From positions 186,001-250,000 of the forward strand of contig NZ_JARDUA010000006.1 in assembly GCF_029360645.1 (NCBI RefSeq): a DNA stretch of 64,000 nt, written 5' to 3'. The translations under genes were made by a program, and so were the position numbers. This DNA comes from Pontibacter litorisediminis (lineage in GTDB: Bacteria > Bacteroidota > Bacteroidia > Cytophagales > Hymenobacteraceae). This document shows positions 1 through 64,000 of the stretch, piece by piece; within the stretch, counting starts at the first letter, position 1, and every line of letters starts with the position of its first letter. The notes under the pieces are model-generated. The model was not told the origin of the DNA, made no database searches, and saw only the letters and a list, made by a program, of their open reading frames with translations.

Positions 1-44
1 GCGAGTAACACGCAACAGGTATCCAGAGCAAAACACGCTATGGT

Positions 45-506
45 ATGAAACCTGTCCTGTACCTTCTGAGCCTGGCCTTGTTGGCCGTGGCGCTGGGCAG
101 CTGTAGCCCGGAGCCAAAGCCGATTCCTTACGGGCAGGCTAACTGCGCCCACTGCAGCATGACGGTGGCAGACAACCGCTACGGCGCAGAGCTGGTAAAC
201 GAAAAGGGAAAGCCTTACTTCTTCGATTCTGCCGAGTGCCTGATGGCCTATGTGATAGAGCAGCCGGAGCAGGGGGAGAAGGCGGCTTATTTGCTGGTGA
301 CGGACTTTACCAGACCCGGTGAGCTGCTAAACGCAAAAGATGCGCAGTACCTGCAGGCGAAAGCCCTGCCCAGCCCAATGGGCATGTACCTGACCGCTGT
401 AGCCGACGAGGCTACTGCTACAAAAATGCAAAAGGAGATAGGTGGCCAAGTGCTCACCTGGAGCGAGGCGGTCTCGGCCGTTCAAAACAATGAAAGACCT
501 GAGTAA
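45..506 (+). CDS. nosL: NosL copper-delivery lipoprotein, copy 1
   Basis: NosL is a membrane-anchored copper chaperone that supplies copper for the CuZ centre of nitrous oxide reductase. The 153-residue product begins with a lipoprotein signal ending in a lipobox at residues 17-20 (LGSC), so it should be anchored facing the periplasm. The family copper site is visible as C34-x2-C37-x-M39. A second copy at 6712 shares most of this sequence, including the motif CAHC and the segment around PSPMGM. The gene overlaps nosD by 17 bases, so the two are probably co-translated. The promoter is either upstream of the window or in the first 44 bases. Confidence is high from motif and context. Confidence 0.93.
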   Translation: MKPVLYLLSLALLAVALGSCSPEPKPIPYGQANCAHCSMTVADNRYGAELVNEKGKPYFFDSAECLMAYVIEQPEQGEKAAYLLVTDFTRPGELLNAKDAQYLQAKALPSPMGMYLTAVADEATATKMQKEIGGQVLTWSEAVSAVQNNERPE

Positions 507-1788
507 ACATATCACTTTTATACTTGCCGCTTTGGGGGTGCTTTTGGCGACCCCTGCGGTTTTTGGCAGCACGCTGAAGGTGTGCAGTACCTGCCCCTAC
601 ACGTCGGTGAAGCAGGCCGTGGCCAAAGCCAAGCCTGGCGACACGGTGCTGATAGAGGGTGGCGTGTACCAGGAGCAGGGCATTGAGATAAACAAGCCGC
701 TGACAGTTCTGGGCAGAAACAACCCGGTGATCGACGGAAATTATAAAGGCCAGATCTTTACCATAACGTCAGACAACGTGACGGTGGAGGGGCTTACCAT
801 TAAGAACATCGCCACCAGCTATACCCGCGACGACGCTGCCATACGGGTGGTGGAGCGCAGCAACATCCGCATCCTTAACAACACGATCCTGAACACCTAC
901 TTCGGCATTTACCTGCAGAATTCAGACAACTGCGTGATCAAGGGCAACGTGGTGACGGGACAGGATGTAACCGGTATGAATGAGTCGGCGCTGGGCAATG
1001 CCATACACCTATGGTACTGCGACAAGGCCGTTATCAGCAACAACAAGGTAAAAGGCCACCGCGACGGTATTTACCTGGAATTCGTGAAAGACAGTGAAGT
1101 GAAGAACAACCTGAGCCAGCATAACCTGCGCTACGGCCTGCACTTCATGTTCTCTGACCGCAACGTGTATACGCATAACATCTTCCGTAAAAACGGAGCC
1201 GGCGTGGCCGTGATGTATACCCGCGACATCCGGATGGAGCACAACACCTTTGAGGATAACTGGGGCGCCGCAGCCTATGGCTTACTTCTGAAAGATATTT
1301 CGAACAGCGTGATCTACAACAACACGTTTCGTCGCAATACCACTGCCATTTACATGGAGAGCTCCAACCGCCTGGACATCCAGCGCAATAACTTTGACCG
1401 CAACGGCTGGGCCGTACGGTTGCTCAGCAGCTGCACCGACGACGTGTTTAAGCTAAACAACTTTACCGGCAACTCTTTTGACGTCAGCACCAACGGCGAT
1501 AGCCAGCTGAACCGCTTCGAGAACAACTACTGGGACAAGTACACCGGCTACGACCTAAACAAGGACCGGATAGGCGATGTGCCCTATCGCCCGGTAAGCC
1601 TATACTCGATGCTGGTGGAGCGCGTGCCGCCCTCCGTGATGTTTATGCGCAGCTTTATGGTGGACCTGATGGATAACATCGAGAAAGTACTGCCAAGCAT
1701 CATACCTGAAAATTTAGTGGATCAACAGCCTTTAATGAGCAGAACAGACCATGATAACGATAGAAAACTTGCGCAAGTCCTACAGTAA
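490..1788 (+). CDS. nosD: NosD periplasmic copper-site maturation protein, copy 1
   Basis: NosD is a right-handed beta-helix periplasmic protein that works with the NosFY transporter in building the copper centre of NosZ. The 432-residue protein has a Sec signal (residues 1 to about 27) followed by TLKVC.TC and many repeats of the form N-N-x-I/F, typical of the parallel beta-helix (CASH/NosD) domain. A longer frame opens at 442 but its extra residues are non-hydrophobic and precede the signal peptide, so ATG 490 is preferred. It overlaps nosL by 17 bases and nosF by 38 bases. Short blocks near the 3' end match copy 2 base for base. Confidence 0.92.
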   Translation: MKDLSKHITFILAALGVLLATPAVFGSTLKVCSTCPYTSVKQAVAKAKPGDTVLIEGGVYQEQGIEINKPLTVLGRNNPVIDGNYKGQIFTITSDNVTVEGLTIKNIATSYTRDDAAIRVVERSNIRILNNTILNTYFGIYLQNSDNCVIKGNVVTGQDVTGMNESALGNAIHLWYCDKAVISNNKVKGHRDGIYLEFVKDSEVKNNLSQHNLRYGLHFMFSDRNVYTHNIFRKNGAGVAVMYTRDIRMEHNTFEDNWGAAAYGLLLKDISNSVIYNNTFRRNTTAIYMESSNRLDIQRNNFDRNGWAVRLLSSCTDDVFKLNNFTGNSFDVSTNGDSQLNRFENNYWDKYTGYDLNKDRIGDVPYRPVSLYSMLVERVPPSVMFMRSFMVDLMDNIEKVLPSIIPENLVDQQPLMSRTDHDNDRKLAQVLQ

Positions 1789-2458
1789 GCTGCAGGTACT
1801 GAAAGATATAAATGTAAGCTTTGAAGCCGGTAAGGTGATATCGGTAATAGGGCCGAACGGCTCCGGTAAAACAACGATGAGCAAGTGTATACTGGGCATG
1901 GCCTTACCCGACAGCGGCGATATAAAGATCAACGGCGAAAGTATACTGAAGAAGCACGTTTACCGAAGCCATATCGGGTACATGCCGCAGATAGGCAAGT
2001 ACCCCGAAAACATGAAGATCCGGCAGGTGATAGAGATGATCCGGGATATACGGAAAGATGCCACTGTTGTGGATGAAGAACTGATCGGCCTGTACCGCCT
2101 GCAGGAAATGTATGATAAGCGCATGGGCTCACTATCGGGTGGTACCAAGCAGAAGGTGAGTGCCGCGCTGGCCTTTATGTTCGACCCACAGATACTGATT
2201 CTGGACGAGCCCACCGCCGGCCTGGACCCGATCGCTGCCGAGATTCTGAAAAGCAAGATCCTGAAGGAAAAGAAACGCGGCAAACTAATCCTGATCACAT
2301 CGCATATCATGAGCGAGATTGAAGAAGTGGCCGACGAAGTGATGTGCCTGGTAGACGGGCAGGTGAAGTTTCATGATACCATTTCTGATATCAAAGCGCA
2401 GGCGAACGAAGCACGCCTGGGCAAGGCCATTGCCAAAATTATGAATGAGGAGGACTAA
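1751..2458 (+). CDS. nosF: NosF ABC transporter ATPase, copy 1
   Basis: ATP-binding subunit of the NosFY transporter, needed for assembly of the copper centre of nitrous oxide reductase; it acts on the cytoplasmic side with NosY. The 235-residue protein has Walker A GPNGSGKT at residues 34-41, an ABC signature LSGGTKQK and Walker B LILDEP followed by TAGLDP, then the switch histidine region ITSHIMSE. It starts inside the end of nosD (38-base overlap) and ends 3 bases before nosY. Its central part (about 2200-2330) is nearly identical in DNA to copy 2, whereas the first 150 bases are clearly diverged. Confidence 0.94.
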   Translation: MITIENLRKSYSKLQVLKDINVSFEAGKVISVIGPNGSGKTTMSKCILGMALPDSGDIKINGESILKKHVYRSHIGYMPQIGKYPENMKIRQVIEMIRDIRKDATVVDEELIGLYRLQEMYDKRMGSLSGGTKQKVSAALAFMFDPQILILDEPTAGLDPIAAEILKSKILKEKKRGKLILITSHIMSEIEEVADEVMCLVDGQVKFHDTISDIKAQANEARLGKAIAKIMNEED

Positions 2459-2461
2459 GCC

Positions 2462-3229
2462 ATGAGCAAGATCATCAAATACGTTTTCTACGACATCATC
2501 CGGAACAAAATTGTGCTGGCCTACACGTTGTTCCTGCTGCTGCTCTCCGTGGGCCTCTTTAATTTGGGCGGCAGCCCCGACAAAGCCATCCTCAGCCTGC
2601 TGAACCTGGTGCTGCTTACCGTGCCGCTGATCAGCATCGTGTTTGCCACCACGCACTTTTATAACTCCTATGAGTTTATGGAGCTGCTCGTAGCACAGCC
2701 GATCAACCGCAAAAAGATATTCATGAGCGAGTACCTGGGCGTGGCTTGTTCGCTTTCAGGAGCTTTTATACTTGGGGTGGGCACACCGGTGCTGCTGTTT
2801 GGTGCCAGCCTTACAGGTTTATACTTACTGCTCACAGGCGTATTCACCACCTTCATCTTCGTGGCGCTGGCTTTCCTGGCGTCCGTAATTACCCGCGACA
2901 AAGCAAAAGGCATTGGCATAGCGCTGCTGCTGTGGTTCTACTTCGCCCTTATTTACGATGGCATTGTGCTGTTTATACTTTATGCTTTCGCCGATTACCC
3001 GCTGGAGAACGCCACACTGGCCATGACCGCCCTTAACCCGGTTGATTTAGGCAGGATCATCGTTTTGCTGAACCTGGACGTGTCGGCGCTGATGGGTTAT
3101 ACAGGAGCGCTCTATAAAAGTATACTTGGCAGCCTGTGGGGTATAGGCCTTGCTTTTGGGCTGTTACTGCTCTGGATAGTGGTGCCGATCATGAGTTCCA
3201 GGAGCATCTTTGGAAGAAGAGACCTGTAA
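2462..3229 (+). CDS. nosY: NosY ABC transporter permease, copy 1
   Basis: Membrane partner of NosF in the transporter that supports NosZ maturation. The 255-residue product is strongly hydrophobic with about six membrane spans, beginning after a short amphipathic N-terminus (MSKIIKYVFYDIIRNKI) and ending with a basic tail (RSIFGRRDL). The order nosD-nosF-nosY with near-contact spacing is that of known nos clusters. Several stretches, such as the one encoding the segment GLYLLLTGVFT, are almost base-identical to the second nosY at 9128. It closes the first maturation set and is followed by a hairpin and a terminator. Confidence 0.92.
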   Translation: MSKIIKYVFYDIIRNKIVLAYTLFLLLLSVGLFNLGGSPDKAILSLLNLVLLTVPLISIVFATTHFYNSYEFMELLVAQPINRKKIFMSEYLGVACSLSGAFILGVGTPVLLFGASLTGLYLLLTGVFTTFIFVALAFLASVITRDKAKGIGIALLLWFYFALIYDGIVLFILYAFADYPLENATLAMTALNPVDLGRIIVLLNLDVSALMGYTGALYKSILGSLWGIGLAFGLLLLWIVVPIMSSRSIFGRRDL

Positions 3230-3286
3230 GAAAAGAAATAGTGCCTGCTTCGGCAGGAGTTGATTAGGTGCTTTAGTGTTTCTGAG

Positions 3287-3320
3287 AAGCGCAGTCCTTT
3301 TGGGCTGCGCTTTTTGTTTT
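3287..3320 (+). terminator. Rho-independent terminator after nosY copy 1
   Basis: An AAGCGCAG arm (3287-3294) pairs with CTGCGCTT at 3305-3312 across a short loop, with additional CC/GG pairing and a one-base bulge, and is followed by a T-rich run. A smaller hairpin with a TTCG loop lies just upstream at 3243-3257. It separates nosY from the cytochrome c and nosZ. Confidence 0.75.
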
Positions 3321-3422
3321 AAGATAATGCCTAAGCTTACCGCTGACAGGGGGTTTTAAGAACGGTAATAACCATTTGCCGTACACGGCAGTATAAAGCT
3401 GTTCAATAAAAACTGGAAAACC

Positions 3423-3962
3423 ATGATAGAAACGAGAGAAAAACGAAACAAACTGATGTCAAGTGTACTCTTGGGGCCTTTGCGGCTTGGAGTGGCAGCG
3501 TTATTCTGCGGCTCGGTGTTATTCAGCTGCTCCGGGGATGGTGAAAACAATGCAACGCAGGCCCAGGAAGAGACAGGCGCAGCACAGCAAACAGAAACAG
3601 CAACCGGAGAGGTAGAGGATAATGGACTGGGCGTTGGGCCTGTGACCTCGGTGGAAATAGGGGATCAGATTGATGAGGCGCTTGCCGCAGAAGGAAAGTC
3701 AATTTTTGAGGCTAAGTGCTCTGCCTGCCATCAGCTGTCTGACCAGAAGATAGTAGGCCCAGGCCTGGCCGGTGTAACAGAGCGCCGCAAGCCGGAGTGG
3801 ATCATGAACATGATGATAAACCCAGAGGAAATGACCAAGAAGGACCCGGAAGCTAAAAAACTCCTGGCCGAGCACTTAACGCAGATGACCAACCAGGATA
3901 TTTCTGAAAGCGATGCGAGAGCTCTGTTGGAATTTCTGAGACAGAACGACCAGAACAACTAA
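3423..3962 (+). CDS. Lipoprotein monohaem cytochrome c of the nos cluster
   Basis: A small c-type cytochrome, probably an electron donor to nitrous oxide reductase on the outer face of the membrane. The protein has a lipoprotein signal ending LFSC (Cys36 in this 179-residue reading), an acidic/Gln-Thr-rich linker of about 50 residues, and one haem c motif CSACH near residues 99-103, followed by a class I cytochrome c fold (GPGL..V..R). A second start, ATG at 3456, would shorten the signal peptide to a more usual length and is equally possible. It lies 19 bases upstream of nosZ in the same direction, so co-transcription is likely. The electron-donor role is inferred from position. Confidence 0.85.
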   Translation: MIETREKRNKLMSSVLLGPLRLGVAALFCGSVLFSCSGDGENNATQAQEETGAAQQTETATGEVEDNGLGVGPVTSVEIGDQIDEALAAEGKSIFEAKCSACHQLSDQKIVGPGLAGVTERRKPEWIMNMMINPEEMTKKDPEAKKLLAEHLTQMTNQDISESDARALLEFLRQNDQNN

Positions 3963-3981
3963 AGTATCTGTAACAAACCCT

Positions 3982-6027
3982 ATGGATATGAAATCACTTT
4001 TCAGTAAAACAACTGGAGCAACGTCAGGGATAGGCCTATCGTTTGCATTGCTTGCCGGTGTGGCGCTGCAAAGCTGTAGCGGCGGCGATGATGCTAACGT
4101 TAAAGACGGTGCCGTTGCGGAGGATGCTGCAGCAGCCGTTTATGTGCCGCCTGGGGAGCACGATGAACTGTACTCGTTCCTGTCGGGTGGCTTTAACGGA
4201 CAGGTGTCGGTTTACGGGCTTCCCTCAGGCCGCTTGCTGAAGGTAATACCGGTGTTTTCGCAGTTCCCTGAAAACGGCTATGGCTACAACGAGGAAACCA
4301 AGCCAATGCTGATGACCTCGCACGGCTTTGTTCCCTGGGATGACCTGCACCACCCCAAGCTCTCCAGAGCCGAAGGGATGGCAGACGGCCGCTGGCTGTT
4401 CGTGAATGGGAATAACACGCCACGTGTAGCCCGCGTCGACCTGACTACCTTCGAGACGGTCGAGATCATGGAGATCCCGAACTCAGCGGGTAACCACTGC
4501 TCTCCGTACCCAACCAATAACAACGAGTATGTGCTTGCCGGTACACGCTTCTCGGTACCTATCGATACAGAGTCGGGCGGTATCCCAGACGTAAGTATGG
4601 AAGAGTATAAAGACAAGTTCCGTGGCTCCATCTCCTTTATAAAAGTAGATAAAGAGCATGGCGACATGGAGCTGGACTTTCAGGTGCTTGTGCCTGGCTT
4701 TGACTACGACCTGGCTAACGGCGGTAAGGGACCATCGGAGGACTGGGTATTCTTTACAACCTATAACTCAGAGAAAGCCGCTACCCTGAAAGAACTGGGG
4801 GCCTCGCAAAACGACCGCGACTATCTGGCGGCAATTAACTGGAAACTGGCGGCCAAGTATGCGGCTGAGGGCAAAGCCCATGAAATGCCTGCCAATTACT
4901 ACCACAACAAAATGGACCATGGTTCGCACCAGGCCAAGTCAACCGTTAAAAAGTCAGTGCGCTACCTGCTGCCGGAGGAGTGCCCCGGCATGATGTACCT
5001 GCTGCCTGCGCCTAAGTCGCCACACGGTATTGATGTGGACCCCACCGGGGAGTATATGGTGGTGAATGGAAAGCTGGCCTCCTCGCTGCCTGTTTTTTCT
5101 TTCTCAAAAATGCAACAGGCCATCGAAAACAAGGATTTTGACGGGGAGGTGAATGGCATTCCGGTGCTGAAGTATGAGTCTGTGCTGTATGGCGAGGTAA
5201 AAGAGCCCGGCCTGGGCCCATTGCACACCGAGTTCGACGGAAAAGGAAACGCGTACTCCACCATGTTCGTGTCGTCGGAAGTGGTGAAGTGGAACGTGGA
5301 AGACCTGCAGGTACTGGATAGAATGCCGGTTTACTACTCGCCGGGCCACCTGCTGATACCAGGCGGCGATACCAAGGATCCGTATGGCAAGTACCTGGTG
5401 GTGATGAACAAGATCACGAAAGACCGCTACCTTCCAACCGGGCCGGAACTGCTGCACTCTGCCCAGCTGATAGACATTAGCGGCGACAAGATGCGCATGC
5501 TGCTCGACTTCCCGACACTGGCCGAACCACACTACGCCCAGGCCATACCGGCCGACAAAGTGGCACCGAATAGTGTGAAGTTCTTTAAGCTAAATGAGAA
5601 TACCCACCCTGAGGCGGTTAAATCAGAGAAAGATGTGAACGTGACGCGCCAGGGCAAAACCGTGAAGGTGAATATGACCTCTATCCGAAGCCACTTTACA
5701 CCGGACGTGATTGAAGGCGTACAGGTAGGCGACACGGTTATATTCCATGTTACCAACCTGGAGCAGGATTGGGACGTGCCGCACGGCTTTGCTGTAATGG
5801 GGGCGGAAAATGCCGAGACCTTGATCATGCCGGGCGCCACGCAGTCGCTGCGGTGGGTGCCAAAAGCCGAGGGCATTTATCCGTTCTACTGTACAGACTT
5901 CTGCTCGGCGCTGCACCAGGAAATGCAGGGCTATGTACGGGTATCGCCTAGAGGATCTAACGTTCCGATCAGGTTCTTTACCGGAGAGAAGAAACCTGTA
6001 CCACCCGCCCAGGCCTCAGTAAATTAA
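3982..6027 (+). CDS. nosZ: Nitrous oxide reductase, Sec-dependent lipoprotein type (clade II)
   Basis: Terminal reductase converting N2O to N2. The 681-residue product lacks a twin-arginine motif and instead has a Sec-type signal with lipobox LQSC at residues 29-32, the mark of clade II enzymes and unusual in predicting a lipid anchor. The beta-propeller carries the CuZ histidine patches DDLHHPKLS, GNHCSPYP, SPHGIDVDP, LGPLHTEFDG and EPHYAQA. The C-terminal cupredoxin domain has the CuA motif C-TDF-C-SAL-H-QE-M. An alternative ATG lies two codons in. It is preceded by the cytochrome c and followed by a terminator and a NosB-like gene. The sequence appears intact, with all metal-binding patches present. 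Confidence 0.97.
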   Translation: MDMKSLFSKTTGATSGIGLSFALLAGVALQSCSGGDDANVKDGAVAEDAAAAVYVPPGEHDELYSFLSGGFNGQVSVYGLPSGRLLKVIPVFSQFPENGYGYNEETKPMLMTSHGFVPWDDLHHPKLSRAEGMADGRWLFVNGNNTPRVARVDLTTFETVEIMEIPNSAGNHCSPYPTNNNEYVLAGTRFSVPIDTESGGIPDVSMEEYKDKFRGSISFIKVDKEHGDMELDFQVLVPGFDYDLANGGKGPSEDWVFFTTYNSEKAATLKELGASQNDRDYLAAINWKLAAKYAAEGKAHEMPANYYHNKMDHGSHQAKSTVKKSVRYLLPEECPGMMYLLPAPKSPHGIDVDPTGEYMVVNGKLASSLPVFSFSKMQQAIENKDFDGEVNGIPVLKYESVLYGEVKEPGLGPLHTEFDGKGNAYSTMFVSSEVVKWNVEDLQVLDRMPVYYSPGHLLIPGGDTKDPYGKYLVVMNKITKDRYLPTGPELLHSAQLIDISGDKMRMLLDFPTLAEPHYAQAIPADKVAPNSVKFFKLNENTHPEAVKSEKDVNVTRQGKTVKVNMTSIRSHFTPDVIEGVQVGDTVIFHVTNLEQDWDVPHGFAVMGAENAETLIMPGATQSLRWVPKAEGIYPFYCTDFCSALHQEMQGYVRVSPRGSNVPIRFFTGEKKPVPPAQASVN

Positions 6028-6046
6028 TAGCCCTGTGCGGGTAAAG

Positions 6047-6084
6047 CAGCGGAGTTTGTGACAGGCAGGCTCCGCTGTCTTTTT
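6047..6084 (+). terminator. Hairpin terminator after nosZ
   Basis: CAGCGGAG (6047-6054) pairs with CTCCGCTG (6070-6077), followed by a short T-run. Its position directly after nosZ and just before the next start suggests attenuation between nosZ and the downstream genes rather than a full operon end. Confidence 0.7.
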
Positions 6085-6109
6085 GTAGTTGCACCTTAAC
6101 GCTAAGAGA

Positions 6110-6697
6110 ATGAACGTATACCTGAGAGTGATCATGGTTGCGGCAGCGCTGTCGCTGGGGCTGTTGTTCCTCTACCCGATGTGGAAGATCTACCTGGAGG
6201 CGCCGCAATATCCGGAGGGGCTGGAGCTGCACATTTGGGTAAACAAGCTGGGCGGCAGTTCTGAGAGTGTGCTGCAGAACTTCAATATCCTCAACCACTA
6301 CATCGGCATGGAAAAGATCAACCCAGACTCTTTTGCAGAGTTAAAGTATATGCCCTACATCGTGGTTGCTTTTATGGTAACGGGCGTGCTGGTGGGCTTG
6401 ATCGGGAAACCGAGGCTGGTGCTGATCTGGGTGGTGCTGCTGGCCATTGCCGGAACTGTTGGAATCCTGGACTTTTACCTGTGGCTGCACAAGTTCGGCA
6501 CCAACCTAGACCCGGAAGCGCCAATCAAGGTGCCAGGCATGACGTACATCCCGCCCTTGTTAGGCAGTAAACAGTTACTTAACTTTAATGCACTATCCTT
6601 GCCGTCGTGGGGCAGCCTGGGCATATTTCTGGCGCTCGTGCTCGGCGGGGTAGTTTATGCTTTAAGCCGGAAACCAACCAAACAACTGGTGGCATAG
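6110..6697 (+). CDS. NosB-like integral membrane protein of the nos cluster
   Basis: A 195-residue membrane protein placed directly after nosZ, where clade II clusters carry the hydrophobic protein NosB. About four membrane spans are visible (near residues 5-25, 77-97, 101-121 and 165-185), with a sizeable external loop between the first two that contains APQYPEGL. I choose ATG 6110 because the only upstream option is a TTG at 6089 that falls next to the terminator. The NosB label rests on position and hydrophobicity, not on a remembered alignment. It ends 14 bases before the second nosL. Confidence 0.7.
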   Translation: MNVYLRVIMVAAALSLGLLFLYPMWKIYLEAPQYPEGLELHIWVNKLGGSSESVLQNFNILNHYIGMEKINPDSFAELKYMPYIVVAFMVTGVLVGLIGKPRLVLIWVVLLAIAGTVGILDFYLWLHKFGTNLDPEAPIKVPGMTYIPPLLGSKQLLNFNALSLPSWGSLGIFLALVLGGVVYALSRKPTKQLVA

Positions 6698-6711
6698 CAG
6701 CCCCTACACCT

Positions 6712-7176
6712 ATGAAAAAAGAAGCGATTTATACTTTCAGCCTGCTGGCTATACTGTTTCTGCTCGTAGCCTGCTCTGTGGAGCCTAAACCCATACCCTA
6801 CGGGCAGGCCAACTGCGCCCACTGCAACATGACGGTGGCCGATAACCGCTATGGTGCCGAACTGGTGAACGACAAAGGCAAAGCCATCTTCTTCGACTCA
6901 GCCGAGTGCTTGGCCGCTTTTGTGATTGAGCAACCGGAACAAGGCAACAATGCCGCCTACTTAATGGTTACAGACTATACCAACCCTAACCAGATATTAG
7001 ATGCCCGGGAAGCCCATTTCCTGCAGAGCCGGGAGTTACCCAGCCCGATGGGCATGTTCCTGACCGCCGTGGCCGACAAGGCAACCGCAGAACAGATGCA
7101 GCAGGAGCACGGCGGCCGCCTGCTTAACTGGGACCAGGTAGTTTTAGCAGTACAACATAATGAGAAACCCGACTAA
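6712..7176 (+). CDS. nosL: NosL copper-delivery lipoprotein, copy 2
   Basis: Second NosL, 154 residues, with lipoprotein signal ending at Cys21 and copper site C35-x2-C38-x-M40. The mature part follows copy 1 closely (PKPIPYGQANCAHC, RYGAELVN, FFDSAECL), while the signal peptide is unrelated. Start ATG 6712 is chosen because it begins the signal peptide; the frame is open further upstream inside the preceding gene. It overlaps the second nosD by 17 bases, exactly as in copy 1. Confidence 0.92.
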   Translation: MKKEAIYTFSLLAILFLLVACSVEPKPIPYGQANCAHCNMTVADNRYGAELVNDKGKAIFFDSAECLAAFVIEQPEQGNNAAYLMVTDYTNPNQILDAREAHFLQSRELPSPMGMFLTAVADKATAEQMQQEHGGRLLNWDQVVLAVQHNEKPD

Positions 7177-8485
7177 ACAGATCTTTATACTTGCCTATAT
7201 ACTGGCCCTGATGCTCGGTAGCCAGAAAGCGTTTGGTGATACCCTGAAGGTATGCAAAACCTGTAGTTTTACCTCGGTAAAGCAGGCGGTGCAAAAAGCA
7301 AGTATAGGGGATACCATATTAATAGACGGCGGCACCTACCAAGAGGCCGGAATAGAGGTAGACAAACCCCTAGCCATACTTGGGGAGAATAACCCGGTCA
7401 TAGACAGCAACTTTAAAGGGCAGATACTAACGGTGCTGGCTGATGATGTAACCATACAAGGCCTTACGCTCAAGAACATCGCCACCAGCTATACCCGCGA
7501 TGACGCCGCCATACGTGTTATCCAGCGCAGCAACGTCCGCATCCTCAACAACACCATCCTGAATACCTACTTCGGCATTTACCTGCAGTACTCTGAAAAC
7601 ATTGCGGTGAAGGGCAACGTGGTGAGAGGTGAGAAAGGCGACAAAACAGAGTCGGCGCTGGGCAATGCCATACATGTATACTATACCGATGAGGTGGAGA
7701 TAACAGGAAACCACGTGCAGGGCCACCGCGACGGCATTTACTTGGAGGTAGCGAAAAACAGCAAAGTGCACCGTAACATCAGCCAAAACAACCAGCGCTA
7801 CGGCATGCACTTCATGTTCTCCAACGGCAATACCTATACATATAATACCTTCCGCAATAACGGAGCCGGCGTGGCCGTGATGTATACCGACGATGTGCGG
7901 ATGGAGCACAATACCTTTGAGGACAATTGGGGCGCAGCGGCCTATGGGTTATTGCTGAAGGACATCCGCGACAGTGTGATTCGCAACAACACATTCCGCC
8001 GCAATACCACCGCCATTTATATGGAGAGCTCTAACCGCCTGGATATTCAGCATAATAACTTCGAGCGCAATGGCTGGGCTATAAAGCTGCTTACCTCCAG
8101 CTTAGATAATACCTTTAGGCGGAACAACTTTACCGGCAACTCTTTCGATGTCAGCACTAACGGCCCAAACCAGCTGAACCACTTCGAGAACAACTACTGG
8201 GAAAAGTATACCGGCTACGACCTGAACAAAGACGGTGTGGGCGATGTACCCTACCGCCCGGTAAGCCTATACTCGATGCTGGTGGAGCGCGTGCCGCCCT
8301 CCGTGATGTTTATGCGCAGCTTTATGGTAGACCTGCTCGATAATATGGAGAAGGTTTTGCCAAGCATTATTCCGGAGAACCTGGTAGATAAAAAACCCTT
8401 GATGAAGAGAATTGAACATGATAACAATAAAGAACTTGCACAAGTCCTACGGCAAACTACAGGTGCTGCGGGACGTGAGCGTTGA
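7160..8485 (+). CDS. nosD: NosD periplasmic copper-site maturation protein, copy 2
   Basis: Paralogue of the gene at 490, 441 residues, with its own signal peptide (residues 1 to about 26) and the same beta-helix repeats. The two proteins agree over long stretches such as the region with SYTRDDAAIRV and the C-terminal block SLYSMLVERVPP, but the N-terminus and several loops differ. The 3' end runs 68 bases into the second nosF. A short C-terminal extension (TTGAAGRER) is absent from copy 1. Its role in NosZ maturation is presumably redundant with, or specialised from, copy 1. Confidence 0.92.
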   Translation: MRNPTKQIFILAYILALMLGSQKAFGDTLKVCKTCSFTSVKQAVQKASIGDTILIDGGTYQEAGIEVDKPLAILGENNPVIDSNFKGQILTVLADDVTIQGLTLKNIATSYTRDDAAIRVIQRSNVRILNNTILNTYFGIYLQYSENIAVKGNVVRGEKGDKTESALGNAIHVYYTDEVEITGNHVQGHRDGIYLEVAKNSKVHRNISQNNQRYGMHFMFSNGNTYTYNTFRNNGAGVAVMYTDDVRMEHNTFEDNWGAAAYGLLLKDIRDSVIRNNTFRRNTTAIYMESSNRLDIQHNNFERNGWAIKLLTSSLDNTFRRNNFTGNSFDVSTNGPNQLNHFENNYWEKYTGYDLNKDGVGDVPYRPVSLYSMLVERVPPSVMFMRSFMVDLLDNMEKVLPSIIPENLVDKKPLMKRIEHDNNKELAQVLRQTTGAAGRER

Positions 8486-9131
8486 GTTTGGCACAGGGAA
8501 AGTTGTGTCTGTTATAGGCCCTAACGGTGCCGGCAAAACTACCATGAGCAAGTGTATACTGGGCATGGTGCTGCCTGATAGCGGCGACATCCGGATTGAT
8601 GGCCAGAGCGTGCTGAAAAAGTATGCCTACCGAAGCCAGATCGGGTATATGCCGCAGATAGGCAGGTACCCCGAAAACATGAAGATCCGGCAGGTGATCG
8701 GGATGATCCGCGACATTCGCAAAAAGGAGAAGAGTGTAGATGAGGAACTGATCGGCCTGTACGCGCTGGAGGAGATCTATGATAAGCGCATGGGAGCCCT
8801 GTCTGGTGGTACCAAGCAGAAAGTGAGTGCCGCGCTGGCCTTCATGTTCGACCCGCCTATACTTATACTGGACGAACCCACCGCCGGCCTGGACCCGATC
8901 GCTGCCGAGATTCTGAAAAGCAAGATCCTGAAGGAAAAGAAGCGCGGCAAACTGATCCTGATCACATCGCATATCATGAGTGAGATTGAAGAAGTGGCCG
9001 ATGAAGTGCTTTGCCTGGTAGACGGAAGTATAAAGTTCTTCGAAACAATTGCTGACCTGAAAGCACATACCCAGGAAGACCGCCTGAGCCGTGCCGTCGC
9101 CAAACTTATGAACGAAGGATATCACCCATGA
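8418..9131 (+). CDS. nosF: NosF ABC transporter ATPase, copy 2
   Basis: Second NosF, 237 residues, with Walker A GPNGAGKT, signature LSGGTKQK and Walker B LILDEP. ATG 8418 is preferred to the TTG two codons upstream because it reproduces the N-terminus MITI-NL-KSY of copy 1. It overlaps nosD by 68 bases and nosY by 4 bases (ATGA), tighter than in copy 1, where nosF and nosY are 3 bases apart. The central third is almost base-identical to copy 1. Confidence 0.93.
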   Translation: MITIKNLHKSYGKLQVLRDVSVEFGTGKVVSVIGPNGAGKTTMSKCILGMVLPDSGDIRIDGQSVLKKYAYRSQIGYMPQIGRYPENMKIRQVIGMIRDIRKKEKSVDEELIGLYALEEIYDKRMGALSGGTKQKVSAALAFMFDPPILILDEPTAGLDPIAAEILKSKILKEKKRGKLILITSHIMSEIEEVADEVLCLVDGSIKFFETIADLKAHTQEDRLSRAVAKLMNEGYHP

Positions 9132-9895
9132 ACAAGATCATCAAATACGTCCTCCTGGACATCATCAAAAGCAGGATCATCATTGCCTATACGCTGTTTC
9201 TGCTGCTGCTTTCCATTGGCCTGTTCAACCTGGGGGGCAGCCCCGACAAAGGTATACTCAGCCTGCTGAACCTGGTACTGCTGACGGTGCCGCTCATCAG
9301 CATCGTTTTCGCCACTACGCACTTCTACAACTCCTATGAATTCATGGAATTGCTGGTGGCACAGCCGATCAACCGTAAAAAGATATTCATGAGCGAGTAC
9401 CTGGGGGTGGCGCTCTCGCTTTCGGCAGCTTTCATAGTGGGCGTCGGTATCCCGGTGATCATCTTCAGCACGGGGCTTACAGGTTTATACTTACTGCTCA
9501 CAGGCGTATTCATCACCTTCATCTTCGTGGCCATGGCTTTTCTGGCTTCGGTTATCACCCGCGACAAGGCCAAGGGTATCGGTATAGCCCTGCTGCTGTG
9601 GTTTTACTTTGCCCTTATTTACGATGGCATTGTGCTGTTTATACTTTACGCCTTCAGCGATTATCCTTTGGAGTATGCCACTTTGGCCATGACTGCCCTT
9701 AACCCGATAGACCTGGGCAGGATCATCGTTTTGCTGAACCTGGACGTGTCGGCGCTGATGGGCTACACTGGGGCCTTGTACAAAAGCATTTTCGGGAGTG
9801 TGTGGGGAATCGCAGCTGCGTTTGGGTTGCTGTTGCTGTGGGCGCTTATACCGGTGCTAAGTTCTCGGCGTATCTTCTCCAGAAGGGATTTGTAG
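9128..9895 (+). CDS. nosY: NosY ABC transporter permease, copy 2
   Basis: Second NosY, 255 residues, same length as copy 1 and alignable without gaps over the whole protein. About six membrane spans are visible; the C-terminus again ends in RRDL. Identical DNA blocks with copy 1 include those encoding VAQPINRKKIF and LNLDVSALMGYTGA. It closes the second maturation set and is followed by a strong terminator at 9934. Confidence 0.92.
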   Translation: MNKIIKYVLLDIIKSRIIIAYTLFLLLLSIGLFNLGGSPDKGILSLLNLVLLTVPLISIVFATTHFYNSYEFMELLVAQPINRKKIFMSEYLGVALSLSAAFIVGVGIPVIIFSTGLTGLYLLLTGVFITFIFVAMAFLASVITRDKAKGIGIALLLWFYFALIYDGIVLFILYAFSDYPLEYATLAMTALNPIDLGRIIVLLNLDVSALMGYTGALYKSIFGSVWGIAAAFGLLLLWALIPVLSSRRIFSRRDL

Positions 9896-9933
9896 GGTAA
9901 CTGCCTGCCAGGGCAAGGTGCTTTCGAGTTGAA

Positions 9934-9966
9934 AGGTGTGGGGCCAGGCGACCCACACCTTTTTTA
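9934..9966 (+). terminator. Rho-independent terminator at the end of the nos locus
   Basis: AGGTGTGGG (9934-9942) pairs with CCCACACCT (9952-9960) with a 9-base loop and a run of six T residues. It marks the 3' end of the nos region. Confidence 0.88.
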
Positions 9967-10156
9967 TACTTGCATGGTGGAAACCGGTATTGCGGGAGCT
10001 TACCTGCTGATGTAAAAACACACTTTTTTAAGCTTTAAGTATAAAAATTACATCCTTTGTGGCCAGGTATCAGTATGTATGGGGTAGCAGTGATACCGCA
10101 CAAAGCTGCAGCTACAGTATGTAAAGAAGTGTTGCATCACCTAATCCCCTTCGCCT

Positions 10157-11977
10157 ATGGCCTCTACCGATATTACCCCCAGCGAGGTGCACCCCGTGCA
10201 TGAAGAGCACGAGCACCACGAGCAGAGTTTTATAGAGAAGTATATTTTCAGCCAGGATCACAAAGTTATTGCCAAGCAGTACCTGATCACGGGCATTTTC
10301 TGGGCCTTTATAGGTAGCTTTCTGTCGGTGCTGTTTCGTATGCAGCTGGGCTGGCCCGAGGCTACCTTTTCTTTCCTGGAGCCGATTTTGGGAGGCTGGA
10401 TTGAGAACGGGAAGCTGAACCCCGAGTTTTACCTGGCGCTGGTAACCATGCACGGCACTATCATGGTGTTCTTCGTGCTGACGGCGGGCCTTAGCGGTAC
10501 GTTCAGTAATTTCCTGATACCGCTGCAGATAGGGGCCCGCGACATGGCCTCCGGTTTTATGAACATGCTGTCGTACTGGCTCTTCTTCCTCTCCAGCGTG
10601 ATCATGTTCTGGTCGTTGTTCATAGACACCGGCCCCGCGGCCGGCGGCTGGACCGTGTACCCGCCGTTGAGTGTGCTGCCAGAAGCCATACAAGGCTCTG
10701 CTGCCGGGATGACGCTGTGGCTCGTTTCCATGGCCTTGTTCATTGCCTCCACACTTTTGGGGGGCATCAACTACATCACCACCGTTATCAACCTGCGTAC
10801 AAAAGGCATGTCGATGAGCAGGCTGCCGCTCACGGTGTGGGCACTCCTGCTGACGGCCATCGTAGGCCTGCTGTCGTTCCCGGTGCTTTTTTCTGCGGCC
10901 ATACTGCTGATTTTCGACCGTAGCTTTAACACTAGCTTCTTCCTGTCTGACATTTATATTGCGGGGCAAGCCCTGACCAACACCGGCGGTAGCCCTATAC
11001 TTTTCCAGCACCTGTTCTGGTTCCTGGGCCATCCGGAAGTATACATCGTGATTATGCCGGCCTTTGGCATTACCTCCGAGGTGATCGCCACCAACGCCCG
11101 AAAACCAATCTTTGGCTACCGCGCCATGATCGGCTCGCTGATGGGCATCTCGGTGCTGTCTATTGTGGTGTGGGCGCACCACATGTTCGTTTCAGGCATG
11201 AACCCCTTCCTGGGCTCGGTGTTCATGTTCCTGACGCTGATCATCGCGGTGCCGTCGGCGGTGAAGGTGTTTAACTGGCTGGCCACCCTGTGGCGGGGCA
11301 ACATACGGTTTACCACAGCCATGCTTTTTGCCATCGGCTTTGTCTCGATCTTTATCTCGGGAGGCTTAACGGGTATTATTCTGGGTAACTCAGCGCTGGA
11401 CATCCAGTTGCACGATACGTATTTTGTGGTGGCACACTTCCACATGGTGATGGGAGCGGCCGCCTTCTTTGGGATGTTCTGCGGGGTGTACCACTGGTTT
11501 CCGAAAATGTTCGGCCGCATGATGGACGAGAAACTGGGCTACGTCCATTTTTGGCTCACCTTCTTGTCGGTATACCTGGTGTTTTTGCCGATGCACTACG
11601 TGGGTATAGCTGGCTTCCCGAGGCGTTACTACAACTGGACGGGCTTCGAGACGTTTAACATCTTCACCGACCTGAACACCTTTATAAGCATAGCGGCTAT
11701 CTTTGGCTTTTTTGCGCAATTCGTCTTCCTATTCAACTTTCTGTACAGCATCTGGTGGGGGCGCAAGTCATCTCCAAACCCGTGGCACTCCAACACGCTG
11801 GAGTGGACGACGCCTGTGCTGCTAGGCCACGGTAACTGGCCAGGGCCGCTGCCAGTGGTATACCGATGGCCATACGACTACAGCAAGCCCGGTGCGCCGG
11901 AAGACTATATTCCACAGACAGTACCATACTCGAAAACAACATCCTCGAACCTGCCGTACGAGCGGGACTCGGATTAA
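10157..11977 (+). CDS. ctaD: aa3-type cytochrome c oxidase subunit I, without its partners
   Basis: Catalytic subunit of a type A heme-copper oxygen reductase, 606 residues, about 12 membrane spans. Diagnostic motifs are present: the CuB/cross-link motif GHPEVYI, the CuB histidine pair WAHHMF, and the haem histidines in HDTYFVVAHFHM. The N-terminus is histidine- and glutamate-rich (HEEHEHHEQ). No subunit II, III or haem A synthase gene lies next to it; it is flanked by the nos terminator and a convergent proline dehydrogenase gene. It is either assembled with subunits encoded elsewhere or part of a split operon. The product class is certain; the complex it joins is not visible. Confidence 0.94.
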   Translation: MASTDITPSEVHPVHEEHEHHEQSFIEKYIFSQDHKVIAKQYLITGIFWAFIGSFLSVLFRMQLGWPEATFSFLEPILGGWIENGKLNPEFYLALVTMHGTIMVFFVLTAGLSGTFSNFLIPLQIGARDMASGFMNMLSYWLFFLSSVIMFWSLFIDTGPAAGGWTVYPPLSVLPEAIQGSAAGMTLWLVSMALFIASTLLGGINYITTVINLRTKGMSMSRLPLTVWALLLTAIVGLLSFPVLFSAAILLIFDRSFNTSFFLSDIYIAGQALTNTGGSPILFQHLFWFLGHPEVYIVIMPAFGITSEVIATNARKPIFGYRAMIGSLMGISVLSIVVWAHHMFVSGMNPFLGSVFMFLTLIIAVPSAVKVFNWLATLWRGNIRFTTAMLFAIGFVSIFISGGLTGIILGNSALDIQLHDTYFVVAHFHMVMGAAAFFGMFCGVYHWFPKMFGRMMDEKLGYVHFWLTFLSVYLVFLPMHYVGIAGFPRRYYNWTGFETFNIFTDLNTFISIAAIFGFFAQFVFLFNFLYSIWWGRKSSPNPWHSNTLEWTTPVLLGHGNWPGPLPVVYRWPYDYSKPGAPEDYIPQTVPYSKTTSSNLPYERDSD

Positions 11978-11991
11978 GCAGGCTTTGATTC

Positions 11992-12040
11992 TAAAACAGG
12001 AGCGCCAAAGCATAACCCATACTTTGGCGCTCCTGTTTTA
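11992..12040. terminator. Bidirectional terminator between ctaD and proline dehydrogenase
   Basis: A perfect 19-bp stem (11992-12010 with 12022-12040) around an 11-base loop, starting in A-rich and ending in T-rich sequence on both strands. It lies in the convergent gap and can serve both genes. Confidence 0.9.
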
Positions 12041-12049
12041 CGTGCAGGC

Positions 12050-13249
12050 CTAAAGTTTGCGCCTGCGCATCTCCCTCTGTAGCAGCGCTAGTTCGCGGCC
12101 CATCTGCCCGGCAATAGAAGTGTTCTCCTCCGCTCTCCGGATAAGGTAGGGCACGGCGGTGGCCACCTCCCCGTAAGGCACGTACTTAGAGGCATTGTAG
12201 CCGGCGGCAGCCAGGTTATACGTTAGGTTATCACTCATGCCGTAGAGCTGCGAAAAGTGTATCCGCTTCTGGTGGTCTTTGATGCCATTCCGCCGGATGC
12301 ACTCCGTTAGGTATGTGATGCTTTGCTCATTATGGGTAGCGGCGCAGAGCTCCACGCGGTGCAGGTTCTCCAGGCAGATGTCAATGGCCTCGTTAAAGCT
12401 TTTGTCGGAGTCGGCTTTGCGGGTGAAGACGGGGCACGGGTAGCCCTGCAACTGCGCCCGGCGCTGCTCTTTCTCCAGGTAAGCTCCCCGCACAATCTTT
12501 ATACCCAGTATAGTGGACTCTTGCTCGAAGCGGCGCAGGCAGGCTTTCAGGTAGGCAACGCGGTCGGTGCGGTACATCTGCAGCGTATTAAAGACCACAG
12601 CCCGGTTTTTGTTATAGCGGCGCATCATTTCCTCGGCCAGCTCGTCCATCGGGTTTTGCATCCAGCTTTCTTCGGCATCAATGTATACTGTAATGTCTGC
12701 CCCGGCGGCTGCCCGGCACATTTGGTCAAGGCGCTCCTGCGTTTTGGCAAAGGCTTTCTCCTCCTCCGGGGTCAGTGGCTGCTTCAGGTGCAGCTTGCTG
12801 AAAATGCTGTTGTGCCCTATCCCCGTAAGCTTCACGCTGATATAGGAAAAGCCCTTGGTGTCGCGGGCCAGCCGGATGTTTTGCAGTACCTCATCCCGAA
12901 CGCCGTCAAACCCAGCCTCGGTGTGCTGTGCCTCAGCGGCGTAGTCCAGCACGGTTTGTACGCGCGATGCCGCCAGCTTTTGCACCACCTGTTGCGCCTC
13001 CTGCACGGTTTCGCCGCCGCAGAAGTGCTTGTAGATAGTGTTTCGGATCAGCCACTTAATGGGCAGGCCCAGCCGCAGGGCTGCCACAGTAGCCACGCCG
13101 CCGGCTTTTACCAGGGCCGGCTGGCCCATCATGCTGAAGAGCCAGTAGGCCAGCTTCATTTCTTTATCGGTTTTGTGGCAGAACGTTACCTGCAGGTTGT
13201 CCGGATCGAAGGGGCCGGCTATACGTTCGGAGGCATTAACTTGCTCCAT
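12050..13249 (-). CDS. Proline dehydrogenase
   Basis: FAD-dependent oxidation of proline to pyrroline-5-carboxylate, the first step of proline catabolism. The 399-residue monofunctional protein carries the TIM-barrel motifs of the family: KLTGIG near residue 140, YIDAEESW, KIVRGAYLEKE, ATHNEQS and the signature KYVPYGEV...PYLIRRAEENTS at the C-terminus. There is no fused aldehyde dehydrogenase domain, as usual for Bacteroidota. No pyrroline-5-carboxylate dehydrogenase gene is adjacent. Transcribed towards ctaD with a shared terminator. Confidence 0.92.
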   Translation of the reverse strand: MEQVNASERIAGPFDPDNLQVTFCHKTDKEMKLAYWLFSMMGQPALVKAGGVATVAALRLGLPIKWLIRNTIYKHFCGGETVQEAQQVVQKLAASRVQTVLDYAAEAQHTEAGFDGVRDEVLQNIRLARDTKGFSYISVKLTGIGHNSIFSKLHLKQPLTPEEEKAFAKTQERLDQMCRAAAGADITVYIDAEESWMQNPMDELAEEMMRRYNKNRAVVFNTLQMYRTDRVAYLKACLRRFEQESTILGIKIVRGAYLEKEQRRAQLQGYPCPVFTRKADSDKSFNEAIDICLENLHRVELCAATHNEQSITYLTECIRRNGIKDHQKRIHFSQLYGMSDNLTYNLAAAGYNASKYVPYGEVATAVPYLIRRAEENTSIAGQMGRELALLQREMRRRKL

Positions 13250-13519
13250 ATTCTTAAAGTTTAATTGTGTTGCTCAGGTTTTGTACCCCCTGTGTTCGGA
13301 ATTAGGGCGCCAGGGTTGTGGTTATCTCTGAAATAGGATGTTTCTTAGTTCTTTAACCTCTGGTAAGGTAGGCAAAGAAGCCGGCGCCGCGTATGAGGTC
13401 GGTCAGCAGCAGAAGTGACTTCTGTCATTGCATTTCCGGGTATCGCGGGCGGTAAGCGGGGAGTTTGGCAGGATACGCTTAGGGTGACTCAGATCATTTT
13501 ATGGGAGAGGAACTTACGG

Positions 13520-13527
13520 TAATTTTG
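13520..13527 (+). promoter_or_regulatory. Bacteroidota-type -7 promoter element
   Basis: TAATTTTG fits TAnnTTTG and lies 20 bases before the thioredoxin-like gene. A T-rich stretch about 20 bases upstream could be the -33 element. Further upstream, a perfect 15-base palindrome sits at 13410-13424. Confidence 0.6.
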
Positions 13528-13547
13528 TACAAACAAAAGAGAAGGAT

Positions 13548-14171
13548 ATGAACACGCCGGAAACAGCATTCCCCAAGCTGGTGAACCCCATGACCTACCA
13601 GCAGTTTAAGAACCTCAGCGATGAGCTGGTGGCACAGCATAGAACAAGCGGACCGGAGCAGAGCGAGCAGCGGGTAAATTTTACCAAGCTAAACCAGCAG
13701 CGCATGAAACGCGTGGAAAAACAGTTTGCGCTGCAGCCGGAGCTAAAGCAGCTGCTGGACCAAAACGAGCGCCGTTGGGTGTGGCTGGTGCTGGTAGAGG
13801 CATGGTGCGGGGATGGCGCGCAACTGCTGCCGGCCATTGCCGCGATGGCGGAGGAGTACACTAACATAGAACTCTCTGTTCTGCTGCGCGACGAGAACCC
13901 GGCCCTGATGGACACCTGCCTGACCAACGGCAGCCGCGCCATACCGAAACTGATCTGCCTGGATGCCGAGACAGGCGAACGTGTGTTTACCTGGGGCCCC
14001 CGCCCCGCTGGCATACAGCAGCAGGTAAAGCAATTGAAAGCAGAAAAGCCGGACATCAGCCATGAGGAACTGGTGCAGCAGGTGCAGTTGTGGTACGCAA
14101 AAGACCGGAGCCAATCGCTGCAGCAGGATTTTGTGCAGCTGCTACAGGAGGTGGTGAATCCGGTTGTGTAA
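13548..14171 (+). CDS. Thioredoxin-like family protein
   Basis: A 207-residue cytoplasmic protein with a thioredoxin fold core from about residue 75: VWLVLVEAWCGDGAQLLPAI, then the cis-proline region RAIPKLICL. The usual CxxC is reduced to a single cysteine (WCGD), a known subgroup of Bacteroidota thioredoxin-family proteins. No export signal is visible. The C-terminal 50 residues are helical and charged. The substrate is unknown. It follows a clear promoter element and stands alone. Confidence 0.75.
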   Translation: MNTPETAFPKLVNPMTYQQFKNLSDELVAQHRTSGPEQSEQRVNFTKLNQQRMKRVEKQFALQPELKQLLDQNERRWVWLVLVEAWCGDGAQLLPAIAAMAEEYTNIELSVLLRDENPALMDTCLTNGSRAIPKLICLDAETGERVFTWGPRPAGIQQQVKQLKAEKPDISHEELVQQVQLWYAKDRSQSLQQDFVQLLQEVVNPVV

Positions 14172-14274
14172 GAATTGTGGTGTGCTAGCGCTTGTTTCCG
14201 TAAACTTGTGTAAGCACTGAGCCGGCATTGCGTCCCGTTGGCTCAGCGCACGCGAAACCGTAGTATTATACTTT

Positions 14275-15600
14275 ATGCCTTTAGCCTCAGAAGCACAGAT
14301 AAATAGCTTTACCCGATGGCGGTTGCCACTGCTCTCGGCCCTGCTGAGCCTGCTGGTGATTGCGTTGCTGGGTTTGTTGCTGCGCTGGATGTTTGTAGCG
14401 CCGGTGGCAGGACTCAACTACAAGCACCTGCTGCACGCCCACTCGCATACCGCGCTGCTGGGCTGGCTGTACCCGGCGCTCTTTATCGCGTTGCTGCACG
14501 CCTACCTCCCGCCGGAGGTGCGTGACAGGAAAGTATACTTTTGGCAGTTCTGGCTGGCGCAGGCGGCGGTGCTGGGCATGCTGCTCAGTTTTCCGGTGCA
14601 GGGCTACGGGGCAGTTTCCATCTCCTTCTCCACAGCGCACATCCTCCTGAGCTACTGGTTTATACTTCGTTTCCTGAAAGATGCCAGGGCACAGGAGGTA
14701 AGCCAGGGGAAACATAGCCTTTCCTTCAGGTTTGTAAAGGGCGCCCTGTTTTTCCTGGGGCTCTCCTCGCTGGGGCCGTGGGCGATGGGGCCGATCATGG
14801 CGACCGGGCACAGCGGCAGCGAGCTGTACTACAATGCCATCTACTTTTACCTGCATTTTCTCTACAACGGCTGGTTTGCCTTTGCCGTGCTGGGGCTGCT
14901 GTTCTGGCTGCTCGAAAAGTACAGCATCCGCTTTAACCGTAAGTATGGCCTGTTGTTTTTCAGGATGATGTTCTGGGCCTGCCTGCCGGCGTACCTGCTC
15001 TCGGTGCTCTGGGTAAAGCCTGATACTGTGGTATACCTAGTGAGCGGTGCCGCTGCGCTGGCGCAGGTGCTGGCCTTGGCCCTCCTGATATGGCTGCTCT
15101 GGCCGGTACGGCGGCAGGTGCTGGCCTTGTTCAGCGGGTGGGGGAGAAGTATACTTGTGCTTGCCGCACTGGCGTTTATACTTAAAACGCTGATGCAGTT
15201 CTCCACGGCCTTTCCCTACATGGCCGACCTGGCGTACCAACTTCGCTTTTTTATCATCGGTTACCTGCACCTGGTGCTGATCGGGTTTGTGAGCTTTTTT
15301 ATACTTGCCTGGCTGGCACAGCAGGAGTGGGTGAGGCTGGAGTTACGCCTAAGCCGTTGGGGCCTGGGGCTGTTCATACTTGCCTTTACAGGCACGGAAG
15401 CCCTGCTCTTCGGGCAGGGGCTGCTTCTCTGGCTTGGGCTGGGTGCCATTCCCAACTATAACGGGTTACTTTTCGGGGTAAGTGTGCTGTTGCCGGTGGG
15501 CATTCTGCTTTTCTTTATCTCGCAGCTCCGGCACAGGCTTCCGCATCATCCCCAACCCCGTTACCGGCCCGGGCGCTCCAAAGCGGCCGCGCGAAACTGA
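14275..15600 (+). CDS. Polytopic membrane protein, heme-copper-oxidase-like
   Basis: A 441-residue protein with about 12 membrane spans and conserved-looking histidines in HLLHAHSHTALLGW near residue 45-58, HILLSYW, and LHFLYNGW. The layout resembles NnrS and cytochrome oxidase subunit I-like proteins that are annotated as uncharacterised in Bacteroidota. I cannot assign a reaction. It faces a truncated haemoglobin and stands near the nitric-oxide genes, and a comparable protein is encoded at 22164, so a haem-linked function in NO metabolism is possible but inferred. A 7-bp stem hairpin at 14217-14246 lies in its leader. Confidence 0.6.
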   Translation: MPLASEAQINSFTRWRLPLLSALLSLLVIALLGLLLRWMFVAPVAGLNYKHLLHAHSHTALLGWLYPALFIALLHAYLPPEVRDRKVYFWQFWLAQAAVLGMLLSFPVQGYGAVSISFSTAHILLSYWFILRFLKDARAQEVSQGKHSLSFRFVKGALFFLGLSSLGPWAMGPIMATGHSGSELYYNAIYFYLHFLYNGWFAFAVLGLLFWLLEKYSIRFNRKYGLLFFRMMFWACLPAYLLSVLWVKPDTVVYLVSGAAALAQVLALALLIWLLWPVRRQVLALFSGWGRSILVLAALAFILKTLMQFSTAFPYMADLAYQLRFFIIGYLHLVLIGFVSFFILAWLAQQEWVRLELRLSRWGLGLFILAFTGTEALLFGQGLLLWLGLGAIPNYNGLLFGVSVLLPVGILLFFISQLRHRLPHHPQPRYRPGRSKAAARN

Positions 15601-15603
15601 TTC

Positions 15604-15999
15604 TTACAGAATCGCTCTTCCACTGTTCCGCTTGTAGTACTCAATCTTTGAGGCGAACATGTCGGCCATTTTCTCTGCGCGCCACTTTGCCTCCGCGGCC
15701 TTTTCGCCGGTAAACAGTTCATCAACGGTCGTGAAAAAAAGCACCAGCCATCGCTCGAAGTGTTCTGCGCCAACCGGTAAGGTAATATGCTTGGCACCCG
15801 GCCTGCCCTGGTACGTGTACTCCTCCAGCAGCACGGTTTGCCAGAAACTGTACATGATATCGAGGTGGCGCGCCCAACGGTCCTGAATCCTTTCATCAAA
15901 CACCGGGCCCAGCAGCTCGTCTGCCCGCACGCGGGTGTAAAAGGTGTCCACCAGCAGCTTAACATCGTCAAGGGTGAGAATGTCCTGTTTTTGCGTCAT
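15604..15999 (-). CDS. Group III truncated haemoglobin
   Basis: A 131-residue globin of the 2-over-2 class. The family pattern is visible: DTFYTRVRADELLGPVF at the start, WQTVLLEEYTYQGRP in the middle, and HFERWLVLFFTTVDELF, with the proximal histidine in GAEHFERW. Such proteins bind O2 or NO and often accompany denitrification or NO detoxification genes. ATG at 15999 (MTQKQDIL) is chosen; the frame extends upstream but without globin character. It converges with the membrane protein at 14275, with only 3 bases between them. Confidence 0.88.
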   Translation of the reverse strand: MTQKQDILTLDDVKLLVDTFYTRVRADELLGPVFDERIQDRWARHLDIMYSFWQTVLLEEYTYQGRPGAKHITLPVGAEHFERWLVLFFTTVDELFTGEKAAEAKWRAEKMADMFASKIEYYKRNSGRAIL

Positions 16000-16148
16000 G
16001 TTGTAAAGTATAAAATTTTGTCCGGACCAGGAATTACAGAATCGTGCCATGGCCTATTTTGCCTAGGCCTGCTCCTCCTGAAACAGCCGGAGACGGTGTC
16101 TCTGTCATCCTGGTAACAAGCTCAGGCTTGATCCTGTTCATCCCTTTC

Positions 16149-16166
16149 CCCTGTAAATCCTGATCC
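16149..16166 (+). repeat. Dispersed intergenic repeat, solitary half
   Basis: The 18-mer CCCTGTAAATCCTGATCC occurs here, between the globin and ribonucleotide reductase genes, and again in the right arm of the structured element at 20724-20741. A degenerate partner, GATCCTGTTCATCC, sits just upstream at 16130-16143. It looks like a family of extragenic repeats. Confidence 0.65.
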
Positions 16167-16191
16167 GAACAGATAACTTTTGTGCCCTGTC

Positions 16192-19100
16192 CTAGCTACA
16201 GCCCAGGCTGTTGCCGCAGTTCAGGCATTTGTAACAAGTGCCGGAGCGGATGGTGATGTGGCCGCAGACGTTGCAGATCGGGGCGTCGCCCATCATGCTG
16301 GCGAGCACCTGCTGCGTTTGCTCCATCAGCACGGTGCGGCTCTGGGTTACTACCTTATAGCTCTTGCCATTGCTTAGGGTTGCCTCCACAGTTGCGGGGG
16401 CAGGTGACGCTACAGCCGTAGGTGCCTCAGGCTCCTGCTGTACATGCACCAGGTCGGTGCGGTTCAGGTACTCGTAGGCCAGCAGGCGGAACACGTAATC
16501 GAACACGGAGGTGGCAGACTTGATGTTAGGATGCTCCACGCGGCCCGCCGGCTCGAAGCGCGTAAAGGTAAAGCGGTTCACGAACTCCTCCAGCGGCACG
16601 CCATACTGCAGCCCCAGCGACACGGAAATGGCAAAGCAGTTGAGCATGGACCGGAACGAGGCCCCCTCTTTGTACATGTCAATAAAGAGCTCGCCCAGGG
16701 CGCCGTCGGCATACTCGCCGGTGCGGACGTACACGGTGTGGCCATCGATCTTCGCTTTCTGGGTGAAGCCGTTGCGCTTGTCGGGCAGCTTGCGGCGCTC
16801 TACCATGCGCACCAGCTCCTGCCGGAACACCTCGTTGGCCGAGTCGGCAAGTATGCTTTGGGCCGCCTTCAGCACCTGCTCGGCGTTATACTTCTCTTCT
16901 GCGGTGGCGACTTTTTCCGTCTCCTCCGGCTCGTCCTCTTCCTCGGTGCCGGTGCTCTTGGAGGAGAGCGGCTGCGAGAGCTTGCTGCCGTCGCGGTACA
17001 GTGAGCAGGCTTTCAGGCCCATCTCCCAGGACAGCTCGTAGCTATGCGCCACTTCCTCCACGCTCGTTTCGTTAGGCAGGTTGATCGTTTTGGAGATTGC
17101 CCCGGAAATGAACGACTGCACCGCCGCCATCATCCGGATGTGGCCCTCAGCCTTAATAAAGCGCTTGCCCTTGCTGCCGCAGCGGTTGGCGCAGTCGAAC
17201 ACCGGGTAGTGCGCTGGCTGTAAGTATGGTGCGCCCTCTACGGTCATGGTGCCGCACACGTAGGTATTGGCCTCCTCGATCTGCCTTGCCGTAAAACCCA
17301 GCGCCTGCAGCAGACTGAAACCCGGGGCCTGGTACTGTGCCGCAGTATAGCCCAGCCGCTCCAGGCATTCTTCTCCTAACGTATACACACTGAACAGGGA
17401 GGCCACATCATAAGCGGTTGGCAGTGCCGCCTCCAGCTGCGCGATCTCCTCCGGTAAAAATCCTTTTTCGAGCAGCGCCTCCGGATTGATATGCGGGGCG
17501 CCTGCAAACGTGATATGCCCCTTGGCGTAGTGCACGATCGCCCTGATCTCCTCCGGGGTATAACCCAGCCTCCTCAGCGCCGCCGGTATGGATTGGTTGA
17601 TGATCTTGAAATAGCCCCCGCCGGAGAGCTTTTTATACTTTACCAGCGCATAGTCGGGCTCCACGCCGGTCGTGTCGCAGTCCATGAGCAGGCCAATGGT
17701 GCCGGTAGGCGCGATAACCGTAGCCTGTGCGTTGCGGTAGCCATACTTTTTGCCCTGCTGCAGCGCTTTGTCCCAGGCTCGCTGTGCTGCTTTTAGCAGG
17801 TGCGGCGGGCACAGTTCCTGATCAAGCCCCACAGGTTTTATACTTAGTGCTTCATACTTGTCTGCTTCGTTGTAGGTGGCGTAGCGGTGGTTGCGGATCA
17901 CACGCAGCATGCTCTCCCGGTTCTGCTCGTACTTGGCGAAGGCGCCCAGGGAGGCTGCCATCTCGGCGGAGGTGCTGTAGGCGGTGCCTGTCATTAGCGA
18001 GGCGATGCCTGCGGCCACTGCGCGGGCTTCCGGGCTGTCGTACGGCAGGCCCTGTATCATGAGCAGCGCACCGAGGTTGGCATAACCCAGGCCGATGGTA
18101 CGATAGTCGTAAGAGCGCTGCGCCACGGTTTCGGATGGGAACTGCGCCATCAGCACCGAGATCTCCAACACCACGGTCCAGAGGCGGCAGGCGTGCTCAA
18201 AGGCCGCTATATCGAACTCCTGCCTCTCCTCGTCGAAAAAGCGCAGCAGGTTCAGCGAGGCCAGGTTGCAGGCCGTATCGTCGAGGAACATGTACTCGGA
18301 GCAGGGGTTGGAGCCTTTGATAGGGCCTTCGGCGGGGCAGGTGTGCCATTCATTAATCGTGGTATCGAACTGCACGCCCGGGTCGGCGCAGGCCCAGGCT
18401 GCCTCTGCCACCTGCTGCCACAGCTTGCGGGCAGGTATGCTTTTAAGGATGCTGCCGTCGGTGCGGGCAGTCAGGTGCCAGTCCTGGTTCTGGCGCAGCG
18501 CCTCAAAGAAGCTGTTGGGTACGCGCACCGAGTTGTTGGAGTTCTGGCCAGATACGGTCGCGTAAGCCTCGCCTTCATAGTCGGAGGAGTAGCCGGCGGC
18601 GATCAGGGCCGCTACCTTTCTTTCCTCGTCCTTTTTCCAGTTGATGAACGCCTCAATCTCGGGGTGATCCAGGTCCAGGCTGACCATTTTAGCGGCCCGG
18701 CGCGTGGTGCCACCGGATTTAATGGCCCCGGCCGCACGGTCGCCCACCTTCAGGAAAGACATCAGGCCGGAGGAGGTGCCGCCGCCGGAAAGCGGCTCGT
18801 TTTTGCCCCGGATGGTGGAGTAGTTGGTGCCCACGCCCGAGCCATATTTAAAAATACGCGCCTCCTGCACCAGCAGGTCCATGATGCCCCCTTTCTTGGC
18901 CAAATCATCCTTCACTGAAAGTATAAAGCAGGCATGCGGCTGCGGGCGCTCAAAAGCAGAGTCCGACTCGCGCAACTCGCCCGTGTCCGGATCCACATAA
19001 AAATGCCCCTGCGATGTGCCCTTGATGCCATAGGAGGCGTGTAGGCCTGTGTTAAACCACTGCGGGGAATTCGGCGCGGCATACTGGCCCAGCAGCATGT

Positions 19101-19473
19101 ATACCAGCTCTTCATAAAAAGTGTCCGCGTCCTCTTCAGTTTTAAAGTAGCCATACGTCAGGCCCCACTGTTGCCAGCAGTTTGCCAGCCGGTGCACCAC
19201 CTGCTTCACCGAGGTTTCGGCGCCGGTGCTGCCGTCGGGCTGCGGCACGCCTGCCTTGCGCAGGTACTTCTGGGCCAGTATGTCGGTAGCGATCTGCGAC
19301 CAGGCCGCCGGCACCTCCACATCCTTAAGTTCGGCCACCACATCGCCCGAGGGGTTGCGGATAGTGGAGGAGCGGAGCTCATAGGTAAAAAGATCGTAGG
19401 CGCTTTGCCCGGGGTTGGTGAAGTGGCGGGAGAATGAGAGTCCCTTGGGGGTGTTGGGAGTATTTTTTTCCAT
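16192..19473 (-). CDS. nrdJ: Adenosylcobalamin-dependent (class II) ribonucleotide reductase
   Basis: Makes deoxyribonucleotides using a B12-generated radical, and so works with or without oxygen. The 1093-residue protein shows the NrdJ landmarks: NSPQWFNTG near residue 115, the active-site region [40 protein letters not shown], and a cysteine-rich C-terminal tail CNVCGH...[10 protein letters not shown] that resembles a zinc/redox module. An acidic linker ([10 protein letters not shown]) precedes the TSCPD-type C-terminal domain. The start at MEKNTPNT is preferred to an upstream ATG 17 codons earlier. I looked for a cobalamin riboswitch upstream and saw none. Confidence 0.93.
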
Positions 19474-19609
19474 AAGGAGGGTGACAGTTTGAAAGGTAAT
19501 GAGAGAAAGAATTGAAGTATTCAAAAGTGCTATATAGTGTGGGCAATGAAAATGACAAAGATCACTTAAATAGAAGATATTTATGTCTTTTTTTATGAGG
19601 CCATCCCGA

Positions 19610-19617
19610 TAGATTTG
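19610..19617 (+). promoter_or_regulatory. Bacteroidota-type -7 promoter element for the RIC gene
   Basis: TAGATTTG fits TAnnTTTG, with a T-run about 15-20 bases upstream, and lies 37 bases before the start at 19654. The preceding region is AT-rich and divergent from nrdJ. Confidence 0.6.
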
Positions 19618-19653
19618 TAACAGAAACTAAGTAAGACTTTTAATCTTAACGAA

Positions 19654-20613
19654 ATGGAAAGCACACAAGCAATTGAGACATTAGATGTTACCGTTCTGGA
19701 GCCGCGCATGAAGCACCCCACTATTTTCCAGTGGTTCGACAGCCTGAAGGGTGGCGAAGCCTTCATCATCCACAATGACCATGACCCGAAGCCGCTCTAC
19801 TACCAACTGTTGGGGGAGCGCGGCAACGTGTTTAAGTGGGAGTACCTGGAGCAGGGGCCTGAGGTGTGGGAGGTGCGCATCTCCAAGCTTACACCGGCCG
19901 AGGGCGAGACCGTGGGCGAGCTGGTGGCCAAAGATTACCGCAAGGCGCAGGTGTTTAAGAAATATGGCATCGACTTCTGCTGCGGCGGCAAAAAATCGGT
20001 GAAGCAGGTGTGTGCCGAGAAGGGCGTAAGCCAGGAGGAGCTGGAGCAGGAGCTGCTGGCGCTGGACGAGGCTGAGAAGGCGCGCGACGCGGAGTACGAC
20101 AAATGGGAGCTGGGCTTCCTGGCCGATTATATCGTGAACATGCACCACAAGTATGTGCGCGAGGCTATCCCGGCGCTGTATGAATACACTACTAAGATTG
20201 CCCGCGTGCACGGCAGCCGCCATCCGGAACTGCTGGAGGTGGTGAAGCACTTCACCAACGTGGCCAACGAACTGGAGGCGCACATGCCGAAAGAGGAGCG
20301 CGTGCTGTTCCCTTACATCAAGCAGCTGGAGGAGGCGAAGAAAAGCAGCGTGCAGCTGGACAAGCCCGCCTTTGGCTCTATCCAGAACCCGATCAACATG
20401 ATGGAGATGGAGCACGAGAGCGCCGGAGGAGAGCTGGAGAAAATCCGGGAGCTGACCGGTAACTATACCTTGCCGGCCGATGCCTGCGCCACTTACACGG
20501 TGGCCTTCAAGAAACTGAAGGAGTTTGAAGATGACCTTTTCCGCCATATCCACCTAGAGAACAACATCCTGTTCCCGAAAGCGATTGCGTTGGAGAAGGA
20601 AGTGCTGAAGTAA
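19654..20613 (+). CDS. DUF2249-RIC-hemerythrin fusion, iron-sulfur centre repair protein
   Basis: A 319-residue cytoplasmic protein in three parts. Residues about 20-80 form a DUF2249 domain (IFQWFDSLKGGEAFIIHNDH). Residues about 85-135 form the ScdA/RIC N-terminal domain (DUF542) with the cysteine pair at 109-110 in IDFCCGGKK. Residues about 150-310 form a hemerythrin domain with the di-iron histidines and glutamates (NMHHKYVRE, HGSRHPEL, EAHMPKEERVLFPYI, EMEHES, HIHLENNILFP). RIC proteins restore iron-sulfur clusters after nitrosative or oxidative damage. The N-terminal DUF2249 is an addition to the classic RIC layout. It leads a run of related genes up to the Rrf2 regulator. Confidence 0.88.
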   Translation: MESTQAIETLDVTVLEPRMKHPTIFQWFDSLKGGEAFIIHNDHDPKPLYYQLLGERGNVFKWEYLEQGPEVWEVRISKLTPAEGETVGELVAKDYRKAQVFKKYGIDFCCGGKKSVKQVCAEKGVSQEELEQELLALDEAEKARDAEYDKWELGFLADYIVNMHHKYVREAIPALYEYTTKIARVHGSRHPELLEVVKHFTNVANELEAHMPKEERVLFPYIKQLEEAKKSSVQLDKPAFGSIQNPINMMEMEHESAGGELEKIRELTGNYTLPADACATYTVAFKKLKEFEDDLFRHIHLENNILFPKAIALEKEVLK

Positions 20614-20622
20614 GTAATCTGC

Positions 20623-20741
20623 GATCAGGATTTACGGGGTGTAAGGAGGCACAGGATTGAATTGCCTGTGATTCCCATCCCGGGAGGGGTAGGGATGGGT
20701 TTAAAATCCTGCCAATCTAAAATCCCTGTAAATCCTGATCC
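20623..20741. repeat. Structured intergenic element with nested inverted repeats
   Basis: The arms GATCAGGATTTACGGGG (20623-20639) and CCCTGTAAATCCTGATC (20724-20740) are inverted copies with one mismatch. Inside lie two further hairpins: CACAGG/CCTGTG (20650-20655 and 20665-20670) and CCCATCCC/GGGATGGG (20674-20681 and 20692-20699). It fills the gap between the RIC and hemerythrin genes. A related solitary repeat is at 16149-16166. It may be a REP-like mobile or an RNA-stabilising element. Confidence 0.7.
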
Positions 20742-20756
20742 TTAATACCCAGAATC

Positions 20757-21260
20757 ATGAAAAAGACAATCGCACCGCAGAAGAGAGATAAGAGCCTGGT
20801 ACCGCTGTCTCGGGAGCACCATTTTGGGCTGCTGTTTGCCTGGAAGCTGCGCCAGGGGCTGAAGAACGGGACGGACCTGGAGGTGTTGCGCGCCTACGTG
20901 CGCTATTTCTGGAATAATATTCTGAAGGAGCACTGCCAGGAGGAGGAGTGGCTGCTGGAAAGGCTGCTGCCCCACGATGACACCCAGCAGGCAAGGCTGC
21001 AGGAAGAGCACAAGCTGATAGAGGCGCTGATAGAGCTGATTGAGCAGGGTAGCCGCATGAACAAGGACCTGTTTAAGGTGCTGGAGCAGGACCTGGTGGA
21101 CCACATCCGTTGGGAGGAGCGTGAGCTGTTTCCGTACCTGCAAGCCATGGCGCATTCTGATGACCTGGAGCTGGCGGGCCAGTTGCTCGAGCACAGGCAC
21201 GACCCGCGCGTGGATACCTTCACGCCGGAGTTCTGGACAAACAAAGCCGAGCAAGAGTAG
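20757..21260 (+). CDS. Hemerythrin domain protein
   Basis: A 167-residue cytoplasmic four-helix di-iron protein. Candidate ligands are seen in SREHHFGL, EHCQEEEWLLERLLPHDD, LQEEHKLI and DHIRWEERELFPYLQ. Hemerythrin-like proteins of this type bind O2 or NO or buffer iron. It lies 2 bases upstream of the DUF1858-DUF2249 gene and follows the structured intergenic element. No signal peptide is seen. Confidence 0.85.
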   Translation: MKKTIAPQKRDKSLVPLSREHHFGLLFAWKLRQGLKNGTDLEVLRAYVRYFWNNILKEHCQEEEWLLERLLPHDDTQQARLQEEHKLIEALIELIEQGSRMNKDLFKVLEQDLVDHIRWEERELFPYLQAMAHSDDLELAGQLLEHRHDPRVDTFTPEFWTNKAEQE

Positions 21261-21262
21261 CC

Positions 21263-22093
21263 ATGAACATAGCGGCCAATACCAAGATCTCAGCCCTGAT
21301 AAAGGAGAACCCGGCGGCCATTGAGGCCATTGCCAGTATAAACAAGCACTTTGAGAAGCTGCGCAACCCGCTGCTGCGCAAGGTGCTGGCCTCCCGGGTA
21401 ACCATAGCCGACGCAGCCCGCATTGGCGGCTGCGAGGTGGAGCGGTTTTACGAGAAACTGGCGCCGCTGGGCTTTACCGCAAACGGTAACGCTGCGGCAG
21501 AAAAGCCCATGCTCGCGCCAGCTGTAGCTGCGCCCGGGCTACCTGCCGCGCTGTCAAAGCTAGCTGTAAACACCCTGGATGTGTGCCAGGACATTGCCAC
21601 CGGTAATGATCCCTTCTTGAAGATCATGGATGCCGTGGAGCATATTAATGAAGCCAGCGCTTTAAGGATTATCAACACGTTTGAGCCTACGCCACTTATC
21701 GCCATACTTCAAAAGAAAGGCTACAGCTCCTTTACCGAGGTAAAATCACCGGACCTGGTCTATACTTATTTCTGGCTGGCTAAAGCTGCTGAGGCTCTGC
21801 CAGAAGAAGGGATAGAACCTGCGGAAAACAATTTTAAGGAACAACTGGCCCGCTTTGCCGGAAAGGTGAAGCGCGTGGATGTGCGCCACCTGGAGATGCC
21901 GCAGCCGATGGTCACTATACTTGGAGAGCTGGAAAACCTGCCGGCCGGAGAGGCGCTCTACGTGGTGCACAAGCGGGTGCCGCAATATTTGTTGCCGCAG
22001 CTGCAGGAGCGGGGTTTTGAGGTGGCCATCAATGAGGTGGGGCCGAACGAAGTATACTTGCTTATTTATAGAGAGCAGAAAAGTGATGTATAG
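21263..22093 (+). CDS. DUF1858-DUF2249-DUF2249 protein
   Basis: A 276-residue cytoplasmic protein of unknown activity. Residues 1 to about 70 form a DUF1858-type helical domain (ISALIKENPAAIEAIASI). Two DUF2249 domains follow: about 95-170 (LDVCQDIATGNDPFLKIMDAV) and about 195-270 (VDVRHLEMPQPMVTILGELE). The domains also occur singly in the RIC fusion two genes upstream, so the island uses DUF2249 three times. DUF2249 resembles the sulfur-carrier TusA fold, and a role in redox or cluster repair is inferred from the company it keeps. Confidence 0.78.
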   Translation: MNIAANTKISALIKENPAAIEAIASINKHFEKLRNPLLRKVLASRVTIADAARIGGCEVERFYEKLAPLGFTANGNAAAEKPMLAPAVAAPGLPAALSKLAVNTLDVCQDIATGNDPFLKIMDAVEHINEASALRIINTFEPTPLIAILQKKGYSSFTEVKSPDLVYTYFWLAKAAEALPEEGIEPAENNFKEQLARFAGKVKRVDVRHLEMPQPMVTILGELENLPAGEALYVVHKRVPQYLLPQLQERGFEVAINEVGPNEVYLLIYREQKSDV

Positions 22094-22163
22094 GATTTAC
22101 ACTGTTTCAGAAAGTCTTTTGTCATTTGTCTAAAGCTCTTTTTTCAACTCAAATAAAGAAACC

Positions 22164-23474
22164 ATGAGCACTGCCACTACATCAAACTCGCCGGGCAAAT
22201 GGGTGGTGCTGCCGCACTACGCATTTGCTGCGCTGGCATTTGTGGCCCTGAGCGTGCTGTTGCTCTTCTCCACCGATGCTTTTGGCGGGCACTATTTCCA
22301 CCCCAAGCTACTGACGCTAACGCATGTGGCGGCGCTGGGCTGGGCGACCATGCTCATTTTCGGGGCGCTGTACCAGCTGTTGCCCGTGGTGCTGGAGTGT
22401 AAGCTGTACTCAGAGAAGCTGGCCACGGCCGCCTTCGGATTTCTGGGTGCCGGCACCATATTGTTGGCCTGGAGCTTCTGGCATTTTGAGCTGGGCTGGG
22501 TGATGCACCTGGCAGCCTGCAGCCTGGTTATCGCTTTCATACTTTTTAACATAAACGTGGCGCAAACCGCCCGCAAAGCACCCAAATGGACAGTGGAGTC
22601 AGACTTTATCGTTACCTCATCCATCTGGCTGCTGGTAACGGGGCTGGTGGGGCTGCTGATGGTGGTGAACTTTACCACGCCTTTCCTGCCGGTGGAGCAC
22701 ACGCACTACCTGAAGCTGCACGCCCACCTCGGTATGGCCGGTTGGTTTTTGCTGCTCATCATTGGCGTTGGGGCCAAGCTGATCCCGATGTTTTTGCTGG
22801 CGCACCACGAGGATCCCAAAAAGCTTAACTGGGCCTATAACCTGATCAACGCGGGGCTGGTAGGCTTTATACTTGACCACCTGCTCTTTCATACCCAGTT
22901 GTTGCCGTTGTACGCCCTGCTGGTTCTATCTGGTGTGGCATGTTTTCTTCTGTACCTGCGCGATGCCGCCAAAACACGCCAACGCCAGGACCTGGACCTG
23001 GGCATGCAGCAGACCTTTGTGGCACTAGCCCTACTGCTGTTGCCGCTTGCACTGGTGCTGGTGGTGAGCAGCAGATTAGAGCTATCGCAATCGCTGCTGT
23101 CGTCGGTGTACCTGGTGTACGGCATCTCTGTTTTCCTGGGGTTTATCTCGGCGCTCATACTGGGGCAGACCTTTAAAACGCTCCCGTTCATCGTGTGGAT
23201 GCACGCATACGAGGACCACGTTGGCCGCATGAAAACGCCATTGCCGAAGGATATGTACAGCCATACGTTATTGCGCTGGCAAAACATCTGCTACCTGCTT
23301 GGGTTTATACTTTTAGCGGCCGGCGTGCTGCTGCGCCACCAGCAGATGATACTGGGCGGGGCTGTCGGCTTTACTGTTACCTCGTTGCTGTACACAGCCA
23401 ACGTGTTCCGGATGCTGCTGCACAAAGCGCACGATTTAAAACCCTTCCCCTATGGAAACGCAAAAATTGCCTGA
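22164..23474 (+). CDS. Heme-copper-oxidase-like / NnrS-like membrane protein
   Basis: A 436-residue protein with about 12 membrane spans and histidines placed in spans as in cytochrome oxidase subunit I-like proteins: HPKLLTLTHVAALGWA, HTHYLKLHAHLGMAGW, HLLFHTQ and WMHAYEDH. This family is common beside NO-response genes in Bacteroidota. Its gene overlaps the SufT-like gene by 23 bases, so the two are translated together. Whether it binds haem, reduces NO or is a sensor cannot be told from sequence. Start ATG 22164 gives a natural N-terminus before the first span. Confidence 0.68.
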   Translation: MSTATTSNSPGKWVVLPHYAFAALAFVALSVLLLFSTDAFGGHYFHPKLLTLTHVAALGWATMLIFGALYQLLPVVLECKLYSEKLATAAFGFLGAGTILLAWSFWHFELGWVMHLAACSLVIAFILFNINVAQTARKAPKWTVESDFIVTSSIWLLVTGLVGLLMVVNFTTPFLPVEHTHYLKLHAHLGMAGWFLLLIIGVGAKLIPMFLLAHHEDPKKLNWAYNLINAGLVGFILDHLLFHTQLLPLYALLVLSGVACFLLYLRDAAKTRQRQDLDLGMQQTFVALALLLLPLALVLVVSSRLELSQSLLSSVYLVYGISVFLGFISALILGQTFKTLPFIVWMHAYEDHVGRMKTPLPKDMYSHTLLRWQNICYLLGFILLAAGVLLRHQQMILGGAVGFTVTSLLYTANVFRMLLHKAHDLKPFPYGNAKIA

Positions 23475-23778
23475 GGATTTCGGCCAGGAGGTGTACGAAA
23501 CCTTAAAGTATATCATCGACCCCGAAGTGGGCATCAACATCGTGGACCTGGGGCTGGTGTACCAGGTAAGCCTGACGGAGGAGGGCGAGCTGGCCGTGGA
23601 CCTGACCCTGACCACGCCCGGATGCCCCATGAGCGGGACCATCAAGACGGCGGCAGAGCAGATCCTGCTCAAGCGCTTTCCGGGTCTCGACGTGAAGATA
23701 AACCTGGTGTGGTCGCCGGCGTGGAGCACCGACATGATCAGTGAAGAAGGCATGAGGCAGCTGCGGGGGAAGTCGTAA
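23452..23778 (+). CDS. MIP18/SufT family iron-sulfur assembly protein
   Basis: A 108-residue protein of the DUF59 family, which helps mature iron-sulfur proteins. The typical core is present: IDPEVGINIVDLGLVY at the start, LTLTTPGCPMSGTI with the conserved cysteine, and VWSPAWSTDMISEEG at the end. It overlaps the upstream membrane-protein gene and lies 39 bases before the Rrf2 regulator, consistent with cluster repair under NO stress. Confidence 0.9.
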   Translation: METQKLPEDFGQEVYETLKYIIDPEVGINIVDLGLVYQVSLTEEGELAVDLTLTTPGCPMSGTIKTAAEQILLKRFPGLDVKINLVWSPAWSTDMISEEGMRQLRGKS

Positions 23779-23817
23779 ATTGCTGCCGTGTTAGTGTTAG
23801 AAGAACAGAGACTAGAA

Positions 23818-24276
23818 ATGCTATTATCAAAAACAGCTGAATATGCCTTGCGCGCCATTGTGTACATCGCGCTGAACGATGCACAAGGGCTTAAAATAGG
23901 GGTAAAGGACATCGCCAAAGAATTGGAGCTGCCCTCGCATTTTATGGGTAAGATCCTGCAGGACCTGGTGCGGAAGGGAGTGATTTCCTCTGTAAAGGGC
24001 CCTGGCGGGGGCTTTTTCCTGCACCGGCCGGCCGGCGAGATCAGCATACTGGAGGTGGTGCGCACGATTGACGGGCTGGAGGCTTTCCGTAAGTGCGGCA
24101 TGGGCATGAAGCAGTGCTCCGACACGCACCCCTGCCCGCTGCACGACGATATAAAAGAATACCGGAACCAGATGCTCCGGATCTTCAGCTCGAAAAGTAT
24201 ACAGACGCTGGTAGACGGCGTTAACTCAGGCCATTACTTTATCAAGAACATACACGAGGTAGAAGCCCAGAGCTAA
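23818..24276 (+). CDS. Rrf2 family regulator, NsrR-like
   Basis: A 152-residue winged-helix repressor of the Rrf2 family, whose iron-sulfur members sense NO (NsrR) or cluster status (IscR). The DNA-binding part includes KTAEYALRAIVYIAL and the wing KGPGGGFFL. Three cysteines, C93, C100 and C106, form a plausible cluster site. ATG 23818 is preferred to an upstream GTG at 23788 because MLLSKTAEYA matches the family start. Its position at the end of the hemerythrin/RIC/SufT run suggests it controls this island, probably with autoregulation. NsrR rather than IscR is inferred from context. Confidence 0.85.
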   Translation: MLLSKTAEYALRAIVYIALNDAQGLKIGVKDIAKELELPSHFMGKILQDLVRKGVISSVKGPGGGFFLHRPAGEISILEVVRTIDGLEAFRKCGMGMKQCSDTHPCPLHDDIKEYRNQMLRIFSSKSIQTLVDGVNSGHYFIKNIHEVEAQS

Positions 24277-24360
24277 GCCGTTCAAGATAGGGCCACAGTG
24301 TGCTGTCCACCAGTGGCTCCTAGCCGGTTGCTTGAACCTCTGAACCCCAAAAACCAAACC

Positions 24361-25404
24361 ATGCTAACACAAACCAAAGGCGCGTTTCTGCAGAAACTTG
24401 GCGCCATGAATCCTGTTGCCCTTCCCGAACGCGAGGAGGCCGAGCTGCTGGCTGCCGTAGAAGAGATACGCGCGCTGAAACGCCAGAAGAACGCCGTTAT
24501 CCTGTCGCACTTTTACATGCCCGCCGAGCTGCAGGTAAGGCACGAGGACGGCGGCATCGCCGATTTTGTGGGCGACTCGCTGGGCCTAAGCGTGGCGGCC
24601 AAAAGCGTGGCGGCCGATAACATCATTTTCTGCGGGGTGAAGTTTATGGCCGAGACGGCTAAGATCCTGAACCCCGCCAAGCAGGTGCTGCTGCCTAGCT
24701 TTGAGGCCGGCTGCTCGCTGGCTGAAAGTATAACGGGTGCCGATGTGCGCAGGCTCAAGGCCCAGCATCCGGGCGTGCCGGTGGTAGCCTACATCAATAC
24801 CTATGCCGACACCAAGGCGGAGGCCGACATCTGCTGCACCTCCCGCAACGCCCTGGACATTGCCCGCTCGCTGGGCGGCGACAGGCTGATCTTTTTGCCA
24901 GACCTGTACATGGGCCGCAACCTGCAAACCAGGATAAAAGCCGAGACGGGCAAGGAGCTTATACTTTGGGAGGGTAAGTGCGAGGTGCACGAGCAGTTTA
25001 CGCCGCAACGCATCAACGGCCTGAAACTGATGTACCCTGAGGCGCAGGTGCTGGTGCATTGGGAGGTGCCGGACAATACCGTGGCCGATGCCCTGACCGG
25101 CGCTGGCGGCGTGGTGGGCAGCACCTCCGATATCATCCGGTTCGTGGGGGAGAGCAAAACCCGCCAGTTCATACTTGGCTCGGAGTGCGACTTGGGCGCC
25201 ACGCTGCGCGGCCTCTATCCTGAGAAGGAGTTCATCGTGCCCTGCATCAAATGCCCGCACATGAAGCAGATAACCATACAACGCACTTTAGAGGCCTTGC
25301 GCGCGCTTGGCACAGCCCAGCAGGGTGTGTTTGAGGTAAGGCTGGAAGAGGAGACCATGCGGCGGGCCCTGGCTCCGATCGAGCGGATGCTGGCCTTTGC
25401 TTGA
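24361..25404 (+). CDS. nadA: Quinolinate synthase
   Basis: Condenses iminoaspartate with dihydroxyacetone phosphate to quinolinate in NAD synthesis, using a 4Fe-4S cluster. The 347-residue protein shows AVILSHFYMPAELQ, the motif DFVGDSLGLS, cluster cysteines in FCGVKFMAETAK, GSECDLGATLRG and PCIKCPHMK. ATG 24361 is preferred to an upstream start at 24298 that adds a proline-rich stretch without family character. nadB follows 1 base later. Confidence 0.95.
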   Translation: MLTQTKGAFLQKLGAMNPVALPEREEAELLAAVEEIRALKRQKNAVILSHFYMPAELQVRHEDGGIADFVGDSLGLSVAAKSVAADNIIFCGVKFMAETAKILNPAKQVLLPSFEAGCSLAESITGADVRRLKAQHPGVPVVAYINTYADTKAEADICCTSRNALDIARSLGGDRLIFLPDLYMGRNLQTRIKAETGKELILWEGKCEVHEQFTPQRINGLKLMYPEAQVLVHWEVPDNTVADALTGAGGVVGSTSDIIRFVGESKTRQFILGSECDLGATLRGLYPEKEFIVPCIKCPHMKQITIQRTLEALRALGTAQQGVFEVRLEEETMRRALAPIERMLAFA

Positions 25405-25405
25405 T

Positions 25406-26932
25406 ATGCTATACTTCGATTATGTAGTGCTGGGCAGCGGCATAGCCGGGTTAACCTTTGCCCTGGAAGCGGCTGCGCATGGGCGGGTGGCGGTGGTATG
25501 CAAAGGAGCGCTTACCGAGACAAATACCATGTTTGCGCAGGGCGGAATTGCCGCCGTGCTAAGCCCCGTGGACTCCATTGAGCAGCATGTGCAGGACACC
25601 TTGCTTGCCGGCGCCGGCCTGTGCAACGAGGAGGCGGTGCGGTTTATGGTGGCGCGGGCGCCGGATAGTATCAACTGGCTGCAGGAGCAGGGCGTCTGCT
25701 TCGACACAGGCAGGGGAGGAAGCGTAGCACTGGGGCTGGAGGGAGGGCACTGCCAGCATCGCATCGCGCATGTGAAAGACCACACCGGCCTGAGCATACA
25801 GCAGGTGCTAGGGCAGGTGGCGCGGAAGCACCAAAACATCGCCGTGCTGGAGCACCACATGGGCCTGGAGCTGTTGCTGCAGCGCAACATATGCCACGGG
25901 GTGCAACTGCTGGACCTGAAAGCTAATCAGGCCAAAGCCATACTTGCCGGCGCCATGGTGCTGGCCACGGGCGGCTCCGGGCAAGTATACCAGCACACCA
26001 CCAATCCTCCCATTGCCACTGGCGACGGGCTGGCCATGGCCTTCCGCTCAGGCGCCCAAGTCAGCAACATGGAGTTCTTCCAGTTTCACCCGACGGCCCT
26101 CTACAACCCGGCATCGGAGGATACTTTCCTGATAAGCGAGGCATTGCGCGGGGCAGGGGCTGAACTGGTGTTGCCGGACGGGGAGCCTTTTATGCACCGT
26201 TACCATGCACAGGGGGCGCTGGCCCCGCGCGATGTGGTGGCCCGGGCTGTGTACCATGAGATGCAGCAACACCGGTCGCCTTGCCTATACTTAGACGCGC
26301 GCCACCTGCCGGAAGGGCACCTGAAGCAGCACTTCCCGCTTATCTACAACAAGTGCAAAAGCATTGGCATCGATGCCACCGTGGATCCTGTGCCTGTAGT
26401 GCCGGCGGCGCATTACCAGTGCGGCGGCGTGTGCACAGACCTGCACGGTCAAACATCCGTGCCAGGTTTATATGCCGTGGGCGAGGTGGCCTGTACCGGT
26501 GTGCACGGTGCCAACCGCTTGGCCAGCAACTCGCTGCTGGAGGGGGTGGTGTTCGGAAAAGCGGCAGCGGCGCATGCGGTGGCCAGGCAAGGCACCAGGT
26601 ATAGGAAAACAGAAAGTATAGCTCTGCCTCCAGCCAACCGCATGACTGTGGCCCCGCCGCTGCCTGCCGTGCAAAGTATAAGAACGGAGCTTCGGCAGCT
26701 GATGTGGGAGAAAGTAGGCATTGTGCGTACCGTTGAGCACCTGTGGCAGGCAAGGCAACAGGTGGCGCAGCTAAGGCAGCAGCTGGAAAGTATAGGAGCC
26801 GTTAAGCTCACCCCAGAAGTGTGGGAGCTGCAAAACCTGCTTACTGTGGCGGCGGTAACGGTGGAGGCATGCCTGGGCAGAAAGCAAGGCATAGGCGGGC
26901 ACTACCTGGAGCAGCAACTTGTGCCCGCTTAG
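25406..26932 (+). CDS. nadB: L-aspartate oxidase
   Basis: FAD enzyme oxidising aspartate to iminoaspartate, feeding NadA. The 508-residue protein begins with the dinucleotide-binding motif VVLGSGIAGLTFALEAA and has the flavoprotein signature QGGIAAVLSPVDS, VLATGGSGQVYQHTTNP, and the active-site segment LYAVGEVACTGVHGANRLASNSLLEG. ATG 25406 is chosen over a TTG three codons upstream. The 3' third contains three AGT-ATA (Ser-Ile) codon pairs that carry the overrepresented AAGTATA word. Confidence 0.95.
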   Translation: MLYFDYVVLGSGIAGLTFALEAAAHGRVAVVCKGALTETNTMFAQGGIAAVLSPVDSIEQHVQDTLLAGAGLCNEEAVRFMVARAPDSINWLQEQGVCFDTGRGGSVALGLEGGHCQHRIAHVKDHTGLSIQQVLGQVARKHQNIAVLEHHMGLELLLQRNICHGVQLLDLKANQAKAILAGAMVLATGGSGQVYQHTTNPPIATGDGLAMAFRSGAQVSNMEFFQFHPTALYNPASEDTFLISEALRGAGAELVLPDGEPFMHRYHAQGALAPRDVVARAVYHEMQQHRSPCLYLDARHLPEGHLKQHFPLIYNKCKSIGIDATVDPVPVVPAAHYQCGGVCTDLHGQTSVPGLYAVGEVACTGVHGANRLASNSLLEGVVFGKAAAAHAVARQGTRYRKTESIALPPANRMTVAPPLPAVQSIRTELRQLMWEKVGIVRTVEHLWQARQQVAQLRQQLESIGAVKLTPEVWELQNLLTVAAVTVEACLGRKQGIGGHYLEQQLVPA

Positions 26933-27118
26933 GCAAGATATCCCATCCTGGGCGAAAAGTACATCAATAGTAATACTTCAAAATTGTGCAGTTTTTCTGT
27001 GCGAATGCAGGATAATCAGGGCTTAAAGTTTATTGTGTAGGAATTGATAAAACGATTGCTGTATATTAGCAGCGCCTATACAGGCTGCAGTCTTGAATAA
27101 TTCCTAAACACAAGCTCC

Positions 27119-27502
27119 ATGAAGTATAAATTTTTGAGCCTCCTGTGCGTGCTGCTGGCAGTGGTAACGCTGTCCTCGTGCCACATCTCCCGCAAAAAGA
27201 CAGATAAAAACGGGAAAGTAGTGGTGATCAGCAAGAGCAAAACGGCTACCCGCAAAGACAATGGCCTGCACAAGGGCTGGTACAAGAACCCTAACAACCC
27301 GCATCACCCCAACACAACCAACCCCGGGCACACCAAGCACAAGGGGAACGGCAAAGGCAACACCACTGTGGTGGTTGTAAAGGGCCATAACGCCACGGCA
27401 ACGAAAGGAAAGCCCGCCGCCAAGGGCAACCAAGGTAGCAAAGGCGGTGGGCAGAAGGCGAAAGCAGGCAACAGCGGCAAAGGTGGCAAAGGAAAGAACT
27501 AG
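27119..27502 (+). CDS. Lysine/glycine-rich lipoprotein of unknown function
   Basis: A 127-residue product with a lipoprotein signal ending LSSC (residues 18-21). The mature part is very basic and low in complexity: a K/N/H-rich stretch (NPNNPHHPNTTNPGHTKHKG) and a tail of K, G, N, A and S. No domain is recognised. Such tails can bind polyanions or cell-wall material, but nothing proves this. It is followed by a strong terminator, so it is a single-gene unit. Confidence 0.7.
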   Translation: MKYKFLSLLCVLLAVVTLSSCHISRKKTDKNGKVVVISKSKTATRKDNGLHKGWYKNPNNPHHPNTTNPGHTKHKGNGKGNTTVVVVKGHNATATKGKPAAKGNQGSKGGGQKAKAGNSGKGGKGKN

Positions 27503-27529
27503 TTAGCCTGTCTTCTCACCGTTACGGGA

Positions 27530-27571
27530 GGGGGTGCAGCAGCTTTTGGAGCTGCTGCACCCCCTTTTTTT
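27530..27571 (+). terminator. Strong rho-independent terminator
   Basis: A perfect 15-bp stem (27530-27544 with 27550-27564) with a 5-base loop and a run of seven T residues follows the small lipoprotein gene. Confidence 0.92.
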
Positions 27572-27649
27572 ACGTGCTTAAATCGCACTTTTTCAGTAGG
27601 ATATAACGTTTAAGGAAGAGATTTACCTCCTAAACTAGATCCTGCTGAC

Positions 27650-27880
27650 ATGATAAAAGTAATTGCAATGGTGCTGCTGCTGGCTGGTAGTGCCTGTTAC
27701 AGTGTTCCGGCAGCGGCTGCTACGGCTGGCGGGCCAAAGCTGAAGGGGCTCTTCCAGAAGAAAGGCAAAGCCGGAAAAGCGTTTAAGAAGAACAAGAAGA
27801 ACACCAAGTACTTCCACGCGGCGGCTAAAAAGCAGCGTAGGGCCAAGTGGCAGCAGCAGCGCCACCCCATGGTGCCATAG
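27650..27880 (+). CDS. Small basic exported protein
   Basis: A 76-residue product with a signal peptide (about residues 1-23, ending SVPAAAA) and a mature region rich in lysine and arginine (KLKGLFQKKGKAGKAFKKNKKN). It resembles the small cationic secreted proteins common in Hymenobacteraceae. No family is recognised. It stands between a terminator and the promoter of the next gene. Confidence 0.55.
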   Translation: MIKVIAMVLLLAGSACYSVPAAAATAGGPKLKGLFQKKGKAGKAFKKNKKNTKYFHAAAKKQRRAKWQQQRHPMVP

Positions 27881-27885
27881 CCGCG

Positions 27886-27893
27886 TACCTTTG
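27886..27893 (+). promoter_or_regulatory. Bacteroidota-type -7 promoter element for the DUF4112 gene
   Basis: TACCTTTG fits TAnnTTTG exactly, 25 bases before the start at 27919 and just after the stop of the previous gene. Confidence 0.6.
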
Positions 27894-27918
27894 CCTGCCT
27901 GGCGCCGTATAAGCGCGT

Positions 27919-28416
27919 ATGGCAACAGAAAACACGCACTACACCCGCACCCCACGCTCCGAGAAGCTGAAGTGGGTAGACCACATCGCTTACCTGATGG
28001 ACAACCAGTTTCGCTTTCCGGGCACTAACTTCCGCTTTGGTTTAGACCCTATCCTGGGCCTGTTGCCCTTCGCCGGCGACTTGGCCTCCTTCGGCGTTTC
28101 GGCCGTGCTTATACTAACCATGGTGCGCCACGGTGCCAGCGGCAAGCTAGTGGCCCTGATGATGCTGAACATTGGGGTGGATGTCATCTTCGGCAGCATT
28201 CCCATCCTGGGCAACATCTTCGATTTTGCCTTTAAAGCCAATGAGCGCAACGTGCGCCTGCTGCGCCGCCACTACGAGGAAGGCAAGTACCAGGGCAGTG
28301 GCAAGGGCATTATCGTTGGTGTGCTGATCGGGCTGGTGCTGATGCTGGTGTTCCTGGTATGGGCGCTGTGGCAGATAGCCGAGTGGCTGTGGCACCTGCT
28401 TGCCTCATACTTCTAA
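27919..28416 (+). CDS. DUF4112 membrane protein
   Basis: A 165-residue protein with the DUF4112 pattern: WVDHIAYLMDNQFRFPGTNFRFGLDPILGLLPFAGD followed by two hydrophobic segments, then FDFAFKANERNVRLLRRH and a C-terminal membrane span (about residues 130-155). The family is of unknown function and widespread. The 3' end overlaps the convergent uvsE gene by 12 bases. Confidence 0.85.
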   Translation: MATENTHYTRTPRSEKLKWVDHIAYLMDNQFRFPGTNFRFGLDPILGLLPFAGDLASFGVSAVLILTMVRHGASGKLVALMMLNIGVDVIFGSIPILGNIFDFAFKANERNVRLLRRHYEEGKYQGSGKGIIVGVLIGLVLMLVFLVWALWQIAEWLWHLLASYF

Positions 28417-29304
28417 GCGGCCAAGGCTCCTGGCAACATCGCGGGCCTTCAGGGCGCTTTCCTGCTTGTCCTTTATTTCCAGCATAATATCCATGTCTAG
28501 CCCTTCTGTCTCGGCCAGGAAGTCGTGGAAAAGCTGCTCCTCTATACTTTGCACATGCTTGCCGCGCCGCTCGTTGGGAGCCTGCGAGCTGTAGTCCATC
28601 ATCAGGATACCGTCTTTTTCCGGGTGCCAGGTAGTGGCGGCCATCTCCACCGCCTCGCGCATCGGCTCCCCGTTGTTCACGCACTCGTGGTGCAGGTTAT
28701 CGAAGATGATGGGCATACCTGTTAGCTCGTGCAGCTGCAGGCAGTCCTGCAAGGTGTAGGTGCGGTCGTCGTTCTCCACGCAGAGGCGGGCCTTTACAGC
28801 GTCGGGCAGCATGGTGTGGTATACTTCGGCAAAGCGCTGTATGGCCGAAGGCTTGTCGCCGTAGGCGCCGCCGCCGTGTATCTGCAGCTTGGCGGTGGTG
28901 TCCAGCTCCATCAGGTCGAGCACGCTCCCCTGGTACACCAGCTCGGCAATGCTGTTGCGCACGGTCTGCTCGTTCGGCGAGTTGAGCACCACAAACTGGT
29001 CGGGGTGCATGGAGATGCGCATGTTGTTGTTCTTGATGTAGCTGCCCAGCCTGCGGAAGGTCATCTTGAAGTGCTCCTGCCAATTATACTTGTTCACCTC
29101 ATGCGAGGCAAAGGGCACCAAGTCGGAGGTGAGGCGGAAAAATAACAGGCCATGCTTTACATTATATTCCAGGATGCGGCGCAGGCAAGCCAGGTTTTGC
29201 TCCACGGTCTCAATCAGACGCTCCTCAGAGTAAGAGGCCAGCCGGAAGGTACGGGAGGAGCTACAGTCCAGCTCCATATTTATGCAGGGGTATCCTATTT
29301 TCAT
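28405..29304 (-). CDS. uvsE: UV DNA damage endonuclease
   Basis: TIM-barrel endonuclease of the UVDE family that nicks DNA 5' to UV photoproducts. The 299-residue protein shows IGYPCIN at the N-terminus, FRLTSDLVPFASH, MRISMHPDQFVVLNSP, LQIHGGGAYGDK, LCVENDD and PIIFDNLHHECVN, matching the metal-binding residues of the family. It overlaps the convergent DUF4112 gene by 12 bases. It stands alone and has its own promoter region upstream of 29304. Confidence 0.92.
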   Translation of the reverse strand: MKIGYPCINMELDCSSSRTFRLASYSEERLIETVEQNLACLRRILEYNVKHGLLFFRLTSDLVPFASHEVNKYNWQEHFKMTFRRLGSYIKNNNMRISMHPDQFVVLNSPNEQTVRNSIAELVYQGSVLDLMELDTTAKLQIHGGGAYGDKPSAIQRFAEVYHTMLPDAVKARLCVENDDRTYTLQDCLQLHELTGMPIIFDNLHHECVNNGEPMREAVEMAATTWHPEKDGILMMDYSSQAPNERRGKHVQSIEEQLFHDFLAETEGLDMDIMLEIKDKQESALKARDVARSLGRLEV

Positions 29305-29359
29305 CGTTTCAGGTAACAGTCTACTCTGAACCTACGAAGCAGCCGGTTGTTTGGGTATT

Positions 29360-29953
29360 TCACTGATAGCCGGTGTTGTTCTTAAAGAAGCGGTTGTAGT
29401 CCTGCTTCGCCTTCTCCTGCTCTGCTTTAAGCCGCTCCGCCTCCTGCAGCTGGCGCTTATCCGCTTCCTTCGCTAAGTACTTCCGGAGCTTTCGGCGCTG
29501 CTTGCCTTCTTTAGAGAAATAGGAGACAGGGTTCCAAAGTATGCTTGGGGGAGAGGGAGGAACCGGAGGAGGAGGTGTGAAGGCCGGCTTGTTTTCCGGA
29601 GGGCGTTTTACCACGGTGGGGGTGCTGCTTACTTCTACTTCCCGGAGCCGCTGTACCTCCTCCTGCAGTACAAACAGCAGCTCTTGCTCCTGCCTGATGC
29701 GGTACAACACCGGTTTAAACCCGACGGCGCGGACAAGTATAGAGTCACCGGGTTGAGCCAGTAGGGTGAAGCGACCCGACTGATCGGTTGCCACAACCGT
29801 GCCGGTGCCGAGCCTGGAGATGCCTGCCCCGATAACCGGCGTCTTTCTATCCGGCTGCAACACTATCCCGCTGACCTTGGCCTGCTGCCCATGCGTGAGC
29901 ATCGTGCAAAGCGGGAACAGCAAAAAAAGTATAAAGCATATGCGCTGGAGCAT
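29360..29953 (-). CDS. Secreted carboxypeptidase-regulatory-domain protein A
   Basis: A 197-residue exported protein: signal peptide (about 1-22), a beta-sandwich domain like the carboxypeptidase regulatory domain (VSGIVLQPDRKTPVIGAG...GRFTLLAQPGDSILVRAVGFKP), a proline-rich linker, then a charged helical tail ending DYNRFFKNNTGYQ. The neighbouring gene at 30136 encodes a protein of the same architecture with nearly the same tail. Function unknown; such domains often occur at the N-terminus of TonB-dependent receptors, but no barrel follows here. Confidence 0.75.
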   Translation of the reverse strand: MLQRICFILFLLFPLCTMLTHGQQAKVSGIVLQPDRKTPVIGAGISRLGTGTVVATDQSGRFTLLAQPGDSILVRAVGFKPVLYRIRQEQELLFVLQEEVQRLREVEVSSTPTVVKRPPENKPAFTPPPPVPPSPPSILWNPVSYFSKEGKQRRKLRKYLAKEADKRQLQEAERLKAEQEKAKQDYNRFFKNNTGYQ

Positions 29954-30135
29954 GAGCAGTTTGTTTTCATGGTGCTTATGCTACTTACGATAGTATAGGT
30001 AAAATATTATATAATGTAGGGAAAATATTACAAGAGCCTTTGCAGGCTGCTTCCTGGCGGCCCTGACACGCGCTGCCAGCTCGCCGCTGGGGCCACTATC
30101 GTTGGGAAGGTGCAGAGGTTCAGGACCGCCGCTGT

Positions 30136-30771
30136 TTACTGATAGCCGGTATTGTCCCGGAAGAAGCGGTTATAATCCTCCTGCTCTTTTTGCCTCTGCT
30201 CCATCTCAAGCTTTTGCAGGTATTCCTGCAGGGCGCGTTTCTGCTTTCCCTCGCTGGAGAAGAGGTCGTACATCAGGCTCATAGGGCTGAGGATGGTTGG
30301 GGCCGGTGCCGGTGCGGGGGGCGGTGGCTCCAGGCCCGGAATAAAGTTGGGGTTCTTGGCCTGGCTGGTCTTCTCGCGCTTCATGTTGCGCAGGGCCCGG
30401 TCAATCATCTCTTTGGATGGGCGGCTGGTGACCTCTACCTCCCCGAGCATCACGCTATCCTCCTGCAGCACAATGTTCACGCGTAGCTCCGACACGGGCA
30501 GCGTCTTAGGCAAGTATAAAAGCGGCTTAAAGCCAAGCGCCCGGATCATCAGCGTATCCGACTGGGCCACATCAATCAGGAACTTGCCCTTTTCATCCGA
30601 CACAACGCCCATGTTGGTGTTTACCTTTACAATGGTGGCGCCCGGTATAGGCGTGGTGCGGTCTGCCTGCAGCACAGTGCCACTTATCCGGATGCTTTTC
30701 TGGGCCAGGGCAGGCAGGCTGCAGTAAATGAGCAGCAACGTCAGGATGTATAACAGTGGGTGTCTGTGCAT
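30136..30771 (-). CDS. Secreted carboxypeptidase-regulatory-domain protein B
   Basis: A 211-residue paralogue of the protein encoded at 29360. It has a signal peptide (to about residue 23), the domain ISGTVLQADRTTPIPGATI...GKFLIDVAQSDTLMIRALGFKP, a VEVTSRPS segment, a proline-rich linker and a tail ending DYNRFFRDNTGYQ. The conserved tail contrasts with the diverged linker. The two genes are 182 bases apart in the same direction. No partner is seen. Confidence 0.75.
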   Translation of the reverse strand: MHRHPLLYILTLLLIYCSLPALAQKSIRISGTVLQADRTTPIPGATIVKVNTNMGVVSDEKGKFLIDVAQSDTLMIRALGFKPLLYLPKTLPVSELRVNIVLQEDSVMLGEVEVTSRPSKEMIDRALRNMKREKTSQAKNPNFIPGLEPPPPAPAPAPTILSPMSLMYDLFSSEGKQKRALQEYLQKLEMEQRQKEQEDYNRFFRDNTGYQ

Positions 30772-30886
30772 GAGGTTCTGGTAGTGCTGCGGCGTTTGTC
30801 CTGCGCCAGGACCAGCTAAAATTGTGCCGGCCAGCCATATAACGGGCGGGGCTATGTAAAATTACAAAGAAATCAGGAGATGGGCT

Positions 30887-30928
30887 AAAAAAGCAGAAAC
30901 CTGCGGCGTGCGTGGCGGCAGGTTTCTG
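30887..30928 (-). terminator. Terminator for the Gly/Ser-rich lipoprotein gene
   Basis: CAGAAACCTGC (30894-30904) pairs with GCAGGTTTCTG (30918-30928). The A-run at 30887-30892 gives a T-run on the minus strand, placing it just downstream of the gene at 30955. Confidence 0.8.
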
Positions 30929-30954
30929 GTGAGGGCAATAGGTTGCGGGTTAAC

Positions 30955-31521
30955 TTAGTTCAGGTTATTGCCGCCATCGTTGGTGTCGGTGCTGCCACTG
31001 TTGTTGCCGCCAGCGTCCCCGGACTCACCAGTTCCTGAACCAGAGGTGCCGTTGCCGCTGTTACTGCCAGAGCCTCCACTGTTGCTGCCGTTTCCGGAGT
31101 TTCCGTTGCCGGAGCCGGTGGAGCTGCCACCGCCAGTGCCCCCGCCGCCGCCTGTGTCTGCCGGGCTGTTAGGTGTGTTGCCCATCGCCCCGGAAGGGTT
31201 GTACTCCTCCGCCAGGTCCCGTAGGCTTCCGTCCGGTGAGTAGTAGATCGTGACCATGCGTACAGCTATATTCCCCTCCAGCTGTTGGCGTAGGTCCGGT
31301 GGCAGTATTCTGGTGCTGAAAGGGTAATACTGGTTGGGCTTAAACGGAGCACCGCCCATGTCTGGTTCCTCCGTGTGGTAGCCACGAATATGCGCTGGGT
31401 TCACAGACTCGTCGTAGTTTGCATCCGTCACCTCGAAGGAGGTGCCTAAGGTATCCTCTCCGCAGGAGGTGGTTAGCAGGAGTACAGCTGCCGCAGCTAC
31501 CGGGGTTACTATTCTGTTCAT
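30955..31521 (-). CDS. Gly/Ser/Asn-rich lipoprotein of unknown function
   Basis: A 188-residue product with a lipoprotein signal ending TTSC (Cys20). Residues about 25-120 look globular (IRGYHTEEPDMGGAPFKP, YYPFSTRILPPDLRQQLEG, VTIYYSPDGSLRDLAEEY). From about residue 121 to the end the chain is almost only G, S, N, T and D, a flexible repeat made from codon variants rather than exact DNA repeats. No family is recognised. Followed by a terminator. Confidence 0.7.
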   Translation of the reverse strand: MNRIVTPVAAAAVLLLTTSCGEDTLGTSFEVTDANYDESVNPAHIRGYHTEEPDMGGAPFKPNQYYPFSTRILPPDLRQQLEGNIAVRMVTIYYSPDGSLRDLAEEYNPSGAMGNTPNSPADTGGGGGTGGGSSTGSGNGNSGNGSNSGGSGSNSGNGTSGSGTGESGDAGGNNSGSTDTNDGGNNLN

Positions 31522-31646
31522 AGGTTTGATGTTTTTGATTATGCGCTACCCTACAAGACTAGCTGAAAGGGTGAAAATGGCTCAGGGTTAAGTACGCGGG
31601 CATGGGTTTTTATGTTCAGGTGGAGGTAAGGCAGGTAAAGCGCGCA

Positions 31647-31677
31647 CAAAAAAGGCGCACCCGTGCGGGTGCGCCTT
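31647..31677 (-). terminator. Terminator for the metallophosphoesterase gene
   Basis: AAGGCGCACCC (31652-31662) pairs with GGGTGCGCCTT (31667-31677) around a GTGC loop, with an A-run on the left that reads as a T-run on the minus strand. Confidence 0.85.
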
Positions 31678-31700
31678 CCTGATGAGGTGTAACGCCTGGC

Positions 31701-32933
31701 TTAAGCCTTCTTTAGCTCAAAAACGGTGATTTCCGGCAGGAAGCCCACGCGCCCCGGGTAACCCAGAAAGCCGAGGCCTGTGTTCACGTACAGGCGCTGG
31801 CGGCCTTTTTTGTAGAGGCCGGCCCACTGCTCATACACGTACTGCACCGGGCTCCACTTCCAGCCCGGGATGTTCACGCCAAACTGCATGCCGTGGGTGT
31901 GGCCTGAAAGCATCAGGTCTATATCTTTATACTTCTGGTTAACCTCACCGTCCCAGTGCGACGGGTCGTGGGAGAGCAGCACCTTGAACGGCACATCCTG
32001 CGTATCATCGTAAGCCCGGTCGAGGCGGCCATACTTCGGAAAGCCTCTCTTGTTCCCCCAGTTCTCCACGCCCAGCACGGCTATGCGCTCGCCGTCCTTT
32101 TCTACGATGCGGTTCTCGTTCAATAAAATGTCCCATCCCATCCGGCGGTGGCTCTCGATCAGGGTGTGCAGGTTTTCCCGCTTTGCCTCCTGGCTGGGCC
32201 AGCTCACGTAGTCGCCGTAGTCGTGGTTGCCCAGCACCGAGTACACCGCGGTTTTGGCGCGGATGCCGCCGAGGGTATCCAGGTGGTCCGTAAGCTCCGT
32301 GGCCACGTTGTTCACCAAGTCACCGGTGAAGAACACCAGGTCCGCCTCCTGCTTGTTGATGATCCTGACAGCCTCTTTCAGGGGCTCTGTGGAGTTAAAG
32401 CTACCTGTGTGCAGGTCCGATATCTGGAGCATCTTATACCCGTCGAAGGCGCTTGGCAGGTTCGGGAAGCGCAGCGTTACGCGCTTCACCCGGTAATCGT
32501 AGGCGCCTTTCACCATGCCGTAGATAAAGGCCGAGAAAGGGACAGCGGCCACCAGAAGCCCCATCTGGTTCAGGAACTTATGGCGGGAAGGGTCGAACTC
32601 CTCGTTTCCGTTGGCCGTGTTGAGCACGATTTTGCCCATGCGCAGCGTGTCGTCCAGCAACAGAAAGGCCACTATCACCAGCTTCGATGCAAAAATGATG
32701 AACAGGGTACTCGCCAGGTATGTCTTAAAGGCATCCGGCGGCGTGCCGCGCGTGGCAGAGGCTAAGGAAAACGTGGCGACCGTCACCGCGAAGATAGCCC
32801 AGTGGATGAAGTAAATAATTTTCTGGGCAACAGGGCCCAGGTTCTGCGTTACTGTTCTGATAGCCTGAAACACGTACAGGTCTACCAAAAAGAGAAGCAG
32901 GATAACGATTGCAAATGTTAACATACGTTGCAT
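31701..32933 (-). CDS. Membrane-anchored metallophosphoesterase
   Basis: A 410-residue protein with about four N-terminal membrane spans (within residues 1-145) and a C-terminal calcineurin-like domain. The metal-binding motifs are in order: SDLHTG (about 175), FFTGDLVNN (about 203), LGNHDYGD (about 238), LLSHDPSHWD and LSGHTHGMQFG near residue 345. It resembles YkuE/YaeI-type enzymes acting on lipid phosphates. No operon partner; divergent from radC. Confidence 0.87.
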   Translation of the reverse strand: MQRMLTFAIVILLLFLVDLYVFQAIRTVTQNLGPVAQKIIYFIHWAIFAVTVATFSLASATRGTPPDAFKTYLASTLFIIFASKLVIVAFLLLDDTLRMGKIVLNTANGNEEFDPSRHKFLNQMGLLVAAVPFSAFIYGMVKGAYDYRVKRVTLRFPNLPSAFDGYKMLQISDLHTGSFNSTEPLKEAVRIINKQEADLVFFTGDLVNNVATELTDHLDTLGGIRAKTAVYSVLGNHDYGDYVSWPSQEAKRENLHTLIESHRRMGWDILLNENRIVEKDGERIAVLGVENWGNKRGFPKYGRLDRAYDDTQDVPFKVLLSHDPSHWDGEVNQKYKDIDLMLSGHTHGMQFGVNIPGWKWSPVQYVYEQWAGLYKKGRQRLYVNTGLGFLGYPGRVGFLPEITVFELKKA

Positions 32934-33082
32934 ATCATGGTAAAACCACCCGCCGCGCCTAATGTTTGGCGGTGGCTATTCTTCCAAAGTATAAAAGTAC
33001 AAAAAGGTAGATGCATGCTGAACTATTTCATTCTGAAAGAGATTCCACATGCATCTTCTTAACATCAAATTCTGTACCGTAA

Positions 33083-33805
33083 GTGAAAGAAAACGAACTG
33101 CCTGCCACGCTGCCATACCTGCAGCCGCTCAACATCAAGACCTGGGCTGAGGAAGACCGCCCGCGCGAGAAACTGCTGCTGAAAGGCAAGGCTGCTCTCA
33201 GCGATGCCGAGTTGATTGCCATCCTGATAGGCTCGGGCACCCCCAAGCTCACTGCCGTGGATGTGGCCAAGCTTATACTTACTGCCGTGGGCAACGACCT
33301 GAACGAGCTGGCGCGCCTGAGTGTGAAGGATTTGATGAAGCACAAGGGCATCGGGGAGGCCAAGGCCATAACGATCGTGAGCGCCCTGGAGCTGGGCCGC
33401 CGCCGCAAAGAGGCCGCCGTAACCGCTAAAACCCGCATCACCTGCTCCACCGACATCTACAACTACATTAAGCCGCAGCTGCTCGATTTGCCGCACGAGG
33501 AGTTCTGGGTTATACTTCTGAACCGCGCCAACGTGGTGATGAAGAAGGAAAGCATTAGTTCGGGCGGTGTGGCCGGCACAGTGGCCGACCCTAAAATCAT
33601 CTTCAAAAAAGCGCTGGAGCAGCTGGCCAGCTCCATCATCCTGGTGCATAACCACCCCAGCGGCAACACCAAGCCTAGCGCTGCCGACATCGCCCTTACC
33701 AAGAAAATGAAGGAAGCCGGCCAATTCCTCGACCTGCCCATCCTCGACCACATCATCTTTACCGACACTGACTATTACAGCTTTGCGGATGAAGGACTTT
33801 TGTAG
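33083..33805 (+). CDS. radC: RadC family JAB-domain protein
   Basis: A 240-residue RadC (DUF2466) protein. The N-terminal half contains a helix-hairpin-helix (DLMKHKGIGEAKAITIVSALELGRR), and the C-terminal half has the JAB metal motif H-N-H-P-S-G with 10 residues to the conserved aspartate (PSAADIALT). The cellular role of RadC is unresolved. The start is a GTG at 33083; no in-frame ATG precedes the conserved RPREKLL segment. The stop codon TAG at 33803-33805 borders on, and shares two bases with, the left terminal repeat of the element that follows. A 9-bp inverted repeat (33009-33017 and 33048-33056) lies in its upstream region. Confidence 0.9.
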   Translation: MKENELPATLPYLQPLNIKTWAEEDRPREKLLLKGKAALSDAELIAILIGSGTPKLTAVDVAKLILTAVGNDLNELARLSVKDLMKHKGIGEAKAITIVSALELGRRRKEAAVTAKTRITCSTDIYNYIKPQLLDLPHEEFWVILLNRANVVMKKESISSGGVAGTVADPKIIFKKALEQLASSIILVHNHPSGNTKPSAADIALTKKMKEAGQFLDLPILDHIIFTDTDYYSFADEGLL

Positions 33806-33839
33806 TTAGAAAGTTTAGAAGTTTGGAAGTTAGAAAGTT
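33804..33839 (+). repeat. Left inverted terminal repeat of the IVP-type element
   Basis: Octamer units AGTTAGAA, AGTTTAGA, AGTTTGGA, AGTTAGAA and a half unit AGTT in strict 8-base register. The variant third unit is shared with the right end. Confidence 0.9.
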
Positions 33840-34158
33840 AAATGTAACGGTTCGCATGTTTCAGGCATTGCCCCAAAGTGCTGAAGCCCAGATTATGGGC
33901 AAGCAGGCGCTTCGATCGGCAACGTCGGTCGCTGCAAACTATCGGGCTGCCTGCCGTGCCCGATCTGGTGCCGAGTTTATTGCTAAAATAGGTATAGCCC
34001 TCGAAGAAGCGGATGAAACGCAGTTCTGGTTGGAGCTACTGGAAGAATCAGGGATTGTAGCCAGCAATAAGTTGATGAGTCTTAAACAGGAAGCAGGCGA
34101 ACTCACCGCGCTACTCACCAGCATCAGAAAATCAGCCTCTATAAAAGGCAAATCATAA
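33823..34158 (+). CDS. Four-helix-bundle (IVP / S23-like) protein
   Basis: A product of about 111 residues from a TTG start at 33823, or 100 residues from ATG 33856. It has the family core GKQALRSATSVAANYRAACRARS and the glutamate-rich helix IGIALEEADETQFWLELLEES. Relatives are encoded in intervening sequences of 23S rRNA genes, as free-standing genes, and as Avd of diversity-generating retroelements. The frame is open back through the left terminal repeat, so the repeat may encode its N-terminus. No rRNA, reverse transcriptase or variable repeat lies nearby. Its function is unknown. Confidence 0.82.
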   Translation: MEVRKLNVTVRMFQALPQSAEAQIMGKQALRSATSVAANYRAACRARSGAEFIAKIGIALEEADETQFWLELLEESGIVASNKLMSLKQEAGELTALLTSIRKSASIKGKS

Positions 34159-34192
34159 CTTTCTAACTTCCAAACTTTCTAACTTTCTAACT
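34157..34192 (-). repeat. Right inverted terminal repeat of the IVP-type element
   Basis: Read on the minus strand: AGTTAGAA, AGTTAGAA, AGTTTGGA, AGTTAGAA and AGTT. It differs from the left end only in the second unit. It includes the stop codon of the IVP-type gene (34156-34158, in part) and the last codons and stop of ywbE. Confidence 0.9.
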
Positions 34193-34385
34193 CAGAAAGT
34201 ATTTCCTGCACTCTTCCCACTTCCCCTGTCTCCAGGCGTACTTTGATGCCGTGTGGGTGAGTGGGGGAGTTGGTGAGGATGTCCTGCACGTAGCCCTCGG
34301 TGAGGTCGCCGGTGCGCTGGTCCTGCTTCTGCACGATGTTGACGTGGGTGCCAGGTTTGATGTTGGCGCGTTTTCTGCCGTCCAT
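34179..34385 (-). CDS. YwbE family protein
   Basis: A 68-residue small basic protein of the YwbE (DUF2196) family: RANIKPGTHVNIVQKQDQRTG, LTNSPTHPHGIKVRLETGEVGRVQEIL. The family is of unknown function, with an SH3-like fold suggested by the glycine/valine pattern. ATG 34385 is preferred to an upstream start at 34415. The last four codons and the stop lie in the right terminal repeat of the neighbouring element, so the original C-terminus may have been replaced by an insertion-derived one. Confidence 0.85.
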   Translation of the reverse strand: MDGRKRANIKPGTHVNIVQKQDQRTGDLTEGYVQDILTNSPTHPHGIKVRLETGEVGRVQEILSELES

Positions 34386-34439
34386 GGGAAGTAGAATGAA
34401 TGGTTGTGGCTGCAAGATACGCAGGAAAATCGGGTGGTG

Positions 34440-34937
34440 TTAAGGCTGTGGTTTGGTAACAATGTTGAGGTACTGCGCATCGTAGCTCCAGCGCGATGGG
34501 GCGGTCTCAAAATCAGCCAGCTCTACTTGCTCGATCTGGCACAGGTCTGCCAGCAAAAGGGCAGGGTCTTTGACGTGGTTGCCGTTGATGGCTATTGTCA
34601 GCTGCTGCTGCTCGTGCGGCACGCTAAAGGCTTTGTACACTTCCTCCACGCGCGCCAGTGGCAAGTCCTGCTTTAAGTCGATGAGTACGGCGCCGTCGGT
34701 GGCCTTTTCGCCGAAGCGCTCCAGCGCCTGAGTACCCTTCACCACCTCCACGTTCTTGATGTCATTAGGGTTCAGGATAAGGGCAGAGGTAGTGGTTTGC
34801 TGCTCGTTTACCAGCACCAGTGGCTGGGGCTTTTCTATTACAATGAGCCCTTCTTTCGCTACAGGCTCAAACACTTGTGCCTGTGCATGAATAGAGAGGC
34901 TGAGCACGAATAGTGCTGCAAGGAAGTATGGCTTCAT
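34440..34937 (-). CDS. Secreted protein with TonB-receptor plug-like domain
   Basis: A 165-residue exported protein: signal peptide to about residue 20 (ending IHAQAQ), then a segment typical of receptor plug domains, LNPNDIKNVEVVKGTQALERFGEKATDGAVLIDLK. There is no beta-barrel. Such plug-like small proteins are frequent in Bacteroidota and are of unknown function. It lies 7 bases downstream of the small membrane protein gene at 34945, so both may be co-transcribed. Confidence 0.68.
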   Translation of the reverse strand: MKPYFLAALFVLSLSIHAQAQVFEPVAKEGLIVIEKPQPLVLVNEQQTTTSALILNPNDIKNVEVVKGTQALERFGEKATDGAVLIDLKQDLPLARVEEVYKAFSVPHEQQQLTIAINGNHVKDPALLLADLCQIEQVELADFETAPSRWSYDAQYLNIVTKPQP

Positions 34938-34944
34938 AGCTGTG

Positions 34945-35169
34945 TTATTTGTTGTGGTACTGCTTGGTTGGCTCCCGCTGTGCCTGCTCCATTTCGTTGG
35001 AGTGTTTCATGTACAGCAATATACCTGCTACCCCCAAAATGTGGCCGCCAAGTATAAGGTAGAGACCCAGGTAATCACCTTCAGGTTGCACCGCCCAAAG
35101 CACAATGCCGACAAGAGCAAGCAGGGCAGCAACCTTATAAAGCACTTTCTCTAAAGTCCTGTTTTTCAT
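34945..35169 (-). CDS. Small two-span membrane protein
   Basis: A 74-residue protein with two predicted membrane spans (about residues 10-28 and 37-55) and a polar C-terminal tail. ATG 35169 (MKNRTLEKVLYK) is chosen; the frame is open upstream but that part lacks coding character. No family is recognised. Possibly co-transcribed with the plug-domain gene. Confidence 0.6.
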   Translation of the reverse strand: MKNRTLEKVLYKVAALLALVGIVLWAVQPEGDYLGLYLILGGHILGVAGILLYMKHSNEMEQAQREPTKQYHNK

Positions 35170-35521
35170 CTGGCAACGGTTTTTTAGTAAAACAAGCTCG
35201 CCATACATGCCAAAGTGAGGCAGAAAGTATAGCAAAATCAACTAGTTACTACAGGCATTCCAAAGCTGAAGAAAACGAAGGGCAGTGTGCCCAGGTGCAT
35301 TTCAGCGCCTCTTGCTTCTCTGCTCACCCGCTCCTTAAGGCACCCGCCCTAGGGCAGTTTTTCTAAGCAAAAGGTGTTGGGATGCTTAGGGAAACTTACT
35401 AGCTACGGAGACAGATTTAGCACTTTAACGAGAGAAAGGTATGAAAAAGATTCTATAAAGTACAGTTTAAGAGTAATTTTAGTTAAAAAGCATGAGCTGT
35501 AAGCCGTTGGTATTGATGAAC
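35170..35521. other. Intergenic gap without a recognisable gene
   Basis: A 352-base stretch between two minus-strand genes. I see a GCCCTAGGGC palindrome followed by a T-run (35346-35362), a weak hairpin CTAAGC/GCTTAG (35363-35368 and 35384-35389), one AAGTATA word near 35226, and AT-rich sequence before the pyruvate kinase stop. No open frame or RNA could be supported. Confidence 0.5.
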
Positions 35522-37375
35522 TTAATCTTCTGTAAGCTTGGCAAGGTCTGAGATGTGCAGCATCCGCAGCATGGAAGTTTTTTTATGTTGGTGCTCCTGC
35601 ATACGCACCAGGATATCATGCAGCATCTCAATGGCCTGCACCACGTGTGGGCCCTTGTTCAGCATCACGCAGTCAGCGCGCTGTGCCATGGCGGCATCAG
35701 TGATCTCGGCCCTGGAGGGGCGGCCTTTCTTGGCCAGCGTCTCCAACACCTGCGTGGCCCACACCACCGGCATGTGGGCTGCCTCACAAAGCCACAGGAT
35801 CTCTTCCTGTACTTCAGCCAGCCGCTGCCAGCCACACTCCACGGCCAGGTCGCCGCGCGCGATCATCACGCTGGCCGGGTAGTTTTTCATGGCCGTCAGG
35901 AGCAGGAGCGGCAGATTCCGAAATCCTTCTTTTGTCTCGACCTTCAGCATCACCCCCAGGTTCTGTGCGTCTAGCTTGCGCAGTTCCTCATATAGGGCTT
36001 CCAACGTACCCGCGTCGTTCACAAACGACAGGTTTACGATATCGGCATACTTCACTATAAACCTAAGGTCCTGCCGGTCCTTCTCCGTCAGCCCATTCAG
36101 GTGTATCTTGCTGTCGGGCAGGTTAATGCCCTGGTCGGCGCGCAGCTTGCTGCCGTTGTCGCTGGCATAGGTGATTTTTACCAGCAGCTTGTCAGGCCCC
36201 ACTTCCTCCAGCACCCCCTCCACTTTGCCGTCGTTAAAAAGTATGGGCTGCCCCGTTTTAGTCTGGGTAAAAGCCTCGGGAAGTGTGCAGGAGATGTGTG
36301 CCGGCTGGGTGACGTGCCCATGCTCATCGTAAATGGCTGGTTCACCGGGTACAGGCTCTCGCGTCAGCACCAGGAAGTTTCCTTTCCTCAGTACAATTGG
36401 CAACTCTGCCGCTTGCAGGTCTCCCACGCCGGTGGTGCGTTCGGTGGCGTTCTCGTCTTGCAGGCGCAGTTTGGTTCCGGTGGTGATATAAGAGGACTTG
36501 ATGAGGTTTGCCAGCACCCCGGTCTCTTCTTTCCTGACAACGGAAAGAGAGCGCTTGCGGCCTCGGGTGTCATTAAAGAAAATCCTATCCCCCTCCTGCA
36601 GTTGTGCCATCCAGGTGGCATCTACCGGGAGCCAGGCATCGGCATCATTAGGCGGAGGCACGTCCTGAGGCGCGAGCCATACTTTGGCGGCCTCCGTAAT
36701 TTGGCCAAGGTTATCCTGCGCAGGCCGAATCACCAGCAGTTTCGGGCCTTCCTTCAGCGGGCCGGTGCGCAGCTTTGGCCCCATCAGGTCCATAAGAATT
36801 TTACAGGAGATGCCAGTTTCCTGCTCGGCTTTGCGGATGTGGTTCACCATCTTCAGCCACTCTTTTTCGGTGTCGTGGGCGCAGTTAATGCGGGCACAGT
36901 CCATGCCGGCTTTTAACAGGCGTGGCAGCAGCTCGTACTGGTGAGCTGCCTCAGAGGGCAGCGTGACCATAATGCGTGTACTGCGTTTCTCGGGTTTGGG
37001 ACCCAGCAGGGCCTCTGTGTGCGCGGCCAGCAGCTCCCGGTTCTCGAAAAAGGAAACGGCCAGCTTCTTGGGGGTATCAGTGCACCTGGCTATTTGGCAG
37101 AGGTGCTGGCGCACGGCCTGCAGACTGGCCAGCACGTGCCCCTCGGCCCGCCCCAGCGAGGAGAGCCCCAACTGGGCCAGCTGCTCCTGCAGCTCCCGGA
37201 TGTCGTGCTGGCGCAGTGCCAGGTAATGCAGCAGGTTCTTGGCGCTTTTTCTGAACTTCGGGTGAACTGCCCGTACGGCTGGGGCGAACTTTTCCTCCAG
37301 CGCAATGGCGTCCTGGTGTAGCTGATCCAGCTGGCGAATCAAATCCTGGTAGTGGTCCTCCTTGGTCTGTGGCAT
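35522..37375 (-). CDS. Atypical pyruvate kinase with N-terminal extension and no C-terminal domain
   Basis: Pyruvate kinase converts phosphoenolpyruvate and ADP to pyruvate and ATP. In this 617-residue protein the catalytic core begins only near residue 133 (STRIMVTLP...GMDCARINCAHD, ILMDLMGPKLRTG) and ends with VMIARGDLAVECGW, VWATQVLETL and a short tail. About 130 helical residues precede the core, and the core contains an extra insertion-rich region in the B-domain position. The usual C-terminal allosteric domain of about 120 residues is missing. ATG 37375 (MPQTKEDHY) is preferred; the frame is open further upstream. Probably a divergent kinase of the family, activity unproven. Confidence 0.82.
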   Translation of the reverse strand: MPQTKEDHYQDLIRQLDQLHQDAIALEEKFAPAVRAVHPKFRKSAKNLLHYLALRQHDIRELQEQLAQLGLSSLGRAEGHVLASLQAVRQHLCQIARCTDTPKKLAVSFFENRELLAAHTEALLGPKPEKRSTRIMVTLPSEAAHQYELLPRLLKAGMDCARINCAHDTEKEWLKMVNHIRKAEQETGISCKILMDLMGPKLRTGPLKEGPKLLVIRPAQDNLGQITEAAKVWLAPQDVPPPNDADAWLPVDATWMAQLQEGDRIFFNDTRGRKRSLSVVRKEETGVLANLIKSSYITTGTKLRLQDENATERTTGVGDLQAAELPIVLRKGNFLVLTREPVPGEPAIYDEHGHVTQPAHISCTLPEAFTQTKTGQPILFNDGKVEGVLEEVGPDKLLVKITYASDNGSKLRADQGINLPDSKIHLNGLTEKDRQDLRFIVKYADIVNLSFVNDAGTLEALYEELRKLDAQNLGVMLKVETKEGFRNLPLLLLTAMKNYPASVMIARGDLAVECGWQRLAEVQEEILWLCEAAHMPVVWATQVLETLAKKGRPSRAEITDAAMAQRADCVMLNKGPHVVQAIEMLHDILVRMQEHQHKKTSMLRMLHISDLAKLTED

Positions 37376-37499
37376 GGCTCCATCTAAACGTAGGTCGTTC
37401 TCAACCTTACGGATGCAGGGCGGAAGGGGTGCCCCGGCTGGGGATTTAAAGCCGTGGCAGGCACGTACACCGTCTGCTGTGCCGCTACAGCAGGCAGGG

Positions 37500-38429
37500 C
37501 TAGTCTTTATACTTGCCAACCCAGCCGAAGTGCTGCTGGATGATGTTGTTTTTCTCCTGCTCTAGGTAAGTCAGGTATGCCTCGGACGCAGGCGAGAAGC
37601 TTTTGTTTTGCAGCCATATCAGGTTCCAGGAGGTTGTCAGCGGCAAGCCGTCCACCGGTATAATCTGCAGGTCCTTTTGGGTAAGCTCGTTCTTTATCCC
37701 GATCAGGGGCATGATGGAATAGCCCAGGCCGGCCAGAAGGGCCTGCTTTACCGCCTCGTTAGAGGTAAGTTCCAGTTTCTTGCTCACTGCTATGTTGTTG
37801 CTGGCGATAAAGCGCTCCATGGTCAGGCGCGTGCCCGATCCCGGCTCCCTATAAATCAAGGGCAGGCTTTTGAATATCTCCATGCCATGGTGCCTGCTGC
37901 CGGACTGCTCCGACTCGCGCCCCACCAGGTACAGCTTGTTTTGCATGAGCTCCACCTTGCTCACCTTCAGGTGCTCGGGCAGAATGGAGACCAGGGCAAA
38001 GTCCGTCTCATTGTTTTCCAGCGACTCCAGCACCTTTGATTTGTTCGTCACGTCCATTACCAGTTCCACCCCCTCATGCTGCTTCAGAAAGCCCGAGAGG
38101 AAGTAGGGCATCACATACTTGCCGGTAGATACCACCGACAACTTTAACCTGCCCGACAACAGCCCCTTATGCGCCAGGGTCTTGAAGTTGATGGCATGCA
38201 CCTCGTTCAGGATCTTCTCTGCGGCTAGAGCTACTTCCTTCCCGAACTCAGTGACGTGCAGTTTCCTGCCGATAATCTCCGTGAGCGGGATGTCGAACTG
38301 CTCCTGCAGGTTCTTGAGCTGTATGGAGACGGCGGGCTGCGTCAGGTGCAGCTCTTCGGCGGCCTTGGTGATGCTTTTGGTCTGCGTGATCTTCAGGAAC
38401 ACCTGCAGTTGGTGTAAAGTGTAATTCAT
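37500..38429 (-). CDS. LysR family transcriptional regulator, CbbR/CcmR-like
   Basis: A 309-residue LysR regulator: helix-turn-helix KITQTKSITKAAEELHLTQPAVSIQLKNLQ at residues 13-42 and a periplasmic-binding-like effector domain from about residue 90. The overall look (HQLQVFLKI, LSGRLKLSVVSTGKYVMPYFLSGF) is that of the CysB/CbbR/CmpR branch. It is divergent from icd with 95 bases between starts, and two inverted repeats in that gap are candidate binding sites. It is the obvious regulator of the icd-sbtA run. The effector is unknown; 2-oxoglutarate or NADP(H) is conceivable by analogy with CcmR. Confidence 0.88.
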   Translation of the reverse strand: MNYTLHQLQVFLKITQTKSITKAAEELHLTQPAVSIQLKNLQEQFDIPLTEIIGRKLHVTEFGKEVALAAEKILNEVHAINFKTLAHKGLLSGRLKLSVVSTGKYVMPYFLSGFLKQHEGVELVMDVTNKSKVLESLENNETDFALVSILPEHLKVSKVELMQNKLYLVGRESEQSGSRHHGMEIFKSLPLIYREPGSGTRLTMERFIASNNIAVSKKLELTSNEAVKQALLAGLGYSIMPLIGIKNELTQKDLQIIPVDGLPLTTSWNLIWLQNKSFSPASEAYLTYLEQEKNNIIQQHFGWVGKYKD

Positions 38430-38476
38430 AAATTTTATTTATGCAATCCATTAAAATTATAAACTATTATTTATAA
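38427..38476. promoter_or_regulatory. Candidate LysR operators between lysR and icd
   Basis: Two inverted repeats lie in the AT-rich divergent region: CATAAA-N5-TTTATG (38427-38443), touching the lysR start codon, and TTATAAA-N6-TTTATAA (38457-38476). Both are of a size usual for LysR half-sites (T-N11-A). Binding is inferred. Confidence 0.5.
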
Positions 38477-38524
38477 ATCCAAAAGGTGATGTCTGCAGTT
38501 GAATACTAAAAAACAAGAAGCCAT

Positions 38525-40018
38525 ATGATTACACTTGATGCAAAACAGAAAAACGGAACAGCAGTGCAAACGCCACCAGCCCGCACCAAGATTGCGGTAG
38601 CCAAAGGAGACGGCATCGGGCCTGAGATAATGGAGGCGACGCTGCGTGTGCTGCAGGCTGCGGGAGCACGGCTGGAGGTAGAGGAAATTGAGGTAGGCGA
38701 GAGCGTGTACCTGGCAGGCAACTCCTCCGGCATCACTAAGGGGGCCTGGGATGTGATCCGGCAGAACAAGGTGCTGCTGAAGGCGCCCATCACCACGCCA
38801 CAGGGTGGCGGCTACAAAAGCCTGAACGTGACCATGCGCAAAATGCTGGGGCTGTACGCCAACGTCCGCCCATGTACCAGCCTCTCGCCCTTTGTCAGAA
38901 CCAAGCACCCTGAAATGGACGTGGTGATCGTGCGGGAGAATGAGGAGGACCTGTATGCCGGCATTGAGCACCAGCAGACCGACGAGGTGGTGCAGTGCCT
39001 GAAGCTCATCAGCCGGCCAGGCTGCGAGAAGATTGTGCGCTACGCCTTTGAGTATGCCCACCAGTACGGCCGCAAAAAAGTGAGCTGCTTTACCAAAGAC
39101 AATATCATGAAGCAGACGGACGGACTGTTCCACAAGGTGTTTGACGAGATAGCCGCTGAGTACCCGGACATTGAGAACGAGCACTGGATAGTGGACATAG
39201 GCGCCGCCATGCTGGCCGACTCGCCGGAGCAGTTCGACGTGGTGGTGATGCCCAACCTCTACGGTGATATCCTCTCTGACGTAGCTGCCCAAATCATGGG
39301 CTCTGTGGGCCTGGCAGGCTCTGCCAACATTGGTGAGTCTTGCGCCATGTTCGAGGCCATCCACGGCTCGGCGCCCCGCATTGCTGGCTTAGGAGTGGCC
39401 AACCCGTCCGGCCTGCTGCAGGCAGCCTGCATGATGCTCAACCACATCGGCCAAAACGACATAGCTGAGAAGATCTACAATGCCTGGCTGAAAACCATAG
39501 AAGAGGGTGTGCACACACCGGATATCTACCAGGAAGGCACCAGCAAACAAAAAGTAGGCACGCAGGAGTTTGCCACGGCGGTAATTAATAACCTGGGGCA
39601 AAAGCCGGCACAGCTAAGCGCGGTAGCCTACGCCAAGAACATCAAGTTCAACCTGCCCAAGTATACGCCTAAACCTGCGGCAACCAAAACGCTGCTTGGG
39701 GTGGATGTATTCGTGCACTGGAGCGGCAGAGATCCGGAGGAGGTAGCCCAGCAACTGCAGCAACTAGACACGCCGGAGGTAAAGCTAAGTATGATCACGA
39801 ACCGGGGCATCAAAGTATGGCCGGAAGGTTTTGCCGAGACCTTCTGCACCGACCACTGGCGCTGCCGCTTTCAGCACGTGCAGGAGCAGCCGATCACAAA
39901 AGAGCACATCGTAGCCATCCTGGCAAAAGCCATTGAAAAGAACATCGACACCATCAAAACAGAGAACCTTTATGCCTTCGACAATAAAAAAGCCTTCTCG
40001 CTTGGGCAAGGGCAGTAG
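38525..40018 (+). CDS. icd: NADP-type isocitrate dehydrogenase with C-terminal extension
   Basis: Oxidative decarboxylation of isocitrate to 2-oxoglutarate and CO2. The 497-residue protein shows KIAVAKGDGIGPEI, the substrate region PITTPQGGGYKSLNVTMRKMLGLYANVRPC, the phosphate/metal motif NLYGDILSDVAAQIMGSVGL and HGSAPRIAG. The family core ends near residue 350; about 140 extra residues follow, as in Thermus-type enzymes of about 496 residues. It leads a run of co-directional genes ending with sbtA. Cofactor assignment is inferred from type. Confidence 0.9.
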   Translation: MITLDAKQKNGTAVQTPPARTKIAVAKGDGIGPEIMEATLRVLQAAGARLEVEEIEVGESVYLAGNSSGITKGAWDVIRQNKVLLKAPITTPQGGGYKSLNVTMRKMLGLYANVRPCTSLSPFVRTKHPEMDVVIVRENEEDLYAGIEHQQTDEVVQCLKLISRPGCEKIVRYAFEYAHQYGRKKVSCFTKDNIMKQTDGLFHKVFDEIAAEYPDIENEHWIVDIGAAMLADSPEQFDVVVMPNLYGDILSDVAAQIMGSVGLAGSANIGESCAMFEAIHGSAPRIAGLGVANPSGLLQAACMMLNHIGQNDIAEKIYNAWLKTIEEGVHTPDIYQEGTSKQKVGTQEFATAVINNLGQKPAQLSAVAYAKNIKFNLPKYTPKPAATKTLLGVDVFVHWSGRDPEEVAQQLQQLDTPEVKLSMITNRGIKVWPEGFAETFCTDHWRCRFQHVQEQPITKEHIVAILAKAIEKNIDTIKTENLYAFDNKKAFSLGQGQ

Positions 40019-40241
40019 CACCTTGCCCCCTAGCCTGGCACCGGTTGCCAATCGCCAAAGGGGGAAACACTCTCAGGTGCAAGGGTGGCTACTGCTAAGT
40101 GCGCTGGCGCTGGTTGCATGCCTACTACTTGGCGTGTACGCGCAGCAAACGCTGGTAAGCGAGCTGTGTAAAGCTTTGGCAATAGTAGTGATCCTAAACG
40201 TGTTCAGGGTAACCGCTAATAACACATCAATCCATAAATAA
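39972..40241 (+). CDS. Small membrane protein overlapping icd
   Basis: An 89-residue frame from ATG 39972 with a basic N-terminus and one long or two short hydrophobic segments (WLLLSALALVACLLLGVYAQQ and LCKALAIVVILNVFRV). It overlaps the end of icd by 47 bases in another frame and ends 7 bases before the next gene. The hydrophobic pattern and spacing support a real gene, but no family is recognised and the true start may be later. Confidence 0.5.
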   Translation: MPSTIKKPSRLGKGSSTLPPSLAPVANRQRGKHSQVQGWLLLSALALVACLLLGVYAQQTLVSELCKALAIVVILNVFRVTANNTSIHK

Positions 40242-40248
40242 CAAGGTC

Positions 40249-40560
40249 ATGGAAACTATAAAATTCATACAAGGAAGCTTTACCTGCGAGGAAGCAAAAG
40301 AGATCCTGCTGGAGGTTATCACAAAAAAGATCAACTTCCACAACCTGAAGAACTTTAGCTCCATCATCCGCTTCGAGAAGCCAGATGAGGACTCGAAAAG
40401 GAGGCTGGAGGAACTAAAGGAGGCGAAGGAGAAGGTGCTGCTGCTTGTGGAGGAGGCGAAGCGAAGCAATAGCAGCCTCGTGATAGAATCCACTATAAAC
40501 ATCATGCTGGAGGCACGGGAGCAACCTGAAGCGGCATGTTCAGAGGCAGAAAGCTACTGA
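40249..40560 (+). CDS. Conserved small protein of the sbtA run
   Basis: A 103-residue soluble protein: METIKFIQGSFTCEEAKEILLEVITKKINFHNLKNFS, then a charged coiled-coil-like stretch EDSKRRLEELKEAKEKVLLLVEEAKR. I recall no function for this pattern. It overlaps the DUF6671 gene by 25 bases, so translation is probably coupled. Confidence 0.65.
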   Translation: METIKFIQGSFTCEEAKEILLEVITKKINFHNLKNFSSIIRFEKPDEDSKRRLEELKEAKEKVLLLVEEAKRSNSSLVIESTINIMLEAREQPEAACSEAESY

Positions 40561-41372
40561 TTGCCACCAAGCATCGGAAAGAAAGCGTGATAGCGCCTCT
40601 GCTGGAGGAGGGGCTGGGGGTAAGCTGTGTGGTGGCAGAGCAGTTCGATACGGATCTGCTGGGCACGTTCACGGGTGAGGTGGAGCGCGAAGCGGCCCCC
40701 GTTACCACGGCCCGCAGAAAGTGCGAAATGGCTCTGGAACTGTACGGCTTCGACCTGGCTGTTGCCAGTGAGGGTTCTTTCGGGCCGCACCCGGTGCTGG
40801 GTTTCGTGCCGGTAGAGGAAGAGTTTCTGCTGCTGCTTGACAGGAAGAATGGCCTGGAGACAGTGGTCCGGGAGCTGAGCCTGGAGACAAACTTTGCGGG
40901 GGAGGCGGTAGACACGGAGGAGCAGCTGCTGGCCTTTGCAAGTGAGGTGAAGTTCCCCTCGCACGCGCTGGTGCTGCGGCCCGCCAAGCACAGTGCCGCA
41001 GGTATAACCAAGGGCATCACCGGTAAGGCGCATCTGCTGGCGGTGTTCCGGCGGCTACAGCGGCGGCACGGGCAGGTGTATGCAGAGACGGACATGCGGG
41101 CCATGTATAACCCCTCCCGCATGTCCGTTATCAGGCAGGCCACGGAGAAGTTAGTGGCAAAAGCAAGCTCCTGCTGCCCTGCCTGCCATACCCCGGGCTT
41201 TGGGGTTGCCAGCGTGAAGCGAGGCCTGCCCTGCGGCGCCTGCGGCTTCCCGAGCCGCGCTGTCTTAAGCGAATTCCTTGCCTGCCACAAGTGCGGCCAT
41301 ACTTTGGAGCGCAAATACCCTAACAGCACGAAGGTGGAAGACCCGGCCTATTGCCAACTATGTAATCCTTAA
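40536..41372 (+). CDS. DUF6671 protein with C-terminal zinc ribbons
   Basis: A 278-residue cytoplasmic protein of the DUF6671 type. The N-terminal half carries LLIATKHRKESVIAPLLEE, TTARRKCEMALELYGFDLAVASEGSFGPHP and a run ending SHALVLRP. The C-terminal 70 residues hold cysteine pairs CCPACH, CGACGF, CHKCGH and CQLCNP that form one or two zinc ribbons. The function is unknown. It overlaps the upstream gene by 25 bases and lies 3 bases before the carbonic-anhydrase-like gene. Confidence 0.75.
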   Translation: MFRGRKLLIATKHRKESVIAPLLEEGLGVSCVVAEQFDTDLLGTFTGEVEREAAPVTTARRKCEMALELYGFDLAVASEGSFGPHPVLGFVPVEEEFLLLLDRKNGLETVVRELSLETNFAGEAVDTEEQLLAFASEVKFPSHALVLRPAKHSAAGITKGITGKAHLLAVFRRLQRRHGQVYAETDMRAMYNPSRMSVIRQATEKLVAKASSCCPACHTPGFGVASVKRGLPCGACGFPSRAVLSEFLACHKCGHTLERKYPNSTKVEDPAYCQLCNP

Positions 41373-41375
41373 ACC

Positions 41376-41870
41376 ATGAAAAATAAGTTGTTTCTCATAT
41401 GCCCCAGCAGCCACTTAGAGCATTTTCTGGGCATGAGGTATAAAAACGCCTATTTCCTGACCGCACTGGCTGCCGTTTTCAGACTAAGGGAGGGCGGCTA
41501 CGCAGAGGAGCTGATCGGCTTTTTGGAAAGGGAGTCTGTGGAGGAGGTAATTGTCGTAAACGATGTGGCCTGCCCGTTTATAGAAAGTGTCTTGTTGAAG
41601 CAGCAAGGGTATGGCACCTATGCGGAAGAGGTGCTGGTGGACCTGCTGGTGGATAACTATGCGGAGGTGATAAGCTGTGGCGCTGTGGAGGCGCAGAAGG
41701 CGAGGCTGGCGGCGCTGAACGTGCAGCGGCAGATGCGGCAACTCCTCGGCATCGGCTACTTCCAGCAGCAGGTGGTGCTGCAAAAGATGAAGGTAGGGGG
41801 CCTCGTCACCTCCAGGGCAGCGGGCAAGGTAACGGAAGTGAAACTGCACAAAGCTACGATCTCTGTATGA
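41376..41870 (+). CDS. Divergent beta-carbonic-anhydrase-like protein
   Basis: A 164-residue soluble protein with no obvious name. By eye its layout follows a beta-carbonic anhydrase: LFLICPSSH in place of the cysteine-containing ISCSDSR strand, ESVEEVIVVNDVACPF in place of the IIVLGHTDCG strand, and a tail N-V-x-x-Q...LL...V.....KVGGLV...AGKVTEV like the family C-terminus. The HxxC zinc motif reads DxxC, and the Asp-Arg dyad is missing, so it may be inactive, regulatory or bind another ligand. It overlaps sbtA by 4 bases. This assignment is an inference. Confidence 0.5.
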   Translation: MKNKLFLICPSSHLEHFLGMRYKNAYFLTALAAVFRLREGGYAEELIGFLERESVEEVIVVNDVACPFIESVLLKQQGYGTYAEEVLVDLLVDNYAEVISCGAVEAQKARLAALNVQRQMRQLLGIGYFQQQVVLQKMKVGGLVTSRAAGKVTEVKLHKATISV

Positions 41871-42829
41871 GCCTACACTTACTGGCTGACAACCTGACAA
41901 GCCCTGCCCTGCTTTTCTTTGTGTTAGGCATCCTGGCTGTGCAGGTCAAAAGTGACCTGGAAATTCCGGCCACTTCGTCAAAGTTCATCTCGCTTTACCT
42001 GCTTTTCTCCATCGGTTTTAAAGGCGGGCAGGAGCTGGCACACAGTACCTACAGCCTGGAGATTGTGTGGGCCCTTCTGTTCGGGGTGCTGGTTTCCGGA
42101 GCCATCCCGCTTTATACTTTCTTTCTCCTGAAAAGGAGGCTGAGCGTGGAGAATGCGGGTGCCGTTGCGGCAGCCTATGGTTCTGTAAGTGCCGTCACGT
42201 TCGTCACGGCTGTGTCTTTCCTGGAGTTTCAGCAACTGCCCTTCGGCGGGCACATGGTCGCCGTGATGGCGTTTATGGAGGCGCCTGCCATTATCGTGGG
42301 AGTGATCCTGATCAACCTGTTCTGCGAAAAGAAGGAGCAGTCGCCGAGCCTGAGGCAGGTAGTCCATCACTCTTTCACCAACGGCAGTGTGTTGCTGATC
42401 TTAGGGAGCCTGGCCATCGGCATGCTGGCCAGCGAGCAGCATGCGCAGGGTATAAAACCGTTCACCACCGACATCTTCAAAGGGTTTCTGGCGATTTTCT
42501 TGCTGGATATGGGCATTGTTAGCGGGCGCAAGCTGCACGATTTCTTTAAAAGCGGCTGGTTCACCTCCCTGTTCGCCGTTGCCATTCCGCTGCTGAACGG
42601 ATGCGCGGTGGCAGTGCTGAGTGGCCTGGTTACGCCTGACCCAGGCAACCGGCTGATGTTTGCGGTGCTGGCCGCCAGCGCCTCCTACATTGCCGTGCCT
42701 GCCGCCATGAAAATAGCCGTGCCGCAGGCAAATCCGGGTATTTTTCTGCCCATGGCGCTGGCTGTCACCTTCCCCTTCAACATCACGCTGGGCATGCCGA
42801 TCTACCTTTCCGTTATCGGCATGTTCTAG
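41867..42829 (+). CDS. sbtA: SbtA family sodium-dependent bicarbonate transporter
   Basis: A 320-residue inner-membrane protein with about ten spans in two inverted halves. SbtA landmarks are visible: SPALLFFVLGILA at the start, KFISLYLLFSIGFKGGQEL, AAYGSVSAVTFVTA, the middle loop, FLAIFLLDMGIVSGRKL, and AVLAASASYIAVPAAMKIAVPQANPG. The cyanobacterial family takes up bicarbonate with sodium. The usual partner SbtB is not adjacent; a carbonic-anhydrase-like protein takes that position. It overlaps the upstream gene by ATGA and is followed by a hairpin. Confidence 0.88.
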   Translation: MSLHLLADNLTSPALLFFVLGILAVQVKSDLEIPATSSKFISLYLLFSIGFKGGQELAHSTYSLEIVWALLFGVLVSGAIPLYTFFLLKRRLSVENAGAVAAAYGSVSAVTFVTAVSFLEFQQLPFGGHMVAVMAFMEAPAIIVGVILINLFCEKKEQSPSLRQVVHHSFTNGSVLLILGSLAIGMLASEQHAQGIKPFTTDIFKGFLAIFLLDMGIVSGRKLHDFFKSGWFTSLFAVAIPLLNGCAVAVLSGLVTPDPGNRLMFAVLAASASYIAVPAAMKIAVPQANPGIFLPMALAVTFPFNITLGMPIYLSVIGMF

Positions 42830-42882
42830 GGCGGGCAGCTGCAGCTGCGCCAAGGCATGCAGCTAACATGCGCGGGGAAAGA

Positions 42883-42913
42883 GCGCCACCTCCTGTGCCA
42901 CAGGGGGTGGCGC
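42883..42913. terminator. Hairpin between sbtA and a convergent lipoprotein gene
   Basis: GCGCCACC (42883-42890) pairs with GGTGGCGC (42906-42913), with an inner CCTG/CAGG pairing. The T-run is weak and lies 15 bases further on. It can act on both strands. Confidence 0.6.
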
Positions 42914-42924
42914 GACCTTAGTTC

Positions 42925-43284
42925 TTATTTTTTGCCAAGCGGAGCGCCTACCGGAATAGAGCAGTCGTGGCCAGGCTCGCCGTGCGGCGGGTTAGTGCCC
43001 GTGGCAACCGGGTTTTTTGCCGGGATGGGCGCCAGGTTTGGCTTCACGAGCCTTGGCTGCGGCGAACCGTCCAGCGGAGCGCCAACAGGCAGCGCGCAGT
43101 TATGGCCGGGTTCGCCGTGCGGCGGGTTCAGGGCAACGGCTTGCCCCGGGGCCTGCGCTGGCTGTGCCTGGTTTACACCGGCGGCGGGAGTGGCCGCTGT
43201 GGCAGCGTTCTCTTGTTCGTTGCTGGAGCATCCTGCCAGCAAAAGGGCCGAGGCTATAAGAAAAGTAGAAAGTGCGGTCTTCAT
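42925..43284 (-). CDS. Lipoprotein with two NPPHGEPGH-C motifs
   Basis: A 119-residue product: lipoprotein signal ending LAGC (Cys19), an Ala/Gln/Pro linker, then two copies of a 19-residue motif at residues 53-71 and 98-116, NPPHGEPGH followed by a cysteine and PVGAPL. Each motif has two histidines and a cysteine and may bind a metal such as copper. The motif is frequent in Bacteroidota small lipoproteins, but I know no tested function. Convergent with sbtA. Confidence 0.72.
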   Translation of the reverse strand: MKTALSTFLIASALLLAGCSSNEQENAATAATPAAGVNQAQPAQAPGQAVALNPPHGEPGHNCALPVGAPLDGSPQPRLVKPNLAPIPAKNPVATGTNPPHGEPGHDCSIPVGAPLGKK

Positions 43285-43498
43285 GGTCTATAGTAATGGA
43301 GGTATGATTGCCTGAACATGGATTAATCCCACTTAAGTTTCCACGCAGGGCAGAAACAGCGTTTGGTTGTACTAGTTATACATTCCGCAGCTAAAGTGCA
43401 ACATTTATACCTTGCTTCTGCCGAAGGACTTATCCGCCGGTGCTACTTTTCTGCTCAAAAATTTACGACCTTTGCATAAACTATAGACACAGAGTTTT

Positions 43499-44119
43499 AT
43501 GCAAAGACCGCTGAGACTTGTACTGCTGGCAGGCCTGGCGCTGGTTGTTTTTTACTTCCTGCAGGATGCCATTTTTAACGACGACAACTACATAAAGCCG
43601 CTGCTGCAGGAGCGGGAGGAGAAAGACCTCTCGTTCAGGAGCCGCACCAACAGCCCCTTTGATGATGCCGGGCGCCGCGCCTTTAAGAACCTGGTGTACT
43701 ACGAGCCCAACCTCGACTACCGCGTGAACGCCCGTGTGGAGAAACTGGCCAAGCAGGACACACTGCTCATGCCCCTGACCAACGGGAGCTATGAACCATA
43801 CCTGCGCTATGGCACGGCTACCTTTAAATTGGAAGGGGAGGAGCTCCAACTGATGCTCTACCGGAAGCTAAGCGGGGAGAAAGAGCAGCTTTTCGTGCCC
43901 TTCACCGACAAGACCAACGGGTTCGAGACCTATGGCGGCGGCCGTTTTATGGATGTGCCCTTTGAGGAAGGCGATGAAAAAGTAGTGCTGGACTTTAACA
44001 GGGCCTACAGCCCTTTCTGTGCCTACAACCCGGATTACGTGTGCCCGCTGCCGCCTAAGGAAAACCGGCTGAGCATTGCGGTGCCGGCAGGGGAGAAGAC
44101 CTACGAAGCTCACGAGTAA
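43499..44119 (+). CDS. DUF1684 membrane-anchored protein
   Basis: A 206-residue protein with one N-terminal membrane anchor (about residues 7-24) and a DUF1684 domain: REEKDLSFRSRTNSPF, LVYYEPNLDYRVNARVE, FVPFTDKTNGFETYGGGRFMDV, DFNRAYSPFCAYNPDYVCPLPPKENRL. The domain faces the periplasm. The family is of unknown function, with metal or ligand binding suggested by the conserved cysteines. Confidence 0.85.
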   Translation: MQRPLRLVLLAGLALVVFYFLQDAIFNDDNYIKPLLQEREEKDLSFRSRTNSPFDDAGRRAFKNLVYYEPNLDYRVNARVEKLAKQDTLLMPLTNGSYEPYLRYGTATFKLEGEELQLMLYRKLSGEKEQLFVPFTDKTNGFETYGGGRFMDVPFEEGDEKVVLDFNRAYSPFCAYNPDYVCPLPPKENRLSIAVPAGEKTYEAHE

Positions 44120-44212
44120 AGCGCAGGAGGCAAACCAAGGCTGTAAAGTATAATTGTTAGGTTAACTTTTGCCTTTAGCCATTCGTCTTTCCTCCCGTAT
44201 CATAATTATCCT

Positions 44213-44220
44213 TAATTTTG
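44213..44220 (+). promoter_or_regulatory. Bacteroidota-type -7 promoter element for pheT
   Basis: TAATTTTG fits TAnnTTTG and lies 51 bases before the pheT start. It argues against the upstream alternative start at 44218, which would fall inside the promoter. Confidence 0.65.
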
Positions 44221-44271
44221 GAAAAGATTGGTTTCCGGATCGGGAACCGAGAGAACACAACAACGAATAAC

Positions 44272-46689
44272 ATGCTGATTTCATTCGACTGGCTGAAACA
44301 ACTCATACATACTGATAAAACCGCTGAAGAGATAGGAGTGCTGCTGACCGGCTCCGGACTGGAGGTGGAGGGAATCCATACGTTTGATGTGGTGCAGGGA
44401 GGACTGGAAGGCATCGTGATCGGAGAGGTGCTCACCTGTGAGCGCCACCCGGATGCCGACAAACTGAGCCTGACAACGGTGGATATTGGCACCGGCGAGC
44501 CGAGCCAGATCGTGTGCGGTGCGCCTAACGTGGCCGCTGGGCAGAAAGTGGTGGTCGCCACGGTAAACAGCACGCTGTACCCCACCGGGGGCGAGCCTTT
44601 CAAGATCAAGAAGTCCAAGATCCGCGGAGCTGTGTCGGAGGGGATGATTTGTGCCGAGGATGAGATCGGCATTGGGCAATCGCATGCCGGCATCATGGTG
44701 CTGGACACTGATCTGCCGAACGGAACGCCAGCCGCTGAGTTCTTCGGCCTGGGCTCCGACAAGGTATTCGAGATTGGCCTGACGCCGAACCGCGCCGATG
44801 CCGCCTCGCATTACGGCGTAGCCCGCGACCTGCAGGCGCTGCTGGATGCCAGGGCGCAGCTGCCAAGTATAGACGATTTCAAAGTAGACAACACCTCCCG
44901 CCCCATTGCGGTAGAGGTAGAAAACTCGGATGCTTGCCCGCGCTATGCCGGGGTAACGGTATCGGGTATAAAAGTAGGTCCGTCGCCGGAGTGGATGCAG
45001 AAACGCCTGCGCGCCATTGGCCTCTCGCCTATCAACAACGTGGTGGACGTGACCAACTATGTGCTGCATGAGCTGGGCCAGCCGCTGCACGCCTTTGATG
45101 CCGATAAGATTAAAGGCGATAAAATTGTGGTGAAGAATGCGGAAGCAGGCACTACTTTCAAAACGCTGGACGGCGTTGAGCGCAAGCTGAACCCAACCGA
45201 TTTGATGATCTGCAACGCAGAGGAGCCCATGGCGATTGGCGGCATTTTTGGGGGCGAGGAATCCGGCGTGACAGACGCAACCACCAGCATCTTTATCGAG
45301 AGCGCCTACTTCTCAGCTAACTCTATCCGCCGCACAGGTATGGCGCATGGTTTAAAGACCGATGCCTCGTTCCGCTTTGAGCGCGGCACTGACCCGAACA
45401 TGGTGCTAACGGCGCTGAAGCGGGCGGCCCTGCTGGTGCAGGAGGTAGCCGGAGGCGAGGTAAGCTCCAGAATCGTAGATGTGTACCCGCTGCCCATTCA
45501 AAATAACGAGGTGAAGCTGAATATTGAGCGTGCCCATACGTTGATCGGCCAGCACATCGGGGTGGAGCGCATCAAAACTATACTTACCGATCTGGGTATT
45601 GAGATCACCAACGAAACGGAGACGGACCTGACGCTGTCGGTGCCGCCGTTTAAGGTGGACGTGACCCGCGAGGCCGATGTGGTGGAGGAGATCCTGCGCA
45701 TCTACGGTTTCAACAACATTGAGATGAGCGAGAACCTGGCCACCTCCTACCTGGCCAAGTTCCCGAACCCCTACGCCGAGGACGTGACGGAGACGATCAT
45801 GAGCTACATCGCAGCCAACGGCTTCCATGAGATCATCACCAACTCCATTACCAACTCCAACTACTACAAACCGGCCGGTGAGGCGGAGGTAGCCACGCTG
45901 GTGAATGTGGTAAACTATAACTCCGAGGACCTGGACGTGCTGCGCAAGAGCATGGTGTTCTCTGGCCTGGAGGTGCTGCGCCGCAACATCAACCGCCGCC
46001 AGCGCGACCTGAAGCTGTTCGAGCTGGGCAAGGTATACGAGCTGCAGGACGGTGACTACCAAGAGAGCCGCCGCCTGTCGCTGTACATGACAGGCAACGG
46101 AACGGCCGAAAGCTGGAAGCAGCCAAGTATAAAAACCGCCTTTCACGATTTGGCTGGCGTGGTGCAGAACGTGCTGCGCAAGCTGAACGCCGGGGACTTT
46201 GAGGTGCAGAACCTGGAGGCAAACCCTTATATGCGCCAAGGCATCGCCTATGTGAAGAATGGCACCGTAGTGGCCGAGCTGGGTGTGCTGGATGCGGGCG
46301 TAACGCGCTTTATGGAGGTGAAGGAGCAGGTATGGTACGCCGAGCTGAACTGGGATTACCTCCTGAAGAAGTACAAAGACAAACTGGTGGCCGGGGAGCT
46401 GCCCAAGTTCCCGGAAGTGCGCCGCGACCTGTCGCTGGTGCTGGACAAGCATGTGACCTTCGACGAAGTGAAGAAGGTAGCCTTTAGAGTGGAGCGCAAG
46501 CTGCTGCAGGATGTGAATGTGTTTGACGTGTACGAGGGCGATAAGATCGAGGCGGGCAAGAAGGCTTACGCCCTGAGCTTTACCCTGCAGGACAGGCAGC
46601 AGACCCTGACCGATAAGGTGATCGACAGTACCATGAGCCGCCTGATGCAGCAATTTGAGAAACAACTGGGAGCTTTTATCCGCAAATAA
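44272..46689 (+). CDS. pheT: Phenylalanyl-tRNA synthetase beta subunit
   Basis: Charges tRNA-Phe together with PheS. The 805-residue protein shows the N-terminal tRNA-binding domain (CERHPDADKLSLTTVDIG...VCGAPNV), the B3/B4 editing region, the B5 domain, the catalytic-like core with FRFERGTDPNM, and the C-terminal ferredoxin-like anticodon-binding domain (KFPEVRRDLSLVLDK). ATG 44272 (MLISFDWL) matches the family start. pheS is not in the window. The next gene follows after 4 bases. Confidence 0.96.
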   Translation: MLISFDWLKQLIHTDKTAEEIGVLLTGSGLEVEGIHTFDVVQGGLEGIVIGEVLTCERHPDADKLSLTTVDIGTGEPSQIVCGAPNVAAGQKVVVATVNSTLYPTGGEPFKIKKSKIRGAVSEGMICAEDEIGIGQSHAGIMVLDTDLPNGTPAAEFFGLGSDKVFEIGLTPNRADAASHYGVARDLQALLDARAQLPSIDDFKVDNTSRPIAVEVENSDACPRYAGVTVSGIKVGPSPEWMQKRLRAIGLSPINNVVDVTNYVLHELGQPLHAFDADKIKGDKIVVKNAEAGTTFKTLDGVERKLNPTDLMICNAEEPMAIGGIFGGEESGVTDATTSIFIESAYFSANSIRRTGMAHGLKTDASFRFERGTDPNMVLTALKRAALLVQEVAGGEVSSRIVDVYPLPIQNNEVKLNIERAHTLIGQHIGVERIKTILTDLGIEITNETETDLTLSVPPFKVDVTREADVVEEILRIYGFNNIEMSENLATSYLAKFPNPYAEDVTETIMSYIAANGFHEIITNSITNSNYYKPAGEAEVATLVNVVNYNSEDLDVLRKSMVFSGLEVLRRNINRRQRDLKLFELGKVYELQDGDYQESRRLSLYMTGNGTAESWKQPSIKTAFHDLAGVVQNVLRKLNAGDFEVQNLEANPYMRQGIAYVKNGTVVAELGVLDAGVTRFMEVKEQVWYAELNWDYLLKKYKDKLVAGELPKFPEVRRDLSLVLDKHVTFDEVKKVAFRVERKLLQDVNVFDVYEGDKIEAGKKAYALSFTLQDRQQTLTDKVIDSTMSRLMQQFEKQLGAFIRK

Positions 46690-46693
46690 CGTT

Positions 46694-46990
46694 ATGCCAA
46701 AGGAAAAGCAAGTACAACAACTCCGGCATATTGAAGATAAGCTGCGAAAATTAATCCAGCGCCATACCGAGGTGCAGCAACGGCTTGTGCGGGCGCAGGA
46801 GCAGGTAAAGCAGCTTGAGGGCCTGCTGGACGAGAAAGACCAGCAGATAAAAAATTTTCAAAATCAGGAGAATATTGTTAAAATTGTAGACGCGATAGCA
46901 GGAAACGCTGCAAATTCGACAGAGTTGAAGCTCAAGCTAAACGAATATATCAGGGAAATTGATAAGTGCATCGCTTACCTACAAGACTAA
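46694..46990 (+). CDS. Coiled-coil protein between pheT and zapA
   Basis: A 98-residue protein that is mostly coiled coil (LRHIEDKLRKLIQRHTEVQQRLVRAQEQVKQLEGLLDEKD), ending in a conserved-looking LKLNEYIREIDKCIAYL. It occupies the place directly upstream of zapA that is conserved in Bacteroidota and may act in cell division with ZapA. That role is inferred from order only. ATG 46694 is chosen over an upstream start inside pheT. Confidence 0.75.
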   Translation: MPKEKQVQQLRHIEDKLRKLIQRHTEVQQRLVRAQEQVKQLEGLLDEKDQQIKNFQNQENIVKIVDAIAGNAANSTELKLKLNEYIREIDKCIAYLQD

Positions 46991-47049
46991 GTATGAGCCT
47001 GTAAGCAGCTCGGAAAGGCCGGTAAGCATGACCATAAACCACGCAACGG

Positions 47050-47337
47050 ATGAGTGAATTATCGATCAAGATTCGCATCGCAGAACGCGAGTATCCGATG
47101 CGGGTGAAGGAAGAGGAAGAGGAAAGAATCAGAGCAGTAGGAAAGATCCTGAACGAGCGCCTGCGCTTCTACAAGGATCAGTTCGGTATACAGGACAAGC
47201 AGGATCTGCTGGCGATGGTGGCGTTTGAGACCATGGCCGAGAAGATGAAGCTGGAGGAGGAGAATGCCTCCCATGCCTCCGAGGTAAACCAGCAGCTCGA
47301 CCTTCTGGACGATCTCTTATCAGCAGTGAATAAATAA
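47050..47337 (+). CDS. zapA: Cell division protein ZapA
   Basis: A 95-residue FtsZ-associated protein that stabilises the Z ring. The family pattern is SIKIRIAEREYPMRVKEEEEERIRAVGKILNERL, then a long helix ending DLLDDLLSAVNK. It follows the coiled-coil protein by 59 bases. Charged residues dominate, as is usual for Bacteroidota ZapA. Confidence 0.9.
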   Translation: MSELSIKIRIAEREYPMRVKEEEEERIRAVGKILNERLRFYKDQFGIQDKQDLLAMVAFETMAEKMKLEEENASHASEVNQQLDLLDDLLSAVNK

Positions 47338-47343
47338 ACCGGA

Positions 47344-47368
47344 GGAGGCCTTTGCAGCCTCCGTTTAT
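47344..47368 (+). terminator. Weak terminator after zapA
   Basis: GGAGGC (47344-47349) pairs with GCCTCC (47357-47362), followed by a T-rich tail that contains TATACTT. The short stem and interrupted T-run make partial read-through into rny likely. Confidence 0.45.
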
Positions 47369-47455
47369 ACTTTCGTTTAGGCCCAGAAGCCACACACCAT
47401 GTCCCCCTTTGCAGGTGCTTGCTAAGCGTATTAAACAAACATAAACGCTATAGTT

Positions 47456-49054
47456 ATGCCCGACATCCTTTATATTGTATTAACCGCTCTGGTGGCGCTC
47501 ATTGTGGGCGTCGTAATTGGGCGTGTGCTCCTGCAAAAGGTTTTTAAGCAGCAGGAGGAAGAGGCGCGCCAAAGAGCCAAAAGCATCGTTCGCGAGGCTG
47601 AGCTTAATGCAGAGAGCATTAAGAAAGACCGCATCCTGGAGGCTAAGGAGAAATACCTGAAGATGAAAGCCGAGTTCGAGGAGGAGATGAACAAGAAGAA
47701 GAACATCATCATCCAGAACGAGAACAAGGTAAAGCAGCGCGAGCAGCAGGTGCAGAAACAGATGGAGCAGGCCAAGCGCCTGGAGACCGACCTGCACAAG
47801 GAGAAAGAGAACCTGCACGCAGACCTGGAGAAAGAAAAAAAGCACCTGCATGCCCAGCAGGAGCAGCTGAAGAAGCGTAAGGAAGAAGTGGAGCAGCAGC
47901 ACGAGGAGGTTGTGAGCCAACTGGAGCGCATTGCCGGCCTAACCGCCTCTGAGGCCCGCGAGCAGCTGGTGGAGGCCCTGAAGAATGAGGCGCAGTCCCG
48001 TGCCTCGTCGCACATCAAGGATATTGTGGCCCAGGCCAAGCTAACCGCCACCAAGGAAGCCAAGAAAATCGTTATCGAGACCATCCAGCGTACGGCTGCC
48101 GAGCATGCCATTGAGAACTGCGTGTCGGTGTTCAACATCGAGAGCGACGACATCAAAGGCAAGATCATCGGTCGTGAAGGCCGTAACATCCGTGCCCTGG
48201 AGGCAGCCACCGGCGTGGAGATTATCGTGGACGACACGCCAGAGGCGATCATCATCTCTGGCTTCGACCCGGTTCGCCGCGAGATTGCGCGCCTGTCACT
48301 GCACCGCCTCGTAGCTGACGGCCGTATCCACCCGGCCCGTATTGAGGAGGTGGTAACCAAGACCCGCAAGAACATTGAGGAAGAGATTGTGGAGATAGGG
48401 GAGCGTACCGCTATTGACCTGGGTATCCACGGCCTGCATCCGGAGCTGATTAAGATGGTGGGCCGCATGCGCTTCCGTTCGTCTTACGGACAGAACCTGC
48501 TGCAGCACTCGCGTGAGGTAGCCAACCTTTGCGCCACCATGGCCGCCGAGCTAGGCCTGAACGTGAAGCATGCCAAACGCGCCGGGCTGTTGCACGATAT
48601 TGGCAAGGTTACGCCAGACGAGCCGGAACTGCCGCACGCCATCATTGGTATGGAGCTTGCCAAGAAGTATAAAGAGCATCCGGACGTGTGCAACGCCATC
48701 GGTGCCCACCACGACGAGATTGAGATGACTGCGATGGTTTCTCCGCTGGTACAGGCTTGCGATGCCATCTCTGGCTCCAGACCAGGCGCCCGCCGCGAGA
48801 TCATGGAGTCGTACATCAAGCGTTTGAAAGAGCTGGAAGAGGCAGCCGTGTCTTTCGACGGCGTGAACCAGTGCTACGCCATACAGGCCGGCCGTGAGCT
48901 GCGCGTGATGGTGGACGCCGATAACGTAACGGACGAAAAAGCACAGCAACTCTCTTTCGATATCTCCCAGAAGATAGAGAAAGAGATGCAGTACCCGGGC
49001 CAGATCAAGATCACGGTGATCCGGGAGATGCGCGCCATCAGCTACGCCAAGTAA
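47456..49054 (+). CDS. rny: Ribonuclease Y
   Basis: Membrane-anchored endoribonuclease that starts mRNA decay. The 532-residue protein has an N-terminal span (about residues 4-22), a long coiled coil (to about residue 200), a KH domain ([36 protein letters not shown]) and an HD domain ([20 protein letters not shown]). It matches the usual family length and layout. A strong terminator follows. Confidence 0.96.
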
Positions 49055-49082
49055 GCTTTACATTTGATATTAAATAAGGTTG

Positions 49083-49119
49083 AACCGCCTGCTGCATCTG
49101 TGGCAGGCGGTTTTGTTTT
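49083..49119 (+). terminator. Rho-independent terminator after rny
   Basis: AACCGCCTGC (49083-49092) pairs with GCAGGCGGTT (49103-49112), followed by a T-rich tail. The downstream region to 49331 is notably AT-rich and holds no supported gene. Confidence 0.88.
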
Positions 49120-49331
49120 ACCTGTACTTTGTGGTGGGGTATTTATTAAAATAAAAGGTTTAATATTAATGTACTATCGGATTTATACTTATATTTATTC
49201 ATGGAATAGTCTATAATAAGGTTGCGACTTGAAAGCACTAAGGGTTGCAAATGATTAGAGAGTAAGTAGAGATCGTGCTTCATCCCTACGAGTTGCTCCA
49301 TGCCAAATAATTGATCTAATCGTTCAAGAAG

Positions 49332-50222
49332 ATGAGAAAGAAGTTATCCGTATCTCTAGTTGCTTCCATTGCCTTATTGGCTTTCGCTTGTAATCAGCGC
49401 GAGGATGTAACCCAGTTTGCCCCGGTAGAGGTGTATCCCCAGGATTCGGTACTGAGTTCCCTGCCCACCAAGAAAGCCATGGTCATCGTTGCGCATGATG
49501 ATGACATGTCCGCAATGACTGGTACAATCTCTAAGCTGAACAAGGAAGGATGGGAAATACGCGCTGTGAGCTTTCCCCAGACTCAGGAGCGCAACGAGGC
49601 GCATCTGAAGGCTTGCCAGAATATCCTGGATGCGGTTACATTCTTCGATTTGAAACAATCGCAGTACAGAAACGACCTCGATACGAATGAGTACCTGTAC
49701 CAGGCCATTCCGAAAGAAGCTTTCTCGAAGGTCTTCAATTATGCGCCTGTTGAAAAAGAGCTGGTCGAGCACGTGAACGAGTTTCAACCTTCTGTCATTT
49801 TTACGCTGGACAATGAGATCGGAGCCTATGGCCACCCAGAACATGTTTTCCTCAGCCAAATGGTGCTAGATCTTACTACGTCAGCCTCCATCAAACCATC
49901 GTACATCTACCAGAACGTTTACACAGATCACATGGAAGCGACAATCATGGAGCGGCTGGGAAGGCTAATGCAGGAGTGGGGCTTTCCCGGGAACGGCTGG
50001 GAAGTCGCAAAGCAGTCGTACAAAGTAAACGGCATGCCGGAGCCATCGGTCCAGGTCAACATTGCGGATGAGGCGCAGGCGAAAATGGATTACCTCAAAT
50101 CCTATAATGAAAGTGAAAGAAAGACAATCGGGCTATACATTCCTGCCTTCGAAGACTATTCAGCAGAGGAGTACTTCAGGATATTTGACAGAGAGTTCTT
50201 TCGAGTCATCAAAGTAAACTAG
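49332..50222 (+). CDS. PIG-L / LmbE family deacetylase-like lipoprotein
   Basis: A 296-residue exported protein of the PIG-L (LmbE) family of zinc-dependent N-acetyl-sugar deacetylases. The signal ends at Cys20 (LAFAC). The zinc motif AHDDD lies at residues 54-58 (usually PHPDD/AHPDD, so the second residue is unusual), and a second ligand region reads YGHPEH. The substrate is unknown. Codon use looks less GC-biased than in its neighbours, and the 5' flank is AT-rich, which hints at transfer. Confidence 0.8.
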   Translation: MRKKLSVSLVASIALLAFACNQREDVTQFAPVEVYPQDSVLSSLPTKKAMVIVAHDDDMSAMTGTISKLNKEGWEIRAVSFPQTQERNEAHLKACQNILDAVTFFDLKQSQYRNDLDTNEYLYQAIPKEAFSKVFNYAPVEKELVEHVNEFQPSVIFTLDNEIGAYGHPEHVFLSQMVLDLTTSASIKPSYIYQNVYTDHMEATIMERLGRLMQEWGFPGNGWEVAKQSYKVNGMPEPSVQVNIADEAQAKMDYLKSYNESERKTIGLYIPAFEDYSAEEYFRIFDREFFRVIKVN

Positions 50223-50366
50223 TGTTGGTGTTGTAGGTAACAATCTAGGGCAGAGAAGAACCCACTCTGCCGGTACCTGCGCCTAACGTTTAAATGACAA
50301 GCGCTGCGAAAGCATAAAGCCCCTGCAGAAACCGCAGAGGCTTTATAGGTAACTTAGCTATAGGTA

Positions 50367-50954
50367 TTATTTTATGATCTTGCTCAGACCCACCACCACG
50401 GCAGCCACCCGGATGGCATCGAAGATGCGTGGCTCTGTAGTGCCCAACTGCATCACAGACGCCTCGTGCGAGGTAACGCAGCGCTCGCAGCCGTTGATGG
50501 CGGAGATGGCCAAGCTCATCAGCTCAAAGAACTCCTTGCCCAGCACCGGCTTCATCATGATGTTCATTTTGATGCGGGCAGGCTGCTGCTCGTACACCTC
50601 CTTGCCAGCAAAGTGGCGGAAGCGGTAGAGAATGTTGTTGGTGGCCAGCAAAGAGGCGCAGGCAATGGCCTCGGCTACCTCACCTTGCTCGGCGCCGTTC
50701 TCCAGCGCTTTGGCTTCAAATGCCTTCGCCAGCACGTCGTTCTCCTCGTTGGCCGCCGCCGCCAGGGCCAGCAGGTAGGCCTCTTTTATACTTAGCGTTT
50801 CGCCGCCCAGTGCGCTTTTCAGGTTCACGCGCAGGTCGCGCAGGTAGCGCGATTCGGTGTCTGTGAGTTTCTCCAGGGACGGGAAGGAGCTATCCTCCGC
50901 CAGGCCCAGGTCCTTCAGTAAATCTATCTTTGTTTCTTGTGTTGCAGTCAGCAT
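50367..50954 (-). CDS. AhpD-type alkylhydroperoxidase (carboxymuconolactone decarboxylase family)
   Basis: A 195-residue protein of the AhpD family. The redox site C156-E-R-C159-x3-H163 lies in INGCERCVTSHEASV, as needed for the peroxidase/disulfide reductase activity. AhpD often regenerates AhpC-type peroxiredoxins, and a peroxiredoxin gene lies immediately upstream on the same strand. The gap of 143 bases contains its own promoter element. Confidence 0.88.
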   Translation of the reverse strand: MLTATQETKIDLLKDLGLAEDSSFPSLEKLTDTESRYLRDLRVNLKSALGGETLSIKEAYLLALAAAANEENDVLAKAFEAKALENGAEQGEVAEAIACASLLATNNILYRFRHFAGKEVYEQQPARIKMNIMMKPVLGKEFFELMSLAISAINGCERCVTSHEASVMQLGTTEPRIFDAIRVAAVVVGLSKIIK

Positions 50955-50982
50955 ATAAGGGTGATTTTAGTTTGCGTGGATT

Positions 50983-50990
50983 CAAAACTA
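50983..50990 (-). promoter_or_regulatory. Bacteroidota-type -7 promoter element for the AhpD gene
   Basis: CAAAACTA on the plus strand reads TAGTTTTG on the minus strand, fitting TAnnTTTG, 28 bases before the start. Confidence 0.55.
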
Positions 50991-51097
50991 AAACGAAGCA
51001 TGGCGGCGGGCAGCCAGACAACAGGAGATCATTCCGGCCGCCCCGCCATACATCAGTCTAAATAAACTATATGAAAAGTGCGCAGTGCGCGTGAAGA

Positions 51098-51655
51098 TTA
51101 GGCTTCGATGGTTTCCTCGCCTTTCTGCCAGTTGCAAGGGCAAAGCTCATCTGTTTGCAGGGCGTCCAGCACGCGCAGCACTTCGGCCACGTTGCGGCCC
51201 ACGTTCAGGTCGTTTAGGCTCACCCAGCGGATGATGCCCTGCGGGTCCACGATATAGGTGGCGCGATAAGCTACTTTTTCCTCGGCCTGCAGAATGCCCA
51301 GCTCCTCAGCCAACGACTTAGAGGTATCGGCCAGCATCGGGAAGCGTAGGTTGCGCAGGTCCTCGTGGTCGCGGCGCCAGGCGGCATGCACAAACTCCGA
51401 GTCGGTGGAGGCCCCGATCAGCACAGCGTCGCGGTCGCGGAACTCATCGTAGTTCTTGTTGAACTCGGCGATCTCGGTAGGGCACACGAACGTGAAATCC
51501 TTGGGCCACCAGAACATCACCATCCACTGCTCGTTGTGGCGGTGCGTCTCGCTAGAGATTTCGTAAAACTCCTTGCCTTTTTCTATAGATACTACGGCCT
51601 GCTTCTTAAACTCCGGGAAAACCGAGCCAACGGATAAAATTCTATTTTCAGTCAT
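51098..51655 (-). CDS. ahpC: AhpC-type 2-Cys peroxiredoxin
   Basis: A 185-residue peroxide reductase. The peroxidatic cysteine is C58 in WPKDFTFVCPTEI; near the end two cysteines (C172 and C174, in ELCPCNW) can supply the resolving thiol. The sequence is of the actinobacterial/Bacteroidota AhpC branch that pairs with AhpD rather than AhpF, which fits the neighbouring ahpD. It belongs to the peroxide group with dps and oxyR. Confidence 0.92.
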   Translation of the reverse strand: MTENRILSVGSVFPEFKKQAVVSIEKGKEFYEISSETHRHNEQWMVMFWWPKDFTFVCPTEIAEFNKNYDEFRDRDAVLIGASTDSEFVHAAWRRDHEDLRNLRFPMLADTSKSLAEELGILQAEEKVAYRATYIVDPQGIIRWVSLNDLNVGRNVAEVLRVLDALQTDELCPCNWQKGEETIEA

Positions 51656-51750
51656 TTTTAAAGTATAAAGGGTGAATTATGCATGAGTGAAAGTATGGCT
51701 GCCAGCGCAGCTTATACTTTAATGAAGTCTTATGTTCTTTGTCTAAGTTT

Positions 51751-52224
51751 TTAGCTCAGGAAAGCCTTTAGCATCCAGAGCGTTTTCTCATTTTCGTGGA
51801 TGTCCTCGCTGATGAGGCTCACGGTGCCCTCGTCGCCGGTCTCGGCGGCCAGCTTCAGAATCTCACGCTCCAGGTCCAGCAGGGTGCTCAGGTTTTGGTG
51901 CGTGGCCGCCACTGTTTCTTTGCCGTCGCTCAGGTTGCCCGCCTCTTTTATACTTGACACGCGCAGGTACTCCGAGAACGCATGAAGCGGTTGTTGGCCA
52001 ATGGTGAGGATGCGCTCGGCAATGGCATCTATCCTGCCGAGGGCAGTGTTGTAGAGTTCCTCAAACTTGCCGTGCAGCTGGAAGAAGTACACCCCCTTGA
52101 TGTTCCAGTGGAAGCCGCGCAGGTTCTGGTAGTACAGGTGGTAATTTGCCAGCAGCTCATTCAGCTTCTCTGCTACTTGCTTGCTGTCTTCTTTCTGTAG
52201 TCCGATGTTCGATAGTTTTTCCAT
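51751..52224 (-). CDS. dps: Dps ferritin-like DNA-protecting protein
   Basis: A 157-residue Dps that stores iron and consumes peroxide at a di-iron site between subunits. The ligands are seen in NLRGFHWNIKG, HGKFEELYNTALGRIDAIAERIL. The length is normal. It is divergent from oxyR, with a shared symmetrical control region at 52263-52341, and stands upstream of ahpC on the same strand. Confidence 0.94.
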   Translation of the reverse strand: MEKLSNIGLQKEDSKQVAEKLNELLANYHLYYQNLRGFHWNIKGVYFFQLHGKFEELYNTALGRIDAIAERILTIGQQPLHAFSEYLRVSSIKEAGNLSDGKETVAATHQNLSTLLDLEREILKLAAETGDEGTVSLISEDIHENEKTLWMLKAFLS

Positions 52225-52262
52225 GTCTTATTTACTGCTGTTGTTCTGCGATCTTGTTATGA

Positions 52263-52341
52263 CAAAGGTCCTGTTAATGGCCATATATATCAAATCGATT
52301 GTTTTTATACTTTGATAGATGAAGTTTATGATGTAGCTTTG
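52263..52341. promoter_or_regulatory. Divergent dps-oxyR control region
   Basis: An inverted repeat ATATATCAAA (52285-52294) and TTTGATAGAT (52311-52320) with a 16-base spacer. Rightwards, TTTG at 52311 is followed 19 bases later by TAGCTTTG (52334-52341), a full Bacteroidota promoter for oxyR. Leftwards, TTTG at 52294-52291 is followed 20 bases later by GACCTTTG (52270-52263), one base off consensus, for dps. The two -33 elements are thus inside the repeat arms, as expected for an operator that controls both genes. Confidence 0.7.
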
Positions 52342-52391
52342 TGTAGCCTGAAGCAAAAAGAATAGGCGCTGGATTTTGAATTGAGTACCTG

Positions 52392-53330
52392 ATGACCTTA
52401 GTACAATTAGAATACCTGGTGGCCGTAGATACGCACCGCCACTTTGCCACCGCTGCCGAGCACTGCTTTGTAACGCAGCCCACCTTAAGCATGCAGCTGC
52501 AGAAGCTGGAGGAGGAGCTGGGCGTGCAGCTGTTCGACCGCAGCCGCGTGCCGGTGCGGCCTACCGAGCTGGGCAAGGAGATTATTGCGCAGGCACGCGT
52601 GGTGCTGGCCGAGAGCAAGAAGATACAGGAGCTGGTGCAGAACCAGAAGCTGGAGCTGAGCGGGGAGCTGCGCATCGGCGTCATCCCGACATTGGCCCCC
52701 TACCTGATCCCGCTGTTCATCACCAGCTTTTTGGAGAAGCACCCGCAGGTGCGTGTGGTGGTGCAGGAGCTGCTCACCGACGAGATTGTGGAGAAGCTGA
52801 ACCATGAGCTGCTGGATGTGGGCCTGCTGGTGACGCCGCTGGCAACTAAAAGTATAAAGGAGCTGCCGCTGTTCTACGAGGCCTTTGTGGCCTACATCAA
52901 CCCGAAGCACCCGCTGGCACAGCAGCCCCGCATTGCCGCCGATGAGCTGGACCTGAGCTCGCTTTGGGTGCTGAACGAGGGCCACTGCTTCCGGAGTCAG
53001 GTGCTCAACATCTGCAACCGCGGCGGCAGTGCCGACCCTGGTAGCCACCTCGACTACAAGAGCGGCTCCCTGGAGACACTCAAGCGCATCGTGGAGACGC
53101 AGCACGGCCTGACACTGCTGCCAGAGCTGTCGGTGCTGGAAATGCCGGAGGAGAAGCGGCGGCTGGTGCGTGCCTTTGAGGAGCCGCAGCCGCTGCGGGA
53201 GGTAAGCCTGGTGGTGCACCGCAGCTTCCTGAAGAAAAAGCTGATCGAGGCACTGCGCCAGGAGATCATCAATTGCATTCCGGAGAGTATAAGAGCCCGC
53301 GAAAAGGCCAAGGTGGTAGCGATAAAGTAA
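52392..53330 (+). CDS. oxyR: Peroxide-sensing regulator OxyR
   Basis: A 312-residue LysR-type regulator. Helix-turn-helix is at residues 17-40 (HFATAAEHCFVTQPTLSMQLQKLE). The peroxide-sensing cysteines fall at C199 and C208 in LNEGHCFRSQVLNIC, the same spacing and numbers as in E. coli OxyR. Divergent from dps and next to ahpC and ahpD, which are likely targets together with itself. Confidence 0.94.
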   Translation: MTLVQLEYLVAVDTHRHFATAAEHCFVTQPTLSMQLQKLEEELGVQLFDRSRVPVRPTELGKEIIAQARVVLAESKKIQELVQNQKLELSGELRIGVIPTLAPYLIPLFITSFLEKHPQVRVVVQELLTDEIVEKLNHELLDVGLLVTPLATKSIKELPLFYEAFVAYINPKHPLAQQPRIAADELDLSSLWVLNEGHCFRSQVLNICNRGGSADPGSHLDYKSGSLETLKRIVETQHGLTLLPELSVLEMPEEKRRLVRAFEEPQPLREVSLVVHRSFLKKKLIEALRQEIINCIPESIRAREKAKVVAIK

Positions 53331-53400
53331 GATAAGGATAAAAGAACTCGCCGCGTCCGCTGCTCCTGCGACCGTGTGACAACTATAAATAGCTTAAACT

Positions 53401-54378
53401 ATGAAAAAAGTTCGCTGGGGAATTATTGGCTGCGGCAACGTGACTGAGGTAAAAAGCGGTCCGGCCTTCAGTAAGATCGAGAACTCGGAACTGGTGGCCG
53501 TGATGCGCCGCGATGGCGCCAAGGCACGTGATTATGCAGAGCGCCACGGCGTGCCCAGGTGGTATGACAAGGCCGAGGATCTCATCCACGACCCGGAGGT
53601 AGACGCCGTATACATTGCCACACCCCCGGACTCGCATGCGGCTTATACCTTGCAGGTGGCCGCTGCCGGTAAGCCGGTGTATGTGGAGAAGCCCATGGCG
53701 CTGACCTATGCGCAGTGCCAGGAGATGATCGCTGCCTGCGAGCAGGCCCGTGTTCCGTTGTTTGTAGCCTATTACCGCAGAAGCCAGCCGGCTTTCAATA
53801 AGGTAAAGGAACTGCTGGATAGGAAAACGATAGGAGAGGTCCGGTTCGTAAACATTAAGCTGTACCAGCCCTTGCAGCCGCACCTTTACCAAGAAAACCC
53901 GCCCTGGCGCGTACAACCGGAGATCTCCGGCGGCGGCCTGTTCCACGACCTGGCGCCCCACCAGCTCGACATCCTGGACTTTATACTTGGGCCTATCCTT
54001 TCTGCCTCCGGGCAGGTAGCTAACCAAGCCGGTTTATACGAGGCAGAAGACTTGGTTACGGCGCAATTTACGTTTGAGAGTGGTGTGCTGGGCAGCGGCG
54101 TGTGGTGCTTTAGTGTGGCCGAGCAGCAGCAAACGGATAGTATAGAGGTTGTCGGAAGCTCCGGCCGGATCACGTTCCCGACGTTTGCCCAAGAGCCGAT
54201 TCGCCTGGAGACTGCTGCGGGCACAGAGGAGTTCCTGCTCCCGCCGCCACAGCACGTGCAGCAACCTTTTATACAATCCATTGTGGAGGAGCTGACCGGG
54301 AAGGGGAAATGCCCGGGTTCTGCCGCCTCTGCCGCGCGTACCTCCTGGGTGATGGATCAGATCGTAGGCAGGGGCTAA
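53401..54378 (+). CDS. Gfo/Idh/MocA family oxidoreductase
   Basis: A 325-residue NAD(P)-dependent oxidoreductase. The N-terminal Rossmann domain starts WGIIGCGNVTEVKSGPAF; the family motif EKPMALTYAQCQEM follows near residue 98, and the C-terminal domain has SGGGLFHDLAPHQLDILDFILG. These enzymes act on sugars, inositols or dipeptide-like substrates; the substrate cannot be told here. It stands alone and ends near a bidirectional terminator. Confidence 0.88.
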   Translation: MKKVRWGIIGCGNVTEVKSGPAFSKIENSELVAVMRRDGAKARDYAERHGVPRWYDKAEDLIHDPEVDAVYIATPPDSHAAYTLQVAAAGKPVYVEKPMALTYAQCQEMIAACEQARVPLFVAYYRRSQPAFNKVKELLDRKTIGEVRFVNIKLYQPLQPHLYQENPPWRVQPEISGGGLFHDLAPHQLDILDFILGPILSASGQVANQAGLYEAEDLVTAQFTFESGVLGSGVWCFSVAEQQQTDSIEVVGSSGRITFPTFAQEPIRLETAAGTEEFLLPPPQHVQQPFIQSIVEELTGKGKCPGSAASAARTSWVMDQIVGRG

Positions 54379-54498
54379 AAAGACCTCGCAGCGCCCGAAA
54401 GCCTTAGTGTGCTATGAGAAGCAGCAGTCTTTTGCCACTAAGACACTCGCGGGGCTTGAGGGCACCGCGAGGTTGTGCTGCAGGTGGAGAGATGAAAC

Positions 54499-54533
54499 AA
54501 AAGAGGCTGCCCCGACAAGGGCAGCCTCTTTTT
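54499..54533. terminator. Bidirectional terminator between the oxidoreductase and sucD
   Basis: GAGGCTGCCC (54503-54512) pairs with GGGCAGCCTC (54519-54528), extended by A/T pairs on both sides. Convergent genes flank it. Three TATACTT/AAGTATA words follow within 29 bases (54533-54561). Confidence 0.88.
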
Positions 54534-54562
54534 ATACTTGATTTATACTTAAGGAAGTATAA

Positions 54563-55453
54563 CTACGCGTTGATGCCAGCTTCTTTCAGCGCCTGTACCA
54601 TGGCGTCGCCGATCTCAGCAGGAGACTCCACTACATGGATGCCGTTCTCACGCATGATCTGCATTTTAGCGGCAGCTGTATCTTCAGCACCACCCACAAT
54701 GGCACCAGCGTGGCCCATGCGGCGTCCTGGAGGAGCTGTTTGGCCAGCGATGAAGCCAACTACCGGCTTCTTGTTGCCTGTCTCGCTGATGTACTTGGAG
54801 GCCATGGCCTCATAGTTACCGCCAATCTCACCGATCATCACGATCGCGTCAGTCTCAGGGTCTTCCATCAACAGTTGCACGGCGTCTTTGGTAGGCGTTC
54901 CGATGATCGGGTCACCACCGATGCCGATAGCGGTAGAGATACCCAAACCAGCCTTCACGATCTGGTCAGCGGCCTCATACGTCAGCGTACCCGACTTAGA
55001 AACGATACCGATACGGCCTGGCTTGAACACGAAGCCTGGCATGATACCCACTTTCGCCTCGCCTGGCGTGATCACACCCGGGCAGTTAGGGCCGATCAGC
55101 GTTACGTCCTTGTCTTTCAGGAAGTTTTTAGCAGCTACCATGTCTTTCACAGGAATACCCTCTGTAATGCACACGATAACTTTGATACCGGCAGCAGCGG
55201 CCTCCATGATCGCGTCAGCGGCAAATGCCGGTGGCACGAAAATGATAGACACATCGGCTCCTGTCTTCTTCACAGCGTCTTCTACGGTGTTGAAAACCGG
55301 CAGGTCCAGGTGGTTGTTGCCACCTTTGCCCGGAGTAACACCACCAACTACGTTTGTGCCGTACTCAATCATCTGCGATGCGTGGAAAGAACCTTCCGAG
55401 CCGGTAAAGCCCTGCACGATCACTTTCGAATCTTTATTTACTAAAACACTCAT
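54563..55453 (-). CDS. sucD: Succinyl-CoA ligase alpha subunit
   Basis: TCA-cycle enzyme making ATP or GTP from succinyl-CoA; 296 residues. Visible are the CoA-binding Rossmann part ([35 protein letters not shown]), [19 protein letters not shown], and the phosphohistidine region in [16 protein letters not shown] 55453 ([10 protein letters not shown]) is preferred to an upstream start at 55531. The beta subunit gene is not adjacent, which is unusual compared with proteobacteria but common in Bacteroidota. Confidence 0.95.
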
Positions 55454-55501
55454 GTGTATCTTTTTTAGGTTGTGTATAGACGGTACTACGATAAGGTTGT
55501 G

Positions 55502-55509
55502 CAAAAATA
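55502..55509 (-). promoter_or_regulatory. Bacteroidota-type -7 promoter element for sucD
   Basis: CAAAAATA reads TATTTTTG on the minus strand, fitting TAnnTTTG, about 50 bases before the chosen start; the longer reading frame would begin upstream of it. Confidence 0.6.
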
Positions 55510-55669
55510 GGCTTTTTTGTGGCCTGTGCAAAAAATAGTTGCCGCTAATATAGGGTCACAGCCGGAACCTCAGGGCCTTTCGCGGGGTTATGAGGTGGCG
55601 GCATCAAACGCTGGCGGCACGTGCTGCATCTGCCAGGTATGGCAGGCCGATGATGTGGCTTATTTTCTT

Positions 55670-55677
55670 TACATTTG
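55670..55677 (+). promoter_or_regulatory. Bacteroidota-type -7 promoter element for the cysteine synthase family gene
   Basis: TACATTTG fits TAnnTTTG, 27 bases before ATG 55705. It overlaps the alternative start at 55675 and so rules it out. Confidence 0.65.
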
Positions 55678-55704
55678 CACTCAAATCCAATAAAAACAGA
55701 ACAG

Positions 55705-56688
55705 ATGGCATATCTGAACCATATTACCGAGGCAATCGGTAACACCCCACTTGTAAAACTGAACAAGGTAACTGACGGCATCAAAGGCACTGTACTGGCT
55801 AAGGTAGAGTACGCCAACCCGGGTAATTCGGTTAAAGACCGCATGGCTATCAAGATGATAGAGGATGCGGAGAAGGCCGGTATCCTGAAGCCGGGCGGCA
55901 CGATCATAGAAGGCACCTCCGGCAACACGGGCATGGGCTTGGCGCTGGCGGCTATAGCCAAAGGCTATAAGTGCATCTTCACGCTTGCCGATAAGCAGAG
56001 CAAGGAGAAAATGGACGTGTTGCGCGCCATGGGTGCAGAGGTGATTGTTTGCCCTACCAACGTGGCCCCTGATCATCCGGACTCTTACTACTCGGTGGCT
56101 AGGCGCCTGAACGAGGAGATTCCGAACTCGTTCTACCCGAACCAGTACGACAACGTGTCGAACACGGCGGCGCACTACGAGACCACCGGCCCCGAGATAT
56201 GGGAGCAGACAGATGGCAAGATCACGCACTGGGCTGCCGGCGTGGGCACGGGCGGTACCATTTCCGGTACCTCTAAATATCTGAAGGAGAAGAAGCCAAA
56301 CCTTGTAACGGTGGGTATCGATACCTATGGCTCGGTGTTTAAGAAGTATAAGGAGACGGGGGAGTTTGACGAGAACGAGATCTATGCCTACGCCACAGAA
56401 GGTATAGGCGAGGACATCCTGCCAAAGAACGTGGACTTCGACCAGATTGACACCTTTATCAAGGTAACGGACAAGGACGGAGCGGTGATGACACGCCGCC
56501 TGGCCCGTGAAGAAGGCCTGTTTGTTGGTTGGTCGAGTGGCTCGGCGGTGTATGGCGCGCTAGAGTATGCCAAGGAGCACCTGAAGGAGGGCGATGTGAT
56601 GGTCGTGCTGCTGCCAGACCACGGCACCCGCTACCTGGGCAAGATCTACAACGACGACTGGATGCGCCAGCAGCGCTACATCGATTAA
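55705..56688 (+). CDS. Cysteine synthase / cystathionine beta-synthase family enzyme
   Basis: A 327-residue PLP-dependent fold-type II enzyme. The PLP lysine is in NPGNSVKDRMA (about residue 44), the asparagine loop in EGTSGNTGMGLA, and the phosphate-binding loop in GVGTGGTISGTSKYLKE. The C-terminal part (GWSSGSAVYGALEYAKEH, LLPDHGTRYLGKIYND) is closer to cystathionine beta-synthase-type than to CysK. There are no CBS regulatory domains. It makes cysteine or cystathionine; which of the two is uncertain. Confidence 0.9.
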   Translation: MAYLNHITEAIGNTPLVKLNKVTDGIKGTVLAKVEYANPGNSVKDRMAIKMIEDAEKAGILKPGGTIIEGTSGNTGMGLALAAIAKGYKCIFTLADKQSKEKMDVLRAMGAEVIVCPTNVAPDHPDSYYSVARRLNEEIPNSFYPNQYDNVSNTAAHYETTGPEIWEQTDGKITHWAAGVGTGGTISGTSKYLKEKKPNLVTVGIDTYGSVFKKYKETGEFDENEIYAYATEGIGEDILPKNVDFDQIDTFIKVTDKDGAVMTRRLAREEGLFVGWSSGSAVYGALEYAKEHLKEGDVMVVLLPDHGTRYLGKIYNDDWMRQQRYID

Positions 56689-56699
56689 GTGAGCTAATT

Positions 56700-56742
56700 A
56701 TAAAAGCAAAAGCCCGGCTGCCTGCCGGGCTTTTGCTTTTAT
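56700..56742. terminator. Long perfect terminator hairpin
   Basis: A 19-bp perfect stem (56700-56718 with 56724-56742) and a 5-base loop; A-rich on the left and T-rich on the right, after the cysteine synthase family gene. The region from here to 56921 holds no supported gene. Confidence 0.93.
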
Positions 56743-56921
56743 GGCAACATCAGGCGTAATTTAAAGTATAAAACATGCGGCTATGGGCGATGCTGGATCG
56801 TATAGCATGCACAGGCGTGCCTGATCTGCTGCTGTTGCAATAAACGCTAAGTGGCAGAAGATGAAGCTTAAAGCGTGGACTAAATAGCGTGTTATTTTTA
56901 CTCTTTATCCACAAGTTTGCC

Positions 56922-56929
56922 TACATTTG
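56922..56929 (+). promoter_or_regulatory. Bacteroidota-type -7 promoter element for the response regulator
   Basis: TACATTTG fits TAnnTTTG, 55 bases before ATG 56985. Confidence 0.6.
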
Positions 56930-56984
56930 CAGAGAGCATTCCAAATTAACCTAGCAGCAGAGCATACGAGTGACAATAAAATTT

Positions 56985-57422
56985 ATGAGAAAACTGTCTG
57001 GTATCTTACTTATTGACGACGACGACACCACGAATTTCCTGAACGAGCGCCTGCTGGACAGAATGGAGGTGACCGACCATATCCGCACGTTTGTGAATGG
57101 GAAGCAGGCTTTCGATTACCTGTACAACGTCAGTAACGGGAACTACGAGGCAGAAAGCAGTGAGTACTTTCAGCCGGAGCTTATTTTCCTGGACATTAAC
57201 ATGCCGGTAATGGATGGCTTTGAGATGCTGGACCTGTATGAGCGCCTGAACCCGCAGTTTCGGAAAAAGATTGTGATGGTCGTGCTCACGACCTCCACCC
57301 ACCCGCAGGATACAGCCAACTCGCAGAAGTATAACGCAGAGTATATTATTAAGCCGCTTACTGCGGACAAGGTAAACAACCTGCTGCAGAAGCACTTTAA
57401 GCAGGACGAAAAGAAAGCATAG
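56985..57422 (+). CDS. Single-domain response regulator
   Basis: A 145-residue CheY-like receiver without an output domain. The acidic triad is in LIDDDD, the phosphorylation aspartate in FLDINMPVMDG, the switch threonine region in VVLTTS and the lysine in YIIKPL. ATG 56985 is preferred to a GTG at 56970. No histidine kinase is nearby, so its partner is unknown. It ends at a bidirectional terminator. Confidence 0.9.
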   Translation: MRKLSGILLIDDDDTTNFLNERLLDRMEVTDHIRTFVNGKQAFDYLYNVSNGNYEAESSEYFQPELIFLDINMPVMDGFEMLDLYERLNPQFRKKIVMVVLTTSTHPQDTANSQKYNAEYIIKPLTADKVNNLLQKHFKQDEKKA

Positions 57423-57435
57423 CACCGTATCAGCG

Positions 57436-57488
57436 TTCATAAAAAAGGCAGGCGCTACGACTATCGTGGCGCCTGCCTTTTTTATGAA
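57436..57488. terminator. Bidirectional terminator between the response regulator and adenine deaminase
   Basis: A 20-bp stem (57436-57455 with 57469-57488) with an inner ACGA/TCGT pairing, A-run on the left and T-run on the right; it lies between convergent genes. Confidence 0.93.
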
Positions 57489-57537
57489 TGTCTTGCCTAA
57501 TAGCAGAAGGTGCACTTACAGCGCCTTGTTGCTCCAC

Positions 57538-59172
57538 CTACTCAGCCACCGGCACAAACTCGAACGTATCGCCGTTAAACAAGCCCTGGTCGCTGAGCTT
57601 GAGCGATGGGATAACGAGCAGCGCCATGAAGGAGAGCGTCATGAACGGCGACTCCAGCGTGCTGCCCATTTCTTTGCTCAGACGGTCTATGGCTGCGTAA
57701 GCCTCGGCCACTTTGTAGCCATCCTCCGCCGACATGATACCCGCCACCGGCAGCGGCAGCAGTTCCTCTTTGCCTTTACCCACGGCAGCCACGCCGCCTT
57801 TCGCCCCGATGATCAGGTTTACGGCCCGGGCCATACTTTCATCATCCACCCCCACGGCAATGATGTTGTGCGAGTCGTGGCCTACGGAGGAGGCGATGGC
57901 GCCCTCTTTTAAGCCTACATTCTTGATAAAGGCCACGGCCGGGATCGTGTTCTGGTAACGGTTCACCACAGCGATCTTGAGCACGTCCTGTGCCACATCC
58001 GCAAGTATGAATCCGTTCTCCGCGCGTGGCGTTGCCCATACTTGCTTCGTGATCAGTTGCCCGTCAAACGCCTCTATCACGCGTATCCTGCTGGCATCGC
58101 CCACCGGCACCTCAAACTGCTGGGCCACCTTCACATCGGTGTCGAAATTATTGATCTCCTCGCTTGGCGTAAAGGGTATGTTAGATTTGCCATTCTCCGC
58201 CACCAGCTCCCCGTTGATGTAGGTAGCCAGCACGTTAAAGCTCTCCGGGTTATCGATCAGTATAAAATCGGCGGCATCGCCCTCGCGCAGCAGGCCTACC
58301 TCCAGTTTGTAGTGCTCCACCGGGTTCACGCAGGCCGCCTGCAGCACCTGGAACAGGTCATTGCCCTTGGCCAGTGCGCGTTTCACCAGCAGGTTGATGT
58401 GGCCTTCCACCAGGTTGTCGGGGTGCTTATCGTCGGAGCAGAACATGATGTTCTGGTAGTGCTCGGGCAGCAAAGGTATAAGTGCCTCAAAGTTTTTGGC
58501 GGCGCTCCCTTCCCGGATCAGGATCTTCATGCCCACAGCCAGTTTGTCCAGGGCCTCCTCGGCGGTAAAGCACTCATGGTCGGTGGTGATGCCGGCTGAG
58601 GCGTACTGCTTTGCCTGCTCGCCCATGAGCCCCGGGGCGTGCCCATCCACGGCTTTGCCATACTTCTTTGCCAGCTCGATCTTCTCCATTACCTGCGGGT
58701 CGCGGTTCAGCACGCCCGGCCAGTTCATCATCTCGGCCAGGTACTTTATCTCCTCCCGCTGGAACAGTTGCTCGATGTCGGCAGCCGTTATCTCGGCGCC
58801 GGCGGTCTCGAAGGGCGTGGCCGGAACACAGGACGGCGCACCGAAGTAAAACTTGAATGGCACTTTCTTACCGTTCTCCACCATGTACTCCACGCCCTTG
58901 ACCCCCAGCACGTTTCCGATCTCGTGCGGGTCCGACACGGTGGCCACCGTGCCATGCGGCACGGCCAGGCGGGCGAACTCGCAGGGTACCAGCATGGAGC
59001 TCTCCACGTGCACGTGGGCGTCCACAAATCCCGGCAGAATATAATTCGTGCTGTCGGTGGCCTCACGAACTATTTTAGAAACGCGGCCGTTTGAAACATG
59101 AACCGTGCCCTGGAAAATCTCCTGGTGATGGATGTCGATGATGTGTCCGGAAACAGTATGATCAGTCTGCAT
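57538..59172 (-). CDS. ade: Adenine deaminase
   Basis: Metal-dependent amidohydrolase converting adenine to hypoxanthine in purine salvage. The 544-residue protein shows [18 protein letters not shown] with the first metal histidines, [39 protein letters not shown], and the C-terminal domain with SVGHDSHNI and PVAGIMS. Length fits the family. It stands alone, divergent from a small lipoprotein gene. Confidence 0.94.
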
Positions 59173-59235
59173 GGGTTGTATCGTTTAGAACTTAAAATTG
59201 CCCGACAGGGGTGGGCTTAAACCAGCAAATTACCT

Positions 59236-59243
59236 TATATTTG
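59236..59243 (+). promoter_or_regulatory. Bacteroidota-type -7 promoter element for a small lipoprotein gene
   Basis: TATATTTG fits TAnnTTTG. It lies inside the longest open frame, so the true start must be downstream. Confidence 0.65.
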
Positions 59244-59260
59244 CGTTAAATTCAGTCGTT

Positions 59261-59416
59261 TTGAGAAAGTTAATTTCATACATCGTTTTAGCAAGCCTCC
59301 TGGCCACCGGCACGTTGGCTGGCTGCTCCGGCAAAACGCCGCAGCAGAAAAAGACGGCTAAATACCTGAAGAAAAGCAAGAGCGGCAACATGCCCTGCCC
59401 CTGCGACTCTAATTAA
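59261..59416 (+). CDS. Small lipoprotein, probably TTG start
   Basis: A 51-residue product read from TTG 59261 (a leucine codon otherwise), with a lipoprotein signal ending LAGC and a short basic, cysteine-containing tail (KTAKYLKKSKSGNMPCPCDSN). A promoter element at 59236 excludes earlier starts. Small lipoproteins with basic tails and a terminal cysteine pair are common in Bacteroidota; function unknown. cmk follows 23 bases later and may be co-transcribed. Confidence 0.6.
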   Translation: MRKLISYIVLASLLATGTLAGCSGKTPQQKKTAKYLKKSKSGNMPCPCDSN

Positions 59417-59439
59417 ACTCCCTTTTTGATTCCCCTGTT

Positions 59440-60144
59440 ATGAAGAAAATCGTAATCGCGCTCGACGGGTATTCCTCCTGCGGTAAAAGCACCACGGCCA
59501 AACTGGTAGCCGCCGAACTTGGCTACGCCTATATTGATACCGGAGCTATGTACCGTGCGGTTACACTATACTTTTTGCAGCACCATGTGTCGCTTACGAA
59601 TCCGAAAGAGATAAAGGAGGCGCTACAGAACATAGAGATCGAGTTCCATTACAACCCGAAGAAGCAGCGCAACGAAATATTCCTGAATGGCCTGAATGTT
59701 GAGGATGAGATCCGTAAGATGTATATCTCCGACATGGTGAGCGAGGTAAGCGTGATACCGGAGGTGCGCCGCGCCATGGTGGCCCAGCAGCAGAAGATGG
59801 GCAAAAAGCGCGGGGTGGTGATGGACGGCCGCGACATTGGCACCGCCGTGTTCCCGGATGCGGAGGTGAAGATCTTTATGACGGCCGATGTGGACACCCG
59901 CACCAAGCGCCGCCAGGAGGAACTGCTGGCCAAAAAGCAACTGGTAAACTATGGCGAGATACGGGAGAACCTGCTCAAGCGCGACCACATCGACTCTACC
60001 CGGGCCGAGAGCCCGCTACGGCAGGCCGACGATGCCCACCTGTTAGATACCTCGCACATGACAATAGATGAGCAGGTGGAGTTTGTGATGGAGCATGCCA
60101 CGGCACAGCTGCTACGAAGCGAGTACGCAGCACAACAGAACTGA
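59440..60144 (+). CDS. cmk: Cytidylate kinase
   Basis: Phosphorylates CMP and dCMP. The 234-residue protein shows the P-loop region IALDGYSSCGKSTTAKLVA, YIDTGAMYRAVTLY, VVMDGRDIGTAVFPDA and DHIDSTRAESPL. Length and layout are normal for Cmk. ispH follows 6 bases later. Confidence 0.96.
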   Translation: MKKIVIALDGYSSCGKSTTAKLVAAELGYAYIDTGAMYRAVTLYFLQHHVSLTNPKEIKEALQNIEIEFHYNPKKQRNEIFLNGLNVEDEIRKMYISDMVSEVSVIPEVRRAMVAQQQKMGKKRGVVMDGRDIGTAVFPDAEVKIFMTADVDTRTKRRQEELLAKKQLVNYGEIRENLLKRDHIDSTRAESPLRQADDAHLLDTSHMTIDEQVEFVMEHATAQLLRSEYAAQQN

Positions 60145-60150
60145 AGAGAA

Positions 60151-61044
60151 ATGAACGTAACCATAGACAAGAATTCCGGCTACTGCTTCGGCGTAGAGTT
60201 TGCCATACAGATGGCCGAGGATGAAATGGAAACCTGCGAGGAGCTGTACTGCCTCGGCGACATTGTGCACAACAGCATGGAGGTGCAGCGCCTCTACGAG
60301 AAGGGCCTGCGCATTATAGACCGTGAGCAGCTGAAGGAGCTGCGCGACTGCAAGGTGCTGATCCGTGCACATGGCGAGCCGCCGGAAACATACAAGCTGG
60401 CGCTGGAGAACAACATCGAGCTTATCGACGCCTCCTGCCCGGTGGTGCTGAAGCTGCAGAACCGTGTAAAGCATGCCTTTGATGCGGGCAAGCCCAGCGA
60501 CGCGCAGGTGGTGATCTATGGCCAGGTGGGACACGCAGAGGTGATTGGGCTGGCTGGCCAGACCCGCGACGAGGCCATTATCGTCACCACCGAGGAAGAC
60601 CTGGAGAAGATCGATTTCACGCGCCCGGTTACGCTCTTCAGCCAAACCACCAAAAGCACCAAGGGTTTTTACCATATCAAGTCGCTGATAGAGGAGCGCC
60701 TGCAGCAGGCTAACCAGGACAGCAAGGCAGTGCCGGGCTTTGACGCCAATGATAGCATTTGCCGCCAGGTATCCAACCGTGAGCCGCAGTTGGCCAGGTT
60801 CTCCACCGAGCACGATGTGATCGTATTTGTGAGCGGCAAGAAAAGCTCCAACGGAAAAGCACTATATAGCGTATGTAAGCAGCATAACCCCAACAGCTAC
60901 TTCGTGGAGAACGAGCAGGAGCTGCAGCGCGAGTGGTTCGACGGAGCCGGTAGCGTGGGTATATGCGGGGCTACCTCCACGCCAATGTGGCTGATGGAGC
61001 AGGTAGCAGCCAGTATAACGGCCCTGGAGGCAGAGCAAGTATAA
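60151..61044 (+). CDS. ispH: HMBPP reductase (isoprenoid synthesis)
   Basis: Last step of the MEP pathway, making IPP and DMAPP with a 4Fe-4S cluster. The 297-residue protein has the three cluster cysteines in NSGYCFGVEFAI, DASCPVVLKLQ and GSVGICGATSTP (the last with the typical TSTP). The paired histidines in DIVHNSMEV, IRAHGEPPE and VIYGQVGHAEV are also present. It sits 6 bases after cmk and ends at a terminator. Confidence 0.95.
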   Translation: MNVTIDKNSGYCFGVEFAIQMAEDEMETCEELYCLGDIVHNSMEVQRLYEKGLRIIDREQLKELRDCKVLIRAHGEPPETYKLALENNIELIDASCPVVLKLQNRVKHAFDAGKPSDAQVVIYGQVGHAEVIGLAGQTRDEAIIVTTEEDLEKIDFTRPVTLFSQTTKSTKGFYHIKSLIEERLQQANQDSKAVPGFDANDSICRQVSNREPQLARFSTEHDVIVFVSGKKSSNGKALYSVCKQHNPNSYFVENEQELQREWFDGAGSVGICGATSTPMWLMEQVAASITALEAEQV

Positions 61045-61082
61045 ATATTAGCATCTTACTATAAAAGCTTTTTGCTAATTTG

Positions 61083-61108
61083 GGCTTTGCTTCGGCAAAG
61101 CCTTTTTT
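61083..61108 (+). terminator. Terminator after ispH
   Basis: GGCTTTGC (61083-61090) pairs with GCAAAGCC (61095-61102) around a TTCG loop, followed by six T residues. Confidence 0.9.
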
Positions 61109-61122
61109 ATGCACATAACAAC

Positions 61123-61665
61123 ATGAGAACCCTTTTTCGCTATTTTTTAAATGGCCTCCTGATCATTGCCCCAATCGCCATCACTGTGTTTATCGTGGTA
61201 GGGATCATAGATTGGTTGGACAGTATCTTTGACCTGGGCATTCCCGGCCTGGGCATCCTGCTGATGGTGGTGCTGCTGACGTTGGTGGGCTTTATCGGGT
61301 CCTCGTTCTTTGTGAAGCCTTTCCTGGTGGCGGTGGAGACGCTGGTGCACAAAGTGCCGCTGGTGAGCATCATTTACTCCAGCATAAAAGATCTGTTCGA
61401 TGCCTTTGTGGGCGATAACCAGAAGTTCAACCGCCCTGTGATGGTGAAGATGGGCGAAGACTCGGAGAACCATAAACTAGGCTTCGTGACGCAGGACGTG
61501 CTGTTGCAGCTGAACATAGAAGACAAGGTGGCGGTATACTTCCCGCACTCCTACAACTTCTCCGGCGAGCTGTTCCTGGTGCCCAAGCGCAACGTCACCT
61601 ACATCGACCTGCCAAGCTCCGAGGTGATGAAATTCATCGTGTCGGGCGGCGTATCGAAACTGTAA
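61123..61665 (+). CDS. DUF502 membrane protein
   Basis: A 180-residue protein with two membrane spans near the N-terminus (about residues 7-28 and 41-62) and a conserved C-terminal domain (VPLVSIIYSSIKDLFDAFVGD...FNRPVMVKMGED). Matches the DUF502 family, of unknown function. ATG 61123 is chosen because the upstream part of the frame lies on the terminator. Confidence 0.85.
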   Translation: MRTLFRYFLNGLLIIAPIAITVFIVVGIIDWLDSIFDLGIPGLGILLMVVLLTLVGFIGSSFFVKPFLVAVETLVHKVPLVSIIYSSIKDLFDAFVGDNQKFNRPVMVKMGEDSENHKLGFVTQDVLLQLNIEDKVAVYFPHSYNFSGELFLVPKRNVTYIDLPSSEVMKFIVSGGVSKL

Positions 61666-61770
61666 CAGGTTAGTGGGGTTATAGAGAGAGCTAGCGAGTG
61701 ACGCAAAGGTGGATTTATACTTGACCGCATGGTGCAGCCTGCTTATACTATGTTTCTTGGCTCCAGCTCT

Positions 61771-61799
61771 TAAACTTGTAAACTCCTAAACTCTCTAAC
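61771..61799 (+). repeat. Short octamer array, possible relic of the IVP-type terminal repeat
   Basis: TAAACT occurs at 61771, 61779 and 61787 in exact 8-base register, followed by CTAAC one base out of register. The pattern and strand composition resemble the AACTTTCT octamers at 34157-34192. No four-helix-bundle gene is next to it. Confidence 0.5.
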
Positions 61800-61803
61800 A
61801 CCC

Positions 61804-62607
61804 ATGCCCTATATCATTCAGGACAGATCAAAGCTGCACTACCGTGTGATCGGGCGCGGGCGACGCGTTATGCTGGCCTTCCATGGGTATGGGCAGAGCA
61901 GCAGCTATTACCTATCGATGGAGCGGGCGCTGGGAGAGGATTATACTATCTACGCTTTCGACCTGTTCTTTCACGGGCATAGCCACCTGCACAAGCACAA
62001 CATGCCGCTCGCCAAGGAGTTTCTGACGGATTTTATCCAACGCTTTCTGGAGAAGCAGGGGATAGCCGAGTTCTCGCTGATGGGCTTTAGCATGGGGGGC
62101 AAGTTTGCTCTGACGCTGGTGGAGTGCATGCCGCAACGCATCCGGGAGCTTTTTCTCATTGCCCCGGATGGCATCAAGACGAGCTTCTGGTACAACATTG
62201 CCACCTATCCCGGCTGGCTGCAGCAGCTCTTCAAGCGCACCGTCATAAAGCCAGAGTTCTTCTTTAAGTTCCTGCGGATGCTGCACCGCTACAACCTGGT
62301 GCACAAAAGCCTGCTGCGCTTTGCCCACTACCAGATGGACAGCATGCCGAAGCGCCTGCGCGTGTACCGCAGCTGGATCGGCTTCCGCGACCTGAACTTC
62401 GACATCCGTAAAATCGTGCAGCTGCTGAACCAGCATGGTGTGGCCGTCACCATGTTCCTCGGCGAGTACGACGAGATCATCTCTCCGAAGCGGGTGGCAG
62501 TGTTTATGGATGCCCTGCATAAGGGCGAGCTGGTGATACTGAAGGCCGGGCACTCTTACCTGCTGCAGGAGGTGGCGGAGCTGCTGCACCGGAAGCGCGG
62601 TTCATAA
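61804..62607 (+). CDS. Alpha/beta hydrolase
   Basis: A 267-residue alpha/beta hydrolase: oxyanion region FHGYGQSSSYY, nucleophile elbow GFSMGGKFAL with Ser98, acid in FLGEYDEIISP and the histidine in KAGHSYLLQEV. The substrate is unknown. The octamer array lies just upstream. Confidence 0.85.
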   Translation: MPYIIQDRSKLHYRVIGRGRRVMLAFHGYGQSSSYYLSMERALGEDYTIYAFDLFFHGHSHLHKHNMPLAKEFLTDFIQRFLEKQGIAEFSLMGFSMGGKFALTLVECMPQRIRELFLIAPDGIKTSFWYNIATYPGWLQQLFKRTVIKPEFFFKFLRMLHRYNLVHKSLLRFAHYQMDSMPKRLRVYRSWIGFRDLNFDIRKIVQLLNQHGVAVTMFLGEYDEIISPKRVAVFMDALHKGELVILKAGHSYLLQEVAELLHRKRGS

Positions 62608-62667
62608 GCAAGGTTATATACCCTGCCGCCCGTACTCCGCCCATGACGCTGCTTACTGCAGCGTTCC

Positions 62668-63210
62668 TTAGTACTCCTCAGGCAGGCGCAGCGGTGGCAG
62701 GAGATAGTAGCGTCCATCCAGGCGTGCGGCGTTAAAATGGACCTGGAAGGGCATACCCGTGGCGGTGCTAAGGTGCAGTTGAACCGGAATGACAATGGCG
62801 TTTTGGGTAGGGGAGGTGTCGGCAAATATAGCTTCCCGGATATAGGTGGTAGGCCAGTTTACCTCCAGCGTTACCCCATCCTGGATCACCTGCCCGAAAT
62901 CTTTTTGAAAATCCATCAGCAGGTCGGTGGGGGAGTAAAGCAGGAGCATTTCACGCACAGGAGCGGTGCCGAGCTGCATCAGCTTGTCGTATACCTGTTT
63001 ATTTACCAGTTGCTGTCGGATGGTGTCGAAGTTGTTGGTTTGCAGCGCCTGGTGCACCAGCAGCGTCAGTAGTTCTATTTTTTCCGCACCAGCCTGCTGG
63101 TTGTGCTGCTGCCGCTGCACCGCCAATGAGTCGGGGTGCTGTGCTGCGGCGCTATTGGTTACCACTGCGGCCAACACCAGCATCACAAACAAGAATTTAT
63201 ACTTTGCCAT
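62668..63210 (-). CDS. Secreted protein of unknown function
   Basis: A 180-residue exported protein with signal peptide to about residue 23 (ending NSAAAQ). The mature part has a helical half (EKIELLTLLVHQALQ...VYDKLMQLGTAPVREMLLLY) and a beta-rich half (GVTLEVNWPTTYIREAIFAD, LHLSTATGMPFQVHF). No family recognised. Confidence 0.65.
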   Translation of the reverse strand: MAKYKFLFVMLVLAAVVTNSAAAQHPDSLAVQRQQHNQQAGAEKIELLTLLVHQALQTNNFDTIRQQLVNKQVYDKLMQLGTAPVREMLLLYSPTDLLMDFQKDFGQVIQDGVTLEVNWPTTYIREAIFADTSPTQNAIVIPVQLHLSTATGMPFQVHFNAARLDGRYYLLPPLRLPEEY

Positions 63211-63315
63211 GTACCTGCTGCTTTAAACATTGTGCCTCTACTGGAGTATACGTATCGTAAAACTTGCGGGGCTCTTGCCCTGTTTCTTAACCATCAAATA
63301 AATAATCCGCTACAC

Positions 63316-64000
63316 ATGAAAAGAACACTACGCCTGCTGTGTATGGGGCTTGTGCTAAGCACCCTCAGTATGAGCTGCGACTCTGGCAACGGCAACACGG
63401 AAACCACCAAAACAGGGCCTACTGAGAACGAGCAGGCCGATGATGATGGCATAAGCCTTCCTACCGGGCCAATAGACAAAGACCTGGAGCGAATAAAACT
63501 GCCTGAAGGCTTCCGAATCGACTACTATGCCAAGGATGTAGACAATGCCCGCTCCATGGTGATGAGCCCGTCAGGTATACTGTTCGTAGGCACGCGCGGC
63601 GATGACAAAGTATACGCTGTGGTGGATGAAAACAAGGATGGCAAGGCCGATGAGGTGGTCGTGGTGGCGTCGGGGCTAAACATGCCGAACGGCGTGGCGC
63701 TCCGCAACGGGGAGTTGTATGTGGCCGAGGTAAGCCGCGTGATCAAATTCCCGAACATCGAGCAGACGTTCCGGGACATGCCAAAGTATGAGGTGGTAAA
63801 TGATAAATTTCCCTCCGAAACGCACCACGGCTGGAAATACATCGCCTTCGGACCGGATGATAAGCTCTACGTGCCGGTGGGGGCACCCTGCAACATCTGC
63901 AAAGAAGAGAACCCGATTTATGCCAGTATTGCGCGCATGAACCCCGATGGTTCGGGCGTAGAGGTATATGCCGAGGGGGTGCGCAATACCGTGGGCTTCG
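63316..64000 (+). CDS. PQQ-dependent sugar dehydrogenase-like lipoprotein (3' end outside the window)
   Basis: The first 228 residues of a protein that runs off the window. A lipoprotein signal ends MSC (about residue 21). After an acidic linker the beta-propeller begins: IKLPEGFRIDYYAKDVDNARSM, VVDENKDGKADEVVVVASGL, NGVALRNGELYVAEVSRVIKF, HHGWKYIAFGPDDKLYVPVGAPCNIC. This is the sorbosone/glucose dehydrogenase-type propeller that binds PQQ and calcium. The substrate is unknown. Confidence 0.82.
   Translation, partial: MKRTLRLLCMGLVLSTLSMSCDSGNGNTETTKTGPTENEQADDDGISLPTGPIDKDLERIKLPEGFRIDYYAKDVDNARSMVMSPSGILFVGTRGDDKVYAVVDENKDGKADEVVVVASGLNMPNGVALRNGELYVAEVSRVIKFPNIEQTFRDMPKYEVVNDKFPSETHHGWKYIAFGPDDKLYVPVGAPCNICKEENPIYASIARMNPDGSGVEVYAEGVRNTVGF

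Follow-up and report, generated by a model that had tools for sequence, protein, structure and literature searches.

Introduction

Of the biological sinks known for N2O, a strong greenhouse gas, N2O reductase (NosZ) is the chief one. In clade II (Sec-dependent) nos clusters, a cytochrome c, NosZ (TIGR04246), a NosB-like protein, NosL, NosD, NosF and NosY are encoded in one operon, as they are at the locus described here. Unlike such a cluster, the Pontibacter locus holds two complete tandem copies with differing upstream regions.

Genomes with several nosZ genes are already known. Excerpts of reports on Schinkia and Bacillus azotoformans describe genomes that hold several nosZ of clade II together with accessory genes; in B. 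azotoformans there are three NosZ, which share 76.5-83.1% identity and keep the ligands (PMC13274427, PMC3475470). As far as these excerpts go, the clusters are dispersed and varied in arrangement, some without nosL or nosB, whereas the two Pontibacter copies sit side by side, have all the genes and keep one gene order. Calidifontibacillus carries two nos clusters in one genome, with nosL in only one according to the excerpted text (PMC11388526); Pontibacter has nosL in both. Among metagenome-assembled genomes (MAGs) from activated sludge, two non-identical nosZ occurred in 15 of 401 clade II MAGs, 10 of them Bacteroidota, and in the excerpted account no such pair was 45 genes or less apart, unlike the Pontibacter tandem (PMC11409646). 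An excerpt of PMC13274427 also cites one isolate and six MAGs in which two nosZ are juxtaposed, as they are in Pontibacter. Pseudogulbenkiania NH8B has a second nosZ-like sequence beside nosZ, but the excerpt gives it as a 183-bp pseudogene remnant (PMC5017806), whereas the second copy in Pontibacter is an intact operon. Our literature search found no title or opening of an abstract on a nos tandem in Pontibacter. The tandem bears on why some bacteria keep several NosZ.

Two nos operons in tandem

The window analysed here is a stretch of 64,000 nucleotides from Pontibacter litorisediminis (genome G000, contig C6, positions 186001-250000). Its left edge falls inside a tandem pair of seven-gene operons, each in the order cytochrome c-nosZ-nosB-nosL-nosD-nosF-nosY (Table 1). 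The repeat unit is the whole operon, and the maturation genes are only one part of each copy. A first-pass annotation of the window had reported two nosLDFY sets in the same order with a 17-base nosL-nosD overlap in each. Pfam NosL, NCBIfam NosD and ABC-type models bear out both sets (45-3229 and 6712-9895), and the overlaps lie at 490-506 and 7160-7176. The sets had also been placed around one nosZ, an artefact of the window edge. A second full nosZ (model match C6:183306-185126) lies outside the window, its end 0.8 kb to the left of base 1, with its own cytochrome c and nosB, and the "extra" maturation set belongs to it. The NosB-like gene was assigned in both copies only from its place in the operon and from about four hydrophobic segments; the operon 2 protein had no match in Pfam or NCBIfam.

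Table 1. Features of the tandem nos locus. Positions are those of the window unless marked L003 (L003 position = window position + 15000).
Feature	Position	Strand	Evidence or remark
Cytochrome c, operon 1	L003 11592-12125 (left of window)		precedes nosZ-A
nosZ-A, operon 1	L003 12159-14204 (left of window)		TIGR04246 922 bits, cut-off 625
nosB-A (nosB-like), operon 1	L003 14437-15048		after nosZ-A; 4-base overlap with nosL-A
nosL-A, copper chaperone lipoprotein, operon 1	45-506	+	Pfam NosL 56 bits
nosD-A, operon 1	490-1788	+	TIGR04247 430 bits, cut-off 300; starts inside nosL-A by 17 bases
nosF-A, ABC ATPase, operon 1	1751-2458	+	ABC_tran; Walker A and LSGG motifs
nosY-A, ABC permease, closes operon 1	2462-3229	+	ABC2_membrane_2
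Intrinsic-terminator-like hairpin with T-rich tail, between operons	3286-3321	+	fold of 3230-3330, z = -4.6
AACnG-n14-CGTA element, promoter candidate, upstream of operon 2	3361-3383	+	counts in copy-2 regions
Cytochrome c (lipoprotein-like), operon 2	3423-3962	+	Pfam Cytochrom_C; CxxCH
nosZ-B, Sec-type (clade II), operon 2	3982-6027	+	TIGR04246 912 bits, cut-off 625; copper-ligand motifs
nosB-like membrane protein, operon 2	6110-6697	+	about four hydrophobic segments; position after nosZ
nosL-B, operon 2	6712-7176	+	Pfam NosL 61 bits
nosD-B, operon 2	7160-8485	+	TIGR04247 414 bits; 17-base overlap with nosL-B
nosF-B, operon 2	8418-9131	+	ABC ATPase family matches
nosY-B, last gene of operon 2	9128-9895	+	ABC2_membrane_2

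The single nosZ visible inside the window alone would fit a picture in which two maturation sets accompany one nosZ and the second set serves another copper protein, as had been suggested. This picture is refuted left of the window, where the upstream operon holds a second nosZ; each set shares an operon with its own NosZ. Across the 53 nos-bearing genomes of the family, nosD and nosZ numbers agree (71 and 71), and a survey of the family's nos loci, which the first-pass annotation had proposed, gave 0 of 53 with two sets and one nosZ.

That annotation had named an assembly artefact as the finding that would overturn the duplication. Nothing was found in favour of one, and it is excluded. The copies are 67-80% identical in DNA and thus differ by 20-33%, and 18 genomes share the order, one of them (G174) as a single 4.34-Mb contig. 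NosZ-A and NosZ-B are 80% identical with silent sites near saturation; the copies are old and therefore no artefact. The 17-base overlap was also considered as a sign of recent duplication and rejected. An in-frame ATG gives this overlap in 65 of 68 nosL-nosD junctions of the family, and it says nothing on recent copying because it is an old, family-wide operon feature.

Both copies are anciently diverged and conserved

Identity between the copies is 66% for cytochrome c, 80% for nosF and 86% for nosY. Clade A of the NosZ tree (33 rows) takes in all 18 first copies, and clade B (28 rows) takes in the 18 second copies without exception. SH-aLRT support is 98 for A versus every other row and likewise 98 for B versus A. 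The A/B grouping is less clean in nosB, nosL and nosD. Out of 71 possible rows, the alignments of cytochrome c, nosL, nosF and nosY contained 69, 68, 70 and 69, owing to cut contigs and divergent or absent genes.

In 8 species pairs, every gene of either copy has a dN/dS between 0.00 and 0.22 (one value undefined), which indicates purifying selection on both. Each NosZ passes the TIGR04246 cut-off. For the CuZ histidines and CuA ligands we assumed a residue numbering; on that basis seven of eight motifs are present in 33/33 A and 28/28 B rows. The remaining sixth-histidine motif, [PV]GH, is found in 28/28 B and 30/33 A rows, two further A rows reading IGH and one being unreadable. Over all 71 NosZ rows, outgroups included, the ligand motifs gave 61-71 matches. 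By pattern match alone, 68 of 71 NosZ have a lipobox-like N-terminus.

The tandem is found in Pontibacter

The tandem occurs in 18 of 50 Pontibacter genomes, at a spacing of 6.7-7.1 kb. The pair is complete in gene content, order, adjacency and strand in 17, the exception (G177) lacking a second nosY. Two full NosZ were not found outside Pontibacter in the family, order and phylum samples, where the order and phylum surveys scored no more than three candidates in each genome and coincide in part with the family set. For the named loci, the 80 best of a longer list were used, and some end at contig ends.

Single-copy Pontibacter (n = 22) comprise 12 of type A, 6 of type B and 4 outside both; the A-only and B-only genomes mean that either type can stand alone. 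A tblastn search (E up to 1e-3) of 0.4-5.7 kb downstream of 29 A, B and outside-type single-copy loci found no remnants of a lost second copy. The 18 tandem genomes (one without the second nosY) and their 22 one-operon congeners form a natural comparative set.

The two operons carry unrelated upstream elements

A terminator-like hairpin separates the operons in 18/18 pairs. In a consensus scan of 3150-3480, the hairpin at 3286 is not among the three terminator-like sites listed (0.2 expected); the scan found no plus-strand sigma-70-type promoter there and one minus-strand site of that type.

Upstream of copy 1, a composite of TGACn4GTCA and TAAAAGAn8TCTTTTA is present in 18/18 pairs, and upstream of copy 2 in 0/18. 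This putative operator is family-wide, with one such site in the window's genome. A genome-wide search for a TAAAAGAn8TCTTTTA regulon gave one site at up to one mismatch and, at two mismatches, 34 sites against 31 in the control, no excess. From its shape, the TGACn4GTCA palindrome conserved upstream of operon 1 is a candidate site for a Crp/Fnr-type regulator. The FNR box TTGAn6TCAA is absent upstream of either operon in the 18 pairs.

A first promoter regex had no match. The element AACnG-n14-CGTA is present in 18/18 copy-2, 0/18 copy-1 and 1/35 single-copy regions, counts taken from species that share ancestry and from the same regions from which the element was derived (a stricter first form matched 15/18 and was then loosened). 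It occurs in 0.5% of shuffled copy-2 regions, and in G189 it falls within the called cytochrome c ORF. With the spacing fixed, AAC-n16-CGTA is found in 18/18 copy-2 regions and also in 4/35 single-copy regions. We take the element to resemble ECF promoters. By these comparisons operons 1 and 2 carry unrelated conserved upstream elements, which makes separate control a testable prediction. Of the two roles once offered for the second maturation set, use under different conditions thus gains support from the hairpin and the upstream elements, whereas service to another copper protein is not supported.

NosF and NosY are exchanged between types

In 8 pairs NosY is 91-100% identical between copies and NosZ 78-81%, which indicates that NosY has been homogenised there. 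The genomes G162, G166 and G144 join a B-type nosZ and most of nosD to A-type nosF and nosY, which indicates that NosF and NosY recombine between types. G177 has one nosY for two NosZ. Such natural chimeras, together with the NosY loss in G177, allow a prediction of the maturation parts that are specific and of those that can be exchanged.

In a mosaic scan, the first 60-residue NosZ window lay nearer copy 1 in 10/10 B-type singles and also in 6/8 outgroup rows. It was rejected as a trace of recombination: the outgroup rows too are nearer copy 1, and copy 2 is derived there. A gene-conversion run test gave an unusual run of 65 nt in the G158 nosZ (p 0.002; one of 49, uncorrected), and NosZ is therefore not wholly untouched by exchange.

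Proposed reading: two self-sufficient N2O reductase operons

We favour, with a probability of about 0.72, two self-sufficient and differently controlled clade II N2O reductase operons whose maturation transporters are partly interchangeable. Control and interchange are inferred; the gene content, order, age, conservation, ligand motifs, hairpin and distinct upstream elements of both copies can be read from the DNA itself. Each operon encodes a NosZ and a NosB of its own, NosL as copper chaperone, the transporter NosDFY and, ahead of nosZ, a cytochrome c that probably donates the electrons. Operon 1 would keep the ancestral promoter with regulation of the anoxia/NO type, and operon 2 would start from a separate promoter of a different class; conditions would then decide whether the cell makes one NosZ form or both. 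NosY, and probably NosF, may be interchangeable between the systems, with NosZ, cytochrome c, NosB and NosL staying more distinct.

Dosage alone would have functionally equivalent operons kept to make more NosZ, and the differences upstream would then mean nothing for regulation. As dosage would allow, each copy is complete, similar purifying selection acts on the two, and single-copy relatives manage with either type; yet the copies remain apart in sequence (80% identity for NosZ, 66% for cytochrome c) and their conserved upstream elements differ in 18/18 pairs. We regard dosage as unlikely.

A more specific form of the two-operon reading, which we hold only tentatively, is an ancient pair with split regulation. 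Operon 1 would answer to the composite operator and operon 2 to an ECF-like sigma class, giving two NosZ forms for two regimes, with NosF and NosY kept interchangeable by recombination. One regime might be anoxic respiration, for example, and the other scavenging during oxygen or copper stress.

Origin of the tandem

The tandem may have arisen without duplication in place, the B-type operon arriving laterally beside a resident A-type; this concerns origin only and leaves function as in the two-operon reading. We give it somewhat less than even odds. All 18 copy-2 NosZ fall in a single clade that excludes the B-type singles, and the same is true of the 18 copy-2 cytochromes c; genus g5 holds both A and B types. 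In the rpoB-rpoC species tree (60 genomes, with 51 of 53 nosZ carriers, G187 and G007 being left out; deep nodes weak), G162 and G166 stand near the window's genome, yet their NosZ branch apart from its copy-2 NosZ. Against lateral arrival, A and B are sister clades, and duplication in place, followed by losses and recombination, accounts for the pattern equally well. The surroundings also speak against it: a NO reductase gene lies upstream within the flank in 11/18 tandem, 5/15 A, 6/10 B and 4/4 outside-type Pontibacter loci.

Two complete nos operons lie head to tail

A Sec-type NosZ model, run against the 5.0 Mb P. litorisediminis genome with a cut-off of 625 bits, gave two full matches (922 and 912 bits). 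The window corresponds to bases 186001-250000 of its contig C6. Each match belongs to a seven-gene unit, cyt c-nosZ-nosB-nosL-nosD-nosF-nosY, and the unit is present twice, head to tail. The first-pass annotation had placed two nosLDFY maturation sets around one nosZ. Both sets are real, but the single nosZ is an edge effect: the window edge cuts into operon 1, and the other full match, of 922 bits, lies to its left.

Features of the nos tandem and its flanks (L003, fetched stretch reaching left of the window, position = window position + 15000; C6, the contig)
Feature	Position	Remark
NO reductase gene	L003 7688-9988	minus strand; left of window
Composite upstream element	C6:182472-182509	left of window
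Cytochrome c gene, operon 1	L003 11592-12125	left of window
nosZ, operon 1	L003 12159-14204	left of window
NosZ match, 922 bits	C6:183306-185126
nosB-like gene, operon 1	L003 14437-15048	left of window; 4-base overlap with nosL
nosL, operon 1	begins window base 45
nosLDFY set, operon 1	window 45-3229
Folded stretch, 101 nt	window 3230-3330	z = -4.6
Hairpin	window 3286-3321	3' of nosY-A
NosZ match, 912 bits	C6:190129-191949
nosLDFY set, operon 2	window 6712-9895
Cytochrome c oxidase subunit I-like gene	window 10157-11977	directly 3' of operon 2

The pair is old. Amino-acid identity between the copies is 66% for cytochrome c, 80% for NosZ, 74% for NosB, 66% for NosL, 72% for NosD, 80% for NosF and 86% for NosY, and silent-site distances of 0.8 to 3.2 are near or past saturation. 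These values rule out an assembly artefact, the objection raised with the original claim. The 17-base nosL-nosD overlap reported for both sets is present. As a mark of copying it fails, since the family as a whole offers it at 65 of 68 nosL-nosD junctions; the overlap is inherited.

The tandem is confined to Pontibacter in the genomes sampled

NosZ scored above the cut-off in 53 of 204 Hymenobacteraceae genomes, and NosD, at its own cut-off, likewise in 53; a locus scan counted 71 nosZ and 71 nosD across the 53 loci. Two NosZ occur in 18 genomes, all Pontibacter (50 genomes, 40 with NosZ), always spaced 6.7-7.1 kb apart, and 17 of the 18 pairs are complete. The genus name rests on 15 of these 50 genomes, each of which matches a named Pontibacter record without a difference over 600 bases. 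Among the matches listed, the tandem stands at 10 of 15 named Pontibacter loci and at 0 of the remaining 62 named loci. NosZ was carried by 92/390 genomes of an order sample and 127/395 of a phylum sample, which overlap and in which at most three candidates were scored per genome. Neither held two full NosZ outside Pontibacter (order, only G000, the P. litorisediminis genome, and G186; phylum, only G000).

Genomes with several nosZ are already known. Those of Schinkia and B. azotoformans lie in dispersed clusters (PMC13274427, PMC3475470), MAGs carry two nosZ far apart (PMC11409646), and a few juxtaposed pairs are cited (PMC13274427). Unlike the dispersed clusters of Schinkia and B. azotoformans, the full operons of Pontibacter are adjacent. 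No report of this tandem appeared in the titles or abstract openings of the literature searched, and we regard it as a new variant.

The two copies belong to different NosZ lineages

A tree of NosZ places the first copies in clade A (18/18) and the second copies in its sister clade B (18/18). A second tree method gave SH-aLRT values of 98% for A against all other rows and for B against A. The 35 single-copy genomes carry type A (15), type B (10) or neither (10). Genus g5, two genomes of which match named Rufibacter records, contains A as well as B. Because the 22 single-copy Pontibacter carry A (12), B (6) or an outside type (4), either operon can stand alone.

Both copies look functional from their sequences. 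Under the copper-ligand numbering that we assumed for NosZ, each of the 61 A- and B-type rows has seven of the eight motifs; the eighth occurs in 58 of them, two A rows have a variant of it and one row is ambiguous. In eight comparisons of related species, dN/dS stays between 0.00 and 0.22 for each gene in either copy, one undefined value aside.

The tandem may stem either from duplication in place or from a B-type operon that joined a resident A-type one. The copy-2 NosZ form one clade with B-type singles outside, as do the copy-2 cytochromes c, a pattern that tilts towards arrival, but the nosB, nosL and nosD trees disagree and deep nodes are weak in the rpoB-rpoC tree.

Maturation parts have been exchanged

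In eight pairs the NosY copies are 91-100% identical, against 78-81% for NosZ. The longest identical runs between the P. litorisediminis copies are 74 nt in nosD (p 0.002), 65 in nosF (p 0.008) and 47 in nosY (p 0.018), with none unusual in nosZ (26 nt, p 0.59); p values are uncorrected over 49 tests in seven genomes. One genome, G158, has an unusual run in nosZ itself (65 nt, p 0.002). Three single operons (G162, G166 and G144; loci L142, L143 and L167) are chimeric, joining B-type nosZ and most of nosD to A-type nosF and nosY. The incomplete pair, in G177 (L126, matching P. roseus), has two NosZ and one nosY match genome-wide, nosY being missing after the second nosF. Taken together, these natural cases suggest that NosY is not tied to either NosZ type; the same probably holds for NosF.

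The operons differ upstream

Upstream of operon 1, all 18 pairs carry TGACn4GTCA (at most one mismatch), four bases, TAAAAGAn8TCTTTTA (at most two) and then a -7-like TAnnTTTG. The longer palindrome lies 5' of the first or only operon at 50 of 53 family loci, and at 47 of these 50 TAnnTTTG follows at a distance of 41 bases, counted from the palindrome's start; TGACn4GTCA, which resembles a Crp/Fnr-type site, occurs at 45 of 53. The composite has a single site in the P. litorisediminis genome (at most three mismatches), and neither palindrome precedes the second operon in any of the 18 pairs. At one single-copy B-type locus (L134, genome G148) neither palindrome was found 5' of the cytochrome c gene as called; the called ORF is unusually long, and the right region was possibly missed.

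Second operons are instead preceded by AACnG-n14-CGTA (18/18, 15/18 in a stricter form; first operons 0/18, single-copy loci 1/35), counts that are descriptive because the motif was derived from these same regions. Shuffled copy-2 regions match it in 0.5% of cases. The spacer is poorly conserved; it is the fixed spacing of the two blocks that makes the motif promoter-like, and we take AAC-n16-CGTA to resemble ECF-sigma promoters. In G189 the motif falls within what was called as the cytochrome c ORF.

Just 3' of nosY-A stands a hairpin that ends in a T-rich tail; all 18 pairs have its like after their first nosY. A consensus terminator scan listed three other terminator-like sites nearby and not this hairpin. 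Similar hairpins often end single-copy nos operons, so it looks like operon 1's own terminator.

The sequences show the operons' content, age and conservation, the hairpin and the upstream differences; the mechanism we propose goes beyond these. Each operon would supply NosZ with its own cytochrome c, NosB, NosL and NosD, and the NosFY transporter could be interchangeable, serving either NosZ. Regulation may be separate, operon 1 responding via the family-wide operator and operon 2 via its own promoter.

Flanking genes

The gene downstream of operon 2 matches TIGR02891 at 592 bits, under the cut-off of 670.75. To the left, next to two genes without a family match, lies a divergent NO reductase gene; it carries NorB cytochrome c-like and COX1 domains and is a frequent upstream neighbour of nos in Pontibacter. 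Within the fetched flank, such a gene precedes nos at 11/18 tandem, 5/15 A-type, 6/10 B-type and 4/4 outside-type Pontibacter loci.
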